Shown in pieces: positions 1-64,000 of a DNA stretch of 64,000 nt. This stretch comes from Algimonas porphyrae (GTDB taxonomy: Bacteria > Pseudomonadota > Alphaproteobacteria > Caulobacterales > Maricaulaceae). Position 1 is the stretch's first letter. Each line of letters begins with the position of its first letter. Both the position numbers and the translations under genes were made by a program. The notes under the pieces are model-generated. The model had not been told where the DNA came from, made no database searches, and worked only from the letters and a program-made list of their open reading frames with translations. The stretch is taken from positions 2,730,001-2,794,000 of the forward strand of contig NZ_CP163424.1 in assembly GCF_041429795.1 (NCBI RefSeq). The letters are read 5' to 3'.

Positions 1-253
1 TCGGGTCGATCTCGCCGATCAGAGCCTCACGCGCGCTACGCTGTGAGTAGTTGTCGTCGAGATTGCTTTCGCCCGGTGACGGCGGGCGCAGATTATATTC
101 CGGCGGCACAACGAGCGGCGCATTGGTCAAGATGTTGAACTCGTTCGGCGCGTCCTTGCGCAGACCCAGAGCCTGACCCGCCGAGGCACAGCCCGTAAGA
201 GCCAGCATGGCGACACCAGCTGAGAGAAGTGCGAATTTGGAAGTGAGTGCCAT
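1..253 (-). CDS. DUF3035/BamF-like outer-membrane lipoprotein (partial, N-terminus only)
   Basis: The minus-strand frame opens at ATG 253 and runs off the left edge, giving about 84 residues. It begins with a lipoprotein signal peptide ending in the lipobox LTGC, followed by the pattern DAPNEFNILTNAPLVVPPEY and a Leu-Arg-Pro-Pro stretch. This is the hallmark of the DUF3035 family, known in Caulobacter as BamF, an accessory lipoprotein of the beta-barrel assembly complex. A GGAA ribosome site lies about 9 bases before the ATG. It follows lspA on the same strand (68-base gap), so the signal peptidase that matures lipoproteins sits directly upstream of one of its likely substrates. The BamF role is by family only, and the C-terminal part is not visible. 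Confidence 0.8.
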   Translation of the reverse strand, partial: MALTSKFALLSAGVAMLALTGCASAGQALGLRKDAPNEFNILTNAPLVVPPEYNLRPPSPGESNLDDNYSQRSAREALIGEIDP

Positions 254-321
254 GAGACAGTTCCGTTCAGTTTCCGATGCGCTTTAGCGAGCCTGCCGGG
301 CTACGCCAAGTGAGCAGATCG

Positions 322-900
322 TCATTTATCAGCCCTTTGCCGGGCCGAGCGGCGCTCCGCCAGCATGTCACGCAGCATCGTCACGACAAGCCCGACAATA
401 CCGACTGTGATCGCTGCGTCGGCGATGTTGAAAACATAATAGAAGCCGATGTCCGACGCGTCGAGAAAGTCTGTCACGGCCCCGAACAGAGCGCGGTCGA
501 TCGCATTGCCGATCGCCCCGCCAATGACGAGGGACAGGCTGAGCCTGGAGAACCAGTCGCGCGCCGATGCCATGGCATTATAAAGAACAATCACCATGAT
601 CACGGCCACGGCCAGCAGCGCCCAGCGCTTGATCGGCGAATCACCTTGCATCAGCCCCCAGCTGATGCCGGGATTGCAGAGCATGGAGAGATCGAGGATC
701 GGGCTGACCTCATAATGGTGGCCCGCCGTCCGGATCATCGGATTGATAGCGCAGATATTCATCGGCAGATCGAACAGACGGGTCGCGCCCCATTTGCTCA
801 GCTGATCCGCCCCGATGATGATAGCGGGCAACCAGAGCCCATAACCTACCGGTATTTTCCTGATCGTATCACGTATGGCCATGGGCCGCGCGCCTGCCAT
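322..900 (-). CDS. lspA: Lipoprotein signal peptidase (signal peptidase II)
   Basis: Inner-membrane aspartyl protease that cleaves prolipoprotein signal peptides after lipid attachment to the +1 Cys. The 192-residue protein has four hydrophobic segments and both catalytic motifs: GNAIDR (first Asp) and FNIADAAI (second Asp). The early motif DQLSKW is also typical. Length is slightly above the usual 160-170 because of an insert around residues 48-70, between the first membrane segment and the conserved FLxLxxxxNxGxSWG-like region (here CNPGISWGL). The start could also be the internal ATG at 882; neither has a strong ribosome site. Many lipoproteins encoded in this window would be its substrates. 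Confidence 0.95.
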   Translation of the reverse strand: MAGARPMAIRDTIRKIPVGYGLWLPAIIIGADQLSKWGATRLFDLPMNICAINPMIRTAGHHYEVSPILDLSMLCNPGISWGLMQGDSPIKRWALLAVAVIMVIVLYNAMASARDWFSRLSLSLVIGGAIGNAIDRALFGAVTDFLDASDIGFYYVFNIADAAITVGIVGLVVTMLRDMLAERRSARQRADK

Positions 901-1077
901 GCAAGGCCGTGCAGTTCAAGCGATGTGCTGCACGCGTGTGGTGAAAGTCTGACTGCAGCCGGACTGTGTTGATTGCCATTCTTTCATTGGCGAGGCGACA
1001 GACGCACGCTAAAGCGTGTCGGGTCTATAAACATGCCGGGCTCACCGGCGGACAGGCCTCGCAAGGGAATATACGAC

Positions 1078-4000
1078 ATGGATCGATCCACCCGCCCATT
1101 GCCTCTCTGGTCCGCACTGCTGTGTGGTGGAGCGCTTCTGGTTGCGTCGCCGGCCTTCTCTCAGGTGCAGATCGAAGACGCGCGGACAGCTCCGGTCGAA
1201 ACCGCCACGGCGGGCGACGGCGGCGTTCCGTCAGATGTCACGGTCGGGACGAGCGGAACTATCACGCTCGAAACCGACGGTCCGGCGCTGACGCTGAACT
1301 CCGACAATGACCTGAACCATCAGGGTCAAGTCACGATCAACAATGTCGACGGCGCGACAGGCGTGCTGCTGGAAGGCGGTGCGGATCGCAACTACGCCCA
1401 GACGGGCACGATCTCGATTGTCGAAGATTTCAGCGAAGCCAATACGGATGATGATCCGTTGGCCGATACGCCATTTGCTTCGGGGACGGGACGCACTGGT
1501 ATTCTTGTCTCCGGTGCATCGCCCTTCCAGGGTAATATTTCGCTGCTAGAAGCGTCTGACATCATTATCGAAGGCAATAACAGCTACGGCATCAATCTGG
1601 ACAATACGCCGATCGGCGCGGGGCTTGACGGCGATCTGACGCTGGATGGCCGCATTCGCCTAACTGGCGATGACGGGGCTGCCGTCCGTATTGGCAGTGC
1701 CGTAACGGGCAATGTCGCGCATGGCGGCAATATAGAAGTACTGGGCCGCAATTCGGCTGCCTTCGACATTGGCGCCGATATTGGCGGCGGTTTTTCATCG
1801 ACGGGATCGATTAGTACGAACGCGTTTCGCTTCGTCACGCGCGCGCCATTCAATCCAGACAGCGCCGCCGACCGGATCGATCTGGACGCCGAGGATCTCG
1901 GCAATGCAGCATCCTCCATCCAGATTTCCGGTAACGTCGGTCGCGGAGTCAATCTGACGAGCGCGACGTCCACGACACAGGATGCGGACGGCAATGATGT
2001 CGAAGTCATTACAAGCGTTAGCGCGGTCAATCAGTTCGGGTCAGCCCCGGCTATTCTGATTGACGGCGAAGGGACGCCGATCATGATTGGCACCGTCTCC
2101 CCGATCACCGACCCGACAGATCCGGACTATGACGAGAACCAGCTCTATGCCTTCATCAATGAAGGCACTGTAACGGCCAGAGGCGTTTATGATGAATTCG
2201 ACGCGACGGGCCTGTCCGTCTCCCACGCGACTCTCGATGGCGGCATCTTCAATGCTGGCACGATGCAGAGCCAAACCTTCATCGGCGGTGAATTCCGTCC
2301 CATTGACGGTGTCGATCTCGGCACGGGTCTGGCGCGGGTCATCGTTCTTGGCGACGATGCGATTGCGGAGCGACTGAACAATACAGGCGTCATCATCGCC
2401 ACGGCGAGCGAAGCCGTTGATGAAGTCTATTTCGACACGGACAATATTCCTGCGCCCCGCGCCGTGAGTGCCACAGCTATCGACATCGGGACGAATGCCT
2501 CGATGGGCAGCCTGATCAATGACGGCACGATCAGCGCGATACTGATCGGACGCCAAGGCACGGCGGTCGTCGTGCGCGACGCATCGGGAACCCTCTCGAC
2601 CATCACCAATCGCGGCGCCATCAGCGCTGTCGGGACGAATTCGGATTCGTCCAATGTGCAGGACACAGACTTCACGCTGATCGCGTTCGACCTGTCCGCC
2701 AACACCTCCGGCGTCAGCATTCTGCAGGAGCTGGCTACTGACGATGATCCGGACGATGGCATCGAGCCGCGCGCTCCGCAGATTTTTGGCGACATCCTGC
2801 TCGGATCCGGCGACGATACACTGATCAGTACAGCTGGCTTTATCGCAGGCGACATCGATTTCGGCGCGGGCGACGACACGCTAAGCCTGAACAATACGGC
2901 GTTTTCCGGCGGTCTGAGCAATCAGGACGGACTGGAAATCACCGTGGCGAACGACTCGCTGCTGGCACTGACATCGGCCCAGCCCGTGAGCATCACTTCC
3001 GCCAGCTTCGACGGCACTTCGACCTTCACACCGCTAGTTGACGGCGATGCCGGAACCGCCTCCACGCTTCAAGCGACTGGCGCGATCAGTTTTGCCGCCG
3101 GCGCGCAGATCAATCCGACCCTGACCAATCTCATCAATAGCGATACGGTCGGCAATAATGCCGTCAGCCGCTTTGAAATCGCCAGCGGCTCTTCGGTGAC
3201 TGTCACCGATCTGGACGCCCTTAACGCGTCAGACGATGGTAGCTTCCTGTTTGATACGGCCTTCGATCTGTCGAACGACACGCTTTTCGTGACCGTCGAT
3301 CTGCGCGAAGCGACGGCGCTCGGGCTCGACCCGACACAAATCGGTCTTGCGGAAAGCGTCTTCGGAGCCACCATGCAGGCGCTGCAGAACAATAATTCGC
3401 TCGGCAATCAGATCGCCAATCTCGGCACGGCCAGTGAGTTTTATGCTGCCTACAACCAGCTTCTGCCAGAGTTTGCGGCGGCAGGCCGTCAATTCGTCAT
3501 CGCCAATTCTGACGGCGCCGTCGGAGCGGTCGGCAATCATCTCGACTCTGCACGGCGCTCCCAGGACAAGACAGGCGGCGCCTGGATCCAGGAATTCGCC
3601 TATTTTGCGGACCGCGATCTTGCGGGTCTGTCTGAACAATATCGCGGCGAAGGGTTTGGTTTTTCAGCCGGTCTCGACACGGCGCTGGGTCCCTTCCATG
3701 CGGTCGGGGTCAATGTTGCCTTCGCGTCGACCGAAGTCGAGGATGTCATCGGCGTCGATGACCCGCTCGACATGACCAGTCTGATGGCAGGTCTCTATGC
3801 CGGATATGAAACCGGCAATATCGGCATTGATGCCTATGTCGGCGGCGGCTTCAACCAGTTCGACCAGAACCGGCGCATTCAAGTCGGCACATTTGGCGGC
3901 GAAAGCAGTGGTGACTGGGACGGCACGCACCTGAACGGGTCGCTGCGTGTCGGTTATGACATCAATCTCGGTAAACGTTTCTGGGCGCGGCCTGTCGCCA

Positions 4001-4407
4001 GCCTCGACTATCTTCGCCTGAGCGAAAGCGGTTACGAGGAAACAGGTGATCTGGGCGTGGCCCTGATTGTCGATGACCGGACGTCCGAAATGGGTGCTGT
4101 GACCGGGCTGATGAATTTCGGCGCGGAATTCAATGGCGCACGCACCTGGATCCGGCCTTCGATCCGGATCGGCTACCGCAATGAATTCCTCTCGGACCCG
4201 GTTCTGACGAGCTACCGCTTTGCCGGGATCAACAACGCCCTGCTGGCAACGACGGAATCGGCTGACTTCCCCTCATCGGGTCTACTGGTCGGGTTCTCAG
4301 TTGCCGCCGGATCAGGGTTCTCCTCGGTCGGCTTCGACTTTGACAGCGACATTCGCGAAGGGTTTATCCGCCATACGGGCCGCATCGTTATCCGTCTGCT
4401 GTTCTAG
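1078..4407 (+). CDS. Large autotransporter (type V secretion) protein
   Basis: ATG 1078 is preferred over upstream in-frame starts because it is followed at once by a clean signal peptide (MDRSTRPLPLWSALLCGGAL, ending ASPAFS-Q) and preceded by AAGGGA. The product is 1109 residues. Residues about 30-820 are a Gly/Asp/Asn/Thr-rich passenger with repeated short beta strands such as GTI, GNI and NNTAF, as in a right-handed beta-helix, including FGAGDDTL-type turns. The last ~280 residues form an autotransporter beta-barrel with alternating aromatic strands and a terminal Phe (IVIRLLF), the usual Bam recognition signature. No protease or lipase catalytic motif is evident in the passenger, so an adhesin or surface-layer role is only a guess. 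It is divergent from lspA. Confidence 0.9.
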   Translation: MDRSTRPLPLWSALLCGGALLVASPAFSQVQIEDARTAPVETATAGDGGVPSDVTVGTSGTITLETDGPALTLNSDNDLNHQGQVTINNVDGATGVLLEGGADRNYAQTGTISIVEDFSEANTDDDPLADTPFASGTGRTGILVSGASPFQGNISLLEASDIIIEGNNSYGINLDNTPIGAGLDGDLTLDGRIRLTGDDGAAVRIGSAVTGNVAHGGNIEVLGRNSAAFDIGADIGGGFSSTGSISTNAFRFVTRAPFNPDSAADRIDLDAEDLGNAASSIQISGNVGRGVNLTSATSTTQDADGNDVEVITSVSAVNQFGSAPAILIDGEGTPIMIGTVSPITDPTDPDYDENQLYAFINEGTVTARGVYDEFDATGLSVSHATLDGGIFNAGTMQSQTFIGGEFRPIDGVDLGTGLARVIVLGDDAIAERLNNTGVIIATASEAVDEVYFDTDNIPAPRAVSATAIDIGTNASMGSLINDGTISAILIGRQGTAVVVRDASGTLSTITNRGAISAVGTNSDSSNVQDTDFTLIAFDLSANTSGVSILQELATDDDPDDGIEPRAPQIFGDILLGSGDDTLISTAGFIAGDIDFGAGDDTLSLNNTAFSGGLSNQDGLEITVANDSLLALTSAQPVSITSASFDGTSTFTPLVDGDAGTASTLQATGAISFAAGAQINPTLTNLINSDTVGNNAVSRFEIASGSSVTVTDLDALNASDDGSFLFDTAFDLSNDTLFVTVDLREATALGLDPTQIGLAESVFGATMQALQNNNSLGNQIANLGTASEFYAAYNQLLPEFAAAGRQFVIANSDGAVGAVGNHLDSARRSQDKTGGAWIQEFAYFADRDLAGLSEQYRGEGFGFSAGLDTALGPFHAVGVNVAFASTEVEDVIGVDDPLDMTSLMAGLYAGYETGNIGIDAYVGGGFNQFDQNRRIQVGTFGGESSGDWDGTHLNGSLRVGYDINLGKRFWARPVASLDYLRLSESGYEETGDLGVALIVDDRTSEMGAVTGLMNFGAEFNGARTWIRPSIRIGYRNEFLSDPVLTSYRFAGINNALLATTESADFPSSGLLVGFSVAAGSGFSSVGFDFDSDIREGFIRHTGRIVIRLLF

Positions 4408-4434
4408 TCGAACAGGCGGCCCGATAGCGAGACC

Positions 4435-6948
4435 GTGCCGCTTGACTCCAGTCCATATCTAACACGGCTGATCGAGCGTTTCGGTCCGCCTGGTGATCAG
4501 CTTGCACATCAGGCGATCGCCGCGCTGGACAGTGCGACAGCCTCCGACCTCTCGACACTCAAGGCGCAGTTTTCTCTCGGCTGGGCCTATTTGGCGCTGA
4601 ACAAAATTATTTCCTTTGACGCGCTGGGCCAATTGCAGAGCGATTTTGCCGACCGCGCCGTCGATCTCGCCCTTCGCGATGCCTGGCACGCCGAAAAACT
4701 GACCGGTGACCCGGACGGCGTCTTCATACTCGGTCTTGGTAAGCTCGGCGGTCATGATCTCAACTTCAGCTCAGACATCGATCTGATCGCCTATTATGAT
4801 CCGGACAGGGTGCAGGTGCCCAGGGCGCGCGGGCAGGCCTATGTACTGGACCGGGTGATGAAACGCCTGACCAAAACCCTGATGCCGCCCCATGATCCGG
4901 ATTTCGTCTACCGTGTCGACTGGCGGCTCCGACCCGAGGCCTCCGTGACCGGTCTGGCGCTTAGCACAGTACAGGCCAGCGACTTCTACTTCTTCCGGGC
5001 CCTGCCCTGGCACCGTCTCGCGCTGCTGAAAGCCCGGATCATCGCAGGCGACCAGCAAGTCGGACAGGAGTTTCTCGACCATCTGACGCCTTTCATCTGG
5101 CGGCAAAATCTGGATTTCCGTGCGCTGGACGAGTTGGCCGCCCTGAAGTCCCGCATCAATCTGGAACATCCTCGCCTCAAGCAGGAACGTAGTCAGGTCC
5201 GCCCGATTTTGGACGAACCGCTGGGCTTTAACGTCAAACTGGGTGCGGGCGGCATTCGGGAAATCGAGTTCATTGCCAATGCGCAGCAGCTGATCTGGGG
5301 CGGCAAACATTACCCACTGCGGACAACCAACACGCTTCATGCTTTGCAGGCGCTTTGCAAGGAAGGCCATCTGGATGCTGACATTGTTGACAGGCTGTCG
5401 GAGGCCTATCGCGATCACAGGCGGCTGGAGAATGCCTTGCAGATGCTGCAGAACGGGCATGATCATGTCATGCCGTTGACGGTCGAAAACTGGGATGCCT
5501 TGGCCAGCCTGATGGCCGTCCCGACGGCGCAACTCATGTCCGTCACGACGGCGCATCGGCGTCTGGTTCATGAACGATTTACAGCGACGTTTGCGCAGGA
5601 CCGGCCAGTCGAGCGGCTAGAGTCGAAAACGAACACCGAGCTGAGCCTCTTTTCAGACACGGTCCGCGGAACCGTTCAGGATTGGCTGTCGGGCTTCAGA
5701 CGCCACGGTATTCGCGCTTCGCGGAGCGCCCGGCTCGAACCGCTCGGCGCAGCATTGGTCGCGCGAGCCGCACAGGCGCAGAACCCCGACCAAGCCGTCG
5801 GGCGGATCGAGGAATTCCTGCGCAAGCTTTCGCAATCGGACCAGTATCTGTCTTTGCTCGCAACCCATCCCGGACTGCTCGACGCGCTGATCGACCCCTT
5901 GCTCTACAGTCCGCACATGTCGGTTCTGCTGGAACAGTCGCCGCATCTGATCGATACGTTCCTGGATCCCTCCCCGCCCAATGCGACCTTCGTTCTGGCC
6001 GAGGAGGATTACGAAACGCGGCTGGAACGGTTGCGCCGCTTCGTCAATGAAGGCCTGTTCCAGCATTATCACGGATTTCTGAGCGGCGTTCAGGACTGGC
6101 GCGGTCTGGCGGCAGGACTGACATCTCTGGCCGAAACAGCGATCGAGACGTCCCTGACCATTGCTCGGCATGATCTGGGCGTGGATGAGCTGCCGATCTG
6201 CGTGCTAGGACTAGGTAAGCTGGGCCAGAGCCTGATGGCCCCGCAATCGGACCTCGACCTTGTCTTTCTGTTCGAAGACGGGGTGGACCGTGATCTGGCC
6301 AGCAAGGCAGTGCGACGCCTGCGCACCATTATGACGACCCCGCTGCGCGAAGGGATCGCCTATGAGCTCGATATGCGCCTCCGCCCTTCCGGACGGTCCG
6401 GTCCGCCGGCCGTCACATTGTCGGCCTTCCGACGACATCATGAGCAGTCTGCCCGGAACTGGGAGCATATCGCCCTGGTCCCGGCCCGTATCGTGGCCGG
6501 TGACCCTGATCTGGGCGACGATATCAGACAGGTACTCAACACCACTCTGTCACGCCCGCGCGACCGCGACCAGCTACTGGCCGACGCCCATTCCATGTGG
6601 AACCGGATTCGCGACGAACGGATCCGGTCGGTACCGACCGACCGGTTCGATACGAAGCTGCGGGACGGCGGCCTAATGATGGCCGATTACTGGGGCGCTG
6701 TCGGACGGTTACTCGGCGGCCCCGAACTGATCGAAGCACGCGAAGCCTGGACGGCTATTCTATACTGGGAACGGCTGCTCGGCCTGACAGGCGCGCCGCT
6801 TGAGAGCATGCCAGACCGTTATGCCCCTTTGCTGCCCGTCGGACTGCAGGATAGGCAAGAGCAACTCCAGGATCAGGTCAGAGCGGCGTTTGAGAGCTAC
6901 GGAGACGCGCCTGAAAACACATCCATGGACCCCATACGCTGGACTTAG
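4435..6948 (+). CDS. glnE: Bifunctional glutamine synthetase adenylyltransferase/deadenylylase
   Basis: GlnE attaches or removes AMP on glutamine synthetase in response to PII status, setting nitrogen assimilation. Two nucleotidyltransferase domains are visible: the deadenylylase half with GLGKLGGHDLNFSSDIDLI near residues 100-118, and the adenylylase half with GLGKLGQSLMAPQSDLDLVF near residues 592-611. Each carries the G-x-DxD metal motif. The chosen GTG at 4435 lies 27 bases after the autotransporter stop; no earlier start fits. At 837 residues it is about 100 shorter than the E. coli enzyme, and the first nucleotidyltransferase motif arrives about 60 residues early, so part of the usual N-terminal helical region is missing or the domain is compact. 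Confidence 0.93.
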   Translation: MPLDSSPYLTRLIERFGPPGDQLAHQAIAALDSATASDLSTLKAQFSLGWAYLALNKIISFDALGQLQSDFADRAVDLALRDAWHAEKLTGDPDGVFILGLGKLGGHDLNFSSDIDLIAYYDPDRVQVPRARGQAYVLDRVMKRLTKTLMPPHDPDFVYRVDWRLRPEASVTGLALSTVQASDFYFFRALPWHRLALLKARIIAGDQQVGQEFLDHLTPFIWRQNLDFRALDELAALKSRINLEHPRLKQERSQVRPILDEPLGFNVKLGAGGIREIEFIANAQQLIWGGKHYPLRTTNTLHALQALCKEGHLDADIVDRLSEAYRDHRRLENALQMLQNGHDHVMPLTVENWDALASLMAVPTAQLMSVTTAHRRLVHERFTATFAQDRPVERLESKTNTELSLFSDTVRGTVQDWLSGFRRHGIRASRSARLEPLGAALVARAAQAQNPDQAVGRIEEFLRKLSQSDQYLSLLATHPGLLDALIDPLLYSPHMSVLLEQSPHLIDTFLDPSPPNATFVLAEEDYETRLERLRRFVNEGLFQHYHGFLSGVQDWRGLAAGLTSLAETAIETSLTIARHDLGVDELPICVLGLGKLGQSLMAPQSDLDLVFLFEDGVDRDLASKAVRRLRTIMTTPLREGIAYELDMRLRPSGRSGPPAVTLSAFRRHHEQSARNWEHIALVPARIVAGDPDLGDDIRQVLNTTLSRPRDRDQLLADAHSMWNRIRDERIRSVPTDRFDTKLRDGGLMMADYWGAVGRLLGGPELIEAREAWTAILYWERLLGLTGAPLESMPDRYAPLLPVGLQDRQEQLQDQVRAAFESYGDAPENTSMDPIRWT

Positions 6949-7084
6949 ACCGTTTGCGCCCACAGAGTTGTGCGTGGGTTGCCGATCACTATGCTTTAGT
7001 CCTTGCCGGGCCTCGCAATAGGCTCATATTGGTGGCTGATTCACCCTTCGTTCCCACCTCGGGATCACCCATTTGGACAGCGAT

Positions 7085-9061
7085 ATGCCCGCAGCCCGCA
7101 AAGACCTGACTGCCAATGGGGGAGATTACTCCGCCAAGGACATTCAGGTTCTGGAAGGGCTGGAACCGGTTCGCCTTCGCCCAGGCATGTATATTGGCGG
7201 TACAGACGACCGCGCCTTGCACCATCTCTTCGCCGAAGTAATCGACAACAGCATGGACGAAGCCGTCGCCGGACATGCGACACGCATTGAAGTGCATCTT
7301 GACGCGGATGGCTTTCTGTCCGTGACCGATAATGGCCGCGGCATTCCGGTAGATCCACACCCCAAATATAAGAACAAATCCGCGCTGGAAGTCATTATGA
7401 CCGAGCTGCATTCCGGCGGGAAATTCAACGATGGCGCCTATGAGACGTCCGGCGGACTGCACGGCGTCGGCGTGTCGGTCGTCAATGCGCTATCGGACGT
7501 TCTCGAAGTCGAAGTTGCCAAGAACAAGCAACTTTACAAGATGGCGTTCGCGCGCGGCAAACCACAAGGCAAACTGCAGAAGCTGGGCGCGATCAATAAT
7601 CGTCGCGGTACGACTGTGCGCTTTCACCCTGACCCCGAGATTTTTGGCAAGACGGCGGCCTTCCGGGCGGCGCGCCTGTTCCAGATGGCGCGGGCCAAGG
7701 CCTATCTGCAGCCCGGCGTCGAAATCCGCTGGTCCTGCGATCCGTCGAAAATCAAGGAAGGCAGCCCGACCCCGACCCAAGCCGTGTTTCACTTTCCCGA
7801 CGGCCTGAAAGACTATCTGAACGAGACGATCGGCGAGAAACCGACCCTGATGGAAATCTTTGCCGGACGGTCGAAAAAGGATAGCGGACATGGCCGCGTC
7901 GAATGGGCCGTCACGTGGAGCCCGGCGGGTTACGGCGAAGCGGACAGCTTCGTGCGGTCTTATTGCAATACTGTGCCGACCCCGGGCGGCGGAACGCATG
8001 AACAGGGCATGCGCGCGGCCATCACCAAGGGTTTGCGCGCCCATGCCGAGCTGACGGGCATGGGCAAGAAGATGAGCCATGTTACGCCCGACGATGTGAT
8101 GTTCGGGGCGGGTGCGCTCGTCTCCGCCTTCATCAAACAACCTGAATTTCAGGGTCAGACCAAGGATCGTCTGTCCAACTCCGAAGCCGCCCGTCTGGTC
8201 GAGAGCGCCATGCGCGACCCATTCGATCATTTCCTCGCCTCCCGCCCGAACGAGGCGCAGAAGCTGATGGACTGGGCGATCGAGCGCGCAGACGAACGGC
8301 TTCGCCGCCGCAAGGCCCGCGATATCAAACGCAAATCGGCCACGAAGAAGCTCCGCCTGCCGGGCAAACTGGCTGACTGTTCGAAAAAGGGCAGCGAGGA
8401 TACGGAACTCTTCATCGTCGAGGGCGATTCGGCGGGCGGATCCGCCAAGCAGGCGCGGGATCGCAAGACACAGGCGATCCTGCCGCTCAAGGGCAAGATC
8501 CTGAATGTAGAGAGCGCGACCAATGCCAAGATCGTTGCCAATAACGAAATTAACGATCTTTGCACTGCGCTCGGTATCGGGCTCGGCAAGAAATTCGATC
8601 TGGACGATCTGCGCTATGAACGCGTGATCATCATGACCGATGCCGATGTGGACGGCGCGCATATTGCGGCGTTGCTGATCACATTCTTCTACCGCATGAC
8701 ACCCGGTCTGATTCAGGCCGGTCGCCTCTATATGGCGATGCCGCCGCTCTACAAGATGAGTGCGGGCGGCAAGACGGTTTACGCGCTGGATGACCTGCAG
8801 CGCGCCGAGTTGATGGAAACAGAATTCAAGGACCGCAAGAAGGTCGAAATCGGTCGCTTCAAAGGCCTCGGCGAAATGAACCCGGCACAGCTGAAAGTCA
8901 CGACCATGGACCCGGCCACGCGAACCCTCGCCCGTGTCGTGATCGACGGCGAGGACACGGTGACGACCGAGTCCCTGATCAACACCCTGATGGGCAAGAA
9001 AGCGGACCTGCGGTTCGAGTATATTCAAGAACACGCGCAGTTTGCAGATGTGGCGGTGTAG
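7085..9061 (+). CDS. parE: DNA topoisomerase IV subunit B
   Basis: ATPase subunit of the enzyme that decatenates daughter chromosomes. GHKL ATPase motifs are clear: [13 protein letters not shown] (catalytic Glu and Asn), DNGRGIPVD, and [15 protein letters not shown]. The TOPRIM part shows [15 protein letters not shown] and the metal-binding DADVDGAHI. The end region [13 protein letters not shown] fits the GyrB/ParE tail. Its length (658 residues) and lack of a GyrB-type insert favour ParE over GyrB. ATG 7085 is used; a TTG four codons upstream is possible. The last 14 bases overlap the next lipoprotein gene. Confidence 0.95.
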
Positions 9062-10034
9062 TCGCTTGCGTCGGGGCTTTTCTTTGTTGGCAAGCACCCT
9101 GCTGGCGACAGGCTGCGCGACGTCAGAATCAGCACCCCGCGCATATGCACAGTGTGACGTCGAATTTGTCATCCTCGGCATCGGGCAGGATGGTGGCGCC
9201 CCGCAAATCGACAATCATGAGGATCCGGCGTGGACGGATCCATCGTTGCAGCTACTGGCTGCATCGGCAGCTTTGGTGGATCACCGTTCGGGAAATCGAT
9301 ATCTTTTCGAAGCTACGCCCGACATGCGTGAGCAACTCCACCGACTTGAAACGGAGGTTGGGGCCGCGAAAGCAGACCTGCCGATGGGCCTATCAGGGGT
9401 GTTCCTGACGCACGCCCATATTGGGCATTATGCCGGTCTGATCTTCGCCGGGCACGAATCTGCAGGAGCAAAAAAGCTTCCCGTCTATGCTATGCCCCGA
9501 ATGGCAGACTATCTCTCCACGAATGGACCATGGGACCAGCTCGTCCGCTATGACAATATTGGCCTGGTACCGATCCGGGACGGTGTGGAAACGCGGCTGA
9601 ACGCATATTTGGCTGTCACGCCTTACCAAGTTCCACACCGGGATGAATATTCAGAGACAGTCGGATTTGTGGTAAGCGGGCCAACCAAACGCATCCTGTT
9701 TCTTCCTGACATCGATGACTGGGATCAATGGGACCGCGACCATGGCCACACTATCGAGGCCATGTTGGCCAAGGTCGACACGGCCTATCTGGACGCAACC
9801 TTTTTCGATGATCATGAATTGCCCGGTCGCGACATGTCCGCCATTCCCCACCCGCGCGTGACAGAATCCATGTCCCGGTTCGAGGGTTTGTCGCGCGCGG
9901 AGCGCGACAAGATCCGGTTCTTCCACCTCAATCACACCAATCCTGCCCGCTACCCGGGCTCGGACGCCGCCAGAACTATCCGCAATCGCGGCTATAAGGT
10001 GGCCAAGATGGGCGAACGGGTCTGTCTGGATTAA
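9048..10034 (+). CDS. PqqB-like metallo-beta-lactamase-fold lipoprotein
   Basis: The product starts inside the end of parE (ATG 9048; a TTG at 9042 is alternative). It has an Arg-rich N-terminus, a hydrophobic stretch and the lipobox LLATGC, so it is probably lipid-anchored. The mature part opens with FVILGIGQDGGAPQ, contains THAHIGHYAGL (a metal-ligand motif where the usual Asp of HxHxDH is Gly) and HLNHTNPARY near the end. This set resembles PqqB and PqqB-like hydrolases rather than lactamases or glyoxalase II. No other pqq genes are present in the window, so a role in PQQ synthesis is not supported. It meets the marR gene tail to tail with a 4-base overlap. Confidence 0.82.
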   Translation: MWRCSRLRRGFSLLASTLLATGCATSESAPRAYAQCDVEFVILGIGQDGGAPQIDNHEDPAWTDPSLQLLAASAALVDHRSGNRYLFEATPDMREQLHRLETEVGAAKADLPMGLSGVFLTHAHIGHYAGLIFAGHESAGAKKLPVYAMPRMADYLSTNGPWDQLVRYDNIGLVPIRDGVETRLNAYLAVTPYQVPHRDEYSETVGFVVSGPTKRILFLPDIDDWDQWDRDHGHTIEAMLAKVDTAYLDATFFDDHELPGRDMSAIPHPRVTESMSRFEGLSRAERDKIRFFHLNHTNPARYPGSDAARTIRNRGYKVAKMGERVCLD

Positions 10035-10462
10035 CGGCGCACGGCCGCTTCAATCCGCTCCATCATCTCTACAAACCGGTCCTGCTCGTTCACATCCAGA
10101 ACATTCAGCATCGCCTTAATGTTCGCGCGGTCCTGCCTGTGAATCTTGTGACGCAGTGCCACACCTTTTTCCGACAGGCGATAGACTTTCGCGCGCCCAT
10201 CGGTCGGATGATTCCCTTTCTGCAAAAAGCCCATTCGCACGAGCCGATCGAGTGCTGACTGCATGGTCGTCGCTGGAACACCGAGTTGCCCCGCTATATC
10301 AGTGGCCCGACTGTCAGGCTGCGTCTCCAATCGCTTGAGCGTCTGATAATCAACCGGATTATAGCGCAGAGGACGCGGCTGTCCGTCCGCCCCTTCAACC
10401 AGGTAGCGGTTCAACACGGCATCCACGGCCCCCAACAGCCTGTCTGTATGATCCCTATTCAT
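10031..10462 (-). CDS. MarR-family transcriptional regulator
   Basis: A 143-residue winged-helix regulator. The HTH reads ATDIAGQLGVPATTMQSALD, followed by RLVRMGFLQKG and a wing with DGRAKVYRLSEKG, all typical of MarR. MarR dimers usually repress neighbouring genes and release DNA on binding small aromatic ligands. It is transcribed away from an SRPBCC lipoprotein and a DoxX gene, with a palindrome between them (10480-10499), so it probably controls itself and that pair. The ligand is unknown. Confidence 0.88.
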   Translation of the reverse strand: MNRDHTDRLLGAVDAVLNRYLVEGADGQPRPLRYNPVDYQTLKRLETQPDSRATDIAGQLGVPATTMQSALDRLVRMGFLQKGNHPTDGRAKVYRLSEKGVALRHKIHRQDRANIKAMLNVLDVNEQDRFVEMMERIEAAVRR

Positions 10463-10479
10463 TTTCTATTATTGCGACC

Positions 10480-10499
10480 TTCGTAGTATTTGTTACGAA
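10480..10499. promoter_or_regulatory. Palindrome between divergent marR and SRPBCC/DoxX genes; putative MarR operator
   Basis: TTCGTA (10480-10485) and TACGAA (10494-10499) form a perfect inverted repeat with an 8-base spacer. It lies 18 bases before the marR ATG and 28 bases before the ATG of the divergent lipoprotein gene, in a short AT-rich promoter region. MarR proteins bind palindromes of about this size. Assignment as operator is inference from position and symmetry. Confidence 0.55.
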
Positions 10500-10526
10500 T
10501 ATCGTATTATATTGGAGATAACCCTT

Positions 10527-11132
10527 ATGCGCAAACACCTTCACGTACCTCTCATCGCTGCGGCTCTGCTGACGGCCTGTTCCAATGTGGAGCCACCCAG
10601 CACGCCGCCAGCTGATTTCACGACTTATCCAGCGTTATCTGAGTCGGGTTATGCCGAGACAACAATTTCGCGGGATTTTCCGATGAAGTTGACGCAACTG
10701 CGCACCTTTCTTGACGAGGACAACCGGATCGTCGCGAATTTCGAACCAACCGACACAATCAGCATGCCGGTCGACACCGTTTATTTTGACGGCGATTGGC
10801 CTGAAGTCGGCGCCACGCGACGCGTCGAACAGGATGACGGACATTTTGTGCTCGAGCGCGTTCTCGTCAGTCAGCCGGACCGGTTCGAATATCAGATATG
10901 GGGCTTTACCGGTGCGGTCGGCAACAATGTCGATCACGTTCACGGCGTCATGGAATTCCTTCCGATCGGCGACAGTCAAACCCGCATGAACTGGAGCTAT
11001 AAGGTCAAGCCCAATGCCGGCTTCAAACGCGTCTTGGTGCAGCGTTTTGTCAATAAAGAGATCACTCCGTTTCTCACAACCTCGCTCGATAAGACTCTGG
11101 CCCAAGCAGAAGCCCGCGTAGCAGAGCAATGA
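10527..11132 (+). CDS. SRPBCC-family (START/polyketide cyclase-like) lipoprotein
   Basis: ATG 10527 sits 8 bases after GGAGA and gives a lipoprotein signal peptide with lipobox LLTAC; an upstream TTG is less likely. The mature protein has the length and strand pattern of the SRPBCC fold: an opening TTISRDF-like strand, VYFDGDWPEVGATRRVE, FEYQIWGF, and a long C-terminal helix TTSLDKTLAQAEARV. Such proteins bind hydrophobic ligands in a cavity. The gene overlaps the DoxX gene by ATGA, so the two are translated together. The ligand is unknown; control by the divergent MarR protein is likely. Confidence 0.7.
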   Translation: MRKHLHVPLIAAALLTACSNVEPPSTPPADFTTYPALSESGYAETTISRDFPMKLTQLRTFLDEDNRIVANFEPTDTISMPVDTVYFDGDWPEVGATRRVEQDDGHFVLERVLVSQPDRFEYQIWGFTGAVGNNVDHVHGVMEFLPIGDSQTRMNWSYKVKPNAGFKRVLVQRFVNKEITPFLTTSLDKTLAQAEARVAEQ

Positions 11133-11560
11133 ATTATCCTGCAGGGACCCGTTTTTACACCGCAGGACGGGTTATCACCGGCTTGTTTTTCGTACTCGCC
11201 GGAACGAATAAAATCCTGTCCTATCCGAACACGCTGGACATGATGCAGGCGGCAGGATTGACCCCTGCAACGCTTCTACTGCCCCTGACGATTGCGCTGG
11301 AGATCGGGGCTGGTGCTTTTGTGATGCTGGGGCGCGGCAGAAGAATTGTCGTGATGGCGGCCTTGGCTCTATGTTTCTTCACGCTTGCGACAAATCTGAT
11401 CTTCCACAGATTCTGGACACTGGACGGCGGAATGCAGCAGTTGCAACTCAGCCTGTTCTTCAAGAATCTCGTCGTTATCGCCGCCCTGCTCATGATCGCG
11501 GGACAAGGCTGTCTCGGACAAGAAAAAACCCGCCATCGGGCGGGTTCGTTCGACGCATGA
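11129..11560 (+). CDS. DoxX-family membrane protein
   Basis: A 143-residue protein with four predicted membrane helices: GRVITGLFFVLAGTNKIL, LLLPLTIALEIGAGAFVML, VVMAALALCFFTLATNLIF and a fourth near residue 115. The GLFFVLAGxNKI and LEIGAGAFVMLG pieces match the DoxX group. Family members have been linked to quinone or redox chemistry, but no specific reaction can be read here. The start overlaps the upstream lipoprotein stop as ATGA. Its final codons contain the terminator hairpin that serves the opposing rpmB gene, so the two 3' ends share sequence. Confidence 0.82.
   Translation: MNYPAGTRFYTAGRVITGLFFVLAGTNKILSYPNTLDMMQAAGLTPATLLLPLTIALEIGAGAFVMLGRGRRIVVMAALALCFFTLATNLIFHRFWTLDGGMQQLQLSLFFKNLVVIAALLMIAGQGCLGQEKTRHRAGSFDA
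11523..11546 (-). terminator. Rho-independent terminator of rpmB (inside the 3' end of the DoxX gene)
   Basis: On the minus strand an 8-bp stem AACCCGCC/GGCGGGTT (loop CGAT) is followed by six T residues, 29 bases past the rpmB stop. The hairpin lies inside the DoxX coding sequence on the other strand. Confidence 0.85.
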
Positions 11561-11574
11561 TTTTGAAATGGTTT

Positions 11575-11877
11575 TTAGGCCGCTTCTGAGCCTGTAGCTT
11601 CCAGACTGGCCGCAACGGATTTTTTGAGCTTGCGGGCCTTGTCCGTCAGTTTGTGGTTCTTCGTCCCCATCAGGAAACCGTCAAGGCCGCCTTTGAAGTC
11701 GACAGTGCGCAGCGTCTTGGCCGCAATGCGAAGACGATAATCCTGGCCCAAAGCCTGGGAACGCAAGGTGACGTTGCAAAGGTTCACTTCGAACCGACGC
11801 TTGGTCTTGATGTTGGAATGGGAGACGTTGTGGCCGCTCATCGGGCCGGTGCCCAGAAGGTCGCAAGTGCGGGACAT
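11575..11877 (-). CDS. rpmB: 50S ribosomal protein L28
   Basis: The 100-residue product starts at ATG 11877 (MSRTCDLLGTGPMSGHNVSH), the usual L28 start; the longer frame upstream is the leader. SRTCxLxGxxxxxGHNVSHSxxKTKRRF and NLCNVTLRSQALGQDYRLRI are characteristic. The extended C-terminal tail is normal for alphaproteobacterial L28, about 20 residues longer than the E. coli protein. An AGGCA ribosome site precedes the start. The ~150-base upstream region carries a terminator-like hairpin (see 11917-11938). Confidence 0.97.
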   Translation of the reverse strand: MSRTCDLLGTGPMSGHNVSHSNIKTKRRFEVNLCNVTLRSQALGQDYRLRIAAKTLRTVDFKGGLDGFLMGTKNHKLTDKARKLKKSVAASLEATGSEAA

Positions 11878-11916
11878 GATGCTTGCCTCGAAAAAAAGGG
11901 TCTGATGTGACAATGT

Positions 11917-11938
11917 AAAAAGGCCCGCTGGAGCGGGC
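11917..11938 (-). promoter_or_regulatory. Terminator-like hairpin in the rpmB leader; possible attenuator
   Basis: Read on the minus strand, GCCCGC-TCCA-GCGGGC is followed by CTTTTT, 40 bases before the rpmB ATG. No minus-strand gene lies upstream for it to end (the neighbour, DUF3108, is on the plus strand), so it either trims read-through or attenuates rpmB. Two further copies of a GGGC/GCCC-type pairing element lie within the next 90 bases and could form an alternative fold. Confidence 0.55.
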
Positions 11939-12127
11939 GATCAGCGGCGGGCCATAAGCCCAGAGTCGGATCGGGTCAAGCCCGACACGCATGGCGAGAC
12001 GATCTTTCACAGCCGCGTCTGGCAGGCCTAAGCCCGACCCAATCCTCCCGATCACCTGACCAAAGCTTAATGGATAGAGCCGTCATTGTTCATGGGCGCG
12101 ACAGATCGCGACGAATAGATAGGGTTC

Positions 12128-13069
12128 ATGAAACAGAGCATTCTCACAGCAACAGCGCTCGGCGCAACCCTTATGGGCGGACTGGCAGCAGGCCATGGCG
12201 CGCTGGCGCAAACAGCGCCGGCAACTGTCAATCTGATCGGGGAAGCCCGGCACATATCGGTCCTGAACGATCAAAATCTGGGCGAGCGGCAATGGATCGT
12301 CCCGGCCCCGAGCGCGGATGCCAACCAATTCGCCTTCACGATGAAGGGCTATGTTTTCGGAATCAAACTGCTGAATGTCAGCTATTTCGGCTATGAGGAC
12401 ACGCAGGACTACGCTGCCTATGCCGATATTCGCACATCCGGCCTGGGGGCCTTACTCAAGAAGATGGACATCTGGTCGGTCACACGCGGTCGCATAACGG
12501 GCGACGGCGATCTGCGCCCGGATTTTCACGTGCAGCAGAATACGGACAAGAAGAACCGCCGCGTCGAAATGGTCTATGACAATGACGCCGCAGAGGTGAC
12601 GGTCGACATCGTTCCGCCGCTCGGCAGTCAGGGCATTCCGCCGGCCACGCCGGATGAACGCTTCGCTGCATATGACACGATCACTGCGCTGCTGCACATG
12701 ACCCGCAAGGGACGGCAGGATGCAGCGTCCCTATGCAGCGGGCGGGTTCCCGTCTTCGATTCGAAACAGCATTACAATCTGCGACTCAGCCCGGTCGGCG
12801 ATGCGCGCGTCAAATATCTTGGCGACAAGCAGACCGCGATCCATTGCCACGCCTATTACGAACCGATTTCAGGCTTCGATCCCGAAGACCTGCCCGATGC
12901 GGAAGAGGCCGGTACGCCCGTCGATATCTATTTCAACTATTATCCGGACATCGACATGCATGTCCCAGTGCGCTTTGCCTACCGGATCAGCAGTTTCAAG
13001 GCGATCATCAAGATGACGGGTCTGGTCATGGTCACACCGGACGGCGAAGTCATCACGATCGATAGCTAG
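12128..13069 (+). CDS. DUF3108 family exported protein
   Basis: A 313-residue protein with a signal peptide (cleavage likely after GHGALAQ). The mature part has the DUF3108 layout: an early FTMKGYVFGIKLLNVSYFG strand pair, a DIRTSGLGALLKKM segment, an YDTITALLHM helix, and a late set of beta strands. The fold is thought to be an outer-membrane-associated lipid-binding-type barrel, but no biochemical role is established. Its location next to rpmB is common in alphaproteobacteria. It is divergent from rpmB across a leader of about 250 bases. Function unknown. Confidence 0.8.
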   Translation: MKQSILTATALGATLMGGLAAGHGALAQTAPATVNLIGEARHISVLNDQNLGERQWIVPAPSADANQFAFTMKGYVFGIKLLNVSYFGYEDTQDYAAYADIRTSGLGALLKKMDIWSVTRGRITGDGDLRPDFHVQQNTDKKNRRVEMVYDNDAAEVTVDIVPPLGSQGIPPATPDERFAAYDTITALLHMTRKGRQDAASLCSGRVPVFDSKQHYNLRLSPVGDARVKYLGDKQTAIHCHAYYEPISGFDPEDLPDAEEAGTPVDIYFNYYPDIDMHVPVRFAYRISSFKAIIKMTGLVMVTPDGEVITIDS

Positions 13070-13098
13070 GTTCCGGCGCCAGGTTTACCCTACGCCTG

Positions 13099-13935
13099 TC
13101 ATAGCCCCGCCACCATCTCCGCCACGGCGGCCTGTGTGCGCGGATCGAACCCGGCGGAATAGTGCGTCGCCTCAGGCAGTTCCAAATAGCGCGCCTGCGG
13201 CAGGGTCGCAGACAATTCGCGCGACAGATCGACGGGCAGAATCCGGTCGCGACCTGCCCCGATGATCAGGACGGGTTTGTCGAACCCCTCCAGCGAGCGC
13301 GGAATATCGAAATCCAGCAACGCCTCATCATAGGTCACGCGGAGGGGCACGCCTTTGGGTGTCCAGGCCCGTGCGACCGAATGGATGCTGGCCGCCGTCG
13401 TCTCCAGCACCAGCCCGTCGACGGCGCGCGACCGTGCCGCAAGATTGGAGCAGACGAATCCGCCCAGCGAATGTCCCCAGAACAGCAAGGGGCGGTCGCC
13501 CGCGCGTTCATCGATCAGAGCAACGAAATCATCAGCCAACCCGTCGATCGCTGCAGCGCCCGCCGCGCCGGAACTATCGCCATAACCAGGATAATCCCAC
13601 ATCACGACCTGTCCGAAATCACCCGCCTTGCGCGCCGTATTTGCGCCTGAAGTGATCCGGTCCGACGCATTACCGAAACAGGTCAGGACAAGCGGACCGC
13701 GATCATCGCCGACCGTACTCATCGCGATCACCTGCCCGCCAAAGAAGAGTCGCTCATGCCGGACGGGCCGCCCCAGCCCGCTCTCCGCCCGGATCGTCAG
13801 CTCCGCCCGCTCCGGGAAAGGCTTGGGCACAAAGACGATGGAATCATCGATGTGCAGGCCCTTGGCCAGCAAGAACACCGCCACGCCCAGCAGAGCAACG
13901 GTGATCACGCCAAGGAGTGTCAGAAAGGTCTTCAT
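13099..13935 (-). CDS. Membrane-anchored alpha/beta hydrolase (Bem46/YfhR-like)
   Basis: A 278-residue protein with one N-terminal membrane segment (residues 4-23) and a soluble hydrolase domain. The nucleophile elbow is GHSLGG near residue 155. The acid is probably in GAGRDRILPV and the base His in ATHYSAGF. The FGNASDR and WDYPGYGDSSG segments match the Bem46/ABHD13-like group, whose members often sit at the inner membrane. The substrate is unknown. It converges on the DUF3108 gene. Confidence 0.8.
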   Translation of the reverse strand: MKTFLTLLGVITVALLGVAVFLLAKGLHIDDSIVFVPKPFPERAELTIRAESGLGRPVRHERLFFGGQVIAMSTVGDDRGPLVLTCFGNASDRITSGANTARKAGDFGQVVMWDYPGYGDSSGAAGAAAIDGLADDFVALIDERAGDRPLLFWGHSLGGFVCSNLAARSRAVDGLVLETTAASIHSVARAWTPKGVPLRVTYDEALLDFDIPRSLEGFDKPVLIIGAGRDRILPVDLSRELSATLPQARYLELPEATHYSAGFDPRTQAAVAEMVAGL

Positions 13936-14092
13936 CGCGTTTATGACTTAACGGGAAAAGGTTGAGGGGGCGTGAGTAAGCTCCTTCTAATCCTACCCCT
14001 CGATTTCTACGGACTCAGGTCAATGATTCGCTTTGATCAATCCCTTCAAATGGACCGATGCGTCACTGCAATCGAACGGGATAGGAATAAAT

Positions 14093-16102
14093 CTACTCAC
14101 CACCCACGACCAAGAATTCACGTAAGTCGAGATAAAACTGTCGACCAACATCACTATTCGTAAGTACGATAAAGCCGGATCTCTCGTTCAAATACCCCTC
14201 GAAGATCGCATTGTTTGACCCATTCAGCCCTGTGTGGCTTATCGCAGGACCGAAAGTCGTATCGATCAGTTGGAAGCCGAGACCATAATAGACAGGCCAT
14301 GCCTGACTTGACGCCGGGTCAGGCGTGAGGACTTGTTCTTCAAATAGGGCCAAATATGTCTCAGTTGACAGTCCCACATGATCAAACATCGCGGTCATGA
14401 CCTTTGCTAATGACGTCGCATTCGTCTGCATGGAATAGGCCGGACCAACATTTTCGGGTAGCTGAGCATTGTTCGGGCGATCAAAGTCGTGTCCGAACGC
14501 CACGCGATCAATCAGCGCTCCCGTATCCTTGAAGATCATATTCTCCCCGACCGCGAACGGTCTGATGATTTCGTCCAGGAAAATCATCTCTAGTGACTTA
14601 TTCGTCAGATGCGAAACAACCCGACCCAGATATTCGAACCCTTCTCCGGAGTAGCGAAAACCTGTTCCGGGAACAAATACAAGATCAAGCTGTCCGTCGG
14701 ATGTCTGGTGTCTCCAGTTCGGCAGACCCGTCTGATGGGACAGGACATGCCGTGCCGTCATTTTTTTGTAACGAATATCCTCCGGTGGGGATTCCAATGG
14801 CAGATAGTCAGCCAATGGTGTGTCCAGATCGATAACGCCCCGCTCCGCCAGACGCAGCACAGCCAAAGCGAAAATAGGCTTTGTGACAGAGCCTGCTTCG
14901 AACAGCGTCGCCTCATCAACTGTTTGCTGCGTATAGTTATTCCGAAACCCGAAATTCTGTGAATAGGCGAGTTCCCCATCCACGATGAGGGCAATTGAGG
15001 CACCCATGATCTGGTAGTAATCCAGCGCTTCTTCGATGAAGGCGTTCAGTGACGCTTCTTTCGACGGGTCATAATCGAACAGAAAGCCAGGCTGAGTTGG
15101 AATTTTTAAGGGGTCACGGGTTGCCCAAGCGATATCGCCTAGATCTATGGTTTCACGAGCGCGCACCTGAAAGTTTACGATATCCGCATCACTGAGACGT
15201 AGATCATAACGCGTTTCATCTGAACCGTTATAAAGCCGGAACGGAGAGCTGATACGGTAATTGCCTAGAGGCAGGTCGAACTCAAATTCACCGCCCTCTC
15301 CCGAACGGACCTGAACCCAGCCATATTTTCGACCCAGAGGATCGATGCGAATTCTCCAGTTCGACAGATCAGGTCCGTCGATACTGTCTGACCATTTTAT
15401 GCGGCCTTTGACTGTGCCCAAGTCTGCGCGATCAGGCACAAGCATCACATCACCCAATCGCCCCGACCGGTTCGTCTTGCCATTATATGATCCCCACATG
15501 GATGCTGAGGACAGGTTTTCCGACTTGGGCTGATCTATATCGAGTATGATATGATCCAGGCCGATGGTCATTCCGGGGGTGAATTCACTCCCAAGATTAA
15601 AAGACCACTCGTGAACAGAGACACCCTCCCGCCGCGAGAATGCGTGGGACATGGGCCACGGATAAGCCGCTCTTACAGCAGGAGCCCAGCTCTCATCATC
15701 AATGACGGGAGTTACGTCGTCACCAGCCGCCGAAAAGGCGAAGGGGGCAGATCCGTTTTTTGAGTGGTAAGGGTCCAGATAGAGGATATGGCTATCTTTG
15801 AGGTTTAAGGTGTCAAGACTGTCCTCAGATGCAATATGAATGTCATCGCCAACACTGAGTCCAATATAGACTGCGCCTTCTGAGGCATTGTAAGCGACTT
15901 GGAAATAGGCATCCACGTCGCCGATAAGCTGGCGGTCTAAATCATAGCGAATAACATCTTCGGGCCAGTCCGAAAGATCGCCATCGACCTTTATGGAAGG
16001 TGCATCGAAAGCGTAGGCGAGTTCTCCATTGTCGGCATAGGCCAATGTCCCAAAGGCGCATGAGAGAAGAATTCCAAACGCGGAATGGCCAATTTTATGC
16101 AT
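14093..16102 (-). CDS. Exported serine hydrolase (beta-lactamase fold) with N-terminal CBM9-like domain
   Basis: ATG 16102 is chosen because GGAG lies 8 bases upstream and it gives a signal peptide (ending GTLAYA-D); longer starts overlap the divergent regulator. The 669-residue product has a CBM9/DOMON-like domain in residues ~30-235 (IKVDGDLSDWPEDV; YIGLSVGDD), a small beta-sandwich like carboxypeptidase regulatory domains near 260-345, and a class C beta-lactamase/peptidase domain from ~370. Catalytic motifs are SVTK (~405), YSG in place of YxN (~483), and HTG (~624). Such enzymes include peptidases and esterases; with a sugar-binding module it may act on a cell-wall or glycan-bound ester. 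Base composition is more AT-rich than that of its neighbours. Confidence 0.85.
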   Translation of the reverse strand: MHKIGHSAFGILLSCAFGTLAYADNGELAYAFDAPSIKVDGDLSDWPEDVIRYDLDRQLIGDVDAYFQVAYNASEGAVYIGLSVGDDIHIASEDSLDTLNLKDSHILYLDPYHSKNGSAPFAFSAAGDDVTPVIDDESWAPAVRAAYPWPMSHAFSRREGVSVHEWSFNLGSEFTPGMTIGLDHIILDIDQPKSENLSSASMWGSYNGKTNRSGRLGDVMLVPDRADLGTVKGRIKWSDSIDGPDLSNWRIRIDPLGRKYGWVQVRSGEGGEFEFDLPLGNYRISSPFRLYNGSDETRYDLRLSDADIVNFQVRARETIDLGDIAWATRDPLKIPTQPGFLFDYDPSKEASLNAFIEEALDYYQIMGASIALIVDGELAYSQNFGFRNNYTQQTVDEATLFEAGSVTKPIFALAVLRLAERGVIDLDTPLADYLPLESPPEDIRYKKMTARHVLSHQTGLPNWRHQTSDGQLDLVFVPGTGFRYSGEGFEYLGRVVSHLTNKSLEMIFLDEIIRPFAVGENMIFKDTGALIDRVAFGHDFDRPNNAQLPENVGPAYSMQTNATSLAKVMTAMFDHVGLSTETYLALFEEQVLTPDPASSQAWPVYYGLGFQLIDTTFGPAISHTGLNGSNNAIFEGYLNERSGFIVLTNSDVGRQFYLDLREFLVVGGE

Positions 16103-16233
16103 TATCATCGCTCCGTAAGCTGCTTCGACCCTGTTACAATTCTCAATAAAGACTGGCGTGTCTCGGCGTTTCTCTTGTAAAACACGAGCGCAATTCATCA
16201 CATTTTTCCATATCATGATCGGAATTCGCCGTT

Positions 16234-16683
16234 TTGGACGCATTTGACACAGCCATTCTCGACATCATTCAATCTGATGCGGGATTATCTCACGAAGCAA
16301 TTGGACAGAGAGTGAACCTCTCAGCTTCATCAGTCAGGCGCCGCATTACAAATCTAAAACGAGACGGGGTCATTGAACGAGATGTCTCAATCGTAAACGT
16401 CGAACAGTTCGGTGTACTCCTCATCACCTCAGTTATATTGAATGAGGAAACACCTGAAATTTATAATGAACTTGATACAATTTTTGCCGAGCAAAAACTT
16501 GTGAAACAATCCTATCATGTGTCTGGTGAAAGCGATTACATCATCATTGTTCATGCCTCTTCCATGCAGTCATACGAAGAATGGGCGCGGGCAGTCCTGA
16601 TGAGTAATGCCTACATCAACCGTTTCAATACGACTGTCGTCTATTCGCGGCGCAAGTTTGATACCTCGGTCACAACTCGCTAG
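16234..16683 (+). CDS. Lrp/AsnC-family transcriptional regulator
   Basis: The start codon is TTG at 16234 with GGAA upstream; no in-frame ATG fits. The 149-residue product starts like Lrp (AFDTAILDIIQSDAGLSHEAIG), with the HTH around QRVNLSASSVRRRITNLKRDG, and a RAM-type ligand domain with YHVSGESDYIIIVHASSMQ. Members sense amino acids or related metabolites and often regulate divergent genes. It faces away from the CBM9/beta-lactamase-fold gene across about 130 bases, and both are AT-rich, so they are probably a regulator-target pair acquired together. Confidence 0.88.
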   Translation: MDAFDTAILDIIQSDAGLSHEAIGQRVNLSASSVRRRITNLKRDGVIERDVSIVNVEQFGVLLITSVILNEETPEIYNELDTIFAEQKLVKQSYHVSGESDYIIIVHASSMQSYEEWARAVLMSNAYINRFNTTVVYSRRKFDTSVTTR

Positions 16684-16770
16684 CTCGCCAGTCACCTTCA
16701 AGTGGAACGGCCCTTGCCTTGGACTTAAACCCATCTTGCCTTTCTACCTACTCCCACCAACATAGCTCCC

Positions 16771-19767
16771 ATGGCCTTTCAGCCGATTCTCAAAGCTATT
16801 CTGGGTCCGACCAATACGGGGAAGACTCATTACGCGGTGGAGCGGATGCTCGGGCGGAGCTCTGGCGTAATCGGCTTGCCGCTGCGCTTGCTGGCGCGGG
16901 AGGTCTATGACCGCATCGCGGACCGGATCGGGGCGGCTCAGGTTGCGCTGGTCACGGGGGAGGAGAAGATCATCCCGCCGCGTGCGCGCTATTTCGTCTG
17001 CACGGTCGAGGCGATGCCGGTGGAGCGCCGCTTCGCCTTCGTCGCCGTGGATGAAGTGCAGCTGATCGCCAATCATGAGCGCGGCCATATTTTCACCGAC
17101 CGTGTGCTGAATATGCGCGGACAGGAAGAGACCTTGTTTCTGGGTGCGGACACGGCGCGCGATGTGCTGCGCACGCTGGTGCCAGATATCACATTCGATC
17201 GCCGGGAGCGCTTCTCCGAACTGTCCTATGCCGGGCCGACCAAACTGAACCGCCTGCCCAAGCGATCCGTTATCGTCGCTTTTTCAGCCAAGGAGGTCTA
17301 CGCCCTCGCCGAGGCAATCCGTCGTCTGCGCGGCGGGGCCGCCGTCGTCATGGGCGGGCTGAGCCCCCGCACCCGGAATGCACAGGCGGAGCTGTTCCAA
17401 TCGGGCGAGGTGGATTTTCTGGTCGCAACTGACGCGGTCGGCATGGGACTGAATCTCGACACCAACCACGTCGCTTTTGCCAGCCTGTCCAAATATGACG
17501 GACGGCGGCGGCGTTACCTGACCCCGATGGAGGCGGCCCAGATTGCCGGGCGGGCGGGCCGGTTCCGCCAAAACGGAACCTTCGGGACGACAGGGGACTG
17601 CCCGGAGATGGAAGATGGTCTGGTCGAACGCATCGTCGGCCATCAGTTCGAGATGCTGAACTATGCCGAATGGCGTAATTCCGCGCTCGATTTCTCAACG
17701 CTGGACCGGCTGGTCGAAACGCTGCATGCACCGCGCCCGACCAAGCGCCTGCGCCGGATCAAGGGCGCGGAGGATGAGTTGAGCCTGGAACGGATGATGG
17801 CCATTCCGGAGGTCGCGGACGGCATCAAGGTTCCGGCACAGGTCAGGCAGCTCTGGGATGTGTGTCAGGTTCCGGACTTCCGCAATCTGACGATCGATGC
17901 GCATGTGCGTCTCTTGCAGGATATCTACCGGACGCTGCGCAAGGGCGGCGGGCGACTGTCCGACAATTTCATGGCCGCGAAAATTGCACGGGTGGATGAC
18001 ATGACCGGCAGCGTCGATGTCTTGTCCGCGCGGCTTGCGAATATCCGGACTTGGACGTATTGCGCGGCTAAATCCAGCTGGATGTTCGATCCCGAACATT
18101 GGGCGCAGGAGGCTCGTACGGTCGAAGACCGTCTGTCGGATGCGCTGCATGAGGGGTTGATCGCGCGCTTTGTCGATCGCCGGACATCCATGCTGTTAAA
18201 AGGAATTGGATCCGGAGCCGACATGGACGCTTCTATCAAAGATGACGGATCGGTCTTCGTCGATGGCCACCTGATTGGCCGTCTCGACGGATTGCAGTTT
18301 ACGCGCGACGCGAATGCGACCGATCTCGAAGCCAAAGCGCTGGAAGCCGCTGCGGTGAAGGCGGTTGCACCGGAAGTGGACCGGCGGCTGACGTCGCTCT
18401 CCTCCGGGCAGCATGCCATCTTCACACTCTCGGATGCGGGCACGATCCTGTGGGGCGGCATGTCCGTCGGGCGGATTGCCAAGTCCGGGTCCGTCTTTTC
18501 GCCGGATGTCGAGGTGATTGGCGGGGAGCTTGGCAATCCGACACTTCGCCAAATGGCCGAAGACCGGATGCGCCAATTCCTGCGCGCCGAGGTCGAAACC
18601 CATCTGCAACCACTCAAAAAGCTGAAGGAACTGCAGGACAAGCCCGACGTGCTGCCGGGGGCCAAGGGTTTCGCCTTTACCCTGCTGGAACATCACGGTG
18701 CGCTCGACCGGCGTCAGCACGGAAAACTGGTCCGTGATCTCGGGCAGGAAGAACGGCGCGACCTGCGGGCCGTCGGCGTCCAGTTCGGTCAGTATAATGT
18801 CTTCATGCCGGACCTGATGAAACCGAAACCGGCGCGGCTTCTGTCCTTGTTGAACGCTTACGGCGCGGGCGGCGACCGCAAGCCGTTCATCCCCTTTGCC
18901 GGTGTGACATCGATCCCCAATGACGGCGATCTGAAATCGGACGATTATGCGCCGGAAGCCTTGTCGCTTGCTGGTTACAGGGCAGTCGGGCCCCGCATTG
19001 TCCGCTTCGATATTCTCAACCGCCTTGCGACGCAGATACGCGACGCGCAAAGCCAGTTCGAACGGATCGCGTCGGATAAACCCAAACGTCCGACCTTCCA
19101 GATTATGAGCGAGATGCTCGCCCTGCTCGGTGCATCACTGGACGAAACGCGCGGCGTTCTGAGCGCATTGGGGTTCAAGCCATTCACCGCCGATGCGCCG
19201 CTGGAAAAGCCCGCTCAGGAGCCGACGGATGTCGTCGCAGATACGCCCGACACTTCCGACACGCCTGCCGAGCCCGCAAGCCTCCCAGCAGCCCAAGCTG
19301 ACGAGATCGTCTCATCGCCCGGCAATGCGCCCGCCCCCGGTGTCGTCCCTGACGATGCAACGGCGAGCGAACCGACCCTGAGCGGCACGTCGGACGCGGC
19401 GACAGACCCCGCACCGACTGCACCAAACCCGCTGGACGCGACCAAGCTCTCCAAGCGCGCCCGCGATCGTCAGCGCGCCGCCCTGACCGTCTATGTGCCG
19501 CGTGAACAGCTCGAAGACGGGACGTCGCGCGATGTTCCCAGTTTGGAATATTGGTCACTGCCGGCGCGGAGTACGAGACCGCAGCGCGGCGCCCATAAAG
19601 GCAACCCCCATAAAGGCCGCAAAGGCCAGAAAAACAAGGGTCCGCGGCCTCAGCGCGGCGCGTCAGGCGGCAAATCGGCCGCGTCCGCCAAGTCATTGGA
19701 AAATTCGCCTTTCGCCGCTCTGGCTGCTCTTAAAGGGACAGGCAAGACCGAGGACGACAAGTCCTGA
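16771..19767 (+). CDS. Suv3-like DEAD/H-type RNA helicase
   Basis: A 998-residue superfamily 2 helicase like mitochondrial SUV3. Walker A is GPTNTGKT at residues 12-19, Walker B is DEVQ at 94-97, and motif VI is QIAGRAGRF. ATDAVGMGLNLD corresponds to motif V. The middle and C-terminal regions hold the RNA-degradation-associated helical domains. The last ~180 residues are Pro/Ala/Asp-rich then strongly basic (KGRKGQKNKGPRPQRG), a likely RNA-binding tail. In many alphaproteobacteria this helicase gene precedes an S4 protein, fdxA and carD, as here. It ends with TGA overlapping the next gene. Confidence 0.92.
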   Translation: MAFQPILKAILGPTNTGKTHYAVERMLGRSSGVIGLPLRLLAREVYDRIADRIGAAQVALVTGEEKIIPPRARYFVCTVEAMPVERRFAFVAVDEVQLIANHERGHIFTDRVLNMRGQEETLFLGADTARDVLRTLVPDITFDRRERFSELSYAGPTKLNRLPKRSVIVAFSAKEVYALAEAIRRLRGGAAVVMGGLSPRTRNAQAELFQSGEVDFLVATDAVGMGLNLDTNHVAFASLSKYDGRRRRYLTPMEAAQIAGRAGRFRQNGTFGTTGDCPEMEDGLVERIVGHQFEMLNYAEWRNSALDFSTLDRLVETLHAPRPTKRLRRIKGAEDELSLERMMAIPEVADGIKVPAQVRQLWDVCQVPDFRNLTIDAHVRLLQDIYRTLRKGGGRLSDNFMAAKIARVDDMTGSVDVLSARLANIRTWTYCAAKSSWMFDPEHWAQEARTVEDRLSDALHEGLIARFVDRRTSMLLKGIGSGADMDASIKDDGSVFVDGHLIGRLDGLQFTRDANATDLEAKALEAAAVKAVAPEVDRRLTSLSSGQHAIFTLSDAGTILWGGMSVGRIAKSGSVFSPDVEVIGGELGNPTLRQMAEDRMRQFLRAEVETHLQPLKKLKELQDKPDVLPGAKGFAFTLLEHHGALDRRQHGKLVRDLGQEERRDLRAVGVQFGQYNVFMPDLMKPKPARLLSLLNAYGAGGDRKPFIPFAGVTSIPNDGDLKSDDYAPEALSLAGYRAVGPRIVRFDILNRLATQIRDAQSQFERIASDKPKRPTFQIMSEMLALLGASLDETRGVLSALGFKPFTADAPLEKPAQEPTDVVADTPDTSDTPAEPASLPAAQADEIVSSPGNAPAPGVVPDDATASEPTLSGTSDAATDPAPTAPNPLDATKLSKRARDRQRAALTVYVPREQLEDGTSRDVPSLEYWSLPARSTRPQRGAHKGNPHKGRKGQKNKGPRPQRGASGGKSAASAKSLENSPFAALAALKGTGKTEDDKS

Positions 19768-20075
19768 GCGATCCGTCCGACCCATCCTGCCGCCTCGATA
19801 CATGGCTGTTCCGTACCCGGCTCTGCAAGTCGCGGCGCGAGGCACAGGGCATTGTTTCCGGCAAGAAGCTCCGACTCACCCGCGCCGGCGATACGATGCG
19901 CGTGACCAAGCCGCATTTTCAGATCCGACCCGGCGATCAGGTCAGCTTCATGCGGCACAGACAGCTCGTTCATGTCGAAATGCTGAGCCCGGGCGCCCGG
20001 CGCGGACCCGCATCCGAAGCGCGCTCACTCTATCTTGATCTGTCGTCTCCGGACGGCACGCAGTCGCCCGGTTGA
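19764..20075 (+). CDS. S4-domain RNA-binding protein (apparent CTG start)
   Basis: Read from the third frame, a 103-residue protein: CRLDTWLFRTRLCKSRREAQ is a textbook S4 domain (Hsp15/RluB-type), then a GKKLRLTRAGDTMRVTKPHF strand set and a C-terminal tail ending in Ser-Pro-Gly. The frame is open from a TAA in the helicase gene, but contains no ATG, GTG or TTG before the S4 domain. The only plausible start is CTG at 19764, which overlaps the helicase TGA as CTGA and has AGGAC about 9 bases upstream. Hsp15 relatives bind stalled 50S-tRNA complexes. Gene callers that require canonical starts would miss it. Translational coupling to the helicase is the likely mode. Confidence 0.8.
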   Translation: MSDPSDPSCRLDTWLFRTRLCKSRREAQGIVSGKKLRLTRAGDTMRVTKPHFQIRPGDQVSFMRHRQLVHVEMLSPGARRGPASEARSLYLDLSSPDGTQSPG

Positions 20076-20107
20076 CACCCTGACGCGACGTCGCCAAAGC
20101 GCCGCCC

Positions 20108-20452
20108 ATGACCTACATCGTCAAAGACGAATGCATTCGCTGCAAGTTCATGGACTGTGTCGAAGTCTGTCCGGTGGACTGCTTCTATGAAGGCGAAAAC
20201 ATGCTCGTCATCCATCCGGATGAGTGCATCGATTGCGGCGTTTGCGAACCCGAATGTCCGGTCGATGCCATCGTACCCGATACGGAAGACGATCCGGACG
20301 GGAAATGGCTGGAAATCAATTCCAAATATGCCGAACTCTGGCCCGTCATCACGATCAAGAAGGAAGCGCCCGCAGACCGGGAGCAGTTCGAAAGCGAGAC
20401 CGGCAAGTTCGAGAAATATTTCTCACCCAAGCCAGGTACAGGCGACGAATAG
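20108..20452 (+). CDS. fdxA: 7Fe ferredoxin FdxA (3Fe-4S plus 4Fe-4S)
   Basis: A 114-residue ferredoxin with nine cysteines. [17 protein letters not shown] and [18 protein letters not shown] hold the ligands for one 3Fe-4S and one 4Fe-4S cluster, as in Azotobacter FdI. The C-terminal tail is the long acidic form. It carries low-potential electrons in the cytoplasm; the partner is not known here. It follows the S4 gene by 32 bases and is followed 3 bases later by a membrane protein gene, so the three are probably cotranscribed. Confidence 0.95.
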
Positions 20453-20455
20453 GTC

Positions 20456-21076
20456 ATGACCCTCGCGGCGCGGCTCAAACCCTGGCACCGCCACAACGCA
20501 CGTCTTCTCCTGATCTTTCTGGCCGCGCACCTGTTGAGCCATCTGGCCGCAATATTCGGGCCTGACAGCCAAGCTGCCGTGATGAACGCCGCGCGGGCCG
20601 TCTACCGGACGCCTGTCATCGAAATCCCCTTGATCGGGCTGTTCATTGCACAAGTCGGCCTGGGTCTGATCATGGTCTGGCCGCGTATCCGCCAGAGCCA
20701 GAAACCCCTCTGGTCCTGGATTCAGATCGTCAGCGGCATCTATCTGGCTGTCTTCATCCTCAACCATATCTTTCTGGGGATTCTGCGCGGTCGTACATTT
20801 GACGGCGTCGAAACTGGGTTTCACTTTGTCGCCGCGACCCTGGTGACAGCTCCGATAAAATACGGTTTCATCCCCTATTATTTCCTCGCCATCGTTGCTC
20901 TGTTTGCGCATCTGGCAGCCGCTCTGCACTGGTCAGGCCGGTCCACCCGTATAACGCGCGGCCTGATCATTCTCGGCGTCACCATCGCATCTCTCGTCAC
21001 GGCATCTTATGCAGGACTATTCTACCCGATCGAGCTTCCGGACGCATATAACGCCTATCTGGATAAGGCGTTTTGA
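20456..21076 (+). CDS. Five-helix His-rich membrane protein, possible heme b protein
   Basis: A 206-residue integral membrane protein with about five helices. His residues lie at the helix ends and inside them: HLLSHL (helix 1), ILNHIF (helix 3), FHFVAATL and LFAHLAAALHWSG (helix 4). This spacing is like heme b ligands in the transmembrane subunit of succinate dehydrogenase/fumarate reductase. The neighbouring ferredoxin would fit a redox role, but no full motif of a known family was recognised. It is not usually between fdxA and carD, so it may mark the left end of an insert. Confidence 0.6.
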   Translation: MTLAARLKPWHRHNARLLLIFLAAHLLSHLAAIFGPDSQAAVMNAARAVYRTPVIEIPLIGLFIAQVGLGLIMVWPRIRQSQKPLWSWIQIVSGIYLAVFILNHIFLGILRGRTFDGVETGFHFVAATLVTAPIKYGFIPYYFLAIVALFAHLAAALHWSGRSTRITRGLIILGVTIASLVTASYAGLFYPIELPDAYNAYLDKAF

Positions 21077-21161
21077 ACCGCCAATGTCCGTGCGACGTGA
21101 CGTCTGACGACAAATTCAGACCGAGACGCGCAACCCAAGGATAGTCCGGTCCGTTTCGATG

Positions 21162-21820
21162 TCAGAGAGAACGACCGACATGCTGCGCGACGTGATCCGG
21201 AACATCAGTTTTGTTCGCGTCTGAGCGACAGGTTTCAACAGCGTCGAAGCGGTGGCGTAAGGGCAGAATGTCGATCCAGATCGGATGATCCTTGTCATCC
21301 TGATCTACGCTGGGCGGTCCGGTCCTGACTTTAGCGGCGTACTCCTTGATAGCCATGCGGACGATCAGAGTCCTTTTGAGTTCCTGCTTTTAACCGGTCG
21401 CAGTGCGTCCCACCGCCCCGGGAAATGCTCCTCCATAAACTGGCGCAGACTGGCAATCTTGGCGTCCGGTTCCGTTACGGCTTCTGCTTGCCCAACCAGC
21501 ATGACGGATCGATAGTTTGCAGAAAGGTGAAAGGCAGATTTCGCCGTGACCAGCCCATCCAGATGCGTCACGCTGATGCAGACTTGCGCGCCGACGACCG
21601 ATTTCATGGCCCGACTGGCAGTCGATCCATGCCAGTATATGAAGTCACCCTCTCGCCAGTATATCATCGACGTCACGATCGGCTCACCGTCATGGACATA
21701 CTCGATATGGGCCAGTTAACCGCTATCCAGAATGACGTTCACAGTCGTACGGTCATTATGACCGAGTTGGTGCGCCCGGCGCAGACGGACTTTATCGTCA
21801 GGCTTTGCAAGTTCAGTCAT
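21162..21820 (-). pseudogene. FMN-binding split-barrel (pyridoxamine 5'-phosphate oxidase family), two lesions
   Basis: Read on the minus strand from ATG 21820, the first 34 codons are coherent (KVRLRRAHQLGHNDRTTVN and onward), then TAA occurs at 21718-21716. The same frame continues with family sequence: TSMIYWREGDFIYWHGSTAS, RAMKSVVGAQVCISVTHLDG, FHLSANYRSVMLVGQAE. Near 21381-21392 the reading shifts by one base, after which ELKRTLIVRMAIKEYAAKV and DILPLRHRF continue in another frame to the stop at 21162. Apart from these two lesions the family layout looks complete. The ATG overlaps the stop of the PLP decarboxylase as ATGA, so the two were a coupled operon. Could also be sequencing errors, but two independent ones would be needed. 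Confidence 0.75.
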
Positions 21821-23178
21821 TTCTGGCTCTCATGATAAGCATTGGTCATTATTTTCAGGCATGCTGTTACGTCGTCTTCGGTGGTGGCTGCAGACGACAC
21901 GCTGATCCGCATGGCATAGTGACCCTTCCAGTGTGTCGGACCTAACCAGAGCTGCCCAGAATCCTGAATATATTTCAAGGCCCGGCGAGTTTGCGCTTCG
22001 TCATCTGCGACAAAGACGATCTGGTTCAGCACCACATCATTGAGTATTTTGTATCCAGCCTGTCTCAGCCCTTCGGCAAAGTGCTGCGCATGAGCACATG
22101 AACGGTCCACAATCGAAGCGACGCCGTTCGCGCCCAAAGTTTTCAGAACAGCCCAGAATTCGATGCCGCGTGCTCGGCGGCTCAATTCAGGCGTAAAATT
22201 GTTAGGTTGGCGATTGGCATCCTTCATTAGATAGGTCGCATCGACCCCGAACACGTCATGAACGGCCTCACTGTCACGGCAAAAGTAAACGGCCGAATCC
22301 TGTGTCAGGTTAGGCCATTTATGACCATCCACACTCCACGAATCTGCCAGGTCTATACCTGACGTCAAATGCGCCTTGTCTTGACTGGTGCGCGCCCACA
22401 ATCCGAATGCCCCGTCCACATGTACCCAGGCCCCTACCGCTCGCGCCATCTCGCAGACGGTTTCGAAATCATCAAATGCGCCTGAATTGATATTTCCAGC
22501 CTGCAACATCACAATGGTCAGTGGGTCCAGCCGGGGCATGGCGGACGGAATGATGCGGCCCTGATCATCAACCGGGCAATATTCGATCTGATCCGTTCCG
22601 ATGCCAGCATATCCGAGGGCGGCAATGTTCGTCGGATGGATTTCCTCGCTCATCACGACCCGCAACCGTGGGGCATTGGTCAGACCGGACTTTTTGACGT
22701 CATAACCCTGTCGATTGAGAAGGCTGGACCGGGCTGCGGCGAGGGAGGAATAGGTCGCCATCGTCGCTCCGGTGACAAAGCCGAAGGCCGCGTCACGGGG
22801 CAGATCCAGAAGCTCCAGCAGCCATCCACCTGCAATCACCTCCAATTCACCAGCAATGGGCGACAAGAGCCAGCTTCCGGCATTCTGGTCCCATGTGGAC
22901 GCCAGCCAACTGGCCGCAACAGACACAGGCAAAGCCCCGCCAACGACGAAGCCGAAAAAACGCCCGCCCGTCGTCGCGACGGTATTGGGTGATCCGATAT
23001 CGTGCAGCCTGTCGATGACTGCGATTTCGTCCTCGCCCTCGATCGGGAGTGGCCCGTGCAGTGTTTTCAATCGCGCCAGACTCGCCGCATCCGGCATGAC
23101 CGGCCGCGCGGACAGGGATTGTCTGTAATCATGGCTGGCCTTACTGGCGGTATCGAAAACGGTCTTCTGATGGGGCAC
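21817..23178 (-). CDS. PLP-dependent group II decarboxylase (aromatic amino acid/glutamate decarboxylase family)
   Basis: A 453-residue decarboxylase from GTG 23178 with AAGGAG 8 bases upstream. The PLP lysine is in SVDGHKWPN, and the fold-type I signs are VHVDGAFGLWA and the early FFGFVVGGALPVS. Family members remove CO2 from amino acids such as DOPA, tyrosine, glutamate or diaminobutyrate; the substrate cannot be told from sequence alone. It is divergent from a GlxA-type regulator and is followed by a coupled, now broken FMN-binding gene. The pair may belong to a small catabolic or amine-forming operon. Confidence 0.87.
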   Translation of the reverse strand: MPHQKTVFDTASKASHDYRQSLSARPVMPDAASLARLKTLHGPLPIEGEDEIAVIDRLHDIGSPNTVATTGGRFFGFVVGGALPVSVAASWLASTWDQNAGSWLLSPIAGELEVIAGGWLLELLDLPRDAAFGFVTGATMATYSSLAAARSSLLNRQGYDVKKSGLTNAPRLRVVMSEEIHPTNIAALGYAGIGTDQIEYCPVDDQGRIIPSAMPRLDPLTIVMLQAGNINSGAFDDFETVCEMARAVGAWVHVDGAFGLWARTSQDKAHLTSGIDLADSWSVDGHKWPNLTQDSAVYFCRDSEAVHDVFGVDATYLMKDANRQPNNFTPELSRRARGIEFWAVLKTLGANGVASIVDRSCAHAQHFAEGLRQAGYKILNDVVLNQIVFVADDEAQTRRALKYIQDSGQLWLGPTHWKGHYAMRISVSSAATTEDDVTACLKIMTNAYHESQK

Positions 23179-23289
23179 GATCGGATCTCCTTCTCAGACT
23201 GAGAATATGATGAACAGCCGGGCGGCGCTATGTTATGGCTTGACAAAGACCGTGCAAATCTTGCCAAAATCGTCTAACTAAGAGCCTGA

Positions 23290-24288
23290 ATGACAATCTC
23301 TGACCAGAACTCGTTGACAGGACCCAAGGTCGTCGCCTTGGCTTATGATCGCCTCTCGACCTTCGAATTCGGCGTTGCCGTCGAAGTATTCGGACTGACC
23401 CGCCCCGAATTCGGAACGGACTGGTATCGCTTCAGTGTCGCCAGTGCGGACGGCCCGAGAATTGCGGCTATCGGCGGCGTTCAACTTTTCGTTTCGAACG
23501 GTCTCGAAGCTCTTCAGACGGCAGACATTATCGTCTTGCCCGGATGGCGCTCGCCCTATGCGGACGTGCCGAGTGAGTTGATCGCTGCCCTGCAACAGGC
23601 CCAAGCCCGCAATGTCCGGATCGTCGCGATTTGTGGCGGTGCCTATATATTAGCAGCGACAGGCCTCCTCAAAGGGCGCCATGCGACGACGCATTGGCGG
23701 TTCATCGATCACTTCGTTCGGGCCTATCCCGACATCAAACTGGATGACGCCCCGCTCTTTTGCGAAGAGGATAATCTCTATACATCTGCAGGCAGCGCGG
23801 CTGGCATCGATCTGTGTTTGCATGTCGTTCGGCAGGATTATGGGCTCGACAAGGCCAATAGTGTGGCAAGACGGCTGGTTGTGTCGCCCCTGAGAGCCGG
23901 TCAGCAGCAGCAGACGCTGATACAGCCCGTTTTACCTCAGAATAAGCATCACCGCCTATCTCAGACACTTGAAATTCTTAAGGCGGACATGGCGGCAGGT
24001 CACACAATTGACGATGCGGCTAAACTCGCCGGCTTAAGCCCACGGACTTTCATCCGACAGTTTGAAGCCATCACGGGAACCACGTTCGGCAAGTGGATGG
24101 GCCTGCAAAGATATGATCGCGCGGCAGGCCTGCTGCAGGAAACGGACCTGCCCATCGACCTTATTGCCGATGCCTGCGGATACGCGTCGAGCAGTTCGCT
24201 GCGACGCCTGTTCAAGGAGGAAAAAGGCGTGACCCCATCCGCTTTCCGGAAATCACGGAAAGGTCATGTCGCGGCAGCGTCTCTCTAA
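23290..24288 (+). CDS. GlxA/FtrA-type transcriptional regulator (DJ-1/PfpI domain plus AraC HTH)
   Basis: The 332-residue product has an N-terminal DJ-1/PfpI-like domain (residues ~12-190; AICGGAYILAATGLL, where Cys sits at the nucleophile position) and a C-terminal AraC HTH pair (DDAAKLAGLSPRTFIRQFE and LIADACGYASSSSLRRLFKE). Proteins with this layout control amino-acid and amine catabolism genes, e.g. GbdR and ArgR types. It is divergent from the PLP decarboxylase across about 110 bases and is its most likely regulator. Confidence 0.88.
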   Translation: MTISDQNSLTGPKVVALAYDRLSTFEFGVAVEVFGLTRPEFGTDWYRFSVASADGPRIAAIGGVQLFVSNGLEALQTADIIVLPGWRSPYADVPSELIAALQQAQARNVRIVAICGGAYILAATGLLKGRHATTHWRFIDHFVRAYPDIKLDDAPLFCEEDNLYTSAGSAAGIDLCLHVVRQDYGLDKANSVARRLVVSPLRAGQQQQTLIQPVLPQNKHHRLSQTLEILKADMAAGHTIDDAAKLAGLSPRTFIRQFEAITGTTFGKWMGLQRYDRAAGLLQETDLPIDLIADACGYASSSSLRRLFKEEKGVTPSAFRKSRKGHVAAASL

Positions 24289-24372
24289 CTGACGCCAACC
24301 GTCTTACATCACATATCGAAATTGACACTCTGCCGCCAGCTGCGCCCTATTTAACGCTGCGCCGCGACAGAG

Positions 24373-24401
24373 TTGCTTTTGTTGAAAAAATGTGTTATAG
24401 T
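24373..24401 (+). promoter_or_regulatory. Probable sigma-70 promoter of carD
   Basis: TTGCTT (24373-24378) and TATAGT (24396-24401) are separated by exactly 17 bases in a locally AT-rich segment, about 120 bases before the carD ATG. The predicted start near 24408 lies just before the leader hairpin. Confidence 0.6.
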
Positions 24402-24411
24402 ATTGTCATAG

Positions 24412-24449
24412 ACGGCGTTGAGCGTCTCCGAACGGGAGGCTCGCGCCGT
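24412..24449 (+). promoter_or_regulatory. Long hairpin in the carD 5' leader
   Basis: ACGGCG (24412-24417) pairs with CGCCGT (24444-24449), and inside it GAGC and CTCC pair with GCTC and GGAG around a GAAC loop. This gives a stem of about 14 pairs with small bulges, followed by TACTTTT. It sits in the predicted leader between promoter and coding region. It may be a regulatory structure or a weak terminator; function is not known. Confidence 0.45.
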
Positions 24450-24520
24450 TACTTTTGGCTATGACACACGCCGTTCGGCATCTTGCCGAGCGGCCTGATA
24501 ATAACAGGGCTCCTACCAAT

Positions 24521-25120
24521 ATGGCATCCAGGAAAAAAACTGCGAAAAAGAAACCGGTCAGCTTCAAGGTCGGACAGCATGTGATCTATCCGGCCCACGG
24601 CGTCGGCGAAGTGATCGGCATCGAACAGGAAGTGATCGCTGGTTTCGATATTGAAGTCTATGTCGTCAAGTTCGAGCAGGACAAGATGACCCTTCGCGTT
24701 CCGACGACCAAAGCCTCCAACTCAGGCATGCGCGCATTGTCCAACGATCTGATCCTGAAAGATGCGTTCACGACGCTGAAAGGCCGCGCCCGCATAAAGC
24801 GCACCATGTGGTCGCGTCGCGCGCAGGAATATGAAGCGAAAATCAATTCTGGCGACCTGATTCTGGTTGCCGAGGTGGTTCGCGATCTGCACCGCACCGA
24901 CGCCCAGCCCGAACAGTCCTACTCCGAACGGCAGCTTTATGAGCGTTCGCTGGACCGGATGATGCGCGAAGTCGCGGCCATCCGCAAAAGCTCGCACGAC
25001 GCCGCCATGGCTGATATTCTCGACACGCTGGCCAAAGCGCGTTCGCGTCAGGCTGCCAAGGCAGCGAAACAGGCCGAAGCGGAAGGCAATGATAATGGGG
25101 AAAACGAAGCCGCAGCCTAG
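24521..25120 (+). CDS. carD: CarD/CdnL-family transcription regulator
   Basis: ATG 24521 (MASRKKTAKKK) gives a 199-residue protein; an upstream in-frame start at 24455 would translate the leader. The RNA-polymerase-interacting domain is clear: FKVGQHVIYPAHGVGEVIG followed by VYVVKFEQDKMTLRVPTTKA. The C-terminal helical DNA-binding part includes MWSRRAQEYEAKINSGDL and EVVRDLHR. The C-terminal end is Ala/Lys/Glu-rich. CarD/CdnL binds the RNAP beta subunit and stabilises open complexes at rRNA and growth genes; in Caulobacter it is needed for normal growth. A strong terminator follows. Confidence 0.93.
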   Translation: MASRKKTAKKKPVSFKVGQHVIYPAHGVGEVIGIEQEVIAGFDIEVYVVKFEQDKMTLRVPTTKASNSGMRALSNDLILKDAFTTLKGRARIKRTMWSRRAQEYEAKINSGDLILVAEVVRDLHRTDAQPEQSYSERQLYERSLDRMMREVAAIRKSSHDAAMADILDTLAKARSRQAAKAAKQAEAEGNDNGENEAAA

Positions 25121-25166
25121 CCTTGCTGGGCGATAGTGCCGACCTCACGATCTGTCTTTGTGATGA

Positions 25167-25192
25167 AGCCTCCGCTTGTGCGGGGGCTTTTT
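25167..25192 (+). terminator. Rho-independent terminator of carD
   Basis: AGCCTCCGC and GCGGGGGCT form a 9-bp stem (one G-T pair) around TTGT, followed by a run of T residues, about 47 bases after the carD stop. Confidence 0.9.
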
Positions 25193-25245
25193 CATGCCAG
25201 AGTGGCGCTAAAACGCCTAAGAGGTTGGGGATCGAAGTCGGTATT

Positions 25246-26871
25246 ATGACAATTTTTCGTGGGAAGACCGTAGATTTCGCACTCGCAGGCCTCTGCTCGG
25301 TTATGCTGCTGGCAGCTTGCGGTGGCGGTGGATCATCATCTCAGTCTGCCCCGCCGCCTGTTTCCCAACCGGGTGGGAATGTCTGGACACAGGGCCAGTT
25401 TGCAGCCGCGTCCCAATTCAAGGACCTGTGTGCGGCGCCGCGCTCCGGCTCGGACCTGAACGGCAACGCATTTTCAGACCGCGCGGGCACACTGTCGGAC
25501 GAGCTGTTCTGGCTGCGATCCTGGTCTGACGAGACCTATCTCTGGTACAATGAAATCACCGACCGCAATCCTAACGGCTTCACCGACAGGCTGGCCTATT
25601 TCGACGAGCTGAAAACGACCGCGACGACCGCGTCTGGCAATCCCAGGGACCGCTTTCATTTTACCTATGACAGCGAAGACTGGCTGCGCCTGACCACTTC
25701 CGGGGCCAGCGCGTCCTATGGAGCGCGCTTTGCCTTGGTCGCCAGTTCGCCGCCGCGCGACATTCGCGTCGCCTTTATCGAACCGGGCAGCCCCGCCGCG
25801 ACGGCCGGTCTGAGCCGCGGCATGAAAGTCATTACGGTCAACGGTGTCGACGCCGTCAACGGAACCGACACAAACGCGCTGAATGCGGGGCTGTTTCCCG
25901 ACGGAGGTGGCGAAACCTATGCGTTCGAGTTCCAACGGCTGGACGGCACACGGTTTACGACATCTCTGACATCGGCCATCGTGACAGCGGACCCGGTGAA
26001 TGCCGTGTCGGTCCTGACCCAGAATGGGCGGCGCTATGGCTATATCCATTTCACGACCTTCTCACCGCGGACAGCGGAAGAAGCGCTGTTTGACGCGTTC
26101 GACCAGTTACAGGCCGCGAACATCGACGATCTGGTTCTGGACCTACGCTATAATGGCGGCGGCCTGCTCGCGATCGCGTCACAGCTCAGCTATATGGTGG
26201 CCGGACCAGACCGGACGCGCGGCCGTAACTTCGAAACCCTGCAATTCAACAACAAGGCTAACGGCATTAATCCCGTCACGGGCAACAGGATCACGCCGAC
26301 CCCATTCTACAGCAATGGCCAGAACTTTACCGTGGCCTCATCGCGCAGCGCGCCCAGCGTGTCCAAGCCGCGCGTCTTCGTCCTGACGACGGGACGCACC
26401 TGCTCCGCGTCAGAGGCCGTGATGAACGGGCTGCGCGGGATCGATGTTGACGTCATTCAGATCGGCGAGCGAACCTGCGGCAAGCCCTACGGCTTCTACG
26501 CTACGGATAATTGCGGCATCACCTATTTCACCATCCAGTTTCGCGGTGTGAACGACAAGAATTTCGGAGACTATGCGGATGGGTTCGCCCCGGGTGAGGC
26601 TCCGAGTTCGCTCGGCGATGTCATGCCGGGCTGTCAGATCAGCGACGATTTCGGCCACGCCCTCGGCGATACGGATGAAGCCTTGTTCGCTACGGCTATC
26701 GCCTATGCCGAAACCGGCACATGTCCGGCAGGCACCGTTCCCAACCGGAAGATCGATGGCCCTGCCGACCTTGCGCAGACATTAGGCCACACGGACCCGG
26801 CACTGGACCTGACGCGCGATCCACGTATTCAGGCCCGCGAACTCGCCGAGACGTGGGACGCGCGTGAATGA
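25246..26871 (+). CDS. S41-family peptidase lipoprotein with PDZ domain
   Basis: ATG 25246 gives a lipoprotein signal peptide with lipobox LLAAC followed by Gly and Ser linker; the longer frame upstream runs through the carD terminator. The 541-residue protein has an N-terminal region, a PDZ-like domain (residues ~155-245, VAFIEPGSPAATAGLSRGMK) and an S41 protease domain with LDLRYNGGGLL, the Ser motif TGRTCSASEAVMNGL and Lys in ERTCGKPYG. It resembles C-terminal processing and tail-specific proteases. Several Cys in the catalytic region may form disulfides, as fits a periplasmic place. The next lipoprotein gene overlaps by ATGA. Confidence 0.88.
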   Translation: MTIFRGKTVDFALAGLCSVMLLAACGGGGSSSQSAPPPVSQPGGNVWTQGQFAAASQFKDLCAAPRSGSDLNGNAFSDRAGTLSDELFWLRSWSDETYLWYNEITDRNPNGFTDRLAYFDELKTTATTASGNPRDRFHFTYDSEDWLRLTTSGASASYGARFALVASSPPRDIRVAFIEPGSPAATAGLSRGMKVITVNGVDAVNGTDTNALNAGLFPDGGGETYAFEFQRLDGTRFTTSLTSAIVTADPVNAVSVLTQNGRRYGYIHFTTFSPRTAEEALFDAFDQLQAANIDDLVLDLRYNGGGLLAIASQLSYMVAGPDRTRGRNFETLQFNNKANGINPVTGNRITPTPFYSNGQNFTVASSRSAPSVSKPRVFVLTTGRTCSASEAVMNGLRGIDVDVIQIGERTCGKPYGFYATDNCGITYFTIQFRGVNDKNFGDYADGFAPGEAPSSLGDVMPGCQISDDFGHALGDTDEALFATAIAYAETGTCPAGTVPNRKIDGPADLAQTLGHTDPALDLTRDPRIQARELAETWDARE

Positions 26872-27269
26872 CGGGCTTGCGCCCGATCGCTCTGCTTGGA
26901 CTTGCCGGGCTCATCGGCCTGTCGGGATGTGCGTCGGCACCAGCCACGACCGGTGAAACGGTTCAGCCCGCCATCCTGTCCGATGTGTCGGATAGCCGAA
27001 CCCGGACCCTGATCCGGGTTCATGTCAGGGATGGTCTGGGATCCGGCTATCTCGCAGATATTGATGCGCTGGCCACGTCCGACCGGATGATGGCGCGGGA
27101 CAATGGCCGTAGTCAGGCTCGCGGCGCGCGCCTGCCTTTGCCCGATCGGATTTTTCGCCTGGAAATCCTCCGTACCGCCGATGGCGTTGTCTGTCGCCTT
27201 GTTTCCGATCCGCCGGATATTAACGCGTTGATCCTGCCGCCCGATATCGGCTGCGAGCCTGCGGTCTAG
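26868..27269 (+). CDS. Small lipoprotein of unknown function
   Basis: The 133-residue product begins with a hydrophobic segment and lipobox LSGC. The mature domain has RTLIRVHVRDGLGSGYLADI, LPLPDRIFRLEILRT and a Cys-containing VVCRLVSDPPD, with no family I recognise. It overlaps the S41 gene as ATGA, so it is likely translated with it, possibly as a partner or inhibitor. Its stop shares CTAG with the stop of the convergent nuclease-fold gene. Confidence 0.65.
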   Translation: MTGLRPIALLGLAGLIGLSGCASAPATTGETVQPAILSDVSDSRTRTLIRVHVRDGLGSGYLADIDALATSDRMMARDNGRSQARGARLPLPDRIFRLEILRTADGVVCRLVSDPPDINALILPPDIGCEPAV

Positions 27270-28093
27270 CTCAGTACCTCGATCCGGGCCGGGTGACTGG
27301 CCCAGATCATCGGCCCGTTGGTGAGCTCGATCCAGCCGCGCACGCGGATCCGCGCCCCTTCCAGGTCGACCGGATCGAATTCGGTGAACCGCTTGCGGTG
27401 CTTCTTTGCCACGGCGACGGTGAAGTCCGTTCGGTAATCGGCTCCAAAATTCAGATAGGCGCGCCCCCTGACATCCGCCGTCGAGGTCACAATACCTTCG
27501 ACGATCTGCAGACTGTCGACATGCTGGGCGAGGGCGTTGGGCTCCGGACCGCGAATCCGGTAGGTCGCATCGCTCCAAAGGCCACGCCCCAGCTGCCGCG
27601 CTTCAGCCTCCAGCGCGTATAGTGTGTCCACATCCAGCACCTCGTCCGGCCAGCTATAGACCCGGGCCAGCCCTAGCCGGACCATCTCGGCCTGAACCCA
27701 CAGATCATTCCCACCGGCAGGGCTCAGCGTGTGAAGCTGAGCCAATGCGCGGCCATAACGGTCGCGTGGATCACCGCCATAGGACAGGCGAACCTCTCGT
27801 CCGCGGACCAGCCCGGCCAGGCCTTCACGCGCCTCACGGGCAAACGGATCGTCCCTGCGAGGCGTTGCGATCCCAGCCAGACGGACCCGGAGCCCGCTAT
27901 CCAGATTGACAACGTCACCGCTGGGAACAGTTTTGACCCGTCCGGACTCGCCGGGTTTCAGGTCCGCCGCCTTCATGCCGCTGGCAATGGAGAGGGTCAG
28001 CGCCGCGCCGCCGATCAGGGCGGCCCTGCGGGTGGTGCGCAGGCGGATATCGTAGCGGGACGGCACGATCCGGACGCTAACGGCCCGAGCCAC
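27266..28093 (-). CDS. Thermonuclease-fold (SNase-like) exported protein with altered active site
   Basis: The 275-residue protein has an N-terminal signal (twin-Arg RRAALIGGAALTLSIASG, possibly Tat-type) and an SNase-like domain near residues 50-165. Against staphylococcal nuclease, the conserved VRLAGIATPR region keeps the Arg but has Ala and Arg where the Ca-binding Asp40 and base Glu43 would be. The second Arg in DRYGRALAQL is kept. A second domain of ~90 residues follows (FNFGADYRTDFTVAV-type OB-like strands; DLEGARIRVRGWIELTNGPM). It probably is not an active nuclease of the usual kind and may bind nucleic acid or another ligand. Confidence 0.78.
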   Translation of the reverse strand: MARAVSVRIVPSRYDIRLRTTRRAALIGGAALTLSIASGMKAADLKPGESGRVKTVPSGDVVNLDSGLRVRLAGIATPRRDDPFAREAREGLAGLVRGREVRLSYGGDPRDRYGRALAQLHTLSPAGGNDLWVQAEMVRLGLARVYSWPDEVLDVDTLYALEAEARQLGRGLWSDATYRIRGPEPNALAQHVDSLQIVEGIVTSTADVRGRAYLNFGADYRTDFTVAVAKKHRKRFTEFDPVDLEGARIRVRGWIELTNGPMIWASHPARIEVLS

Positions 28094-28148
28094 AACTGTC
28101 GAATCCGTCTTGGCGGTTGATCCGCGCTTGGCTAGGCAGCGGACCTGC

Positions 28149-28225
28149 GGTCCCGTAGCTCAGTCGGATAGAGCACCAGATTCCTAATCTGGGGGCCGGT
28201 GGTTCGAATCCACCCGGGATCGCCA
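28149..28225 (+). tRNA. tRNA-Arg (anticodon CCT)
   Basis: A full cloverleaf: acceptor GGTCCCG/CGGGATC, D arm GCTC...GAGC, anticodon stem CCAGA/TCTGG with loop TTCCTAA (anticodon CCT), and T arm with GGTTCGAATCC. Discriminator G at 28222 is followed by encoded CCA. It reads AGG codons, which are rare in GC-rich alphaproteobacteria. Confidence 0.96.
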
Positions 28226-28290
28226 TGCTTACGCCTTCAACCCTTCATTAACCCTGTGCGCGCAGTCCTGTGACGGGGAGGGTCCTGATC

Positions 28291-28695
28291 ATGGCCGAAG
28301 CAGAAACACGCACACAGGAGCCATATGCACGCCGGGAATTTCTGCCGCGCGTTTTCGATGAAATGGTCGAACATGCGAACAAGGCGGGCACGTTCCGCAT
28401 CGGCAAATCCCTGTCTTGGCAAGGCTTTCAGCTGATGGCGAGCGCCGCCGATCTGGCGGAGCTGGCGGTGCAGGCGCTCGATTTCCGCGAACCCCATATC
28501 CGCCCCGATCGCCGGGACTATGCCGCCTTCCGCCTCTCGCTGGGCTCACGGCTTTTGCAGCGCGACTTGCCTTTTACGCGCAAGCAGCTCTGCATTCTGG
28601 GCGACAGTCTGGTGATGGCGTTGCGAACGGAGCTGCATGCTTTCCCGGTCGATCAGGTCGGCGCCCTGCTCCGCAAGCGTGTCGAGGCGCTCTGA
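28291..28695 (+). CDS. Conserved hypothetical soluble protein
   Basis: ATG 28291 follows a GGGGAGGG stretch about 9 bases upstream and gives 134 residues. The protein is mixed charged and helical: RREFLPRVFDEMVEHANKAG, KSLSWQGFQLMASAADLAEL and a C-terminal VGALLRKRVEAL. No transmembrane or signal sequence is seen. I do not recognise the family. It is a lone gene between tRNA-Arg and the convergent cytochrome b561 gene. Confidence 0.6.
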   Translation: MAEAETRTQEPYARREFLPRVFDEMVEHANKAGTFRIGKSLSWQGFQLMASAADLAELAVQALDFREPHIRPDRRDYAAFRLSLGSRLLQRDLPFTRKQLCILGDSLVMALRTELHAFPVDQVGALLRKRVEAL

Positions 28696-28740
28696 CGACG
28701 CATTCTCGCGCTAGCGAATGACGGGTTAGTGGCTGACTGG

Positions 28741-29298
28741 TTAGCGGAGGATGGGCAACATTCGGCGCAGCACGCCGTCCCGGTCGATAAACTGATGCTT
28801 CAACGCCGCCCCGACATGCAGAACGATGAGGCCGATAAACAGCTTCGCCCCGATTTCATGCAGAGCCTTGAACCGGGCTTCCAATGCCTCGGACTGTGCG
28901 AGACCCGGCAAATCGGGTAACGGCACGACGCCGAACAGCACGGTCGGTATCGGAAGATCGGACGCGCTGACCATCGCCCAGCCGAGCAATGGCATGACAA
29001 ACATGAGCCCGTAAAAAACCCCATGAGTGAGATGGCTCGCCCGCTGCTGCCAGCCAGGCATGGCGTCGGGTAAAGCGGGTGGCTTGTGACGCAGCCGCCA
29101 GATCAGCCGGACGATTGACAGGGCCAGAACGGTGATGCCGAAACTTTTATGCAGCTGATAGATGGCGAACCGGTTCGGCATCCATTCTTTTGTCATCAGC
29201 AGCCCGAAGACGATCAGGCCGATGATCAACAGGGCGATCGTCCAATGCAGGACGATCGCGACACGCGTATAGCGGGCAGAATGCGTCGTGCCCGCCAT
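28741..29298 (-). CDS. Cytochrome b561 family membrane protein
   Basis: A 185-residue four-helix membrane protein. Heme-ligand His residues are in VLHWTIALL, YQLHKSFGI, HLTHGVFYGLM and IVLHVGAALKHQF, the pattern of bacterial b561 (YodB/CybB). It carries electrons between quinol and acceptors at the inner membrane. It is directly behind the YceI-like gene (4 bases), a very common pairing. Confidence 0.93.
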   Translation of the reverse strand: MAGTTHSARYTRVAIVLHWTIALLIIGLIVFGLLMTKEWMPNRFAIYQLHKSFGITVLALSIVRLIWRLRHKPPALPDAMPGWQQRASHLTHGVFYGLMFVMPLLGWAMVSASDLPIPTVLFGVVPLPDLPGLAQSEALEARFKALHEIGAKLFIGLIVLHVGAALKHQFIDRDGVLRRMLPILR

Positions 29299-29302
29299 GC
29301 CC

Positions 29303-29986
29303 TTAATCAGCTTTCTGGAATTCGACTTCGATCATCAGCGTGACTTCATCGCCGACATTAGGCGCAAACCGTCCAAGATCATAATCGGAACGCATCAGCG
29401 TTCCGGTACCGCTGATCCCGAACATGTCCTTGCCGGACCGGAGATGCTGCCCGATTTTATTGAGCTGCCCATCAAATGTGATCTCGCGGGTCACATCCTT
29501 CATCGTCAGATCTCCAGTGATCGTCCCCGACCCATCCGGATTGATATTGAGCGCTGTGCTACGAAATGTGATCGTCGGATAAGTCGCCACATCGAAGAAA
29601 TCAGCGCTTTTCAGATGGTCGTTGAAGGCCGGCACCATCGAGTCGATCGACTCGACCGGAATGGTCACGTTCAGCGTCGAGTTTTCAGGGGTCTCTGAAT
29701 CATACTCCACGGTCGCGTCGAACTCACCCCAGCGGAGGATCGGGCGGGAATAGCCCTGATGATCGTATGAGAAATGAATGTATGCATGCCCATTCTCGTC
29801 CGTATATGTGCCGGATGGCAGAGCGGAAAAATCGAACGCACTGGCCGTTTCGACCTCGCTGGCGACAGCGGTCGCCGCCGGTGTGACGTCGGCCTCGACA
29901 CGGGCTTGCGGCGGGCTCTCCGCAGCGCAGGCGGCAAGGATGGGCAAGGTCGCGATCAGGGCGATCGGGGCTATCAGCTGTTTCAT
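29303..29986 (-). CDS. YceI-like lipoprotein
   Basis: ATG 29986 is chosen since GGAG lies 8 bases before it, while the ATG two codons upstream is too close. The 227-residue product has lipobox LAAC and then the YceI lipocalin-like beta-barrel: AYIHFSYDHQGYSRPILRWG, NVTIPVESIDS, ATYPTITFRST, ITGDLTMKDVTREITFDG and the final VTLMIEVEFQKAD. YceI proteins bind polyprenoid or amphipathic lipids in the periplasm. It is upstream of cytochrome b561 and 21 bases after SelO on the same strand. Confidence 0.92.
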   Translation of the reverse strand: MKQLIAPIALIATLPILAACAAESPPQARVEADVTPAATAVASEVETASAFDFSALPSGTYTDENGHAYIHFSYDHQGYSRPILRWGEFDATVEYDSETPENSTLNVTIPVESIDSMVPAFNDHLKSADFFDVATYPTITFRSTALNINPDGSGTITGDLTMKDVTREITFDGQLNKIGQHLRSGKDMFGISGTGTLMRSDYDLGRFAPNVGDEVTLMIEVEFQKAD

Positions 29987-30007
29987 GGTCATGTCTCCGG
30001 TTTGAAC

Positions 30008-31333
30008 TTACCCATAGAGGCGTCGGTCGAAGCCTTCCAGTGTGTCGCGAAAAGTTGACCAGTCGTCATTATCAACAATCGGAGCCCATAATGCGCCGAT
30101 TTCGTCATAAAGCAGCGTCGCCGGTCGGTCCGTCTCCGGGCGCGGACCCTCAGGTTCGCAGTCCGCATAGGCTCTCTTCCACTCCCTCCACTGCACGTCC
30201 GGATAATCCTGCAGCGGCGCGGATGACGGCCCGCCAGCCCAGTCATGGAAAAAGTCCGGCCAGTTGGCGCGGCTTTCGCGCAGCGTCTCGAAGGTCAATT
30301 TGACGAAAGCAGCCCCGCCACGGGCCGGAATTGCCAGACGCAGACGCCGGAACATGTGACGCACTAGCGCGGCTTCATACTGCTCGACATAGCTTTCCAG
30401 CGCCGCAATCAACGGCTGATCCGCCTCGATCAGCGACAGGCACTGCGCCAGCTGGCCGAGATTCCATCCCATAGCCTCGGGCTGACGGGCGAACGCATAA
30501 AGTCCGCCATGATCGAAATAGGCGGCCGTGAAGGCCGGATCATAATATGGCAAAAACCGATAGGGTCCGAAGTCGAACACTTCACCGGTCACATTCATAT
30601 TATCCGTGTTCATCACCCCATGCACAAAGCCCGCCGCCATCCAGCTGGCGACCGCATCCGCACTACGAATGGCCACGGCGCGCAGCAGATCCGCCGGTCG
30701 GGTGACCTCCGGATAGAAATGACGACGACAATAATCGACCAGCGCTTCGAGATTGTCGGTGCGTTCGAAGAACGCTTGGCGCTGGAAGGTTCCGAACCGC
30801 AGATGGCTATGATTGAGGCGCGTCAGCACGGCGGACCGTGTCGGTGAGGGTTCGTCGTGACGCTGCAATTCTTCACCCGTTTCGATCAGGCAGAAGCTAC
30901 GCGACGTGTTCACGCCCAGATGTTCCAGATAGCGCGATGCCAGTACTTCGCGCACGCCCCCCAGCAAAGTCAGCCGTCCGTCCCCGCGGCGCGAAAAAGG
31001 TGTCTGCCCCGATCCTTTGGTGCCGAAATCCAGTAGGCGTCCGTTCGCGTCACGGCACTGCCCATAAAGAAAGCCGCGACCATCCCCGATCTCGGGATTG
31101 TAATGGCGGAACTGATGGCCATGATAGCGCAGCGCCAGCGGCTCCGGCAGTGACCCTTCAAATGGCTCGAACCGACCGAAGCGTGCGGTCCAATCGACAT
31201 CGCTCAGTCCGATCGCATCTGCGCTATGCTGATCGGCATAGCGCAGCGTCAGTTTAGGGAAATGCGCCGGTAGAACCGGGTCGTAAAAGTCTTCGCCCAG
31301 TTCATGAATGGCTGCGGTCGGACGAAACGCTAT
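30008..31333 (-). CDS. selO: SelO protein AMPylase (YdiU/UPF0061), apparent ATA start
   Basis: SelO transfers AMP to Ser/Thr/Tyr of target proteins in redox response. The frame from 31333 gives 441 residues. An AFRPTAAIHELGEDFYDPV opening and HGHQFRHYNPEIGDGRGFLY, GTKGSGQTPFSR, SHSHLRFGTFQ, and FVHGVMNTDNMNVTGEVFDF are all family signatures, the last holding catalytic Asp/Asn. No ATG, GTG or TTG precedes these motifs: the first such codon in frame is TTG at 30967, over 120 codons too late. An ATA at 31333 fits exactly as the first residue and has GGAG 8 bases upstream. It overlaps the GST stop codon TAG (ATAG). Confidence 0.8.
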   Translation of the reverse strand: MAFRPTAAIHELGEDFYDPVLPAHFPKLTLRYADQHSADAIGLSDVDWTARFGRFEPFEGSLPEPLALRYHGHQFRHYNPEIGDGRGFLYGQCRDANGRLLDFGTKGSGQTPFSRRGDGRLTLLGGVREVLASRYLEHLGVNTSRSFCLIETGEELQRHDEPSPTRSAVLTRLNHSHLRFGTFQRQAFFERTDNLEALVDYCRRHFYPEVTRPADLLRAVAIRSADAVASWMAAGFVHGVMNTDNMNVTGEVFDFGPYRFLPYYDPAFTAAYFDHGGLYAFARQPEAMGWNLGQLAQCLSLIEADQPLIAALESYVEQYEAALVRHMFRRLRLAIPARGGAAFVKLTFETLRESRANWPDFFHDWAGGPSSAPLQDYPDVQWREWKRAYADCEPEGPRPETDRPATLLYDEIGALWAPIVDNDDWSTFRDTLEGFDRRLYG

Positions 31334-31965
31334 AGTCCCAACTCCGCGCCGTAGTGGGAATGAACGTTTGTATACCAGTCCTGTTGCCGCATCTTTTTCA
31401 GCCAGGCTGTCGTGACCGGCGCGGCACTCAGGTCGATCTGGGCGACTTTTTCGGGTTCGAAAGCCGCAACCAGGGCGAGATCGGCCAAGGTCAGACGCTC
31501 GCCATGCAGATGACCATCATGATCCAGAGCGACCTCCAGATGCGGCAGGTTCTCGCCAAGCAGGCGAATGCCCAGATCGACCGAGGCCTGATCCGGCTCG
31601 ACCCCGATCATCGGCGCAATGAAGCGGTTATAGTTGATCCGGGCGACATTGACCCGGATGTGATGGGCAACGAAATCGACCCATTGATCGATCAGAGCAG
31701 CTTCGCGAATGTCCTCGGAATAGATATCGCCGCCCGACGTACGGGCCAGATAGCGGGCAATCGACGCACTCTCACCAAGCGCGAAATCGCCGTCTACAAG
31801 GGCGGGCACGCGTCCGAACGGGTTGACTTTGAGGAAGCTGTCGCTCTTCTGTTCCTGCACGGACAGATCGATAGACTGTCGCTCGACCTCCAACCCTGCA
31901 GCGGAGGCCACAAATAGCGGATAGAGGGACGGGTTGGATAACGGATGGAAATACAGAGTGATCAT
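31330..31965 (-). CDS. Glutathione S-transferase-like protein
   Basis: A 211-residue GST with an N-terminal thioredoxin-like domain (YFHPLSNPSLYP; FGRVPALVD, where cis-Pro and ESASIARYL hold glutathione) and a C-terminal helical domain (GERLTLADLALVAAFEP). The substrate cannot be told. It lies 9 bases after the esterase gene and overlaps selO by four bases; its stop TAG is formed by the same bases that would form the selO start. Confidence 0.9.
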   Translation of the reverse strand: MITLYFHPLSNPSLYPLFVASAAGLEVERQSIDLSVQEQKSDSFLKVNPFGRVPALVDGDFALGESASIARYLARTSGGDIYSEDIREAALIDQWVDFVAHHIRVNVARINYNRFIAPMIGVEPDQASVDLGIRLLGENLPHLEVALDHDGHLHGERLTLADLALVAAFEPEKVAQIDLSAAPVTTAWLKKMRQQDWYTNVHSHYGAELGL

Positions 31966-31974
31966 GAGGCGGGC

Positions 31975-32907
31975 CTAATCTGGTAATATCTCGAATTGGC
32001 GGCGTAGAAACTCGGCGGCTTCGATCGGCAATGTGTTCGCGCGCGGAAACGCCTTGGCGAAATTCAGAAAGCCATGCGGCATTGTTTTCTCGTAGCGATA
32101 TTCAACCAGATTGCCCGCCTCTCGCATTTTGTCGACATAGAGACGGCCTTCATCCCGGAGAGGGTCCAACCCGCAGGTCAGGACGAAGGCGGGAGGCAGC
32201 CCGTCCAGGTCCGGCTCGAAGAGAGGCGAAATTTTCGGATCGGTCGGGTCGGCGCCCGCGACATAATGTTCCTGAATATATTTCAGCGCGACCGTCCCGA
32301 TCTGCAGCCAGTCCTGCGGCCCCGGATTGGGCGGCTTGATGTCCTGCATCTGCATCATCGGATAGAACAGGATCTGCGCTTTCAGGCGATCCCTGTGAAC
32401 CTGTGCCAGCCAGGCCGCCATATTGCCACCGGCGCTATCGCCGCCGACTGCGATATTGTCGGGATCGATTCCGCGCGACCGTCCATGTCCGCTCAGGGCC
32501 CATTCTACGACCATATTCACATCGTCTGGGGCCGCAGGAAAGGGATGTTCGGGCGCCAGGCGATATTCCACGGAAATGACACGGCATAGCGACGCATTGG
32601 CCAGACGACGGATAATGCCTTCATGGGTCTGCGTGTCGCAGGTCACAAAGCCGCCGCCATGGGCGTAGATCAGCGTCGGCCCCATCGCGGATAATGGGCC
32701 GAACGGAATGAAGAGCTGAACCTTTACGCCGTTGATTTCAAACTCGTCGCGGACCCGGACTTCCGGACCGGGCACGTCGAAACGGCGGGTCATACGGCGG
32801 AAATTATCCTGAAACCGGTCGAGAAACTGCTCATCCGGACTGAGCTTCGAGAATTGCTCGGACAGCGCTTCCGATAGCGATTCGATCAGGGTTTTGGGCG
32901 TCTTCAC
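31975..32907 (-). CDS. HSL-family alpha/beta hydrolase (esterase/lipase)
   Basis: The 310-residue enzyme has the hormone-sensitive-lipase family signs: oxyanion YAHGGGFVTCD, ISVEYRLAPEHPFPAAPDD, nucleophile GGDSAGGNMAAWLA, acid in CGLDPLRDEG and base in MPHGFLNFAKAFP. It probably hydrolyses short to medium-chain esters in the cytoplasm. It sits in an operon with acyl-CoA synthetase, DUF924, DJ-1 and GST genes. Confidence 0.92.
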   Translation of the reverse strand: MKTPKTLIESLSEALSEQFSKLSPDEQFLDRFQDNFRRMTRRFDVPGPEVRVRDEFEINGVKVQLFIPFGPLSAMGPTLIYAHGGGFVTCDTQTHEGIIRRLANASLCRVISVEYRLAPEHPFPAAPDDVNMVVEWALSGHGRSRGIDPDNIAVGGDSAGGNMAAWLAQVHRDRLKAQILFYPMMQMQDIKPPNPGPQDWLQIGTVALKYIQEHYVAGADPTDPKISPLFEPDLDGLPPAFVLTCGLDPLRDEGRLYVDKMREAGNLVEYRYEKTMPHGFLNFAKAFPRANTLPIEAAEFLRRQFEILPD

Positions 32908-32924
32908 GAGTGCCTGTCTAACGA

Positions 32925-33536
32925 CTAAACGTCTGCGGCGTAAGGCGGCACGGGATCATATTGCATAGCCCGCGCTACATCACGTGACATTTGCGGGCTG
33001 AACCATTGTCCCACCAACCACAGCGCCATATCGATCCCCGCCGATACGCCAGCGGCTGTCACGACATGTTCGTCCCGGACATATCGAACATGCGGAACCA
33101 GCGTCCCGCCCATGTTAAGGCGTTCGAACTCCGAGAATGCCGACCAGTGGGTCGTGGCGCGCCGTCCGTTCAACAGACCGGCTTTGGACAGGATGAAAGC
33201 CCCTGTGCAGACGGATGTCACCCAGTCGCAGCCGGGCGCGATCCGCTCGACCCACCCCATCATCGCCTCGTCCTGTATTACCGCGCGTGATCCCTGCCCG
33301 CCTGGCACGAGCAGCACATCCAGCGCCTCGATCGCCGCCATGCTCGCATGGGCTCCGACGCGCATCTGTTTGAACGCCAGAATGTCGGCACCGTCACGCG
33401 AGATCAGACGGTTATGGAGCGGTTCTGTTTCGCCGCGCAGACGCGCAACTTCGTTGACCATCTGGAAAACTTCCCAGGGCCCGACAAAATCCAGTTCTTC
33501 GACATCGTCGAAAATCAGAATACCGACCTGCTTCAT
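32925..33536 (-). CDS. DJ-1/PfpI-family protein (isonitrile hydratase-like)
   Basis: A 203-residue single-domain DJ-1/PfpI protein with VGILIFDDVEELDFVGPWEV at the start and the nucleophile elbow SVCTGAFILSKAGLLNG, where Cys is the reactive residue. ATTHWSAF and SAGIDMALWLVG also match the ThiJ/isonitrile hydratase subgroup. The actual substrate is not known. It overlaps DUF924 as ATGA at 33533-33536. Confidence 0.85.
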   Translation of the reverse strand: MKQVGILIFDDVEELDFVGPWEVFQMVNEVARLRGETEPLHNRLISRDGADILAFKQMRVGAHASMAAIEALDVLLVPGGQGSRAVIQDEAMMGWVERIAPGCDWVTSVCTGAFILSKAGLLNGRRATTHWSAFSEFERLNMGGTLVPHVRYVRDEHVVTAAGVSAGIDMALWLVGQWFSPQMSRDVARAMQYDPVPPYAADV

Positions 33537-34126
33537 GACGGATCATACCCTCCATTGGCGAGGAATTCACGCTCCTCTGCCGTGCTGTCCCGGCCGAGAA
33601 CATCGTTGCGGTGCGGGAATCGGCCAAACCGTTCGATCACGTCGCGATGGGCAATGGCGTGGCGCAGCGTACTACCGCCATCATCCAGCCGCGTGCCCGA
33701 CAATTCGACACAGCGGTTTTGCGCGATCAGGTTTTCGGCATGCATGAGAGGCATGTAGACGAAACTGCGCCGAGCGATTGGAATCTCCAGATCCCAACCC
33801 CGATCAACCATGTCGTCTGCCGATGTCAGGGCCAGAGGGTCCCATGCAAAGGCAGCCGGTGAGTCACGGTACATGTTGCGCGGAAACTGATCGAGCGTGA
33901 TAATCTCCGCCAGTTGCGACTCTGGGTCCGCCCGCCAGTTCAACCCGGTCACGGCAACCGGATCAGCGAGTATCGACGCGGTGCGTTCGAACCGGCGGCG
34001 GATTTCGTCATCAAACGCCTTCGTCGCGTTGAACCAGTATGTCTGGTTATCCGGCGCGAACCAGAAGTCGAGCACATCCTGTGGCGTAACCGCCGTCTTC
34101 CCGACCCGTTTCGATTCCAGCCTCAC
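33533..34126 (-). CDS. DUF924 family protein
   Basis: The 197-residue protein (GTG start) has the DUF924 pattern: QDVLDFWFAPDNQTYWF, ITLDQFPRNMYRDSPAAFAW, and FVYMPLMHAENL with a closing RFPHRNDVLGR. The family has a TPR-like helical fold with a conserved His cluster, without a known reaction. The GTG overlaps the acyl-CoA synthetase stop as GTGA, and its stop overlaps the DJ-1 gene. Confidence 0.88.
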   Translation of the reverse strand: MRLESKRVGKTAVTPQDVLDFWFAPDNQTYWFNATKAFDDEIRRRFERTASILADPVAVTGLNWRADPESQLAEIITLDQFPRNMYRDSPAAFAWDPLALTSADDMVDRGWDLEIPIARRSFVYMPLMHAENLIAQNRCVELSGTRLDDGGSTLRHAIAHRDVIERFGRFPHRNDVLGRDSTAEEREFLANGGYDPS

Positions 34127-35925
34127 AAGCGGATCGTTCCATTATTGATCTTCTCGAACGTTTCCACATCGACATGCGCATACGCCTTCGTCTGCGGATT
34201 GCAGAAATAGACGGGTTCGCTGATCCGGTCTGGATCAAAGCCCGCTTTGACGAGATTGGTCTTCTTGAACTTGAAGGTCGAGGTCGTCTCCGACTCGCTG
34301 GACAGGCGCAGAAAGACGGGCCGCGCATAATGCGGCAATTCGCGGTCCAGATAGTCTTTCAGCTCGGCCAGATCTGGCGGTGTCTCCGCGACCAGCGCGG
34401 CCATGCCGGCCCGCCCATCATAGCCTGGCACTTCCACACCGTAGACATTGGCCTGCGTGATCCCGGGGAACCCAGACAGCACGCCTGCGACTTCGTTGGT
34501 CGCCACATTTTCGGCCTTCCAGCGGAACGTATCGCCGACACGGTCGATAAAGTAGAAGTAGCCCTGAGCGTCGCGTTTCATCAGGTCGCCCGTCCGGAAC
34601 CAGGCATCGCCCGGCTTGAAAACATTGCGCAGGATTTTCTTCTGCGTCGCTTCCTTGGTTTCATAACCGTCGAAGCGGAACCGTGGATCATCGGTACGGA
34701 TTTCACCGATCACTTCACCGACTTCATCATCATCGGCCCGCAATGCAAAGCCATCCGAACCGCGCGGGTTTTCGCCAGTCTCGACATCATACCGAATAAT
34801 GTCGATGTTGAACTTCCACTTCAGATAGGACGGCACACGCCCGACCGCGCCGACCCGGCTATCCAGATTGATCAGGCTGACATTGCCTTCGGTCGCGCCG
34901 TAAAATTCGATCACGTGTGGGATATTGAACCGCGCTACGAAGCTTTCCCAGACTTCCGGACGCAGTCCATTGCCCATGATCCACTGGATTTTGTGTTCGC
35001 GTTCCAGCGGGTGTGGCGGCGTGGACAGCAGGAACCGGCACAGTTCACCGACATAGGTGAACATGGTGGCTTCGTACTTCACGGCTTCGTCCCAGAAGGT
35101 GGACGCGCTGAATTTGGGGCGCACGATGCAGGCTCCGCCATTGGAAATGGCCGCGCCCATTCCGACAAGGCCGCCCGTGGCGTGATAGAGGGGTAGCACC
35201 ATCATCATCCGGTCTTTTGGACCGGCTTTTGCGCCAGCACCGAGACCCCGCATATAGTTCTGGGCCCGCACATGCGTCACCTTGGCCGCTTTGGGCAGAC
35301 CGGTTGTTCCGGAGGTGAACATCTTCATACCCTGCCCGCCTGCTGTCAGCCCATCGCGGACGGATTTGGCGGGCCGGTTCGGCACGATGTCGCTGAGCGG
35401 TTCGTCAAAGGACCTCATCTTGCGCTTGTGGCCCTTGGGAACCTCGCCATAAGCGGCCCATTCAGTCAGACCGTCCTCGAGATGTTCGCGTGCGGTCTTC
35501 CAGCTATCGATCAGATCGACATCGACAATGACGTGGGCGGCTTCACTGATATTGACACAATGGGCCAGCGCACTTCCCGCAAGCTGGAAATTGATCAGGG
35601 CCGGGATCACACCGCGCTTGGTCAGTCCGAACCAAAGCGCGACATATTCCAAGCGATTGCGCACGAACACCGCCACCGTGTCGTTTTTCTGAATGTCATT
35701 GGCCACACACCAGCCAGCGACACGATTGGCATATTCTTCCATCTGATCGTAGGTCCACTGCCGCTCATCCTCGATGAAGGCGATATTGGGACCGAACGCA
35801 TCGACGCGCATTTCCAGCTCGTCCGCCAGCAGGTGACCGGATTCCGCATCGACATCCTTCACGGACCGCAACATCCGCAACAGGCCTCCCAGATATCCAG
35901 CTTCGCGTTTCAATGTAGAGAGCAT
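34123..35925 (-). CDS. Long-chain acyl-CoA synthetase of the FATP/FadD type
   Basis: ATG 35925 gives 600 residues; longer frames run through the preceding terminator. AMP-binding motif FTSGTTGLPKAAKVTHV, the GATEGNVSLINLD segment, and FRTGDLMKRDAQGYFYF-IDRVGDTFRWKAENVATNE identify an adenylate-forming enzyme of the FATP (SLC27-like) branch. It activates fatty acids to acyl-CoA with ATP. It is first in a closely overlapping operon and lies next to the PHA genes, so its product could feed beta-oxidation and PHA synthesis. Confidence 0.9.
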   Translation of the reverse strand: MLSTLKREAGYLGGLLRMLRSVKDVDAESGHLLADELEMRVDAFGPNIAFIEDERQWTYDQMEEYANRVAGWCVANDIQKNDTVAVFVRNRLEYVALWFGLTKRGVIPALINFQLAGSALAHCVNISEAAHVIVDVDLIDSWKTAREHLEDGLTEWAAYGEVPKGHKRKMRSFDEPLSDIVPNRPAKSVRDGLTAGGQGMKMFTSGTTGLPKAAKVTHVRAQNYMRGLGAGAKAGPKDRMMMVLPLYHATGGLVGMGAAISNGGACIVRPKFSASTFWDEAVKYEATMFTYVGELCRFLLSTPPHPLEREHKIQWIMGNGLRPEVWESFVARFNIPHVIEFYGATEGNVSLINLDSRVGAVGRVPSYLKWKFNIDIIRYDVETGENPRGSDGFALRADDDEVGEVIGEIRTDDPRFRFDGYETKEATQKKILRNVFKPGDAWFRTGDLMKRDAQGYFYFIDRVGDTFRWKAENVATNEVAGVLSGFPGITQANVYGVEVPGYDGRAGMAALVAETPPDLAELKDYLDRELPHYARPVFLRLSSESETTSTFKFKKTNLVKAGFDPDRISEPVYFCNPQTKAYAHVDVETFEKINNGTIRL

Positions 35926-35980
35926 GCGTAATCTTCGTTTTTGTGAGGGTCGCGCGTGCATAGGCCAAGATGAGGCAAAG

Positions 35981-36009
35981 AAAAACCCCGCGTGGGAGCG
36001 CGGGGTTTT
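35981..36009. terminator. Terminator of the Pro/Arg-rich protein gene
   Basis: AACCCCGCG and CGCGGGGTT form a perfect 9-bp stem around TGGGAG, with five A on the left (T on the minus strand) and four T on the right, so it can act in both directions. It lies 130 bases past the minus-strand gene ending at 36139 and before the acyl-CoA synthetase. Confidence 0.85.
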
Positions 36010-36138
36010 CAATCGACTAGCATGATGACGGCCCAGTGGGAGCGGAGCGATCATCGTGGGATCCGTCATCTGTGTACCGCAGGGGCACACTTGGCAGGAT
36101 CGGACTTTCCCTTGCAAACTCGATGCCAGTTTCGCCTG

Positions 36139-37545
36139 TTACGGGAGTGATGCGCCCAGTTTGAACCCGTCAATATAGTTAGGCGGCAGATAGAGTGGGC
36201 GCTCATCATAGACGGTCGTCTGGTCGATCCGCTGATCATAGCTAACATCCCGTATGAACAGGGTCAGACCGTCAAAACGGGCGGCCTCCAACCGGTCATA
36301 GGGAATGAACAGGGTCAGCCTGTCCTCGCGTGCACAATCCCGGACCGACGAAACCACAACGCCGTCGCGCGGCCGATCGCTCGGAAACATGTCATAGCGC
36401 TCCGGTACGGACGTGCTGGGTTCGCGACTTGGTCTGGGCTTGCTGACAGGCGGCGCGGGCCGAGGTTTAGCGGGCTGCGGCGTTACGCGCGGACTGGGGA
36501 CACGCGGATTGGACGTGCGGGGACTGGGAATGCGGGGCGTCGTCACGCGGGGGCTTGGCGCACGCGGGCTGGGCACAGTGACGCGGTCTCTGCGGTCTCG
36601 GTCGCGCCGCGACGAACGGTCGCTGCGGCCTGGAACGAGCGTCTCGGGCAGGACATCGCGGGATCGATCCGTCCGGTCGCTACGCCGGGGTCGGCGAGGC
36701 CGATCCGGCTGTACATCACGCGTGCGATCCTTGGCCCCGGCGGGTCGGCCATTGATATAATGATCGACGCGGCTGCGCGGCAGGTCCTGTCCGGGAACGA
36801 TCCGGGCGGTTCCCCGCGGTACGAAATTATTGGATGGCACCTGAGTCCGGTCCCACCGCCGGGTCGGACGCCGGCGCTCGCGCCGCTCCGGGCGGTAACG
36901 CCGCGGATGCCCGGTATGATGGGGGCCCTGGTAACGCCTGTGCCAGCCATCGGAGCGCCCGCCCCAATAGGAGAAATCAAACAGGCTGTGACCGAAATAG
37001 GTCGGACGCGGGCGGTAAAGCCCACCATAGCCCGGATAATAGTAACGATCATAATGATAGACGGTTTCCGTCACGCGAGACGAGCATTCCAGCTCGCGAC
37101 TATCGCTCAGCACGATGGGAACCGGATCCCCGTTCAGGAACACGGCGTCGCGCGTGCGACCGATATCCCTGTCGCCATAATCCGTATAGTATAGTTGCAC
37201 CTCCAGCAGGACACCGTCCTGCAGGCGTATACCATTCAGATCACGGACACCGTCCGTCGTGCGCAAATAGGCCTGTCCGGCCAAGTCCTCATCCTGTTCA
37301 AACGGATCGAATGTCGGGCCGACCGCCTCGGGCGCTCCGGTCCGGCGATTATATTCGGTCGTCACATCCTGCGCGATGATTTCCGGCGACAGGTCTGGGA
37401 AAGCAGGTCCACGCTGATAGGTCGCACTGGATCCGGACGAGCCGGACAGGCTGGATCCGGCCTGATAGCTGGTTTGACCGATCGCCTGTGTGCCCCAGCC
37501 GGAGAGTGTCACGGAAGAAAGCAGAAGGATCGCAAATCGGGTCAT
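36139..37545 (-). CDS. Secreted Pro/Arg-rich repeat protein of unknown function
   Basis: ATG 37545 gives a 468-residue protein with a signal peptide (ILLLSSVTLSGWGTQAIGQ). After a short acidic globular segment (residues ~45-145) comes a Tyr/Arg/Gly-rich part (HYDRYYYPGYGGLYRPRPTY), then an Arg/Asp-rich stretch, then short repeats of the type PRxPSPRxTxPR (residues ~350-400), and a final 80-residue folded-looking domain with Cys (SVRDCAREDRLTLFIPYDRL). The very basic repeat tract would bind polyanions. No family recognised. Its neighbours are PHA genes, but a secreted role argues against it being a granule protein. Confidence 0.7.
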   Translation of the reverse strand: MTRFAILLLSSVTLSGWGTQAIGQTSYQAGSSLSGSSGSSATYQRGPAFPDLSPEIIAQDVTTEYNRRTGAPEAVGPTFDPFEQDEDLAGQAYLRTTDGVRDLNGIRLQDGVLLEVQLYYTDYGDRDIGRTRDAVFLNGDPVPIVLSDSRELECSSRVTETVYHYDRYYYPGYGGLYRPRPTYFGHSLFDFSYWGGRSDGWHRRYQGPHHTGHPRRYRPERRERRRPTRRWDRTQVPSNNFVPRGTARIVPGQDLPRSRVDHYINGRPAGAKDRTRDVQPDRPRRPRRSDRTDRSRDVLPETLVPGRSDRSSRRDRDRRDRVTVPSPRAPSPRVTTPRIPSPRTSNPRVPSPRVTPQPAKPRPAPPVSKPRPSREPSTSVPERYDMFPSDRPRDGVVVSSVRDCAREDRLTLFIPYDRLEAARFDGLTLFIRDVSYDQRIDQTTVYDERPLYLPPNYIDGFKLGASLP

Positions 37546-37603
37546 GCCTGTCCCATAGCGAACTGCCCTTGAGGTCTGAGTGAGCGCAGCGTTCATCTGA
37601 CGT

Positions 37604-38257
37604 TCATCGCAAGCTGTCCGGCTCGGCTTCGCGCAACAGGTCGGCAAAGCCTTCCCCATGCGCCCAGTAAGGCGCGATCATGGACAGGCTTTGATAGACA
37701 CCGCGGTCGATCAGGGCCTTCGTGGGGGCGTTTTCAGGTCCCGGGCCTTCGCGGAGCTGGTGATATTGCAGCCAGAACGTAAAATGCTGTGACAGCCGGG
37801 CAGACAGCGCCGCCTTTTCGCCCTCGCCAAAATGCAGATGCCCGCCCTCTTCGAGATCGGACAGAAGCGAGAAGGCGGTTCGTTCCTTCAGCGCCAGCAA
37901 ACGGGAAAAGGGCATGGCCAGTTCCGGCACCCGATCGATCAGCGTTGCCGGGTTACGGTAGAAAAATCGGAAGTCCCATATCTCCTCGAAGATGATGTAG
38001 AGATAAACCCAGTTATCCTGCAGGGCGAGCGGTTCATTGATCGGCGCCGATAACACCTGACGCAATTCGATTTCGAAATCCGCAAACAGCTCGCGGATGA
38101 TCGGGTCCTTGCCTTTGTAATGGTAATAGAGATTACCGGGTGAAATCCCGATCACAGAGGCCAGATCGACAGAGCTGACAGCGTGCTCGCCCTCATTATT
38201 GAAGAGCGCCTGCGCCGTCCGCAGGATCGTATCCTTGGTCTTGGAGCGTTCCGTCAC
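37604..38257 (-). CDS. phaD: TetR-family regulator, PhaD-like
   Basis: GTG start at 38257; 217 residues. The N-terminal HTH is LASVIGISPGNLYYHYKGKD, close to the GISPGNLYYHF of Pseudomonas PhaD, and the rest is helical (LFADFEIELRQVL; WLQYHQLREG). PhaD controls expression of mcl-PHA genes in Pseudomonas by sensing an acyl-CoA-type ligand. Its place at the end of a phasin-phaC-phaZ-phaF-like run supports the same role. Symbol is by homology and context. Confidence 0.72.
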   Translation of the reverse strand: MTERSKTKDTILRTAQALFNNEGEHAVSSVDLASVIGISPGNLYYHYKGKDPIIRELFADFEIELRQVLSAPINEPLALQDNWVYLYIIFEEIWDFRFFYRNPATLIDRVPELAMPFSRLLALKERTAFSLLSDLEEGGHLHFGEGEKAALSARLSQHFTFWLQYHQLREGPGPENAPTKALIDRGVYQSLSMIAPYWAHGEGFADLLREAEPDSLR

Positions 38258-38302
38258 GCGCCCAAACTAGCACAAATCACAATAATTGCGTGGCCTTGTC
38301 GT

Positions 38303-38863
38303 CTATTTTTTTGACGTCGTTGTTTTTGCCGCTGCTTTCTTGGTCGCCGGTTTCTTGACTGCAGTTTTCTTGGCTGTGGTTTTCTTGGCGGTCTTCTTCG
38401 GAGCAGCCTTCTTGGCAGGCGCTTTGCGCGTGCGGGTCGTGGTTGTCTTTGTCGGGGTAGCGCGCTTGGTGGTGGCGGTCTGTTTGATCAGCAGGTCGAG
38501 CTTGGCTTCCATCGCCGCCAGACGCGCTTCCAGCGCATCGACCCGGTCCTCCTGAGAGCCGGAAAGCCGGTCCCGCATCGCCTGAATGCGTTCGTCAATA
38601 GCCAGGTTGGACTGGAGTTCCGAGCCGAGACCTGACGCTTTCCCGGCCAGTTCCGCCCCCTTGATCTTGGCCGCCGTCTCTAGCTGTTCGCCTTTTTCCG
38701 CGAGTGTTTCGAAGACATCGGATGTCTTGCCCGACAACTCGCCGGAAAGCCCGCGGATCGCGTCACGCCCGTCTTCGAAAGCCTTGCCATAGGCCCCGAT
38801 GCCCGCCAGCCAGATTCGCCGGGCCATGTCGGTCGTTTTCTTGCTCTGCTTGTCATCGGCCAT
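38303..38863 (-). CDS. phaF: PhaF-like phasin with histone-like Lys/Ala tail
   Basis: The 186-residue protein begins with a phasin-type amphipathic helix (MARRIWLAGIGAYGKAFEDG; SGKTSDVFETLAEKGEQLE), then a coiled-coil (RVDALEARLAAMEAKLDLLI), then a 60-residue tail of KKAAPKKTAKKTTAKKT type repeats. In Pseudomonas PhaF the N-terminal part binds PHA granules and the histone-like tail binds DNA, distributing granules at cell division. GGAG is 7 bases before the ATG. Confidence 0.85.
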   Translation of the reverse strand: MADDKQSKKTTDMARRIWLAGIGAYGKAFEDGRDAIRGLSGELSGKTSDVFETLAEKGEQLETAAKIKGAELAGKASGLGSELQSNLAIDERIQAMRDRLSGSQEDRVDALEARLAAMEAKLDLLIKQTATTKRATPTKTTTTRTRKAPAKKAAPKKTAKKTTAKKTAVKKPATKKAAAKTTTSKK

Positions 38864-38893
38864 GATCGGACTCCGTTGCTGGTATGGGAACTG

Positions 38894-39802
38894 TTAAGCC
38901 TTGGCGCGAAACCTGTCATTGGCATGTACGAAGCTGGCGGCCACGGAGGGCACTTCGACAGGCTCGGCATGCGGAATCGGCATTTCAGGTTCGCCGAAGA
39001 AATCACGGATAATGTCGACCGTTTCCTCGCGCCGCGTCAGCAGGAAGAGATGGCCCGCGCCTTCGATCACTTCGAGTCGGGAACGGCGATAGATCGCATC
39101 CAGAATACGGCCATTGATGACCGGCACGATGTGATCATTGCCGCCCATGATGATGAGCGTCCGCGCGCGAATACGCCGCGCAAACGGCAAGGAAGACCAG
39201 CCCATCATCGCACCGAGCTGGAACAGATAGCCCTTGATGGAAGGCGGCACCATATTGACGGAAAACTCATCCGACTTGCTGGCCGCATCGCCATAGAGCG
39301 TCTCGAAATTCTTTTTCAGGAAGTCCCGGTCCATATAGCGGCGCGGGCTGGCCATCTTGGACAGCGCCTTCGGATTGCCGGGTACCATGGTCCAGCCGGG
39401 CGAGGTTGCGCACAGGATCAGGCGGCGCGTCATCGACTTGTTCTGCCACGCAAATTGCTGCGCCGGTCCGCCGCCCCAGGATACGCCCAGCACATCGACA
39501 CGGTGATAGCCATTATCGCGCAGGATCTGTTTTGCCGCCTTCGCCACCCACCAAGGGCGGTAGGGAATGGTCGGATCGGGCGATCCACCGACACCCGGCA
39601 TATCGAAAGTGATGATGTCCCGACCCGTGAATGTGTCGGCGAATAGCTGGGCAATTTCGAGATTGGCCCCGATGCCGTTGAAGAAGAGCAGCGGCGTGCG
39701 CTTGCCAAAACCCTTGTCGACACCAGTCCAGATGGCTGTGCGCAGCTGTTGATTGCCGATCTTCGAAAAGAAGATCCGAGGCAGATTCTGCTGGAAACTC
39801 AT
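38894..39802 (-). CDS. phaZ: Intracellular medium-chain PHA depolymerase
   Basis: A 302-residue alpha/beta hydrolase close to Pseudomonas PhaZ: lipase-like box GVSWGGGPAQQFAW, the segment MVPGNPKALSKMASPRRYMD, and acid/base in GGNDHIVPV and GAGHLFLLT. It breaks stored mcl-PHA into hydroxyacids in the cytoplasm. It follows phaC by 207 bases, with a terminator between, so it may have its own promoter. Confidence 0.88.
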   Translation of the reverse strand: MSFQQNLPRIFFSKIGNQQLRTAIWTGVDKGFGKRTPLLFFNGIGANLEIAQLFADTFTGRDIITFDMPGVGGSPDPTIPYRPWWVAKAAKQILRDNGYHRVDVLGVSWGGGPAQQFAWQNKSMTRRLILCATSPGWTMVPGNPKALSKMASPRRYMDRDFLKKNFETLYGDAASKSDEFSVNMVPPSIKGYLFQLGAMMGWSSLPFARRIRARTLIIMGGNDHIVPVINGRILDAIYRRSRLEVIEGAGHLFLLTRREETVDIIRDFFGEPEMPIPHAEPVEVPSVAASFVHANDRFRAKA

Positions 39803-39950
39803 GAAACGTCTTTCCCGGCGTAAACGCCGAATCCCCTGACAGTCCCTCGAGTCTAGCGCCCGGATCTATCATTCAGTGACGTCAGTAATGGGTTCACGCA
39901 GGTTTGCAAAAGCTTAAATCGCAGTTCCCCACATATGCATTGCCGCATGC

Positions 39951-39976
39951 AAAAACCCCGGCGCGAGGCCGGGGTT
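39951..39976 (-). terminator. Terminator of phaC
   Basis: On the minus strand AACCCCGGC-CTCGC-GCCGGGGTT is followed by a T run. The stem is 9 bp and perfect. It lies about 34 bases past the phaC stop and before phaZ. Confidence 0.88.
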
Positions 39977-40009
39977 GATCGGATCGGACGGATAAGTGCC
40001 CCGCCCGGA

Positions 40010-41689
40010 TCAGGTGAAGACATACTCGCCTGGGGCTTTGGATATGGGCGGATGGGCCTTGTTGCCGAGAGATTTCGGGGCTGCCTTCATCTCGCCGGAA
40101 CGCTCGCCCAGCCAGTCCTTCCAGCGCAGCCACCAGCTTTCGCCGTAACTGTCTGCGCCTTCCAGCCAGCGATCGGCACGCGGTGGAAAGTCCTCATTGA
40201 CGAAATATTGCGCTTTCGGATTACCGGGCGGGTTCAGCAGTGACTGGATATGGCCCGAATTGGACAGCACGAAGGTCGAATCGCCGCCGAACAGGCGCAC
40301 ATTGCGGTAGCAGGCCTTCCACGGCGTAATGTGATCCGTGATGCCGGCGACCATGAAATTGTCCTGCGTGACGGCCGACAGATCGATGATATGATCCATG
40401 AAGACTTCCGTCTTGTCAGGGCGGAAGGACCGCTTCTGAAAGATATCCAGATAGTCAGAATGAAGCTGCGCCGGCAGGTTGGTACTATCATTGTTCCAGA
40501 ACAGAACGTCGAATGGCGGCGGGTTTTCCCCAAGCAGATAGTTATTGACGACATAGTTCCAGATCAGATCGTTCGGACGCATCCAGGCAAAGGACCGCGC
40601 CAGTTCGTCGCCGGCCAGAATACCCTTTTTCTTGGAATGGCGTCGCGCCGCCTCGATCGCCGTATCGGTCACGAACAGACCGATTTCGGAATCGGATTTC
40701 TTGCCGTCCAGTACTGAGACCATCAGGGTAAAGGCGTTAATACGGTCATCGCCTCGCGCCGCCAGTTCCGATAGCATCAGCGCCATGGTCGTGCCGCCGG
40801 AACAGGCGCCGGATACGTTGATTCGCTTGGTCCGGGTGATCTTGCGGACGGCGTCCGTCGCGACGATCAGCTCCTCGACATATTCTTCCAGCCCCCAATG
40901 GGAATGCTGACGGCTCGGATTGCGCCAGGACACGGCGAAAACCTGAAATCCGGCTTTCAGAAGGAAGCGGATCATGGACTTGTTCGGCTCCAGATCGACC
41001 GCATAATATTTGTTGATCTGTGGCGGTATGATCATCAGCGGCGTCTTATGGACGTCATCGGTCTGGGGCTTGTACTGGATCAGCTCCAGCATCTCGGTCT
41101 TGTAGACCACAGCCCCCGGCGTATTGGCGACATTCTCGCCTACCTTGAACGGGCGGCCATCGACCTGGCTCGGCATGCCGCCATTCTTGCGCAGATCTTC
41201 ATAGGCGTTTTTCAGACCGTTCACGAGCGACATGCCGCCAGTCTCGTACAGCTTCTTCATGGCGGCCGGGTTGCCGATCAGCGAGTTGGTCGGCGCGAGC
41301 GTGTCCCCGATCAGATCGGTCACGAATTTGGCGCGCGCCTTGTCGGCCGGATGCATCTGGGAGTCGTTGATCCAGCCATCCAGTTCACGCCGCATGGCCA
41401 GCCAGCTTTGCAGTCCGCGTTTGTAGATCGGGTTCTTCGACCAGGTTTCGTCTTGGAACCGGCGGTCCTTGGGATGGGGAGACAACTCGCTATCACCCTT
41501 GACGATGTCGAACAGTTCCTTGCCGTAAGCGCCAACATGCTTGGCAAATGGTTTGGGCTGACGCGCAATATACCCCGCCATTATACCCAGGGATTTGACC
41601 ACTTCGGACCGGCGGAAGCCAACGAGACTGTTGACCGCAGTGGTGTTTTCAGCCGCCTGTTTTGCGACTTTTTCTTTTTTGATGGCCAT
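40010..41689 (-). CDS. phaC: Class II poly(3-hydroxyalkanoate) synthase
   Basis: Polymerises (R)-3-hydroxyacyl-CoA into PHA. The product is 559 residues, the size typical of Pseudomonas PhaC1. GACSGG holds catalytic Cys, with Asp in GITDHITPW and His in SNSGHIQSLLNPPGNPKA. QINKYYAVDLEPNKSMIRF, SWRNPSRQHSHWGLEEY and RPNDLIWNYVVNNYLLG are class II (mcl) type signs rather than the class I (scl) form usual in alphaproteobacteria. AT-rich spacer and a strong terminator separate it from the upstream phasin gene. Substrate range of C6-C14 is inferred from the class. Confidence 0.93.
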   Translation of the reverse strand: MAIKKEKVAKQAAENTTAVNSLVGFRRSEVVKSLGIMAGYIARQPKPFAKHVGAYGKELFDIVKGDSELSPHPKDRRFQDETWSKNPIYKRGLQSWLAMRRELDGWINDSQMHPADKARAKFVTDLIGDTLAPTNSLIGNPAAMKKLYETGGMSLVNGLKNAYEDLRKNGGMPSQVDGRPFKVGENVANTPGAVVYKTEMLELIQYKPQTDDVHKTPLMIIPPQINKYYAVDLEPNKSMIRFLLKAGFQVFAVSWRNPSRQHSHWGLEEYVEELIVATDAVRKITRTKRINVSGACSGGTTMALMLSELAARGDDRINAFTLMVSVLDGKKSDSEIGLFVTDTAIEAARRHSKKKGILAGDELARSFAWMRPNDLIWNYVVNNYLLGENPPPFDVLFWNNDSTNLPAQLHSDYLDIFQKRSFRPDKTEVFMDHIIDLSAVTQDNFMVAGITDHITPWKACYRNVRLFGGDSTFVLSNSGHIQSLLNPPGNPKAQYFVNEDFPPRADRWLEGADSYGESWWLRWKDWLGERSGEMKAAPKSLGNKAHPPISKAPGEYVFT

Positions 41690-41806
41690 TAAAGCGTCTC
41701 TCCCAATAATCCCGATAATCCGTTCTTAGCTTGAGATAACGGGCGAGACAAACAAGCGTTGCCAATCTTCATCAGATTCGCGTCGACCCAGCCACGCATC
41801 GCGCAT

Positions 41807-41839
41807 AAAAAACGGCCCATGCAGGGGGTGCATGGGCCG
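41807..41839 (-). terminator. Terminator of the phasin gene upstream of phaC
   Basis: On the minus strand CGGCCCATGCA and TGCATGGGCCG form a perfect 11-bp stem around CCCCC, followed by six T residues, about 90 bases past the phasin stop. Confidence 0.92.
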
Positions 41840-41928
41840 CAATATGACGTCGGACAGGTCGCATTTCCTAGGGAAATGGGGAGAGAGGAAGCGACGACCC
41901 GCCTCGGTCGGAGGACTTGAAGTCGGCC

Positions 41929-42357
41929 TTAAGCGGCTTTCTTCTCAGTCGTCGTTTCGGTTTTCACCGTCTTGCGTGGTGCAGCTGCTTTCTTGGAAAG
42001 CGCAGCAATCTTCTTGTTCAGAGCTGCAACTTCGGCTTCCAGCTCTTCGACACGGTTGTCACGGCCACCGAAAGGAACGACGTTCTTGACGGTTTCCATG
42101 CTGTTTTCGACCATGTCGGTCGCTTTGGCGCGTGTGTCTTTGGTCAGCTCGAGGCCTTGAGCTTCCAGCTTTTCGCCTTTTTTGACGAGCGTTTCAAACA
42201 GCTCACCGGATGCGGCTTTCAGCTGGTCGGCGCGGAATTGAGCGCGCTCATAGGCCAGACCGTACAGGCCGACATAAGCAAGCGAAGCTTTGCGCAGGTT
42301 GGACACGTCAGCTTTTTTGGCTGTTTTGGTTTTCTTGGATGTTTTGGCTTTGGCCAT
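41929..42357 (-). CDS. PhaI-like granule-associated phasin
   Basis: A 142-residue Ala/Lys-rich protein. A basic start is followed by an amphipathic helix with LAYVGLYGLAYERAQFRADQ and SGELFETLVKKGEKLE, matching the phasin N-terminal domain also seen in the PhaF-like protein, and a heptad coiled-coil (VEELEAEVAALNKKIAALSK). It lacks a long histone-like tail, as does Pseudomonas PhaI. AGGA lies 8 bases before the ATG. Coats PHA granules. Shares its fold and repeats with the phasin at 38303. Confidence 0.85.
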   Translation of the reverse strand: MAKAKTSKKTKTAKKADVSNLRKASLAYVGLYGLAYERAQFRADQLKAASGELFETLVKKGEKLEAQGLELTKDTRAKATDMVENSMETVKNVVPFGGRDNRVEELEAEVAALNKKIAALSKKAAAPRKTVKTETTTEKKAA

Positions 42358-42469
42358 GATGGTGATCCTTTCTAGGGTCTCTATTCGTTCGGGCCGCAGC
42401 GATCATTCGCGCGGCTTCGTTCATGAGACCTAGATAGGGCGAAAGATTAGAAAGCGCGTCCTAAACGCA

Positions 42470-42495
42470 AAACCCCGGCCTGAACCGGGGTTTTG
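42470..42495. terminator. Bidirectional terminator downstream of the four-helix membrane protein gene
   Basis: AAAACCCCGG and CCGGGGTTTT form a perfect 10-bp stem around CCTGAA. On the minus strand it ends the gene at 42519-42944, 24 bases past its stop. Confidence 0.85.
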
Positions 42496-42518
42496 TGTCG
42501 TTTTACCGCAATATACGT

Positions 42519-42944
42519 CTATCGGAGTGTGCCCTTGGCGCTTTCCCGGCGCGAGAACCAGATCTGCACAACCCCGATAATCACGACCACCACGGGCATC
42601 ACCCAATAGGTGGAGCCTGTGAGCTGCTGCAGGGCAGCATCGGTGAAATTGGGAATGAAGCAGATGATCGCCGCCACGAGCGACAGCATGAAGAGCGGCA
42701 CGCACCATTTGCGCCGCAGCAGGAGCAGAAGTGACGCCAGAAGGCCGGACCAGACGGCCAGCGCATAGAATGCCGTCGCCCATGTCGGGTAAAGCGCCCG
42801 CGCCGCCAGCATGTCCTCGCCATAGCGTTCGAGATAGACGGCATCGGATGCGCGCATATCGACGAGATAGACGTAACAGCCGAACGCGTTCCAGATCAGA
42901 AACAATGCCCCGACCACCCAGAACCAGACTGGTAATTTCTTCAT
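42519..42944 (-). CDS. Four-helix inner-membrane protein of unknown function
   Basis: ATG 42944 (MKKLPVWFWVVGALFLIWNA), with GGGGGA 7 bases upstream, gives 141 residues. Four hydrophobic helices are visible, with a charged loop (DMRASDAVYLERYGEDML) after the first. Family is not certain. It lies between the PHA cluster and the PhyH gene and is independently terminated. Confidence 0.7.
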   Translation of the reverse strand: MKKLPVWFWVVGALFLIWNAFGCYVYLVDMRASDAVYLERYGEDMLAARALYPTWATAFYALAVWSGLLASLLLLLRRKWCVPLFMLSLVAAIICFIPNFTDAALQQLTGSTYWVMPVVVVIIGVVQIWFSRRESAKGTLR

Positions 42945-43079
42945 ATCAAGTCCCCCTGTTTTGCCGGAGATTGCCAAAATGTCGCAGCCCTGTCGAGTCA
43001 GGAGAAAGATACTGACCGGATCCGTCCCAAAATATGGTCACTGACACGCGATACCACATCGATTAGATCTGCGCCTAGA

Positions 43080-43871
43080 ATGACGCTGCAAGACAATAAG
43101 AATGCGCTCGATCGACGGGGTCTCACCCGGATGGACGCTTTCCTGCCCCAGTCGGATGTTCGTCTCGCGCGGGAGCTGATTCTCGGGCTCGCGTCAGATC
43201 ATGGCCTTTATTCGTCCAGCGGCTGGGCGCATTCAGACAGCCGGTTCGGTGTCGACAAGTCGTTTCGTGACGCTCTCAAGGCGCTGAATGCATCAGATCA
43301 CTTTCCTGATTTCATCAGCAAGACGCTGCTCGAAATTGCGGCAGAGCTTGTGGGAGAGACCGTCACGCCTCTGCCACCGGGACAGCAGATCCTTTTCTCG
43401 TTGCCGGACAGCCCGACCTGGTCTGTGCCGCATAACGTCTGGCACGTCGATGTGCCGAGACTGGGCGCGCTCGGGCAACCCGGCCTTCAGATGTTCACAT
43501 TTCTGGATGATGTCGAACCACGCGGGGGCGGCACACTTGTGCTCGCCGGATCTCACCGACTACTCAATACATCCCGATCGCTGCGGTCGAAAGACTTGAA
43601 GCGTGCATTGGCGAAAGCGGATTATTTTCGTCGGCTGTTTGACGGCGGTCGACCTCCGATAACGGATCTGAACGAGACGGCCGGCGCGGTTGCAGATGTC
43701 GACCTGGAGGTTGTGGAGCTGACAGGACAGGCAGGCGACATCTATCTGATGGACCTTCGCACACTTCACGCCCCCGCGCCCAATGCCGCGAAAACAGCTC
43801 GCATAATGCTGACTTGTCGGCTGCCGCGTACATGCGTTGCGCCCGCCCTGGTCGACCAGTCGCTGCTCTAA
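43080..43871 (+). CDS. Phytanoyl-CoA dioxygenase (PhyH)-like Fe(II)/2-oxoglutarate oxygenase
   Basis: A 263-residue double-stranded beta-helix enzyme. The iron ligands HxD are in NVWHVDVPRLG and distal His in LRTLHAPAPN, with the 2-oxoglutarate Arg in ARIMLTCR. LDDVEPRGGGTLVLAGSHRL is a PhyH-family segment. It hydroxylates a small molecule; the substrate is unknown. It converges on sucB and the two share the intergenic terminator. Confidence 0.85.
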   Translation: MTLQDNKNALDRRGLTRMDAFLPQSDVRLARELILGLASDHGLYSSSGWAHSDSRFGVDKSFRDALKALNASDHFPDFISKTLLEIAAELVGETVTPLPPGQQILFSLPDSPTWSVPHNVWHVDVPRLGALGQPGLQMFTFLDDVEPRGGGTLVLAGSHRLLNTSRSLRSKDLKRALAKADYFRRLFDGGRPPITDLNETAGAVADVDLEVVELTGQAGDIYLMDLRTLHAPAPNAAKTARIMLTCRLPRTCVAPALVDQSLL

Positions 43872-43875
43872 TGAG

Positions 43876-43897
43876 AAAACCCGGCGCGAGGGCCGGG
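43876..43897 (-). terminator. Terminator of the sucA-sucB operon
   Basis: On the minus strand GCCCGGC-CCTCGC-GCCGGG is followed by TTTT, 8 bases past the sucB stop. Confidence 0.82.
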
Positions 43898-43905
43898 CTG
43901 ATGCG

Positions 43906-45483
43906 TTAGAGGTCGAGGAGGAGACGTTCCGGGTCTTCCAGGCATTCCTTGACACGGACCAGGAAGGTCACCGCCCCTTTGCCGTCGACAATCCTGTGAT
44001 CATAGGATAGCGCCAGATACATCATCGGGCGGATGACGATTTCGTCGTTCACGACAACGGGACGCTTTTCGATCTTGTGCATGCCGAGAATGCCGGACTG
44101 TGGCGGATTGAGAATAGGCGAGCTCATCAGGGAGCCATAGACACCGCCATTGGAGATGGTGAAGGTGCCGCCGCGCATATCGTCCATGGACAGATTGCCG
44201 TCGCGCGCTTTCGCGCCGAGTGCGCCAATGCCTTTTTCAATGCCGCCGAGCGTCAGCGTATCGGCATCGCGCAGAACCGGCACGACCAGGCCCTTTGGCG
44301 TGCCAACCGCAATGCTGATATCGTAGAAATTCTTGTAGATGACGTCCTGGCCGTCAATTTCGGCATTGACCTCAGGCACTTCCTTCAGCGCTTGGACACA
44401 GGCCTTCACGAAGAAGGACATGAAGCCCAGCTTCACGCCATGCTTCTGCAGGAAAACTTCCTTATATTTCGAACGCAGCGCCATGATTTCCGACATGTCG
44501 GCTTCATTATAGGTCGTCAGCATGGCCGCCGTGTTCTGGGCGTCCTTCAGACGCCGGGCGATGGTCTGACGCATGCGCGACATGCGGACGCGTTCCTCGC
44601 GCTCACCCGTCTCACGCGGCGTTGCCGGAGCGGACGGCGCAGCAGGCGCTGGCGCTGAAACGGCTGGTGTAATTGCTGGCGCAGCGGATTTTTTCGCCGT
44701 TCCCGCCTCAAGAGCCTGGGCCGCATCGGCTTTCAGAATGCGGCCATCCTTGCCCGTGCCCTTGATCTTCGATGCGTCCAGATCGTTTTCCCGGATGATC
44801 TTCGCAGCCGCTGGCATGACACGCACATCATTGGGGACCGTATCAACATTGGTCCCGGGAACACCAGCCAGACCGCCGCCTTCATCTCCATTGGCCGAAG
44901 CCTCCGGTCCCGGCAGATCGCCCGACCCAGTGCTTTCACCCATGCGCGCCAGTGTCTGGCCGATGGTGGCGATATCGCCTTCTGAGACAAGGATTTCCGT
45001 CAGCACACCTGCGCGCGGAGCCACCAGCTCCTGCGCAGCCTTGTCGGTTTCCAGTTCGACGATCGGTTCGTCCTTGGCAACGCTGTCCCCGACAGCTTTC
45101 ATCCAGCTGGCAACGGTGACTTCGGATACGCTTTCGCCGACATTAGGCACATTGATATCGAGCGATGAGCCGGAGCTCTCACCGGACGATGCGCTTTGGG
45201 TCTGCGCCTTGACCTCTGCATCCCCCTTGGCCGCCGGCGCTTCGCCCGCGCCGGATCCCATGGTTGCGATCAGCGTGCCGACAGCGACCGTTTCGCCTTC
45301 CGCCACATGTATTTCGGACAGGACACCATCTTCCGGCGCGACCAGTTCCTGGCTCGCCTTGTCGGTTTCGATTTCGACGATCGGGTCGTCCTTCTTCACC
45401 GTATCGCCGGCCTGCTTCATCCAGCTGGCAATCGTCACTTCGGCAACGCTTTCGCCGACATTGGGTATGGTGATATCAGTCAT
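43906..45483 (-). CDS. sucB: 2-oxoglutarate dehydrogenase E2 (dihydrolipoyl succinyltransferase) with two lipoyl domains
   Basis: E2 core of 2-oxoglutarate dehydrogenase. ATG 45483 gives 525 residues. Two near-identical lipoyl domains occupy residues ~1-76 and ~108-180, with lipoyl Lys42 and Lys148 in ETDKAS and ETDKAA. A Pro/Ala linker leads to the peripheral-subunit-binding domain ([16 protein letters not shown]) and the catalytic domain ending with [13 protein letters not shown]. coli SucB has one lipoyl domain and ~405 residues, so this has a duplicated one. Follows sucA by 92 bases in the same transcript. Confidence 0.95.
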
Positions 45484-45575
45484 GTCTGCGCTCCTAGCGC
45501 TCCTGTTTCGGTATGAACAGATCAAACAATGGTCTTTGGTGCACGCACAGACACGGCGTCACGCAACAATAGGCT

Positions 45576-48536
45576 CTATTTCGCAAACACGCCATCCAGG
45601 ATCGCCTGCTGCTCCTTCTTGTGCTTGGTCGCAATGCCCGTCGCCGTGGACGCCGCTGCCGCGCGGCCGACATAACGCGCGCGCGTGGTCTTTGCGCCCA
45701 ATGCGGTCAGCGTTTCTTCCAGTCGCGGCTCGATAAAGCTCCACGCGCCCATATTTTTGGGCTCTTCCTGACACCAGACCATGTCGGCATGGGCGAAGCG
45801 TTTCAGCTCCTCTGTCAGGGCCCCGTTCGGATAGGGATAGAACTGCTCGACGCGCAGCAGATAGACATCGCCGCGGCCCAGTTTCTCGCGTTCTTCCAAC
45901 AGGTCGTAATAGACCTTGCCGGAACAGATCACGACGCGCTTGATCTTCTTATCGTCGACCAGCTTGGTTTCGAACGCGTCGGGCCTGAACTCGGCATCAT
46001 CCCACAAGACGCGGTGGAAGAAGGTCTCCGCCCCCATTTCGTCGAGCGTGGATACGCAACGCTTGTGACGCAGCAGGCTCTTCGGGCTCATTACGATCAG
46101 CGGCTTGCGGAAGTTGCGGTGCAGCTGACGCCGCAGCACATGAAAATAGTTGGATGGGGTGGACACGTTGACCACCTGCATATTGTCTTCGGCGCACATC
46201 TGCAGGTAGCGCTCCAGCCGGGCGGAACTATGTTCTGGCCCCTGCCCTTCATACCCATGTGGCAGCAGCATGACGAGGCCGCTCATGCGCAACCATTTCT
46301 GCTCCGCCGAACTGATAAACTGATCCACCATGACCTGCGCTCCATTGGCGAAGTCGCCGAACTGTGCTTCCCAGATGGTCAGCGCATTCGGAGCCGTGGT
46401 TGAAAAGCCATACTCGAAACCGAGCACAGCTTCTTCGGACAGGTGACTATTCAAGACCTGATAATATTGCTGGTCATCGGAGAGGTTATTGAGCGGAGTG
46501 TATTTCGCTTCCGTTGTCTGATCAATAAAATGGCTCTGACGCTGACTGAACGTGCCGCGCTCGGAGTCCTGTCCGGACAGGCGGACCGGATGGCCTTCCA
46601 GCACGAGCGACCCGAAAGCGAGATGTTCGGCCAGACCCCAGTCAATATCCTGACCGGATTCGATCTTCTCAGCCCGCATCTTGATGATCCGCTTCAGCGT
46701 GCGGTGAATATCGACATCGTTCGGGACGGTCGTGATCTTGCTGCCGATTTCCTTGAGCGTCTCGACAGGAACGCCGGTGATCCCGCGGCGCTTTTCATCG
46801 TCATTGGGCGGCAATGTGATGCCCGACCAGACCCCGTCCAGCCAGTCCGGAGCCTTGGATTCGAAATCCTTGGCCTCGTCGAATTCATTGTCGAGGAAGG
46901 CGTAGAAGTCGTCCTCGCGCTGCTTATACTCCGCCTCGGTCATGTCGCCCTGCGCGATCAGACGCTCGGCATAGAGCTGCGCCGGGGACTTCTTGTCGTT
47001 GATCACACGATACATGAGCGGCTGGGTAAAGGACGGATCGTCGCCTTCATTGTGGCCGTAACGGCGGTAGCAGACGATATCGATCACAACGTCGCGCCCG
47101 AATTTCTGGCGGTATTCCGTCGCGATCCGCGCGGCATAGACGACCGCTTCCGGATCGTCGCCATTGACGTGGAACACCGGCGCCTGGACCATGAAGGCCA
47201 CGTCGGAGCAATATTCACCCGACCGGTATTCATCCGGAGTCGTGGTGAAGCCGATCTGATTATTGACGATGACATGGATTGAGCCGCCCGTGCGGTAGCC
47301 GGTGAGCTGGCTCATCTGCAATGTTTCCGTGACCACACCCTGCCCGGCAAAGGCACTGTCGCCATGCAGAATCACAGCCATGACGGCCTTCGGATTATGG
47401 GTCCGGTAGGTTCCCGACTTCTGCTGCTGTTTCGCCCGGGCCTTGCCGATCACGACGGGTGCGACAACTTCCAAGTGGGACGGGTTGGGCGCGAGTGACA
47501 AGTGGACCTTGTTCCCGTCAAATTCACGGTCATCCGACACACCCAGATGATATTTCACGTCGCCGGAGCCGAAATCTTCGGCCCCTGAGGCCACGCCGCC
47601 GAGAAATTCATAGAAGATTGCCGAGTAGGGCTTCTTCATCACGGAGGCCATGACGTTGAGACGACCGCGGTGCGGCATGCCGATATTGATGTCCTGCAGC
47701 CCCAGCTGTCCACCGCGTTTGATGATCTGCTCCATGGCGGGGATCAGGGCTTCACCCCCATCCAGCCCGAAGCGTTTCGTGCCGGGATAGCGTTTGTGCA
47801 GCAATTGTTCGAAGCTTTCGCCTTCGATCAGTTTCTGCAGGATCGCCAGACGTCCGGCCTTGGAAAAGCTGACCTGCTTGTCAGGCCCTTCGATCCGTTC
47901 CTGGATCCACGCTTTCTCTTCCGGATTGGAGATGTGCATGAACTGCACACCGATCGTCGAACAATAGGTCCGCTGCACGATTTCCAGGATCTGGTTGATC
48001 GTCGCATATTGCAGGCCCAGCACCCCATCGATGTAGATGTCCCGGTCGCGATCCGCCGCATCGAACCCGTAAGTGTCGGGATCGAGTTCCGGATGGGTCC
48101 CACGCTTGCGCAGGCCCAGCGGATCGAGATCGGCAATCAGATGGCCTCGCACCCGGTAGGCCCGGATCAGCATCAGGGCGTGAAGGGAATCCTTGGCCGC
48201 CTGCTGAACCTGATCGGCGGTCATGTCGGGCTGAACCTTGGCGATAGCCGCTTCAGCCTTGGCCGCGCTGTCGCCCCAGTCACCTGTCAGCGCCTGGGTC
48301 AGTTCGCCATTTGGCTGAGGCGGCCAGTTGTCGCGACGCCAGCTCGGTCCGTCTGCATTGGCCTTGGCATTGGCCCGGTCTTCGCCGAGTGCGTCGAAAT
48401 AGGCCCGCCAGCTGGCATCGACATTGGCCGGATTATCCGCATAGCGCGCCTGCATCTGATCAAGATAGGCGGCGGATGTGCCGTCGAGAAAGTCCGTGTC
48501 GATGAACGCCTGGTTCAACTCGGTTCGCTTGGCCAT
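45576..48536 (-). CDS. sucA: 2-oxoglutarate dehydrogenase E1 component
   Basis: A 986-residue ThDP enzyme that decarboxylates 2-oxoglutarate in the TCA cycle. The start MAKRTELNQAFIDTDFLDG, HPELDPDTYGFDAADRD and GMPHRGRLNVMASVMKKPY are SucA signs; IVCYRRYGHNEGDDPSFTQP and GYEGQGPEHSSARLERYLQ mark the ThDP and transketolase-like parts. The gene is followed by sucB. The third subunit E3 (lpd) is not in the window. Confidence 0.97.
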   Translation of the reverse strand: MAKRTELNQAFIDTDFLDGTSAAYLDQMQARYADNPANVDASWRAYFDALGEDRANAKANADGPSWRRDNWPPQPNGELTQALTGDWGDSAAKAEAAIAKVQPDMTADQVQQAAKDSLHALMLIRAYRVRGHLIADLDPLGLRKRGTHPELDPDTYGFDAADRDRDIYIDGVLGLQYATINQILEIVQRTYCSTIGVQFMHISNPEEKAWIQERIEGPDKQVSFSKAGRLAILQKLIEGESFEQLLHKRYPGTKRFGLDGGEALIPAMEQIIKRGGQLGLQDINIGMPHRGRLNVMASVMKKPYSAIFYEFLGGVASGAEDFGSGDVKYHLGVSDDREFDGNKVHLSLAPNPSHLEVVAPVVIGKARAKQQQKSGTYRTHNPKAVMAVILHGDSAFAGQGVVTETLQMSQLTGYRTGGSIHVIVNNQIGFTTTPDEYRSGEYCSDVAFMVQAPVFHVNGDDPEAVVYAARIATEYRQKFGRDVVIDIVCYRRYGHNEGDDPSFTQPLMYRVINDKKSPAQLYAERLIAQGDMTEAEYKQREDDFYAFLDNEFDEAKDFESKAPDWLDGVWSGITLPPNDDEKRRGITGVPVETLKEIGSKITTVPNDVDIHRTLKRIIKMRAEKIESGQDIDWGLAEHLAFGSLVLEGHPVRLSGQDSERGTFSQRQSHFIDQTTEAKYTPLNNLSDDQQYYQVLNSHLSEEAVLGFEYGFSTTAPNALTIWEAQFGDFANGAQVMVDQFISSAEQKWLRMSGLVMLLPHGYEGQGPEHSSARLERYLQMCAEDNMQVVNVSTPSNYFHVLRRQLHRNFRKPLIVMSPKSLLRHKRCVSTLDEMGAETFFHRVLWDDAEFRPDAFETKLVDDKKIKRVVICSGKVYYDLLEEREKLGRGDVYLLRVEQFYPYPNGALTEELKRFAHADMVWCQEEPKNMGAWSFIEPRLEETLTALGAKTTRARYVGRAAAASTATGIATKHKKEQQAILDGVFAK

Positions 48537-48669
48537 GAAGAGTACTTCTTGCTCGTCTGTTTGTAAGCCGCTTAACCTAAGCAGCCCGCCCTGTCATCGG
48601 GCCTTATGGTCAATACAATATGAATGGCAGATGGGTTGCGAGATTTGTGCGTTTATCCACTGACCCGCC

Positions 48670-49167
48670 TTATCGGTCCGGTAGATAGGCCGTGACTTTC
48701 GTTTCGATGATCGCGGCATCCCCACCATAAAGTCCGTTCGTCCCGATCACGGTCCAGCTGGGATAGGGCGCAGAGACGCGCTCCGACTTTATCGCCCAGA
48801 GTGCCCCGAGTTGCGCGTCGAGATCGGTCGTATAGCTGGTCACGTCCACCACATCCGACCAGTCGGCACCAGCCTCGGCCAGGATCATTTCGATCTCGTC
48901 GAACATGCGGTTGATCGCGGGCTGGATCGTGGTTTCGCCCTCAGCCACTGTGGCCACGACACCGGACAGATAAAGCATGTCGCCTGCGCGCGTCGCGGGC
49001 GCATATTGAAGCGCCTCATAGGTCCCGGCCAGACGATCCGGGACAAGGGTCGCCCTGAGAGGCTCCGGTGCGACTTTGGTGGTCATCGTTGCCGCACAGG
49101 CAGACAGGGTCATGGCCGCCATGACGAGCCCGAGCCGAAACCCTGTCTTCACTGATCCATGCCGCAT
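48670..49167 (-). CDS. RidA/YjgF-family lipoprotein
   Basis: A 165-residue protein with GGAGGAG six bases before ATG, an N-terminal signal ending in lipobox LSAC, and a RidA domain: ADMLYLSGVV-type strand, INRMFDEIEMILAEAGADWS helix, VVDVTSYTTDLD, and a closing IIETKVTAYLP. Cytoplasmic RidA removes reactive enamines, but the lipid anchor places this one outside the cytoplasm. The catalytic Arg of RidA (in a PARx motif) is not seen: the corresponding VSAPYPSWTVIG lacks it. It sits between sucD and sucA with its own terminator upstream. Confidence 0.78.
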   Translation of the reverse strand: MRHGSVKTGFRLGLVMAAMTLSACAATMTTKVAPEPLRATLVPDRLAGTYEALQYAPATRAGDMLYLSGVVATVAEGETTIQPAINRMFDEIEMILAEAGADWSDVVDVTSYTTDLDAQLGALWAIKSERVSAPYPSWTVIGTNGLYGGDAAIIETKVTAYLPDR

Positions 49168-49228
49168 CGCTGTCTCCTCCAGAATTCAGACTTAAGAGCT
49201 AGGCCGTCTTCACCTGATGGGCAAACAA

Positions 49229-49251
49229 AAAGCCGCCAAGAAGGCGGCTTT
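49229..49251 (-). terminator. Terminator of the sucC-sucD operon
   Basis: On the minus strand AAAGCCGCC and GGCGGCTTT form a 9-bp stem around TTCTT, followed by T residues, about 38 bases past the sucD stop. It separates sucCD from the RidA-sucAB unit. Confidence 0.87.
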
Positions 49252-49288
49252 CAGGGTCTACGCTGACGCGCCGATCCGTCTATAGATC

Positions 49289-50173
49289 TTACCCCTTCAA
49301 CACATCCATCAGCGTCGTGCCGAGACGGGCCGGGCTGTCCGACACTTTGATGCCCGCTTTTTCCATGGCTTCGATCTTGTCTTCGGCGCCACCTTTGCCG
49401 CCCGAGACGATCGCACCGGCGTGGCCCATGGTGCGTCCGGGAGGCGCCGTGCGTCCGGCGATGAACCCGACCATGGGCTTGGCACGGCCTTTTTTGCGCT
49501 GGTGCGCGATATATTCCGCCGCTTCCTCTTCGGCTGAGCCGCCGATTTCGCCGATCATGATGATCTGCTTGGTGTCGTCATCGTTGAGGAACAGTTCCAG
49601 GCAGTCGATGAAATTGGTGCCATTGATCGGGTCGCCGCCGATTCCGATAGCAGTTGTCTGACCCAAGCCGACCTGTGTCGTCTGGAACACGGCTTCATAG
49701 GTCAGCGTACCGGAGCGCGAGACGACGCCGCACGTGCCTTTCTTGAAAATCTTGCCGGGCATGATGCCGATCTTGCACTCTTCGGGCGTCAGAACCCCGG
49801 GGCAGTTCGGGCCGATCAGCCGCGACTTGGAGCCTTGCAGCGCCCGCTTGACGGGGATCATGTCGCGCACGGGAATACCTTCCGTGATGGCGATGATCAG
49901 TTCGACCTCCGCCGCAATAGCTTCCATGATGGAATCAGCGGCGAAGGGCGGCGGAACATAGATGACGGACGCTGTCGCGCCGGTCGCATGAACCGCTTCT
50001 TCGACCGTGTCGAAATTGGGCAGACCGAGATGCTCGGTCCCGCCCTTGCCGGGCGTCACGCCCGCAACCATTTTCGTGCCGTAAGCAATGGCCTGTTCCG
50101 TGTGGAACGTCCCGGTTTTGCCGGTCATACCCTGGGTGATGACCTTGGTGTCTTTGTTAATGAGGACGGACAT
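49289..50173 (-). CDS. sucD: Succinyl-CoA synthetase alpha subunit
   Basis: A 294-residue ADP-forming succinyl-CoA synthetase alpha subunit. The CoA-binding start is [20 protein letters not shown] and [20 protein letters not shown] is typical. The phosphohistidine lies in [24 protein letters not shown] precedes the ATG. In most genomes it directly follows sucC; here four small genes (50186-51551) intervene. Confidence 0.97.
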
Positions 50174-50185
50174 TGTGGTTTCCTT

Positions 50186-50623
50186 TTAGCTGAAATCCGG
50201 ATGAGGTTTGAAAGGATCGATGACGCGAACGGAGCCGTAATGTTGCCCGTGGCTCAGGTCTTCGGAATAGAGTATGGACGCGCCGAGCGCTTCCGTGGCT
50301 GCGATGATCGCGCCGTCCCAATAGGAAATCTGAAAGCGTATAGAATTCTGTATCCCTTGCATAACAACCGCGCTGTCAACGTCTGCGCAAGGTTTCATGG
50401 AAAGAGCCGCGACCCACTTGGACGCTATTGACGTCGACAAAGGCTTCTCGAACTTCTGAGGGTTAGTCGCATTCGTATAGAATTCGGCGAGCACCTGACC
50501 CGAGGTCGAATAGTTTTCTTCGGCCACAATCGCACGGGCCCGTTTCCATTTCTCCGGCGCGTCCTCCGCGTGGAGCGCCGCATAAAGCAGGACATTCGTA
50601 TCGATTAGGCAGTCTGGCGTCAC
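50186..50623 (-). CDS. PIN-domain toxin (VapC-like RNase)
   Basis: A 145-residue PIN protein from GTG 50623. The acidic residues of the active site are visible: DTNVLLYAAL (first Asp), QVLAEFYTNA (Glu), SYWDGAIIAATEALG (Asp) and LYSEDLSHG (last Asp). VapC toxins cleave tRNA or rRNA. It lies 3 bases after the antitoxin gene on the same strand, as usual in such modules. It is between sucC and sucD. Confidence 0.87.
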   Translation of the reverse strand: MTPDCLIDTNVLLYAALHAEDAPEKWKRARAIVAEENYSTSGQVLAEFYTNATNPQKFEKPLSTSIASKWVAALSMKPCADVDSAVVMQGIQNSIRFQISYWDGAIIAATEALGASILYSEDLSHGQHYGSVRVIDPFKPHPDFS

Positions 50624-50626
50624 GGA

Positions 50627-50893
50627 TCAGGACGCCTTGAATTTATCGAACCGGGACTCGCCGGAATAGGTCTCCTCACGGTCAAAACGCCCGCTACCCA
50701 TCTGCCCGTCCGTTTCATCAATCAACTTCAACAACGCTTCGCGCGCCTCATCTTTTGCTCGCGCCTTGCCGACATAGGCCTCGCAAAGCTCGCGGATTAC
50801 GGCGTTCATGGATGTGCCCTGTTGGAAGGCCGCGACTTTCATGTCAGCGACTAGCTTTTCAGGCATGGCGAGTGTGACGTTCTTATTGGCCAT
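50627..50893 (-). CDS. Antitoxin (ribbon-helix-helix-like, VapB-type partner)
   Basis: ATG 50893 gives 88 residues; an upstream GTG at 50920 is less likely. NVTLAMPEKLVADMKVAAFQ-QGTSMNAVIRELCEAY is an RHH/MetJ-like N-terminal DNA-binding strand and helix pair, with a C-terminal acidic and flexible tail (MGSGRFDREETYSGESRFDK) that would bind the toxin. It probably represses its own promoter with the toxin. It is directly upstream of the PIN gene. Confidence 0.8.
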   Translation of the reverse strand: MANKNVTLAMPEKLVADMKVAAFQQGTSMNAVIRELCEAYVGKARAKDEAREALLKLIDETDGQMGSGRFDREETYSGESRFDKFKAS

Positions 50894-50932
50894 CACGGCT
50901 ACACATATCCTGTGTAGCACGGGCTCGCAACC

Positions 50933-51229
50933 CTACTCCGCGCCCATGACCCGAATATCGATCACGCTTTCATCTGAATGACGCACTGCGCATTGCATCG
51001 TGCCGCGATCAGTGAGCTGGTAGGTCAGGAGGCTCTGACCGTTGAGTTGACGCACAGAGGGAGCATCTTCGGATAAGGTAATGGTTGCCTCGGCTCGGCA
51101 GTTTTCATCGACCCGTTCGAAAAAGCCAGGTGGCGGGGTTAGACCGCCGCCTTCAACGTCGCCGCCCGATGCATCCATGCAGGCCGAAATAAGAAAGAGT
51201 CCCAGAAAGCCCGCGACAAGCTTTTTCAT
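50933..51229 (-). CDS. Small lipoprotein of unknown function
   Basis: ATG 51229 gives 98 residues with lipobox LISAC. The mature domain has FFERVDENCRAEATITLSED and LTYQLTDRGTMQCAVRHSDE, with two Cys that might form a disulfide. No family recognised. It is one of four small genes between sucC and sucD. Confidence 0.6.
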   Translation of the reverse strand: MKKLVAGFLGLFLISACMDASGGDVEGGGLTPPPGFFERVDENCRAEATITLSEDAPSVRQLNGQSLLTYQLTDRGTMQCAVRHSDESVIDIRVMGAE

Positions 51230-51236
51230 GAAGGCA

Positions 51237-51551
51237 CTAACCTTCGCCCAGGAGCTGGGCGCGCAGCGCCCTGTCGTGAGGACTCTTGGAAAAGTCGGAA
51301 CCGTCATAGCCGCATAGATCGAAAAACTCGCGCCCTAATGGATAGAGTACACGCTTGGTTTCCGCATCGAGATTTTTAAGGTGATCTGTGTATAAAAACA
51401 GATCGCTTCCCGAAGGAAAGTAAACATCGCGCGTACTTTCATCGGCTTGCCGCGTTAATCTCAATAGCTTTTCCGTCAACCTGATCCGCCGTCTACCTTT
51501 TGCTGCACTCGTGAAGGCAATCAGTATGAGGGCGTTTAGTTTTCCGATCAA
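51237..51551 (-). CDS. Small protein of unknown function after sucC
   Basis: TTG 51551 starts two bases after the sucC stop; no ATG fits. The 104-residue product is basic at first ([20 protein letters not shown]) then charged with aromatic residues ([19 protein letters not shown]). It has no signal or clear family. Whether it is really translated is less sure than for its neighbours; its position so close to sucC suggests coupling. Confidence 0.5.
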
Positions 51552-51553
51552 AA

Positions 51554-52747
51554 CTACCCCCCGACAGCCGCCACGATCTTCTTTGCCGCATCGTCCAGGT
51601 CATCCGCGCTGATGACGTTCAGGCCGCTATTGTCGATGATGGCTTTGCCCGCTTCGACATTGGTGCCTTCGAGGCGGACGACGAGCGGCACTTCGAGGCC
51701 GACTTCTTTGACTGCATCGACCGCGCCTTGTGCGATGATGTCGCATTTCATGATACCGCCGAAGATATTGATCAGAATGCCTTCGACCTTGTCGTCGGAT
51801 GTCAGGATCTTGAAGGCCGCAACGATGTTTTCCTTGGTCGCACCGCCGCCGACATCAAGGAAGTTGGCGGGCTCGGCGCCGTAGAGCTTGATGATGTCCA
51901 TGGTGCTCATGGCGAGGCCGGCCCCGTTGACCATGCAGCCAATATTGCCGTCCAGTGCAACATAGGACAGGTCATATTTCTGCGCTTCGACTTCCTTGGG
52001 ATCAGACTCGGTCTCATCCTTCATCGCGACCACATCCGGGTGGCGGAATAGAGCGTTCTCATCAAAGCTGATCTTGGCGTCGAGGCAGTGCAGATTACCA
52101 TCGCCATTGACGATCAGCGGGTTGATTTCCAGCATCGCCATATCCTTGGCAAGGAAACCATTATAAAGCGTCTTGCCGAGCTTGCCCGCCTGCTTGGCGA
52201 GTTGACCGGAGAGCCCGAGCGCCTTGGCCAGCGTGCGGCCATGGTGCGGCTGGAAACCCGTCGCCGGGTCGACGTCGAAATTGATGACCTTTTCCGGCGT
52301 GTCATGTGCGACCGCTTCAATATCCATGCCGCCTTCAGTCGAGGCAATGAAGGACACGCGCGACGTGTCGCGGTTGATGATGATGGAGAGGTAGAGTTCG
52401 GTCTCGATGTCGGAGCCATGCTCGATATAGAGGCGGTTGACGACCTTGCCTTCATCCGAAGTCTGTTCCGTCACCAGCGTAGAGCCGAGCATCTGCTCGG
52501 CGAAAGTCACGACCTCATCAACCGAACGAGCCAGGCGAACGCCGCCCTGCTCTCCGGCTGTCTCTTCGATGAATTTGCCCTTGCCGCGGCCACCGGCGTG
52601 GATTTGCGACTTCACGACCCAGAGCGGCCCGCCGAGCTCTTCAGCAGCTGCTTTGGCCTCAGACGCGTCGAAAATGGCGATGCCGGGAGAGACGGGCGCT
52701 CCGATCTCCTTGAGTACCTGTTTGCCCTGATATTCGTGGATGTTCAT
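51554..52747 (-). CDS. sucC: Succinyl-CoA synthetase beta subunit
   Basis: A 397-residue ATP-grasp enzyme. [20 protein letters not shown] is the usual start, with [17 protein letters not shown] (ATP-grasp) and [39 protein letters not shown] and [20 protein letters not shown]. It forms an alpha2-beta2 or alpha-beta enzyme with SucD, yielding ATP or GTP from succinyl-CoA. It is the first gene of the minus-strand unit. Confidence 0.97.
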
Positions 52748-52860
52748 GGAATGCGTGTCCGTCGTTGGATGGAAGGCCGTTAAGGTTTGCGCGCGTTATA
52801 GCGCCCCCGGCCCGGCCCGCAACCGCCTGCATGACACGATCGGGATGAATTGCGTCAGCT

Positions 52861-53274
52861 CTAGTAGGACGCGCCGAAAATGATGACATGCATCAGCCGA
52901 CCGGGTGTCATGGCGAAAACCCCCGGAATGAGTAGCGCCCCGAAGAAAAGGCCCGTCACCGCGCGCTTATGGCTTCTGACATTGCCTTTGCGGATATAAT
53001 ACACAGCCTCCCAGGACGCGAAGAATGTGAGTGGAATGAAGAGGTGTATCCACCAGAAATTTCCATCATTGATCTGACGGATAAAGATGGCGGATGTCGC
53101 CGTGGTCAGCATGAAGAGTAGAAAGATCTTGCCCATCATACGGTGCGTCTTGTCACCCTTGCGTCGCACGAACATCAGGATACCAAACATCAGCGCGGCC
53201 AGAGCCGCAATGATATGGATCTGAATGGCCGGGCTGGCCTTGAAAAAATACTCGATACCCAATGTAATCTCCAT
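52861..53274 (-). CDS. DUF2306-like membrane protein
   Basis: A 137-residue protein with four membrane helices: IQIHIIAALAALMFGILMFV, GKIFLLFMLTTATSAIF, IHLFIPLTFFASWEAVYYI and VTGLFFGALLIPGVFAM. THRMMGKIFLL and SHKRAVTGLFFG, each with a conserved His, match the DUF2306 layout. Function unknown, possibly heme or metal linked by the conserved His. It is divergent from a membrane-bound LytTR regulator. Confidence 0.78.
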   Translation of the reverse strand: MEITLGIEYFFKASPAIQIHIIAALAALMFGILMFVRRKGDKTHRMMGKIFLLFMLTTATSAIFIRQINDGNFWWIHLFIPLTFFASWEAVYYIRKGNVRSHKRAVTGLFFGALLIPGVFAMTPGRLMHVIIFGASY

Positions 53275-53280
53275 CTATCC

Positions 53281-53298
53281 GGTTTCGTCTGTGAAACC
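53281..53298. promoter_or_regulatory. Inverted repeat between the DUF2306 and LytTR genes
   Basis: GGTTTC (53281-53286) and GAAACC (53293-53298) with a 6-base spacer, 7 bases upstream of the DUF2306 start. A repressor or LytTR-type site is possible, but LytTR proteins usually prefer direct repeats. Confidence 0.4.
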
Positions 53299-53429
53299 GT
53301 TGGACCAGAGCAGGTGCAGGCGTGCCATCGTATCTACGTGAACGCACAGCGCTGCTTCGCGAACCGACTTGAAAATCACGACGCGCCCGTTCACGAAGCG
53401 CGAATGACCGGGTCGGATCAGCCACAAAA

Positions 53430-54152
53430 ATGAAACTGTTGCGGCGCTTCGATGTCTCGGCCGTGCTGACACCGCTGATTGCCGGCGCGGTTCTGACAGT
53501 GCTGGCGCCGCTCGGAACACACATATTCTCGCTGCCCTTGCGCGCGCTTTACTGGATCAGCCTGTGCTTTGCGGGCGGCTTTGGGGCCATGGCGGTCCGG
53601 TTCGGTTTGAATCGATGGCGTCCATCCGCTCCGGCCTGGCTGTGTGTGCTTCTGCAATCCTTCGGATCGACAATCGCCGTCGCGCCCTTCGTGCTGTTCA
53701 CCTCCAGCCAGAGTAGCGTCTGGGGCTTTTTTCTGACGCTCTTCTATATCTGGGTGATTGCGATCGTAATTACCGCCTTTGCCGACACGGCGGCGCGTAG
53801 CCGCGTCGCGGGCGAGGCCGCAGATGCGCCGAAACGACCCGCCTTGATGGACCGCCTACCGGTCCATCTGCGCCATGCCACGCTGTACGGTGTGAGTTCG
53901 GAGGATCACTATGTGCGCATTCACACCAGCGCAGGCGATCACATGATGCTGATGCGGCTTGCCGATATTGACGATCTGGCCCAGCCGGTTTCAGGATTGC
54001 GTCCCCATCGGTCCTGGTGGGTCGCCGAAGGCGGGGTGGACCGGATGGTGCGCGAAAAAGGCAAGCCGACCCTGATCCTCAAGGACGGCACGCATGTCCC
54101 GGTCAGCCGAACAGGTGCGCGAACATTAAGGGATGCCGGCTGGTTGACATAA
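53430..54152 (+). CDS. Membrane-anchored LytTR-type transcriptional regulator
   Basis: A 240-residue protein with four N-terminal membrane helices (residues ~10-120) and a C-terminal LytTR DNA-binding domain (~140-240): GVSSEDHYVRIHTSAGDHMM, LRPHRSWWVAEGGVD and VPVSRTGARTLRD. The membrane part has no extracytoplasmic domain, so it probably senses a membrane state or partner, such as the DUF2306 protein. It is divergent from that gene over 155 bases. Confidence 0.88.
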   Translation: MKLLRRFDVSAVLTPLIAGAVLTVLAPLGTHIFSLPLRALYWISLCFAGGFGAMAVRFGLNRWRPSAPAWLCVLLQSFGSTIAVAPFVLFTSSQSSVWGFFLTLFYIWVIAIVITAFADTAARSRVAGEAADAPKRPALMDRLPVHLRHATLYGVSSEDHYVRIHTSAGDHMMLMRLADIDDLAQPVSGLRPHRSWWVAEGGVDRMVREKGKPTLILKDGTHVPVSRTGARTLRDAGWLT

Positions 54153-54159
54153 ATTTAGC

Positions 54160-54348
54160 TCAGGATCCGGTCTCGGTCGACCGATCGGCCCCACCTTCAT
54201 GACTGACAACAGCCTCGTTTTCGGTACTTTTCTTCGGCGAAACGAGGGCTTCGGTCGAAAAGGCATAGCCCGCCGCGACCAGGATCACGACGAGGACGAA
54301 TGCATCCAGAACGATGCGCAACCGCCCTGACCGACTCAGACTTTTCAT
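54160..54348 (-). CDS. Small single-pass membrane protein (tentative)
   Basis: ATG 54348 gives 62 residues: basic start (SLSRSGRLR), one membrane helix (VLDAFVLVVILVAAGYAFST), then a charged C-terminus. It converges on the LytTR gene 7 bases away. No family recognised; it may not be expressed. Confidence 0.45.
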   Translation of the reverse strand: MKSLSRSGRLRIVLDAFVLVVILVAAGYAFSTEALVSPKKSTENEAVVSHEGGADRSTETGS

Positions 54349-54498
54349 GAATGGACGCCCCCATTGTGGCTCTTGCACGACCACGATGATGCAAAGTCTA
54401 AGCCAAAGCCGCAGCCCTGTCATGTTACAATTTCAAAGTGCGTGATTGCCAAGCGGCAAAATGAGGGCGGAGAACAACGCAGACATGGCCTGACCCGC

Positions 54499-54530
54499 CA
54501 GGCTGTCAGGCTGTCAGGCTGTCAGGCTGT
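54499..54530. repeat. Four tandem copies of an 8-bp unit
   Basis: CAGGCTGT occurs four times in a row, with one more partial copy. It lies directly downstream of the stop of the GNAT gene (minus strand) and ends at its last codon. Short tandem repeats of this kind are prone to slippage. Confidence 0.9.
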
Positions 54531-55069
54531 CAGCGCAGCTCCTGTCCGTAAATATTGAACACGCCGTCGCCGATACCGGGAATATGATGCACCGTGTGCA
54601 AGCGTTGCGAGCCTAACGCTTCGGCGACCTTTTCAGAGCCGACATTGCCCTCTTCGATCACGTGAATGACCGAGTCCCAGCCAAGGTCGTCACGCACATA
54701 GTCGATGCAGGCGCGGCCTGCTTCACGCGCAAAGCCCTTGCCGCGATAGTCGGGGTGCAGGGTCCAGCCGACTTCGCGCCCAGGCCAGCCTTCCGGAAAC
54801 CAGGGCCCGACGTCGCCGACCCATGCGCCGCTGCTCTTCTCGATGACGGACATGAAGGAATAGCCGCGGGTCAGATGATGGCCGAGAAAGGTCGCCAGGG
54901 TTCGCCATGTCTGAGCGACATCCTTGGTTTGGCCACCCAGAAAGCGCATTGTTTCAGCATCGGCATAAGTCTCGCAAAAGCCCTGCAGATCGACCTCAAT
55001 GTCGATCGGGCGCAGGATCAGCCGCTCCGTTTCCAGCGTTGGCCCTAATCTGTGTCCGGTCTTCTGCAT
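54530..55069 (-). CDS. GNAT-family N-acetyltransferase (RimJ/RimL-like)
   Basis: A 179-residue acetyltransferase. It starts TLETERLILRPIDIE, has EVGWTLHPDYRGKGFAREAG (acetyl-CoA-binding Q/RxxGxG/A pattern), and ends with GNVGSEKVAEALGSQRLH, all typical of RimJ/RimL-like enzymes. It transfers an acetyl group to a protein N-terminus or small amine; target unknown. Confidence 0.9.
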   Translation of the reverse strand: MQKTGHRLGPTLETERLILRPIDIEVDLQGFCETYADAETMRFLGGQTKDVAQTWRTLATFLGHHLTRGYSFMSVIEKSSGAWVGDVGPWFPEGWPGREVGWTLHPDYRGKGFAREAGRACIDYVRDDLGWDSVIHVIEEGNVGSEKVAEALGSQRLHTVHHIPGIGDGVFNIYGQELR

Positions 55070-55160
55070 AAGGACGTTCTACCCCGTTGCCATTGGCGCA
55101 GACCAGCCCTAAAGCGCGGCCCGTCACGTGGGCCATCGGGCCCGCGCTGAGCCGCGAGAT

Positions 55161-55247
55161 GGTCAGGTGGCTGAGTGGTTGAAAGCGCCGGATTCGAAAT
55201 CCGGTATAGGGGCAACTCTATCGCGGGTTCGAATCCCGCCCTGACTG
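55161..55247 (+). tRNA. tRNA-Ser (anticodon CGA)
   Basis: Class II tRNA with a long variable arm (TATAGGGGCAACTCTA). Anticodon stem CCGGA/TCCGG with loop TTCGAAA (anticodon CGA), acceptor GGTCAGG/CCTGACT (first pair G-U), T arm GCGGGTTCGAATCCCGC. Discriminator G at 55247. CCA is not encoded. It reads UCG. Confidence 0.95.
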
Positions 55248-55260
55248 CGCGGCGGCGCGA

Positions 55261-55280
55261 TCCGGCAAAGCCGGAATTTT
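55261..55280 (+). terminator. Terminator of tRNA-Ser
   Basis: TCCGGC and GCCGGA form a 6-bp stem around AAA, followed by ATTTT, 13 bases past the tRNA. Confidence 0.75.
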
Positions 55281-55352
55281 CGATTGATAATCAAAAATTA
55301 TGATGCGCCGTGACTGCAACGAACGGATCAGCTATAAGCTGTTCAATCATAT

Positions 55353-56267
55353 CTATTTCTCAAATACTTCTTCGCGATGCCACCGTAAAAACGTCGCATG
55401 AGGCCTATCCTGCAATTTTTCCGGGAACCTCATCTTTCTATCAGCGAAGAGTAGTCGATCGAGGCTGTCGACGTCATTGATCTTCCGCGATGTTAGAATT
55501 TCACCGTCATCGCTCAACGCCAACAGCCCTCTGTCAAACATCCAGTGGACAGTGCCGGATAGGGCCAAACCATTAACCACAGCATCGGGCCCACCGCATT
55601 CGACAGGACGAATATGTGCAGCCTGAACTTCTGCACGTCCACCGCCATTGACAAAGCCCAAGCCGGTTAGCGCGCAACGCCCTCCATAAGCCCCGATTAC
55701 CCGGGCGCGGAATGTCCGATCGCGGGCGGCGCGATTGAGATAGGTTTCAACACGCTCCCTTTTACGTGGCCCTTCAAAAGGCGTCTGTAAATCCTCCACC
55801 TCCAATAGGGGATCGTCCAGTTTGTCTTGCCGCGGCAACATCAAAGCCGCATCAGCTCGCGTACCCAACCTTAGTATTTCCCAGAAATCTTCCTCACGTA
55901 TCGGCTGCACAGCATTTCGCACAATTCCGTTCGGCCTTCCTGGAGATTTTTGGACAAGACTCGAATGATAACATCCATCCTTGCGACGGAGTGGAACGCG
56001 ATGCGCGAAATCGAGATAACTCCCGGGTACGTAATCCGCATAAAACTTACCCTCTGTCTTAGGATCCGGGCGGGTACCGGCAATTTCTGCTACGGCATAA
56101 TAAGTTAGCGGATTACTTCCTCCTCCTTTACCAGATTCATAAAGAATAACCCAGTCACCGACCCTGTCCAGAACACGGCTATGATAGCTTTTCGGGTAAT
56201 GGTAATGCGCGCCCTCCTCGTCATCGTAGATCGAGGCGGGGTTTTGGATGAACACCCCTTTAGGCAT
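55353..56267 (-). CDS. HNH endonuclease with N-terminal EVE/PUA-like domain
   Basis: The 304-residue protein has an N-terminal domain of ~130 residues (YPKSYHSRVLDRVGDWVILY; YYAVAEIAGTRPDP) like the EVE/PUA-type domains that read modified bases, and a C-terminal HNH domain: GGRCALTGLGFVNGGGRAEV, QAAHIRPVECGGPDAVVNGL and HWMFDRGLLALSDDGE, with His, Asn and His of the metal site. Such proteins are often restriction enzymes, sometimes acting on modified DNA. Its ATG shares one base with the gpmA stop (TAATG), so it is coupled to a glycolytic gene. More AT-rich than neighbours. No methylase is beside it. Confidence 0.82.
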   Translation of the reverse strand: MPKGVFIQNPASIYDDEEGAHYHYPKSYHSRVLDRVGDWVILYESGKGGGSNPLTYYAVAEIAGTRPDPKTEGKFYADYVPGSYLDFAHRVPLRRKDGCYHSSLVQKSPGRPNGIVRNAVQPIREEDFWEILRLGTRADAALMLPRQDKLDDPLLEVEDLQTPFEGPRKRERVETYLNRAARDRTFRARVIGAYGGRCALTGLGFVNGGGRAEVQAAHIRPVECGGPDAVVNGLALSGTVHWMFDRGLLALSDDGEILTSRKINDVDSLDRLLFADRKMRFPEKLQDRPHATFLRWHREEVFEK

Positions 56268-57019
56268 TAACTTTTTCCGGACTCCGGCAAATCCTTTGCA
56301 CGGTCTGCATCAAGATAGCGCGCGCTGAGGACCTTTTGTCCTTGGCCGAGCTCCATCAGCAGCGGATTTCCCGTCGGGAATTCGAAACCCGGAATGTCGG
56401 CGTCGGCGACTTCGAACAGGTCCTTCATCAGGGCGCGCAGGGAATTGCCGTGGGCGCTGATGATGAGGTTGTTGCCGCCATCGAGGAAGGGCCGGATCTG
56501 AACATTGAAATAGGGCAGGACCCGTTCCGTCGTCATCTTCAGGCTTTCGCCGCCCGGCAGAATGGCCGGATCATAGCCCGCATATTTCGGATCATTGGCC
56601 GGATGATAGTCGTGAGTCGCATCGATCTGCGGCGGGGGAACGTCAAACGACCGGCGCCAGATGTGGACCTGTTCATCGCCGTGCTTGTCGCGCGTTTCCT
56701 GCTTGTTCAGGCCCGACAGCGCGCCGTAATGCCGCTCATTGAGCTGCCAGGCCTTGGTCACCGGAATGTGCATCTGATCGATGCCTTCGAGCGTCATCCA
56801 GAGCGTCTTGATCGCGCGCTTCTGGAAAGAGGTGAAAGCCACATCGAAGCGGATATCTTCCGCCGCCAGCATCGCGCCCGCTTTCGTTGCTTCGGCGACG
56901 CCGCGATCTGTCAGATCGACATCGACCCAGCCGGTGAAACGGTTCTGTTCATTCCAGATGGATTGACCATGCCGGACGAGCACGAGTTTCGACCTGATAT
57001 CGGTCATCTGTTCTGACAT
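56267..57019 (-). CDS. gpmA: 2,3-bisphosphoglycerate-dependent phosphoglycerate mutase
   Basis: A 250-residue histidine phosphatase-fold enzyme interconverting 2- and 3-phosphoglycerate. LVRHGQSIWNEQNRFTGWVD holds the phosphohistidine, and LNERHYGALSGLNKQE and SAHGNSLRALMKDL are typical. GGAGG lies 8 bases before ATG 57019, deciding that start over the one four codons in. Its stop overlaps the HNH gene. Confidence 0.96.
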   Translation of the reverse strand: MSEQMTDIRSKLVLVRHGQSIWNEQNRFTGWVDVDLTDRGVAEATKAGAMLAAEDIRFDVAFTSFQKRAIKTLWMTLEGIDQMHIPVTKAWQLNERHYGALSGLNKQETRDKHGDEQVHIWRRSFDVPPPQIDATHDYHPANDPKYAGYDPAILPGGESLKMTTERVLPYFNVQIRPFLDGGNNLIISAHGNSLRALMKDLFEVADADIPGFEFPTGNPLLMELGQGQKVLSARYLDADRAKDLPESGKS

Positions 57020-57083
57020 GGGCCGGGCCTCCTGTAACGGGCGCGGGCCTAGACGAGTCGGGTGAGGGTGGCAACGGCTGACG

Positions 57084-57671
57084 CTAGCGTGTCATCGCGT
57101 CCGAGGCATTGACCAGATTAAAAAATTCCGCCCGCGTTTCTGCCTTCAGGAACTGCCCATCGAGCGCAGAACTGATCATGCGGTGCGGGGTCCGGATACC
57201 GCGCATCGTCATGCAGAGATGTTCGCCCTTGGCCATGACGGCGACATTCTTGGTCCCGAGAATACGCTTCAGATCGTCGGAAATGTCTGCGACCAGCTTT
57301 TCCTGCAGGCTGAGCGCATGGGCATTCTTGTGCGCGATCCGGGCGAATTTCGACAGGCCCAGAACCTTGTCATCCGCTATATAGGCGACCGAGACATCAC
57401 ACCAGAATGGCAGCATGTGATGTTCGCACATCGACCAGACGCGCATACCGGTTACGGCGACCATCTGATTATGGCGGACAGAGTCGAAAGTCGTTTCGAG
57501 CTTGCCGGGATCATATTCGATGAATTCGCGGTAGAAATCGGCAATCCGGCGCGGCGTTTCAAGCAGACCTTCCCGGTCAGGATTCTCCCCGATCGCGATC
57601 AGCAGCTCGCGCACCAGCGTTTTGACACGCTCATGATCGATAGTTTTCGGCGAAAGATGCTGTTCCGGCAT
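57084..57671 (-). CDS. folE: GTP cyclohydrolase I
   Basis: First enzyme of folate/pterin synthesis, converting GTP to dihydroneopterin triphosphate. The 195-residue protein has zinc and catalytic motifs: WSMCEHHMLPFW and GEHLCMTMRGIRTP, plus RVKTLVRELLIAIGENPDRE near the start. Length and motifs fit the homodecameric FolE type. Confidence 0.97.
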   Translation of the reverse strand: MPEQHLSPKTIDHERVKTLVRELLIAIGENPDREGLLETPRRIADFYREFIEYDPGKLETTFDSVRHNQMVAVTGMRVWSMCEHHMLPFWCDVSVAYIADDKVLGLSKFARIAHKNAHALSLQEKLVADISDDLKRILGTKNVAVMAKGEHLCMTMRGIRTPHRMISSALDGQFLKAETRAEFFNLVNASDAMTR

Positions 57672-57778
57672 AAAAAGGATCCCTGTCTGGCAGAGTGTCT
57701 ACGCGAAAAGCCGAGCAAACGATTGTAAAAGATTAGTGATCTGCGACCCGACGCGCACCTTGCGACCCACCGTCTGTC

Positions 57779-58192
57779 CTATAGTGCTGCCCGGATTGCC
57801 GCGACGCGCTTGCGGTTCGCGCCCATATCCGAATGACCGACGCGGGAGGCTGAACGGACGTGCCAGACCGTGCCGTCGCGTCGGAATTCGACATCATCGA
57901 CGAACCGCATCAGCCCGCTCGTGTAGGTCGTCGCAATATAGTCATTTTGATCAGAGACGATCTCTCCGCCTGTCGCCGCAATCGCTGCCAATAGTCCCGC
58001 CTTGTCCGTTTGCAGCGGTTCTACCTGTTTGGCAGCCGGGGTTCCCAACTCGGAACTGACGCAGTTCGGTTTGGACGGCAGAGGGGCCAGGCGGTCATCG
58101 ACCAGGCCGATGGCATGACCCCGGCGGCTGAGCAGAGACAGAAGGATCATGGCGACCAGAATGATGAGAGGGATGAGAAGCAGCAAGCGCAT
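57779..58192 (-). CDS. DUF1499 family membrane-anchored protein
   Basis: A 137-residue protein with an N-terminal membrane segment (LLLLIPLIILVAMILLSLLS) and a DUF1499 domain: PSKPNCVSSELGT near residue 40, IVSDQNDYIATTYTSGLMRF and DDVEFRRDGTVWHVRSASRV. The family has no known reaction. It is 5 bases after a hydrolase gene on the same strand. Confidence 0.85.
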   Translation of the reverse strand: MRLLLLIPLIILVAMILLSLLSRRGHAIGLVDDRLAPLPSKPNCVSSELGTPAAKQVEPLQTDKAGLLAAIAATGGEIVSDQNDYIATTYTSGLMRFVDDVEFRRDGTVWHVRSASRVGHSDMGANRKRVAAIRAAL

Positions 58193-58197
58193 GATGG

Positions 58198-59223
58198 CTA
58201 TGTGACCTGTTTTCCATCCGTTTGAAAGACGTCTTTGCCGATATGCTCGTCATACCAGGTCGGCCCCAGCAAGGACTGGAAGAAGCCATTATGCCCGCCA
58301 TGGTCGTGAATGATCATGCGTGAGCCGGGAGACAGGGTCAGCCGCTGCACGTCGCGCTCCGGAATCATACCATCATCACGCGCGGTGATGATGTCTACCG
58401 GCACGGGAATGCGCGCCAGATCGGATGGATCCACGCGGTAGGCGTTGAAGTAATCCTCCATCCGCGCATATTTCGAATAAGCAGGCAGCAGCTTTTCCGT
58501 AATGCCCAGCACCCGGCGTTCGCGCAGCATGTCATTGAAGTCATAACGGTCCGGGAACAGGGACTGTTTGCGCGCCAGGCTGGTCTTCATCTTCTTCAGG
58601 AAATAGCGCCGATAGAGCGGGTTCGCGTCAACCAGCGGGGCCGCGCCCCACGGATCCACGACCGGGCTGATCGCATAGATGCGTTGCAGTCTGTCGATGG
58701 TCAGATCACGCAGCGAGCGGGCGATGCGCAGAGCGAAATTCCCGCCCAGTGAGAAGCCGACAATATAGACGGGCGCGCCCTCCGATAGCCGGGCGGCCTG
58801 CTGCACGGCATTGTAAACCTCGTTGAAACGCGTGGAAAAGAACAGCCCCTTGTTCAGGTCGTGACTGCCGCCATGGTCGCGGTAGTTCAGGCGGAAGACA
58901 CTGGCCCCGCGCTGATACATATAGCGACCGCAGCTGACGACATAGGTGCTGTCCTGCGAGCCTTCCCAGCCATGCAGAAAGATGAATAGCGCCCGATTAT
59001 CGGGATTGCGCGAATGGCTGCCCTTCAACCGGACCCCGTCTTCGCAATCGAGAATGACGTCTTCGGCCGCGTCGATCATGGGATTGGGACCCCGCTTGCG
59101 GAAGGACTGGCTGGCAAGCGCCGTCTGGATGATACCCGGGCGCAGCCAGAAGGGTGGGTCGAACGGTTCGACCCGTCGCTCCGCGCCTGACGGCAGCCCT
59201 GCATTCATGTCGATGATCTGCAT
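58198..59223 (-). CDS. Alpha/beta hydrolase of the YheT/ABHD group
   Basis: A 341-residue cytoplasmic hydrolase. HGWEGSQDSTYV, RLNYRDHGGSHDLNKGLFFS, VGFSLGGNFALRIA (nucleophile Ser) and the end ARDDGMIPERD with HDHGGHNGFFQSLLGPTWYD (acid and base) match the YheT-like family. The N-terminal FWLRPGIIQTALASQSFRKR is the conserved opening. Substrate unknown. It is upstream of DUF1499 in an operon. Confidence 0.88.
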   Translation of the reverse strand: MQIIDMNAGLPSGAERRVEPFDPPFWLRPGIIQTALASQSFRKRGPNPMIDAAEDVILDCEDGVRLKGSHSRNPDNRALFIFLHGWEGSQDSTYVVSCGRYMYQRGASVFRLNYRDHGGSHDLNKGLFFSTRFNEVYNAVQQAARLSEGAPVYIVGFSLGGNFALRIARSLRDLTIDRLQRIYAISPVVDPWGAAPLVDANPLYRRYFLKKMKTSLARKQSLFPDRYDFNDMLRERRVLGITEKLLPAYSKYARMEDYFNAYRVDPSDLARIPVPVDIITARDDGMIPERDVQRLTLSPGSRMIIHDHGGHNGFFQSLLGPTWYDEHIGKDVFQTDGKQVT

Positions 59224-59295
59224 AGGCGGACAGTTTAGCGTCCTGCGGACCTTAGCACCAGATGTCCGCCACAGGCGCTAGAATGATCGACCTAA

Positions 59296-59763
59296 TCAGC
59301 TGCAGAGATGCCGTTTCACGACGGCGCCCGCCTTGCCCATATCGATCCGGCCTGCATAGCCGGACTTCAACTGACCCATGATCTTGCCCATGTCTTTCAG
59401 GCAGGTCGCGCCAGTATTCTCGACCGCCCTGGCCACGGCGGCTTCGACTTCGTCGTCGGACATGGGTTTGGGCATGAAGCTGCGGACCACGACGATTTCC
59501 TCGCGTTCACGCTCGGCCAGTTCGCAGCGGCCATTATCTTCATAGGTCTTCGCCGCGTCTTCGCGCTGCTTGACCATCTTGGTCAGAATGCCGAGAATTT
59601 CGGCATCATCGATACCGCCGCACCGATCCGCGGCGCGCGCAGCAATGTCGCGATCCTTGATCGCCGCACTCATCAGACGCAGTGTGGACAGCCGCACGCC
59701 ATCCTTCTGACGCATCGCGTCCTTGGTGGCGACCTTGATTTGGTCGCGAAGGGGTTCGCTCAT
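59296..59763 (-). CDS. GatB/YqeY domain protein
   Basis: ATG 59763 gives 155 residues; longer frames overlap the carA side. EPLRDQIKVATKDAMRQKDG, LSTLRLMSAAIKDRDIAARA and the closing GKIMGQLKSGYAGRIDMGKA are YqeY signatures. YqeY resembles the tail of GatB of the amidotransferase that makes Gln-tRNA. It is divergent from carA, a widely conserved pairing in proteobacteria. Confidence 0.92.
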   Translation of the reverse strand: MSEPLRDQIKVATKDAMRQKDGVRLSTLRLMSAAIKDRDIAARAADRCGGIDDAEILGILTKMVKQREDAAKTYEDNGRCELAEREREEIVVVRSFMPKPMSDDEVEAAVARAVENTGATCLKDMGKIMGQLKSGYAGRIDMGKAGAVVKRHLCS

Positions 59764-59973
59764 AATGTCTCTCTTGCGGGCCAGCCGCTGTGACGCTGCC
59801 AGTTCTGACAGGCAGCGGGATATAGGGGCGGAACGCCCCACTGCCAAGACACAGTGTCACAGGGCGCGAAAACAGGGTTTCGATCCTGTTGATGGGCGGA
59901 CAGGATCGCTTGCGAATCCATTATGCCTCGCGCATAGGGCACGCCTAGCAGCGACATGCTAGGATTGACCGAC

Positions 59974-61140
59974 ATGAATACTGATTTCACGCCTGATCCC
60001 GTACCGACGGCGGTTCTTGTGCTGGCCTCGGGCGAAGCCTTTTACGGCATCGGTATCGGCGCGGAAGGCCGCGCGGTCGGCGAGGTCTGTTTCAACACCG
60101 CCATGACGGGCTATCAGGAAATTCTGACCGATCCGTCCTACGCCGCGCAGATCGTCACCTTCACCTTCCCGCATATCGGCAATACCGGCACGACCGAAGA
60201 AGATGAGGAAGCCACGACCGACGCCGCCCGCATCGCAGCGCGCGGCGCGATTTTCCGCGCATCCGTAACCCCGGCATCGAGCTGGCGGTCCGAGACTGAG
60301 CTGGGCGACTGGCTGTCCGCCCGCGGGATTATCGGCCTGTCCGGTATCGATACGCGCGCCCTGACAGCCCATATCCGTGATCACGGCATGCCCAACGGCG
60401 TTATCGCCCACGCGCCTGACGGGCAGTTCGACATTGTCGCGCTGGCCGAGCAGGCCCGCAGCTGGAACGGTCTGGTCGGTGCGGATCTGGCCAGAGACAT
60501 GGCGGCGGACGGTCCGTTCGACTGGCGGCAGGCACGCTGGCAATGGCCGGACGGACATCGCGATGCGGACGGCACCCGGAAAGTCGTGCTGATCGATTAT
60601 GGCGTCAAAAGGAACATTCTGCGCAATCTGATCAGCGCTGGCCTCGCTGTGACCGTCGTGCCGGGCACGACATCCGCCAAGGCCATTCTCGCACTAAACC
60701 CGGACGGCGTCGTCCTGTCCAACGGACCCGGCGATCCGGCGGCGACGGGCGACTATGCCATTCCCGTCATCCGCGATCTGATCGCAGCCGACATGCCGAT
60801 CCTCGGCATCTGTCTCGGCCATCAGATGTTGGCACTGGCGCTGGGAGCGAAGACGGTCAAAATGGAACAGGGCCATCACGGCGCGAACCATCCCGTCATG
60901 GACCACACGACGGACAAGGTTGAGATCGTGTCGATGAATCACGGCTTTGCGGTCGATCAGGCGTCCCTGCCCGACACGGTCGAAGAAACGCATGTCAGCC
61001 TGTTCGACGGGTCCAATTGCGGAATCCGCCTGAAAGGCAAGCCCGTCTTTTCCGTGCAGCATCACCCCGAAGCCAGCCCCGGCCCGCAGGACAGTGTCTA
61101 CCTGTTCGACCGCTTTGCGGACGCAGTGAAAGCGGCGTGA
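59974..61140 (+). CDS. carA: Carbamoyl-phosphate synthase small subunit
   Basis: ATG 59974 has AGGA 9 bases upstream; an ATG at 59956 is an alternative. The 388-residue protein has the CarA N-terminal part ([20 protein letters not shown]) and the class I glutaminase: [28 protein letters not shown] (catalytic Cys) and [20 protein letters not shown] (His and Glu). It supplies ammonia to CarB for arginine and pyrimidine synthesis. The carB gene is not adjacent here: a lipoprotein-like gene follows, with a GTGA-type overlap at one possible start. Confidence 0.96.
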
Positions 61141-61169
61141 TAGGTTCAGCGCTGAGACTCATCAGTGTC

Positions 61170-61844
61170 ATGCGTCGTGTGATAGGTGGTTTTGCTCTGG
61201 CTGGCCTTTCAACTCTCGCAATTGCGTCGAGTGGGTGTACGAGCAAGACAGATAAACCGATCGAACCGGCCATCACAGAATCAGACGACACTGCATCTGT
61301 CGTTCTGATATTTATGGGCTTCCATTCCGAACCGCATACACATCAGACGCTCGCAGAGACGGGATTCGACCCGCGACCGATTGGCTATCTTGGCGTTGAT
61401 GTCGTCTCAGCGCATGAGGCGTTTGACACGGCAGCTATGGCTTCAGGGTTTGACGTGATCGATCCGGAGCCCTTCATCCAGGACGTCATTGACACGACAG
61501 AGGCTGATGCGTTGTGGTTGGGGATGAAGACTATGCTGCATCCGATCCGGGATTATCTGCAGACAGCGAACCCTAGTTGCGACCGATGCTCCGCGCTGGA
61601 TACCCGCTTTGTCCTGCAACCTAATAGCGCTGAGGTGTGGACAGACAACGATCGCATTCTGTTTGTTGGCGCGCTGGAAAGCCCAAGCCCTATAAACCGC
61701 GGGCTGCGGTCGGGGATCGGCGTCTTCATGTTCGATGGAAATGGACAGTTTCTCAACCATCGTTTCATCGATTACAATTTTTCAAATTACGACACAGCGT
61801 CGCTGGCAGGTGATCTTGTGAGCGCCGCCAACTTACTCGACTGA
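61170..61844 (+). CDS. Secreted protein of unknown function, possible lipoprotein
   Basis: ATG 61170 gives 224 residues with MRRVIGGFALAGLSTLAIAS then SGC, a weak lipobox. GTG 61137, overlapping the carA stop, is alternative. The mature part has VVLIFMGFHSEPHTHQTLAE, ADALWLGMKTMLHPIRDYLQ, and two Cys (NPSCDRCSALD) close together. No family recognised. Presumably co-transcribed with carA. Confidence 0.6.
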   Translation: MRRVIGGFALAGLSTLAIASSGCTSKTDKPIEPAITESDDTASVVLIFMGFHSEPHTHQTLAETGFDPRPIGYLGVDVVSAHEAFDTAAMASGFDVIDPEPFIQDVIDTTEADALWLGMKTMLHPIRDYLQTANPSCDRCSALDTRFVLQPNSAEVWTDNDRILFVGALESPSPINRGLRSGIGVFMFDGNGQFLNHRFIDYNFSNYDTASLAGDLVSAANLLD

Positions 61845-61867
61845 CCCAATGAGCGCCTGAGTGATAC

Positions 61868-62896
61868 CTAGTCCTCCATAATGACCGCGCCATTCGCAAT
61901 CAAATCCCTCGCACTCGCCATCAGGCTTTCCTTTGCGGGGCGCGGAACGACGCCTGTCAGCGACGTGACATAGGCACTATTCGCCGTCGGTTTATGGCCG
62001 AGATCGGGCAGGATAGTTTTGATCCGGTCATCGAAGAGCGACATCAGCCGCAAGGCGAAGTTCGGCGCTTCCCCGCGCGGGAGCTTGGCTTTCGGATACT
62101 CAGCCCGAAGCGTGTCTGCGATCTGTCCGAAAGTCAGCGTTTCACCCGCCGCCATCAGCCGGCGACCCGCCGCATCCGGTGCCGTCATGGCGCCGACATG
62201 GATCGACGCGCAGTCGCGTACGTCCACGACCGGATAGGCCACCTTCGGCACAGCCGGGAATTCGCCGTTCATCATGTCCCGCACCACCTGCAAAGACGCC
62301 CCGCCATTATCGAATGGATCAGGCCCGAAGACGAGCCCCGGATTGACCGTCGTCAGCCGATCCTTAAATCCCTGGGCCTCTGCATAGGCCCATGCGGATA
62401 GTTCTGCGCGCGTCTTGGAGACACCGTAAGCCGGGATCGGTGCCCAGTCCGGGTCTGACCAGTCATGCTCGTCATAGGTCTTTTCCTTGCCGCGCCCGGG
62501 CTGCATCATCATGGCGACCATGGACGAGGTCAGGACGATCCGTTCCGCGCCGGCAGAAAAGCCGTTTTCCAGCACACGTTGCGCCCCGGCGCGCGCTTCC
62601 GGGACAAGCGCTTCCCGGTCGCTGGGCGATTCCAGCGGGAATGGCGAGGCAATATGCTGAATATAGCGACAGTCCTTGACGGCATCCCGCCAGCCTTCAT
62701 CGGCTCCCAATTCCGCCTCGACCAGTTCGACCTGCGAAATGTCCACACCCGTGACGGCCATCGCGTCAAGTACTCGACGGCCCTTGGCCTTGTTGCGGAC
62801 AGTCCCGCGAACGCGGAAGCCCTTTTCGATCAGCTTCGCCGTGACGTGGCTGGCAATATATCCGGTAAGACCGGTGACAAGAACAAGATCCGACAT
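61868..62896 (-). CDS. NAD(P)-dependent epimerase/dehydratase (dihydroflavonol reductase-like)
   Basis: ATG 62896 gives 342 residues. It starts LVLVTGLTGYIASHVTAKLI (nucleotide-binding Gly-rich loop), has the catalytic Tyr-Lys in AYGVSKTRAELSAW and an SDR-extended layout with NPGLVFGPDPFDN. The dihydroflavonol-4-reductase-like group uses NADPH on ketone or aldehyde substrates. Substrate unknown. Confidence 0.9.
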   Translation of the reverse strand: MSDLVLVTGLTGYIASHVTAKLIEKGFRVRGTVRNKAKGRRVLDAMAVTGVDISQVELVEAELGADEGWRDAVKDCRYIQHIASPFPLESPSDREALVPEARAGAQRVLENGFSAGAERIVLTSSMVAMMMQPGRGKEKTYDEHDWSDPDWAPIPAYGVSKTRAELSAWAYAEAQGFKDRLTTVNPGLVFGPDPFDNGGASLQVVRDMMNGEFPAVPKVAYPVVDVRDCASIHVGAMTAPDAAGRRLMAAGETLTFGQIADTLRAEYPKAKLPRGEAPNFALRLMSLFDDRIKTILPDLGHKPTANSAYVTSLTGVVPRPAKESLMASARDLIANGAVIMED

Positions 62897-62973
62897 GCTC
62901 CACCTGTAGCGTGTTCCGGCCCGCACGTCATGCAAAGAGACGCAAAAAGAACGATGGCGCATCGCTATTGGCA

Positions 62974-62992
62974 GGAATTGCGCTGCAATTCC
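62974..62992. promoter_or_regulatory. Inverted repeat upstream of the bacteriophytochrome gene
   Basis: GGAATTGC (62974-62981) and GCAATTCC (62985-62992) are perfect 8-bp arms with a 3-base spacer, in the 264-base gap between the reductase gene and the phytochrome gene. This is a possible operator. The rest of this gap has no coding feature I can support. Confidence 0.5.
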
Positions 62993-63160
62993 CGCTGCGA
63001 CATGTTAACGGTGGATAATCTCAACATGCTTGATCTTGTGAAGGCATACCCGCATGCAGAGCGTCGGTACGTGCACCTGGGAACGCAGTGCGGCGATCAC
63101 TGCATGGCCGGATCTCCGAAAGGATGATCACTGAACGACGTTACGGAAGCAGCGAACGAT

Positions 63161-64000
63161 ATGACTGAACAGTCGCCCTCTCACGCCGATGTCGATCTGA
63201 CGAATTGCGACCGTGAGCCCATTCACATTCCTGGCCGTATCCAGTCGTTCGGGGCGCTGCTGGCGTTTACGCCGGACTGGCTGGTGGCGCGGGCCTCTGA
63301 GAATGCAACACCATTCCTGGGATTGCCATATGACGATCTGATCGGGCGCGATATTGGCGACCTGTTCTCACCCGAAATCGTCCATCACATCCGTGGCAGC
63401 CTTCAGATGCTCAGCCATGGGGATTCCGTCGAACGCATTTTCGGTATCGACCTGCGGCAGGATGGGACGCTCTTCGATCTGGCGGTTCACCTGTCAGGGC
63501 GGACAATCGTCATGGAAGCCGAGCAACATTCCGGACAGAGCCGACAGGATTATATCGGATATATCCGGCCCATGATCGACCGCATCAGAAAGGCGGATAC
63601 GATCGAGAATGTCTGCGCGATCAGTGCGCGCCAGATCAAGATGCTGACCGGCTTCGGCCGGGTCATGGTCTACCGTTTCCTGGAGGACGGTTCCGGTCAG
63701 GTCATTGCCGAGAACAAGTCCCAGCATATGGAATCCTTCCTGGGGCTGCGCTATCCTGCGTCCGACATTCCGCGACAGGCGCGCGCCCTCTATTCCCGCA
63801 ATCTGTTACGCATCATCGCCGACATTTCGGACCCGGGTTGCGCCGTTCTGCCCGCGACAGATGCCAGTGGCGAGCCGCTGGACCTGTCCCTGTCCACCCT
63901 GCGCGCCGTCTCCCCCATCCATATCGAATATCTCCGCAATATGGGGGTCGGGGCGTCCCTGTCGATCTCGATCATGGTGCAGGGCAAGCTCTGGGGACTG
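63161..64000 (+). CDS. Bacteriophytochrome photosensor (partial; N-terminal PAS-GAF part)
   Basis: ATG 63161 starts a frame that runs off the right edge (280 residues seen). Early DLTNCDREPIHIPGRIQSFG holds the Cys that attaches biliverdin in bacterial phytochromes, and a PAS domain follows. The GAF domain has LGLRYPASDIPRQARALYSR (the PASDIP motif that contacts the chromophore) and SPIHIEYLRNMGVGASLSIS. These identify a red/far-red photoreceptor. The PHY and output domains (usually a histidine kinase) lie outside the window. A 264-base upstream gap holds an inverted repeat. Confidence 0.92.
   Translation, partial: MTEQSPSHADVDLTNCDREPIHIPGRIQSFGALLAFTPDWLVARASENATPFLGLPYDDLIGRDIGDLFSPEIVHHIRGSLQMLSHGDSVERIFGIDLRQDGTLFDLAVHLSGRTIVMEAEQHSGQSRQDYIGYIRPMIDRIRKADTIENVCAISARQIKMLTGFGRVMVYRFLEDGSGQVIAENKSQHMESFLGLRYPASDIPRQARALYSRNLLRIIADISDPGCAVLPATDASGEPLDLSLSTLRAVSPIHIEYLRNMGVGASLSISIMVQGKLWGL

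Follow-up and report, generated by a model that had tools for sequence, protein, structure and literature searches.

A class II-like polyhydroxyalkanoate gene cluster in Algimonas porphyrae and an operator-like element shared with Pseudomonas

Synthesis of medium-chain-length polyhydroxyalkanoate (mcl-PHA) by class II enzymes is generally regarded as a Pseudomonas trait, as stated in the available part of PMC5944434. The window analyzed here, a stretch of 64,000 nucleotides from the alphaproteobacterium Algimonas porphyrae, carries a set of genes of this kind, and raises the question of what this cluster encodes, how it came to be in this lineage, and which polymer it would make. In the open literature, no paper was found on a class II-like cluster in these genera; the accessible text on a related prosthecate isolate mentions phaC and phaZ, with class and gene order not given there (PMC13029026), and Caulobacterales are named among the carriers of PHA genes in the available part of PMC9676036.

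Gene content and class assignment

The features of the locus are as follows.

42447-42464, minus strand: candidate PhaD operator, an 18-bp imperfect palindrome 5' of phaI that fits the type A consensus without a mismatch
41929-42357, minus strand: phaI-like phasin, 142 aa (PF05597 at 25.0 bits, slightly below the gathering score of 28.8)
41807-41840, minus strand: intrinsic-terminator-like hairpin in the phaI/phaC gap, 12 pairs and then a T run
40010-41689, minus strand: phaC, class II-like PHA synthase, 559 aa (TIGR01839, trees and residues)
38894-39802, minus strand: phaZ, intracellular mcl-type PHA depolymerase family, 302 aa (GVSWGG lipase box; TIGR02240)
38303-38863, minus strand: phaF-like phasin, 186 aa (PF05597 at 40.5 bits, above the gathering score of 28.8)
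37604-38257, minus strand: phaD-like TetR-type regulator, 217 aa (PF13972 at 92.3 bits and PF00440 at 31.8 bits, both above cut-off)
36139-37659: open reading frame for a Pro/Arg-rich secreted protein, a neighbor
34126-35931, minus strand: long-chain acyl-CoA synthetase, a neighbor (NF006134 at 701.8 bits, above cut-off)

All five cluster genes are open reading frames on the minus strand in the order phaI-phaC-phaZ-phaF-phaD, presumably forming an operon, and phaI lies 5' of phaC in the type A loci that were compared. Open reading frames and profiles thus agree with the initial annotation, which had placed a synthase, a depolymerase, PhaF- and PhaI-like phasins and a PhaD-like regulator on one strand and had described them as the Pseudomonas mcl-PHA gene set in a different order and with a single phaC; in the window genome, in fact, PhaC is the only PHA synthase match. 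The tail of PhaF is Lys/Ala/Thr-rich and histone-H1-like. PhaD shares 34% identity with the Pseudomonas gene that occupies the phaD position, and its stretch ISPGNLYYH has the same letters in P. aeruginosa PA7. The GC content of the cluster is inside the range of the 64-kb window, and among 11 terminator-like sites in the stretch (5.8 expected) the hairpin between phaI and phaC has the longest stem. Chance or an annotation artefact was rejected as an explanation of the cluster, because these genes keep together across many genomes.

The acyl-CoA synthetase and the Pro/Arg-rich protein do adjoin the cluster, as annotated initially, but they were rejected as conserved parts of it, being absent from most or all of the compared loci. 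The synthetase, a possible supply enzyme, was found directly 3' of phaD elsewhere only in one genome (G024) among those loci, while the Pro/Arg-rich frame matched nothing in these loci at E 1e-4 and gave no family match in profile searches of the stretch from 37596. We consider it likely that phaC, phaZ, phaI, phaF and phaD make up a class II-like PHA granule module that stands on its own, and the gene set for making and degrading a storage polymer is complete and probably self-regulated.

As for the class of the synthase, PhaC scored 722 bits with the class II profile TIGR01839 versus 516 bits with the class I profile TIGR01838, both scores being below the curated cut-offs (855.4 and 622.65, respectively). 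The TIGR01839 cut-off was reached by 0/150 order genomes and by 13 of the 398 genomes of the phylum sample, all of them Pseudomonas (family f188). Similarly, TIGR02240 was by far the best family for PhaZ at 195 bits, a value below its curated cut-off of 250.6, which none of the 150 order genomes reached. In the phylogeny, PhaC clusters with Pseudomonas PhaC1/PhaC2 in the class II clade and is separated from the class I enzymes (SH-aLRT 100; 100/100 in the careful trees), which upholds the initial call of this enzyme as class II-like.

The catalytic residues Cys296, Asp452 and His480 (window numbering) are present, and S478, Q482 and L485 correspond to Pseudomonas positions 477, 481 and 484, numbered after the available parts of PMC3815930 and PMC4636328. 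Only positions 481 and 484 distinguish class II from class I: at 481, PhaC shares Gln with Pseudomonas, compared to Ala in 31/31 class I rows, and at 484 it shares Leu with Pseudomonas, compared to Val (16), Ile (14) or Ala (1) in class I rows, whereas Ser at 477 is uninformative as it is found in 30/31 class I rows too. Among the other alphaproteobacterial class II-like rows, 11/58 carry Ile or Val at 484 and 43/58 carry Cys at 325; the specificity of these enzymes may therefore not be uniform. Such enzymes, with their natural variation at 325 and 484, would provide a test set for determinants of chain-length specificity.

A recent import from Pseudomonas was rejected, based on a PhaC identity of 46-52% to Pseudomonas PhaC, separate clades and ordinary GC. 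We also considered that class II arose in alphaproteobacteria with Pseudomonas as the recipient, an idea similar to one hinted at in the available part of PMC5944434; a single clade of alphaproteobacterial class II was not rejected (p-AU 0.377) in a test run without the three long rows L038, L040 and L081.

The operator-like element upstream of phaI

When the window was left out of matrix training, the palindrome at 42447-42464 scored 29.8 bits, compared to 13.4 bits for the next best site in the window and at most 16.8 bits in 12 Markov draws; sites within 3 mismatches of the type A consensus, on the other hand, numbered 6 versus 4.81 expected, which is not above chance. On the same strand, 8 bases past the palindrome, lies the -10-like stretch CCTATCT, and a sigma-70 consensus scan gave no match at the phaI promoter. 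A similar element is present 5' of phaI in 27/27 type A loci examined, and a matrix built from the alphaproteobacterial sites identifies the same element 5' of both phaC1 and phaI in Pseudomonas. PhaD of Pseudomonas is reported to bind these two promoters in the accessible portions of PMC7204398 and PMC9049629. The operator-like element is hence conserved and common to Pseudomonas, and PhaD would be predicted from the sequence to bind it at 42447-42464. For Pseudomonas, this element may already have been published, and de Eugenio 2010 is said to be the original PhaD operator paper.

As for phaC itself, none of the ten highest-scoring matrix sites of the window falls into the phaI/phaC gap as a PhaD-type site, and a search for shared motifs 5' of phaC returned only the phaI end and T-rich hairpin words. 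A second site in the window (59278-59295), located 5' of an alpha/beta hydrolase gene, scored 13.4 bits, within the null range. In genome G024, a site 5' of the relocated phaZ (L262 7749) scored 12.8 bits, near the top of the null, and is suggestive. Being common to both classes, the element provides a handle for finding the PhaD regulon across two classes.

Distribution, loss of PHB genes and descent

The initial annotation had seen this cluster as unusual for an alphaproteobacterium, a view that did not survive comparison across the order: class II-like PhaC is found in 48/150 order genomes, about one third, across all coded families f1 to f5, and many of these carry the same type of regulator and the operator-like element. 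The mcl-type PhaZ accompanies it in 48/48 of these genomes and occurs in only 1 of the remaining 102. A single operon is not essential, given that in G024 the cluster is split, with phaC and phaZ about 182 kb apart, and in G867 phaZ is not 3' of phaC.

The same 10/150 genomes, including the window genome, lack all three of class I PhaC, PhaR and PHB depolymerase, and in these the class II-like PhaC is the sole synthase. PhaB above its cut-off is absent from 9 of the 10, again including the window genome, in which reductase homologues below that cut-off are present. Among order genomes with class II-like PhaC and a further synthase match (type B and f5 together), PhaR is instead present in 37/38. 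In the family sample, class I is absent in 48 of the 58 genomes with a full-length class II-like PhaC, and PhaR is found in 0/48. The window lineage is therefore without the PHB storage genes kept by most sampled relatives, and the polymer it stores is probably different from theirs. The Fisher tests of gene co-occurrence ignore kinship, and the 10 PHB-less genomes represent about two loss events.

Incomplete assemblies or over-strict profiles could in principle generate such absences, as several family members are incomplete MAGs, and G133 and G896 have PhaR with no synthase match. This is, however, highly improbable, because the window genome was assembled as a single closed contig with a completeness of 99.88%, and because the absences persist beyond the cut-offs: no match even at E 0.001 was obtained for PhaR and PHB depolymerase in 6/6 genus members of the order sample, nor for PhaR in 18/18 genus members of the family sample (PHB depolymerase was searched within the order sample only).

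How the cluster reached this lineage is a separate matter. When the PhaC tree was rooted with class I rows, a clade of families f1-f4 without f5 was rejected (p-AU 0.001). OdhA, a single gene used as species marker, yields f1-f4 as a clade (100/100) and rejects f5 joined with genera g1, g8 and g10 (p-AU 0.003). Moreover, G004 and G014 belong to the same genus and carry different PhaC lineages (p-AU 0.0004). Judged against this single marker, the cluster has apparently been transferred from one family to another. We give about even weight to the more specific proposal that a cassette including both regulator and operator passed from one Caulobacterales family to another and displaced the whole PHB system in the ancestor of g1, g8 and g10, leaving mcl-PHA as the sole polyester, with a separate, second PHB loss in the G004-like genomes of genus g2. 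The transfer and its direction would both be deductions from these trees. A cassette swap counted twice was narrowed to this form, since the G004-like loci L092 and L268 contain phaC-phaZ only, with no phaD or phasin.

Alternatively, the cluster might be an ancient vertical trait of the order or class, with the apparent transfer due to tree error and only the loss of PHB being lineage-specific. The three rejections above argue against this scenario. In its favor, class II-like PhaC occurs in all five families, and with order rows and Pseudomonas only, the f1-f4 PhaC clade was not rejected (p-AU 0.12); in a larger row set, the eight type A PhaC rows of the window family form one clade (100/99) beside f5, and the OdhA tree, built from a single gene, fails to recover f1 as an intact family. 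Furthermore, Tepidicaulis marinus (L185) has phaI-C-Z-F-D on the same strand too, with a PhaC outside the type A clade, so the order may be ancestral; for the same reason, gene order was dropped as a marker of that clade, and vertical descent was given slightly more weight than before. On balance, we regard this scenario as doubtful, albeit one to be taken seriously. The cluster is widespread, as the 48/150 count indicates, and its vertical inheritance, which the initial annotation had set against its idea of an unusual locus, is doubtful, as the p-AU results conflict.

Returning to transfer between families, one lineage seems to have abandoned PHB in favor of a class II-like system. If true, a whole marine prosthecate lineage would have switched from short-chain to medium-chain PHA, and such a claim is testable because Algimonas porphyrae is available as a cultured type strain with a closed genome.

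Polymer type, proposed working and known systems

A medium-chain-length polymer would be the expected product judging from the sequence. In the working that we propose, fatty acids would be activated and enter beta-oxidation, from which (R)-3-hydroxyacyl-CoAs would be diverted by an (R)-specific enoyl-CoA hydratase encoded outside the cluster; the window genome encodes a 144-aa hydratase whose best solved matches are enzymes of this specificity. PhaC would then polymerize these (R)-3-hydroxyacyl-CoAs, PhaI and PhaF would coat the granules, with PhaF aiding their partition at division, and PhaZ would give back monomers. By binding to the 18-bp element in the phaI promoter region, PhaD might turn the set on upon the arrival of fatty acids, and the hairpin 3' of phaI may hold phasin output higher than synthase output.

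A synthase that is class II by descent might still make short-chain or mixed short/medium-chain PHA, so that a PHB-like polymer would have been kept with a changed enzyme. There is precedent for this in the available part of PMC4636328, where a class II-grouped PhaC2, the one synthase of its cluster, produces exclusively short-chain PHA. The window PhaC also has Asp at the E130 position, as do 6/8 Pseudomonas rows, and E130D is among the substitutions that engineered Pseudomonas PhaC1 towards a lactate/3HB copolymer in the accessible text of PMC3815930; in addition, the reductase homologues below the PhaB cut-off are still in the genome. Nonetheless, Gln 481 and Leu 484 are retained, unlike in class I and, at 484, unlike in the enzyme of Cupriavidus pinatubonensis, and PhaR, PHB depolymerase and an above-cut-off PhaB are absent while the mcl-type PhaZ was kept. 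We thus find a short-chain or mixed product unlikely, and favor a medium-chain polymer.

Among known systems, PhaC2 of C. pinatubonensis is, like the window enzyme, grouped with class II and the lone synthase of its cluster, but it differs in having precursor genes alongside, Ile at 484 and a proven short-chain specificity (PMC4636328, available part). The class I PHB system of most sampled Caulobacterales (class I PhaC, PhaR, PhaB and PHB depolymerase) has the same purpose and enzyme superfamily, although it is absent from the window genome and relies on a different regulator, a different depolymerase family and Ala, not Gln, at 481. Type B clusters, which belong to other families of the order (for example Ca. 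Phycosocius bacilliformis, Aquidulcibacter, and MAGs of Hyphomonas and Henriciella), share with the window the phaC-phaZ pair, phaD and a phasin, and most of the loci examined have the operator-like element as well, whereas their phaD is oriented away from phaC-phaZ. Compared to phaC1ZC2D/phaIF of Pseudomonas, the window has one synthase instead of two flanking phaZ, all of phaI-C-Z-F-D on one strand instead of a separate phaIF operon on the strand opposite to phaC1ZC2D, no element directly 5' of phaC where Pseudomonas has one 5' of phaC1, and PhaC and PhaZ scores below the curated class II and mcl depolymerase cut-offs, unlike Pseudomonas class II synthases. Both systems have in common, however, the gene families, a synthase 5' of the depolymerase, a PhaD-type regulator, the operator-like element 5' of phaI, and the class II residues at positions 481 and 484.

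The pha cluster and its distribution

The initial annotation had read a medium-chain-length (mcl) PHA cluster from the sequence, and this observation was confirmed, as five pha genes are present on the minus strand, each with family-profile support:

41929-42357, minus strand: phaI, phasin profile (Pfam), match just below threshold
40010-41689, minus strand: phaC, class II synthase profile, 722 bits, under the curated cut-off of 855.4
38894-39802, minus strand: phaZ, mcl depolymerase profile, 195 bits, under the curated cut-off of 250.6
38303-38863, minus strand: phaF, supported by its family profile
37604-38257, minus strand: phaD, supported by its family profile

The GC content of the cluster is inside the range of the window, and the genome, a single contig of 3,169,281 bases, has one PHA synthase match. 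Next to phaD is a Pro/Arg-rich, secreted-looking ORF (36139-37659) without a family match and without a counterpart in the same place of a close relative, G024; as listed, the ORF overlaps phaD at its start, and a more probable start, followed by a signal peptide, is near 37545.

The same reading presented the cluster as a rarity, which proved wrong: a class II-like PhaC is found in 48 of the 150 genomes of the order sample. Class II-model scores form separate groups in the order, class and phylum samples. Scores of these 48 range between 650 and 735 bits, and the next match in the order has 441. None of the 337 genomes of the class sample is above the class II cut-off; apart from the window, eight score 625-706 bits (one from the same order), a further one 548, and the remainder 490 or less. 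In the phylum sample, 13 of 398 genomes exceed the cut-off, all in one family, that of Pseudomonas. Mcl-type PhaZ, counted at 190 bits or more, occurs in 49 of the 150 order genomes, namely the same 48 and G119, where a divergent synthase-like gene adjoins it; this pair (L141, 6801-9692) shows 34-35% identity to the window, with the synthase match in two overlapping frames. Class II-like PhaC is carried by, among others, a Hellea MAG (88% identity to the window PhaC), Robiginitomaculum and Marinicaulis MAGs, Ca. Phycosocius bacilliformis, Aquidulcibacter paucihalophilus, Tepidicaulis marinus and Erythrobacter-group genomes. Searches of open-access papers listed none on this cluster in these genera; the available part of a report on a related isolate mentions phaC and phaZ with no further detail (PMC13029026).

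Gene order and descent

Two arrangements prevail. The window's genus (g1) and further genera of its family have type A (phaI-phaC-phaZ-phaF-phaD on one strand), as do the five genomes of family f5 fetched for comparison, while type B (phaD facing away from phaC-phaZ) is found in families f2, f3, f4 and f8 and in part of genus g2, mostly with a phasin beyond phaD. In the g2 loci resembling that of genome G004 (L092, L268), phaC-phaZ alone were seen, and among 13 loci outside the order (L111-L123), 11 had phaC and phaZ but no match to phaD, one had phaC alone and one was type B, in a comparison run at E 1e-4, which divergent phaD or phasins may escape. Two MAG records titled Acidobacteria or Ca. 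Sulfopaludibacter, titles that may be wrong, hold a PhaC with 56% identity to that of the window (L200, L202), and a type B cluster is present in L200. Type A order does not imply membership of the type A clade: T. marinus (L185) has this order, yet its PhaC falls outside that clade. In the nearest relatives, G024 and G867 (L261, L262, L264), the cluster is split, with the break between phaC and phaZ: in G024, phaI-phaC lies about 182 kb from phaZ-phaF-phaD-synthetase on the same contig; in G867, phaC-phaI is still on the odhBA side and phaZ is not next after phaC. The contiguous cluster of the Hellea MAG and of other genus members suggests that the unbroken order is older than the split.

The cluster is widespread in the order, and its vertical descent is doubtful. 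Our sole species marker, OdhA, which does not recover family f1 (the window's) whole, places f5 outside f1-f4 (100/100) and groups genus g1 with g8 and g10, whereas PhaC unites f5 with g1, g8 and g10 in one clade (99/99; 96/95 with more rows, the window-family rows then forming a 100/99 clade beside f5). OdhA rejects this PhaC grouping (p-AU 0.0026). The OdhA grouping is in turn rejected by PhaC when rooted on class I rows (p-AU 0.001), not rejected with order rows and Pseudomonas alone (p-AU 0.12), and strongly rejected with a wider, long-branched PhaC set, in a test that also excludes other-order rows. Moreover, G004 and G014, of the same genus, have different PhaC lineages (p-AU 0.0004). 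From the PhaC/OdhA conflict and these differing lineages, it is therefore likely that the cluster was transferred between lineages.

The PHB system, precursor supply and a candidate operator

Two points missed by the initial annotation are more interesting: the absent PHB system and the shared regulatory element. Class II-like PhaC is the sole synthase match in 10 of the 150 order genomes (six of g1; G148 of g10; G073 and G078 of g8; G004 of g2). All ten lack PhaR and PHB depolymerase, each missing from 11 order genomes overall (the others being G023 and G110, respectively), and nine lack PhaB above cut-off (G098 retains it), as does one further genome, G014. Because of kinship among these genomes, they represent about two loss events, not ten. 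Within the family sample, a full-length class II-like PhaC occurs in 58 of 137 genomes; of these, 48 are without a class I match, and none of the 48 has PhaR, which is present in 61 of 65 class I holders. Six family genomes have synthase fragments, all without PhaR, two have PhaR and no synthase match, and 18 of the 137 are without any synthase match. Class II-like PhaC and the PHB system can occur together, since each of the remaining 38 class II order genomes has a further synthase match, 37 of them with PhaR. In genus g10 (family f1), six of ten genomes (assemblies of 1.4-2.4 Mb) are without any PHA synthase match, and PHA storage may have been wholly lost in part of this genus.

Four MaoC-type hydratases are above cut-off in the window genome. 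One of the four, of 144 aa and named by no NCBIfam model above cut-off, has as its two best structure matches the solved (R)-specific enoyl-CoA hydratases 5cpg and 1iq6, the latter being Aeromonas caviae PhaJ, and could connect beta-oxidation to PhaC. An acyl-CoA synthetase gene adjoins the cluster, and in G024 is directly behind phaD.

Upstream of phaI lies an 18-bp imperfect palindrome, TTAGGACGCGCTTTCTAA in the window, kept in type A loci: of 27, 20 have the consensus without mismatch and six have one to three mismatches, and in the last, L098, the element is recognized by matrix score alone (20.6 bits). With three mismatches allowed, the pattern occurs six times in the window against 4.81 by chance, hence no more commonly than chance, and weight is therefore placed on the exact match and fixed place. 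A matrix built from 22 type A loci, the window and its sisters left out, gave 29.8 bits to the site before phaI and 13.4 to the next in the window, with no operator-like site before phaC there. In 30 other loci, with 12 bits as the lower limit (chosen once the scores had been seen), a site was found in 16 of the 21 that have a phaD match and in none of the nine that lack one. With the same alphaproteobacterial matrix, 36 of 42 Pseudomonas loci were scanned; among the three best sites per locus, one faced phaI in 35 and phaC1 in 34, and the best score was at least 12 in 34 of 36 (72 Markov draws: 95% point 9.7, maximum 13.4). Pseudomonas putida PhaD, according to two reviews, binds and activates the phaC1 and phaI promoters, more strongly on octanoate (PMC7204398, PMC9049629). 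The motif ISPGNLYYH, likely the recognition helix, is identical in the window PhaD and that of P. aeruginosa PA7. Because of the Pseudomonas sites, the reported binding and this identity, the window PhaD likely acts, by analogy, through the candidate operator. A strong hairpin follows phaI (41807-41840) and, with partial read-through, would bring phasin output above synthase output.

A weaker operator-like site (59278-59295, minus strand; two mismatches, 13.4 bits, inside the null range) stands immediately upstream of a gene for an alpha/beta hydrolase (58198-59223) and is possibly a further PhaD target. G024 also has an operator-like site, of 12.8 bits, about 200 bases before its relocated phaZ.

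Synthase class and substrate

Calling the cluster Pseudomonas-type in gene content and class was right. A quick tree built on 100 PhaC proteins (59 alphaproteobacterial class II, 10 Pseudomonas and 31 class I rows) separated class II from class I at a fully supported branch, with the window PhaC not among class I and inside a fully supported group of 14, and smaller, careful trees gave the same split. The catalytic triad is present. In Pseudomonas numbering, the window PhaC has Gln at 481, where all 31 class I rows have Ala, and Leu at 484, where these have Val (16), Ile (14) or Ala (1); Ile or Val at 484 is also seen in 11 of 58 other alphaproteobacterial class II rows. Asp at 130 is shared by the window PhaC and all but one alphaproteobacterial class II rows, and also by 29 of 31 class I and six of eight Pseudomonas rows. 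At 325 the window PhaC shares Ser with Pseudomonas, and Cys is commoner there among alphaproteobacteria (type A, 7 of 13 rows; others, 36 of 45). Positions 481 (PMC3815930) and 484 (PMC4636328) are reported to bear on substrate acceptance. The main caution against inferring chain length from class II grouping is PhaC2 of Cupriavidus pinatubonensis, which groups with class II and is reported to have solely short-chain polymer as its product (PMC4636328); this enzyme has Ile at 484, whereas the window PhaC has Leu.
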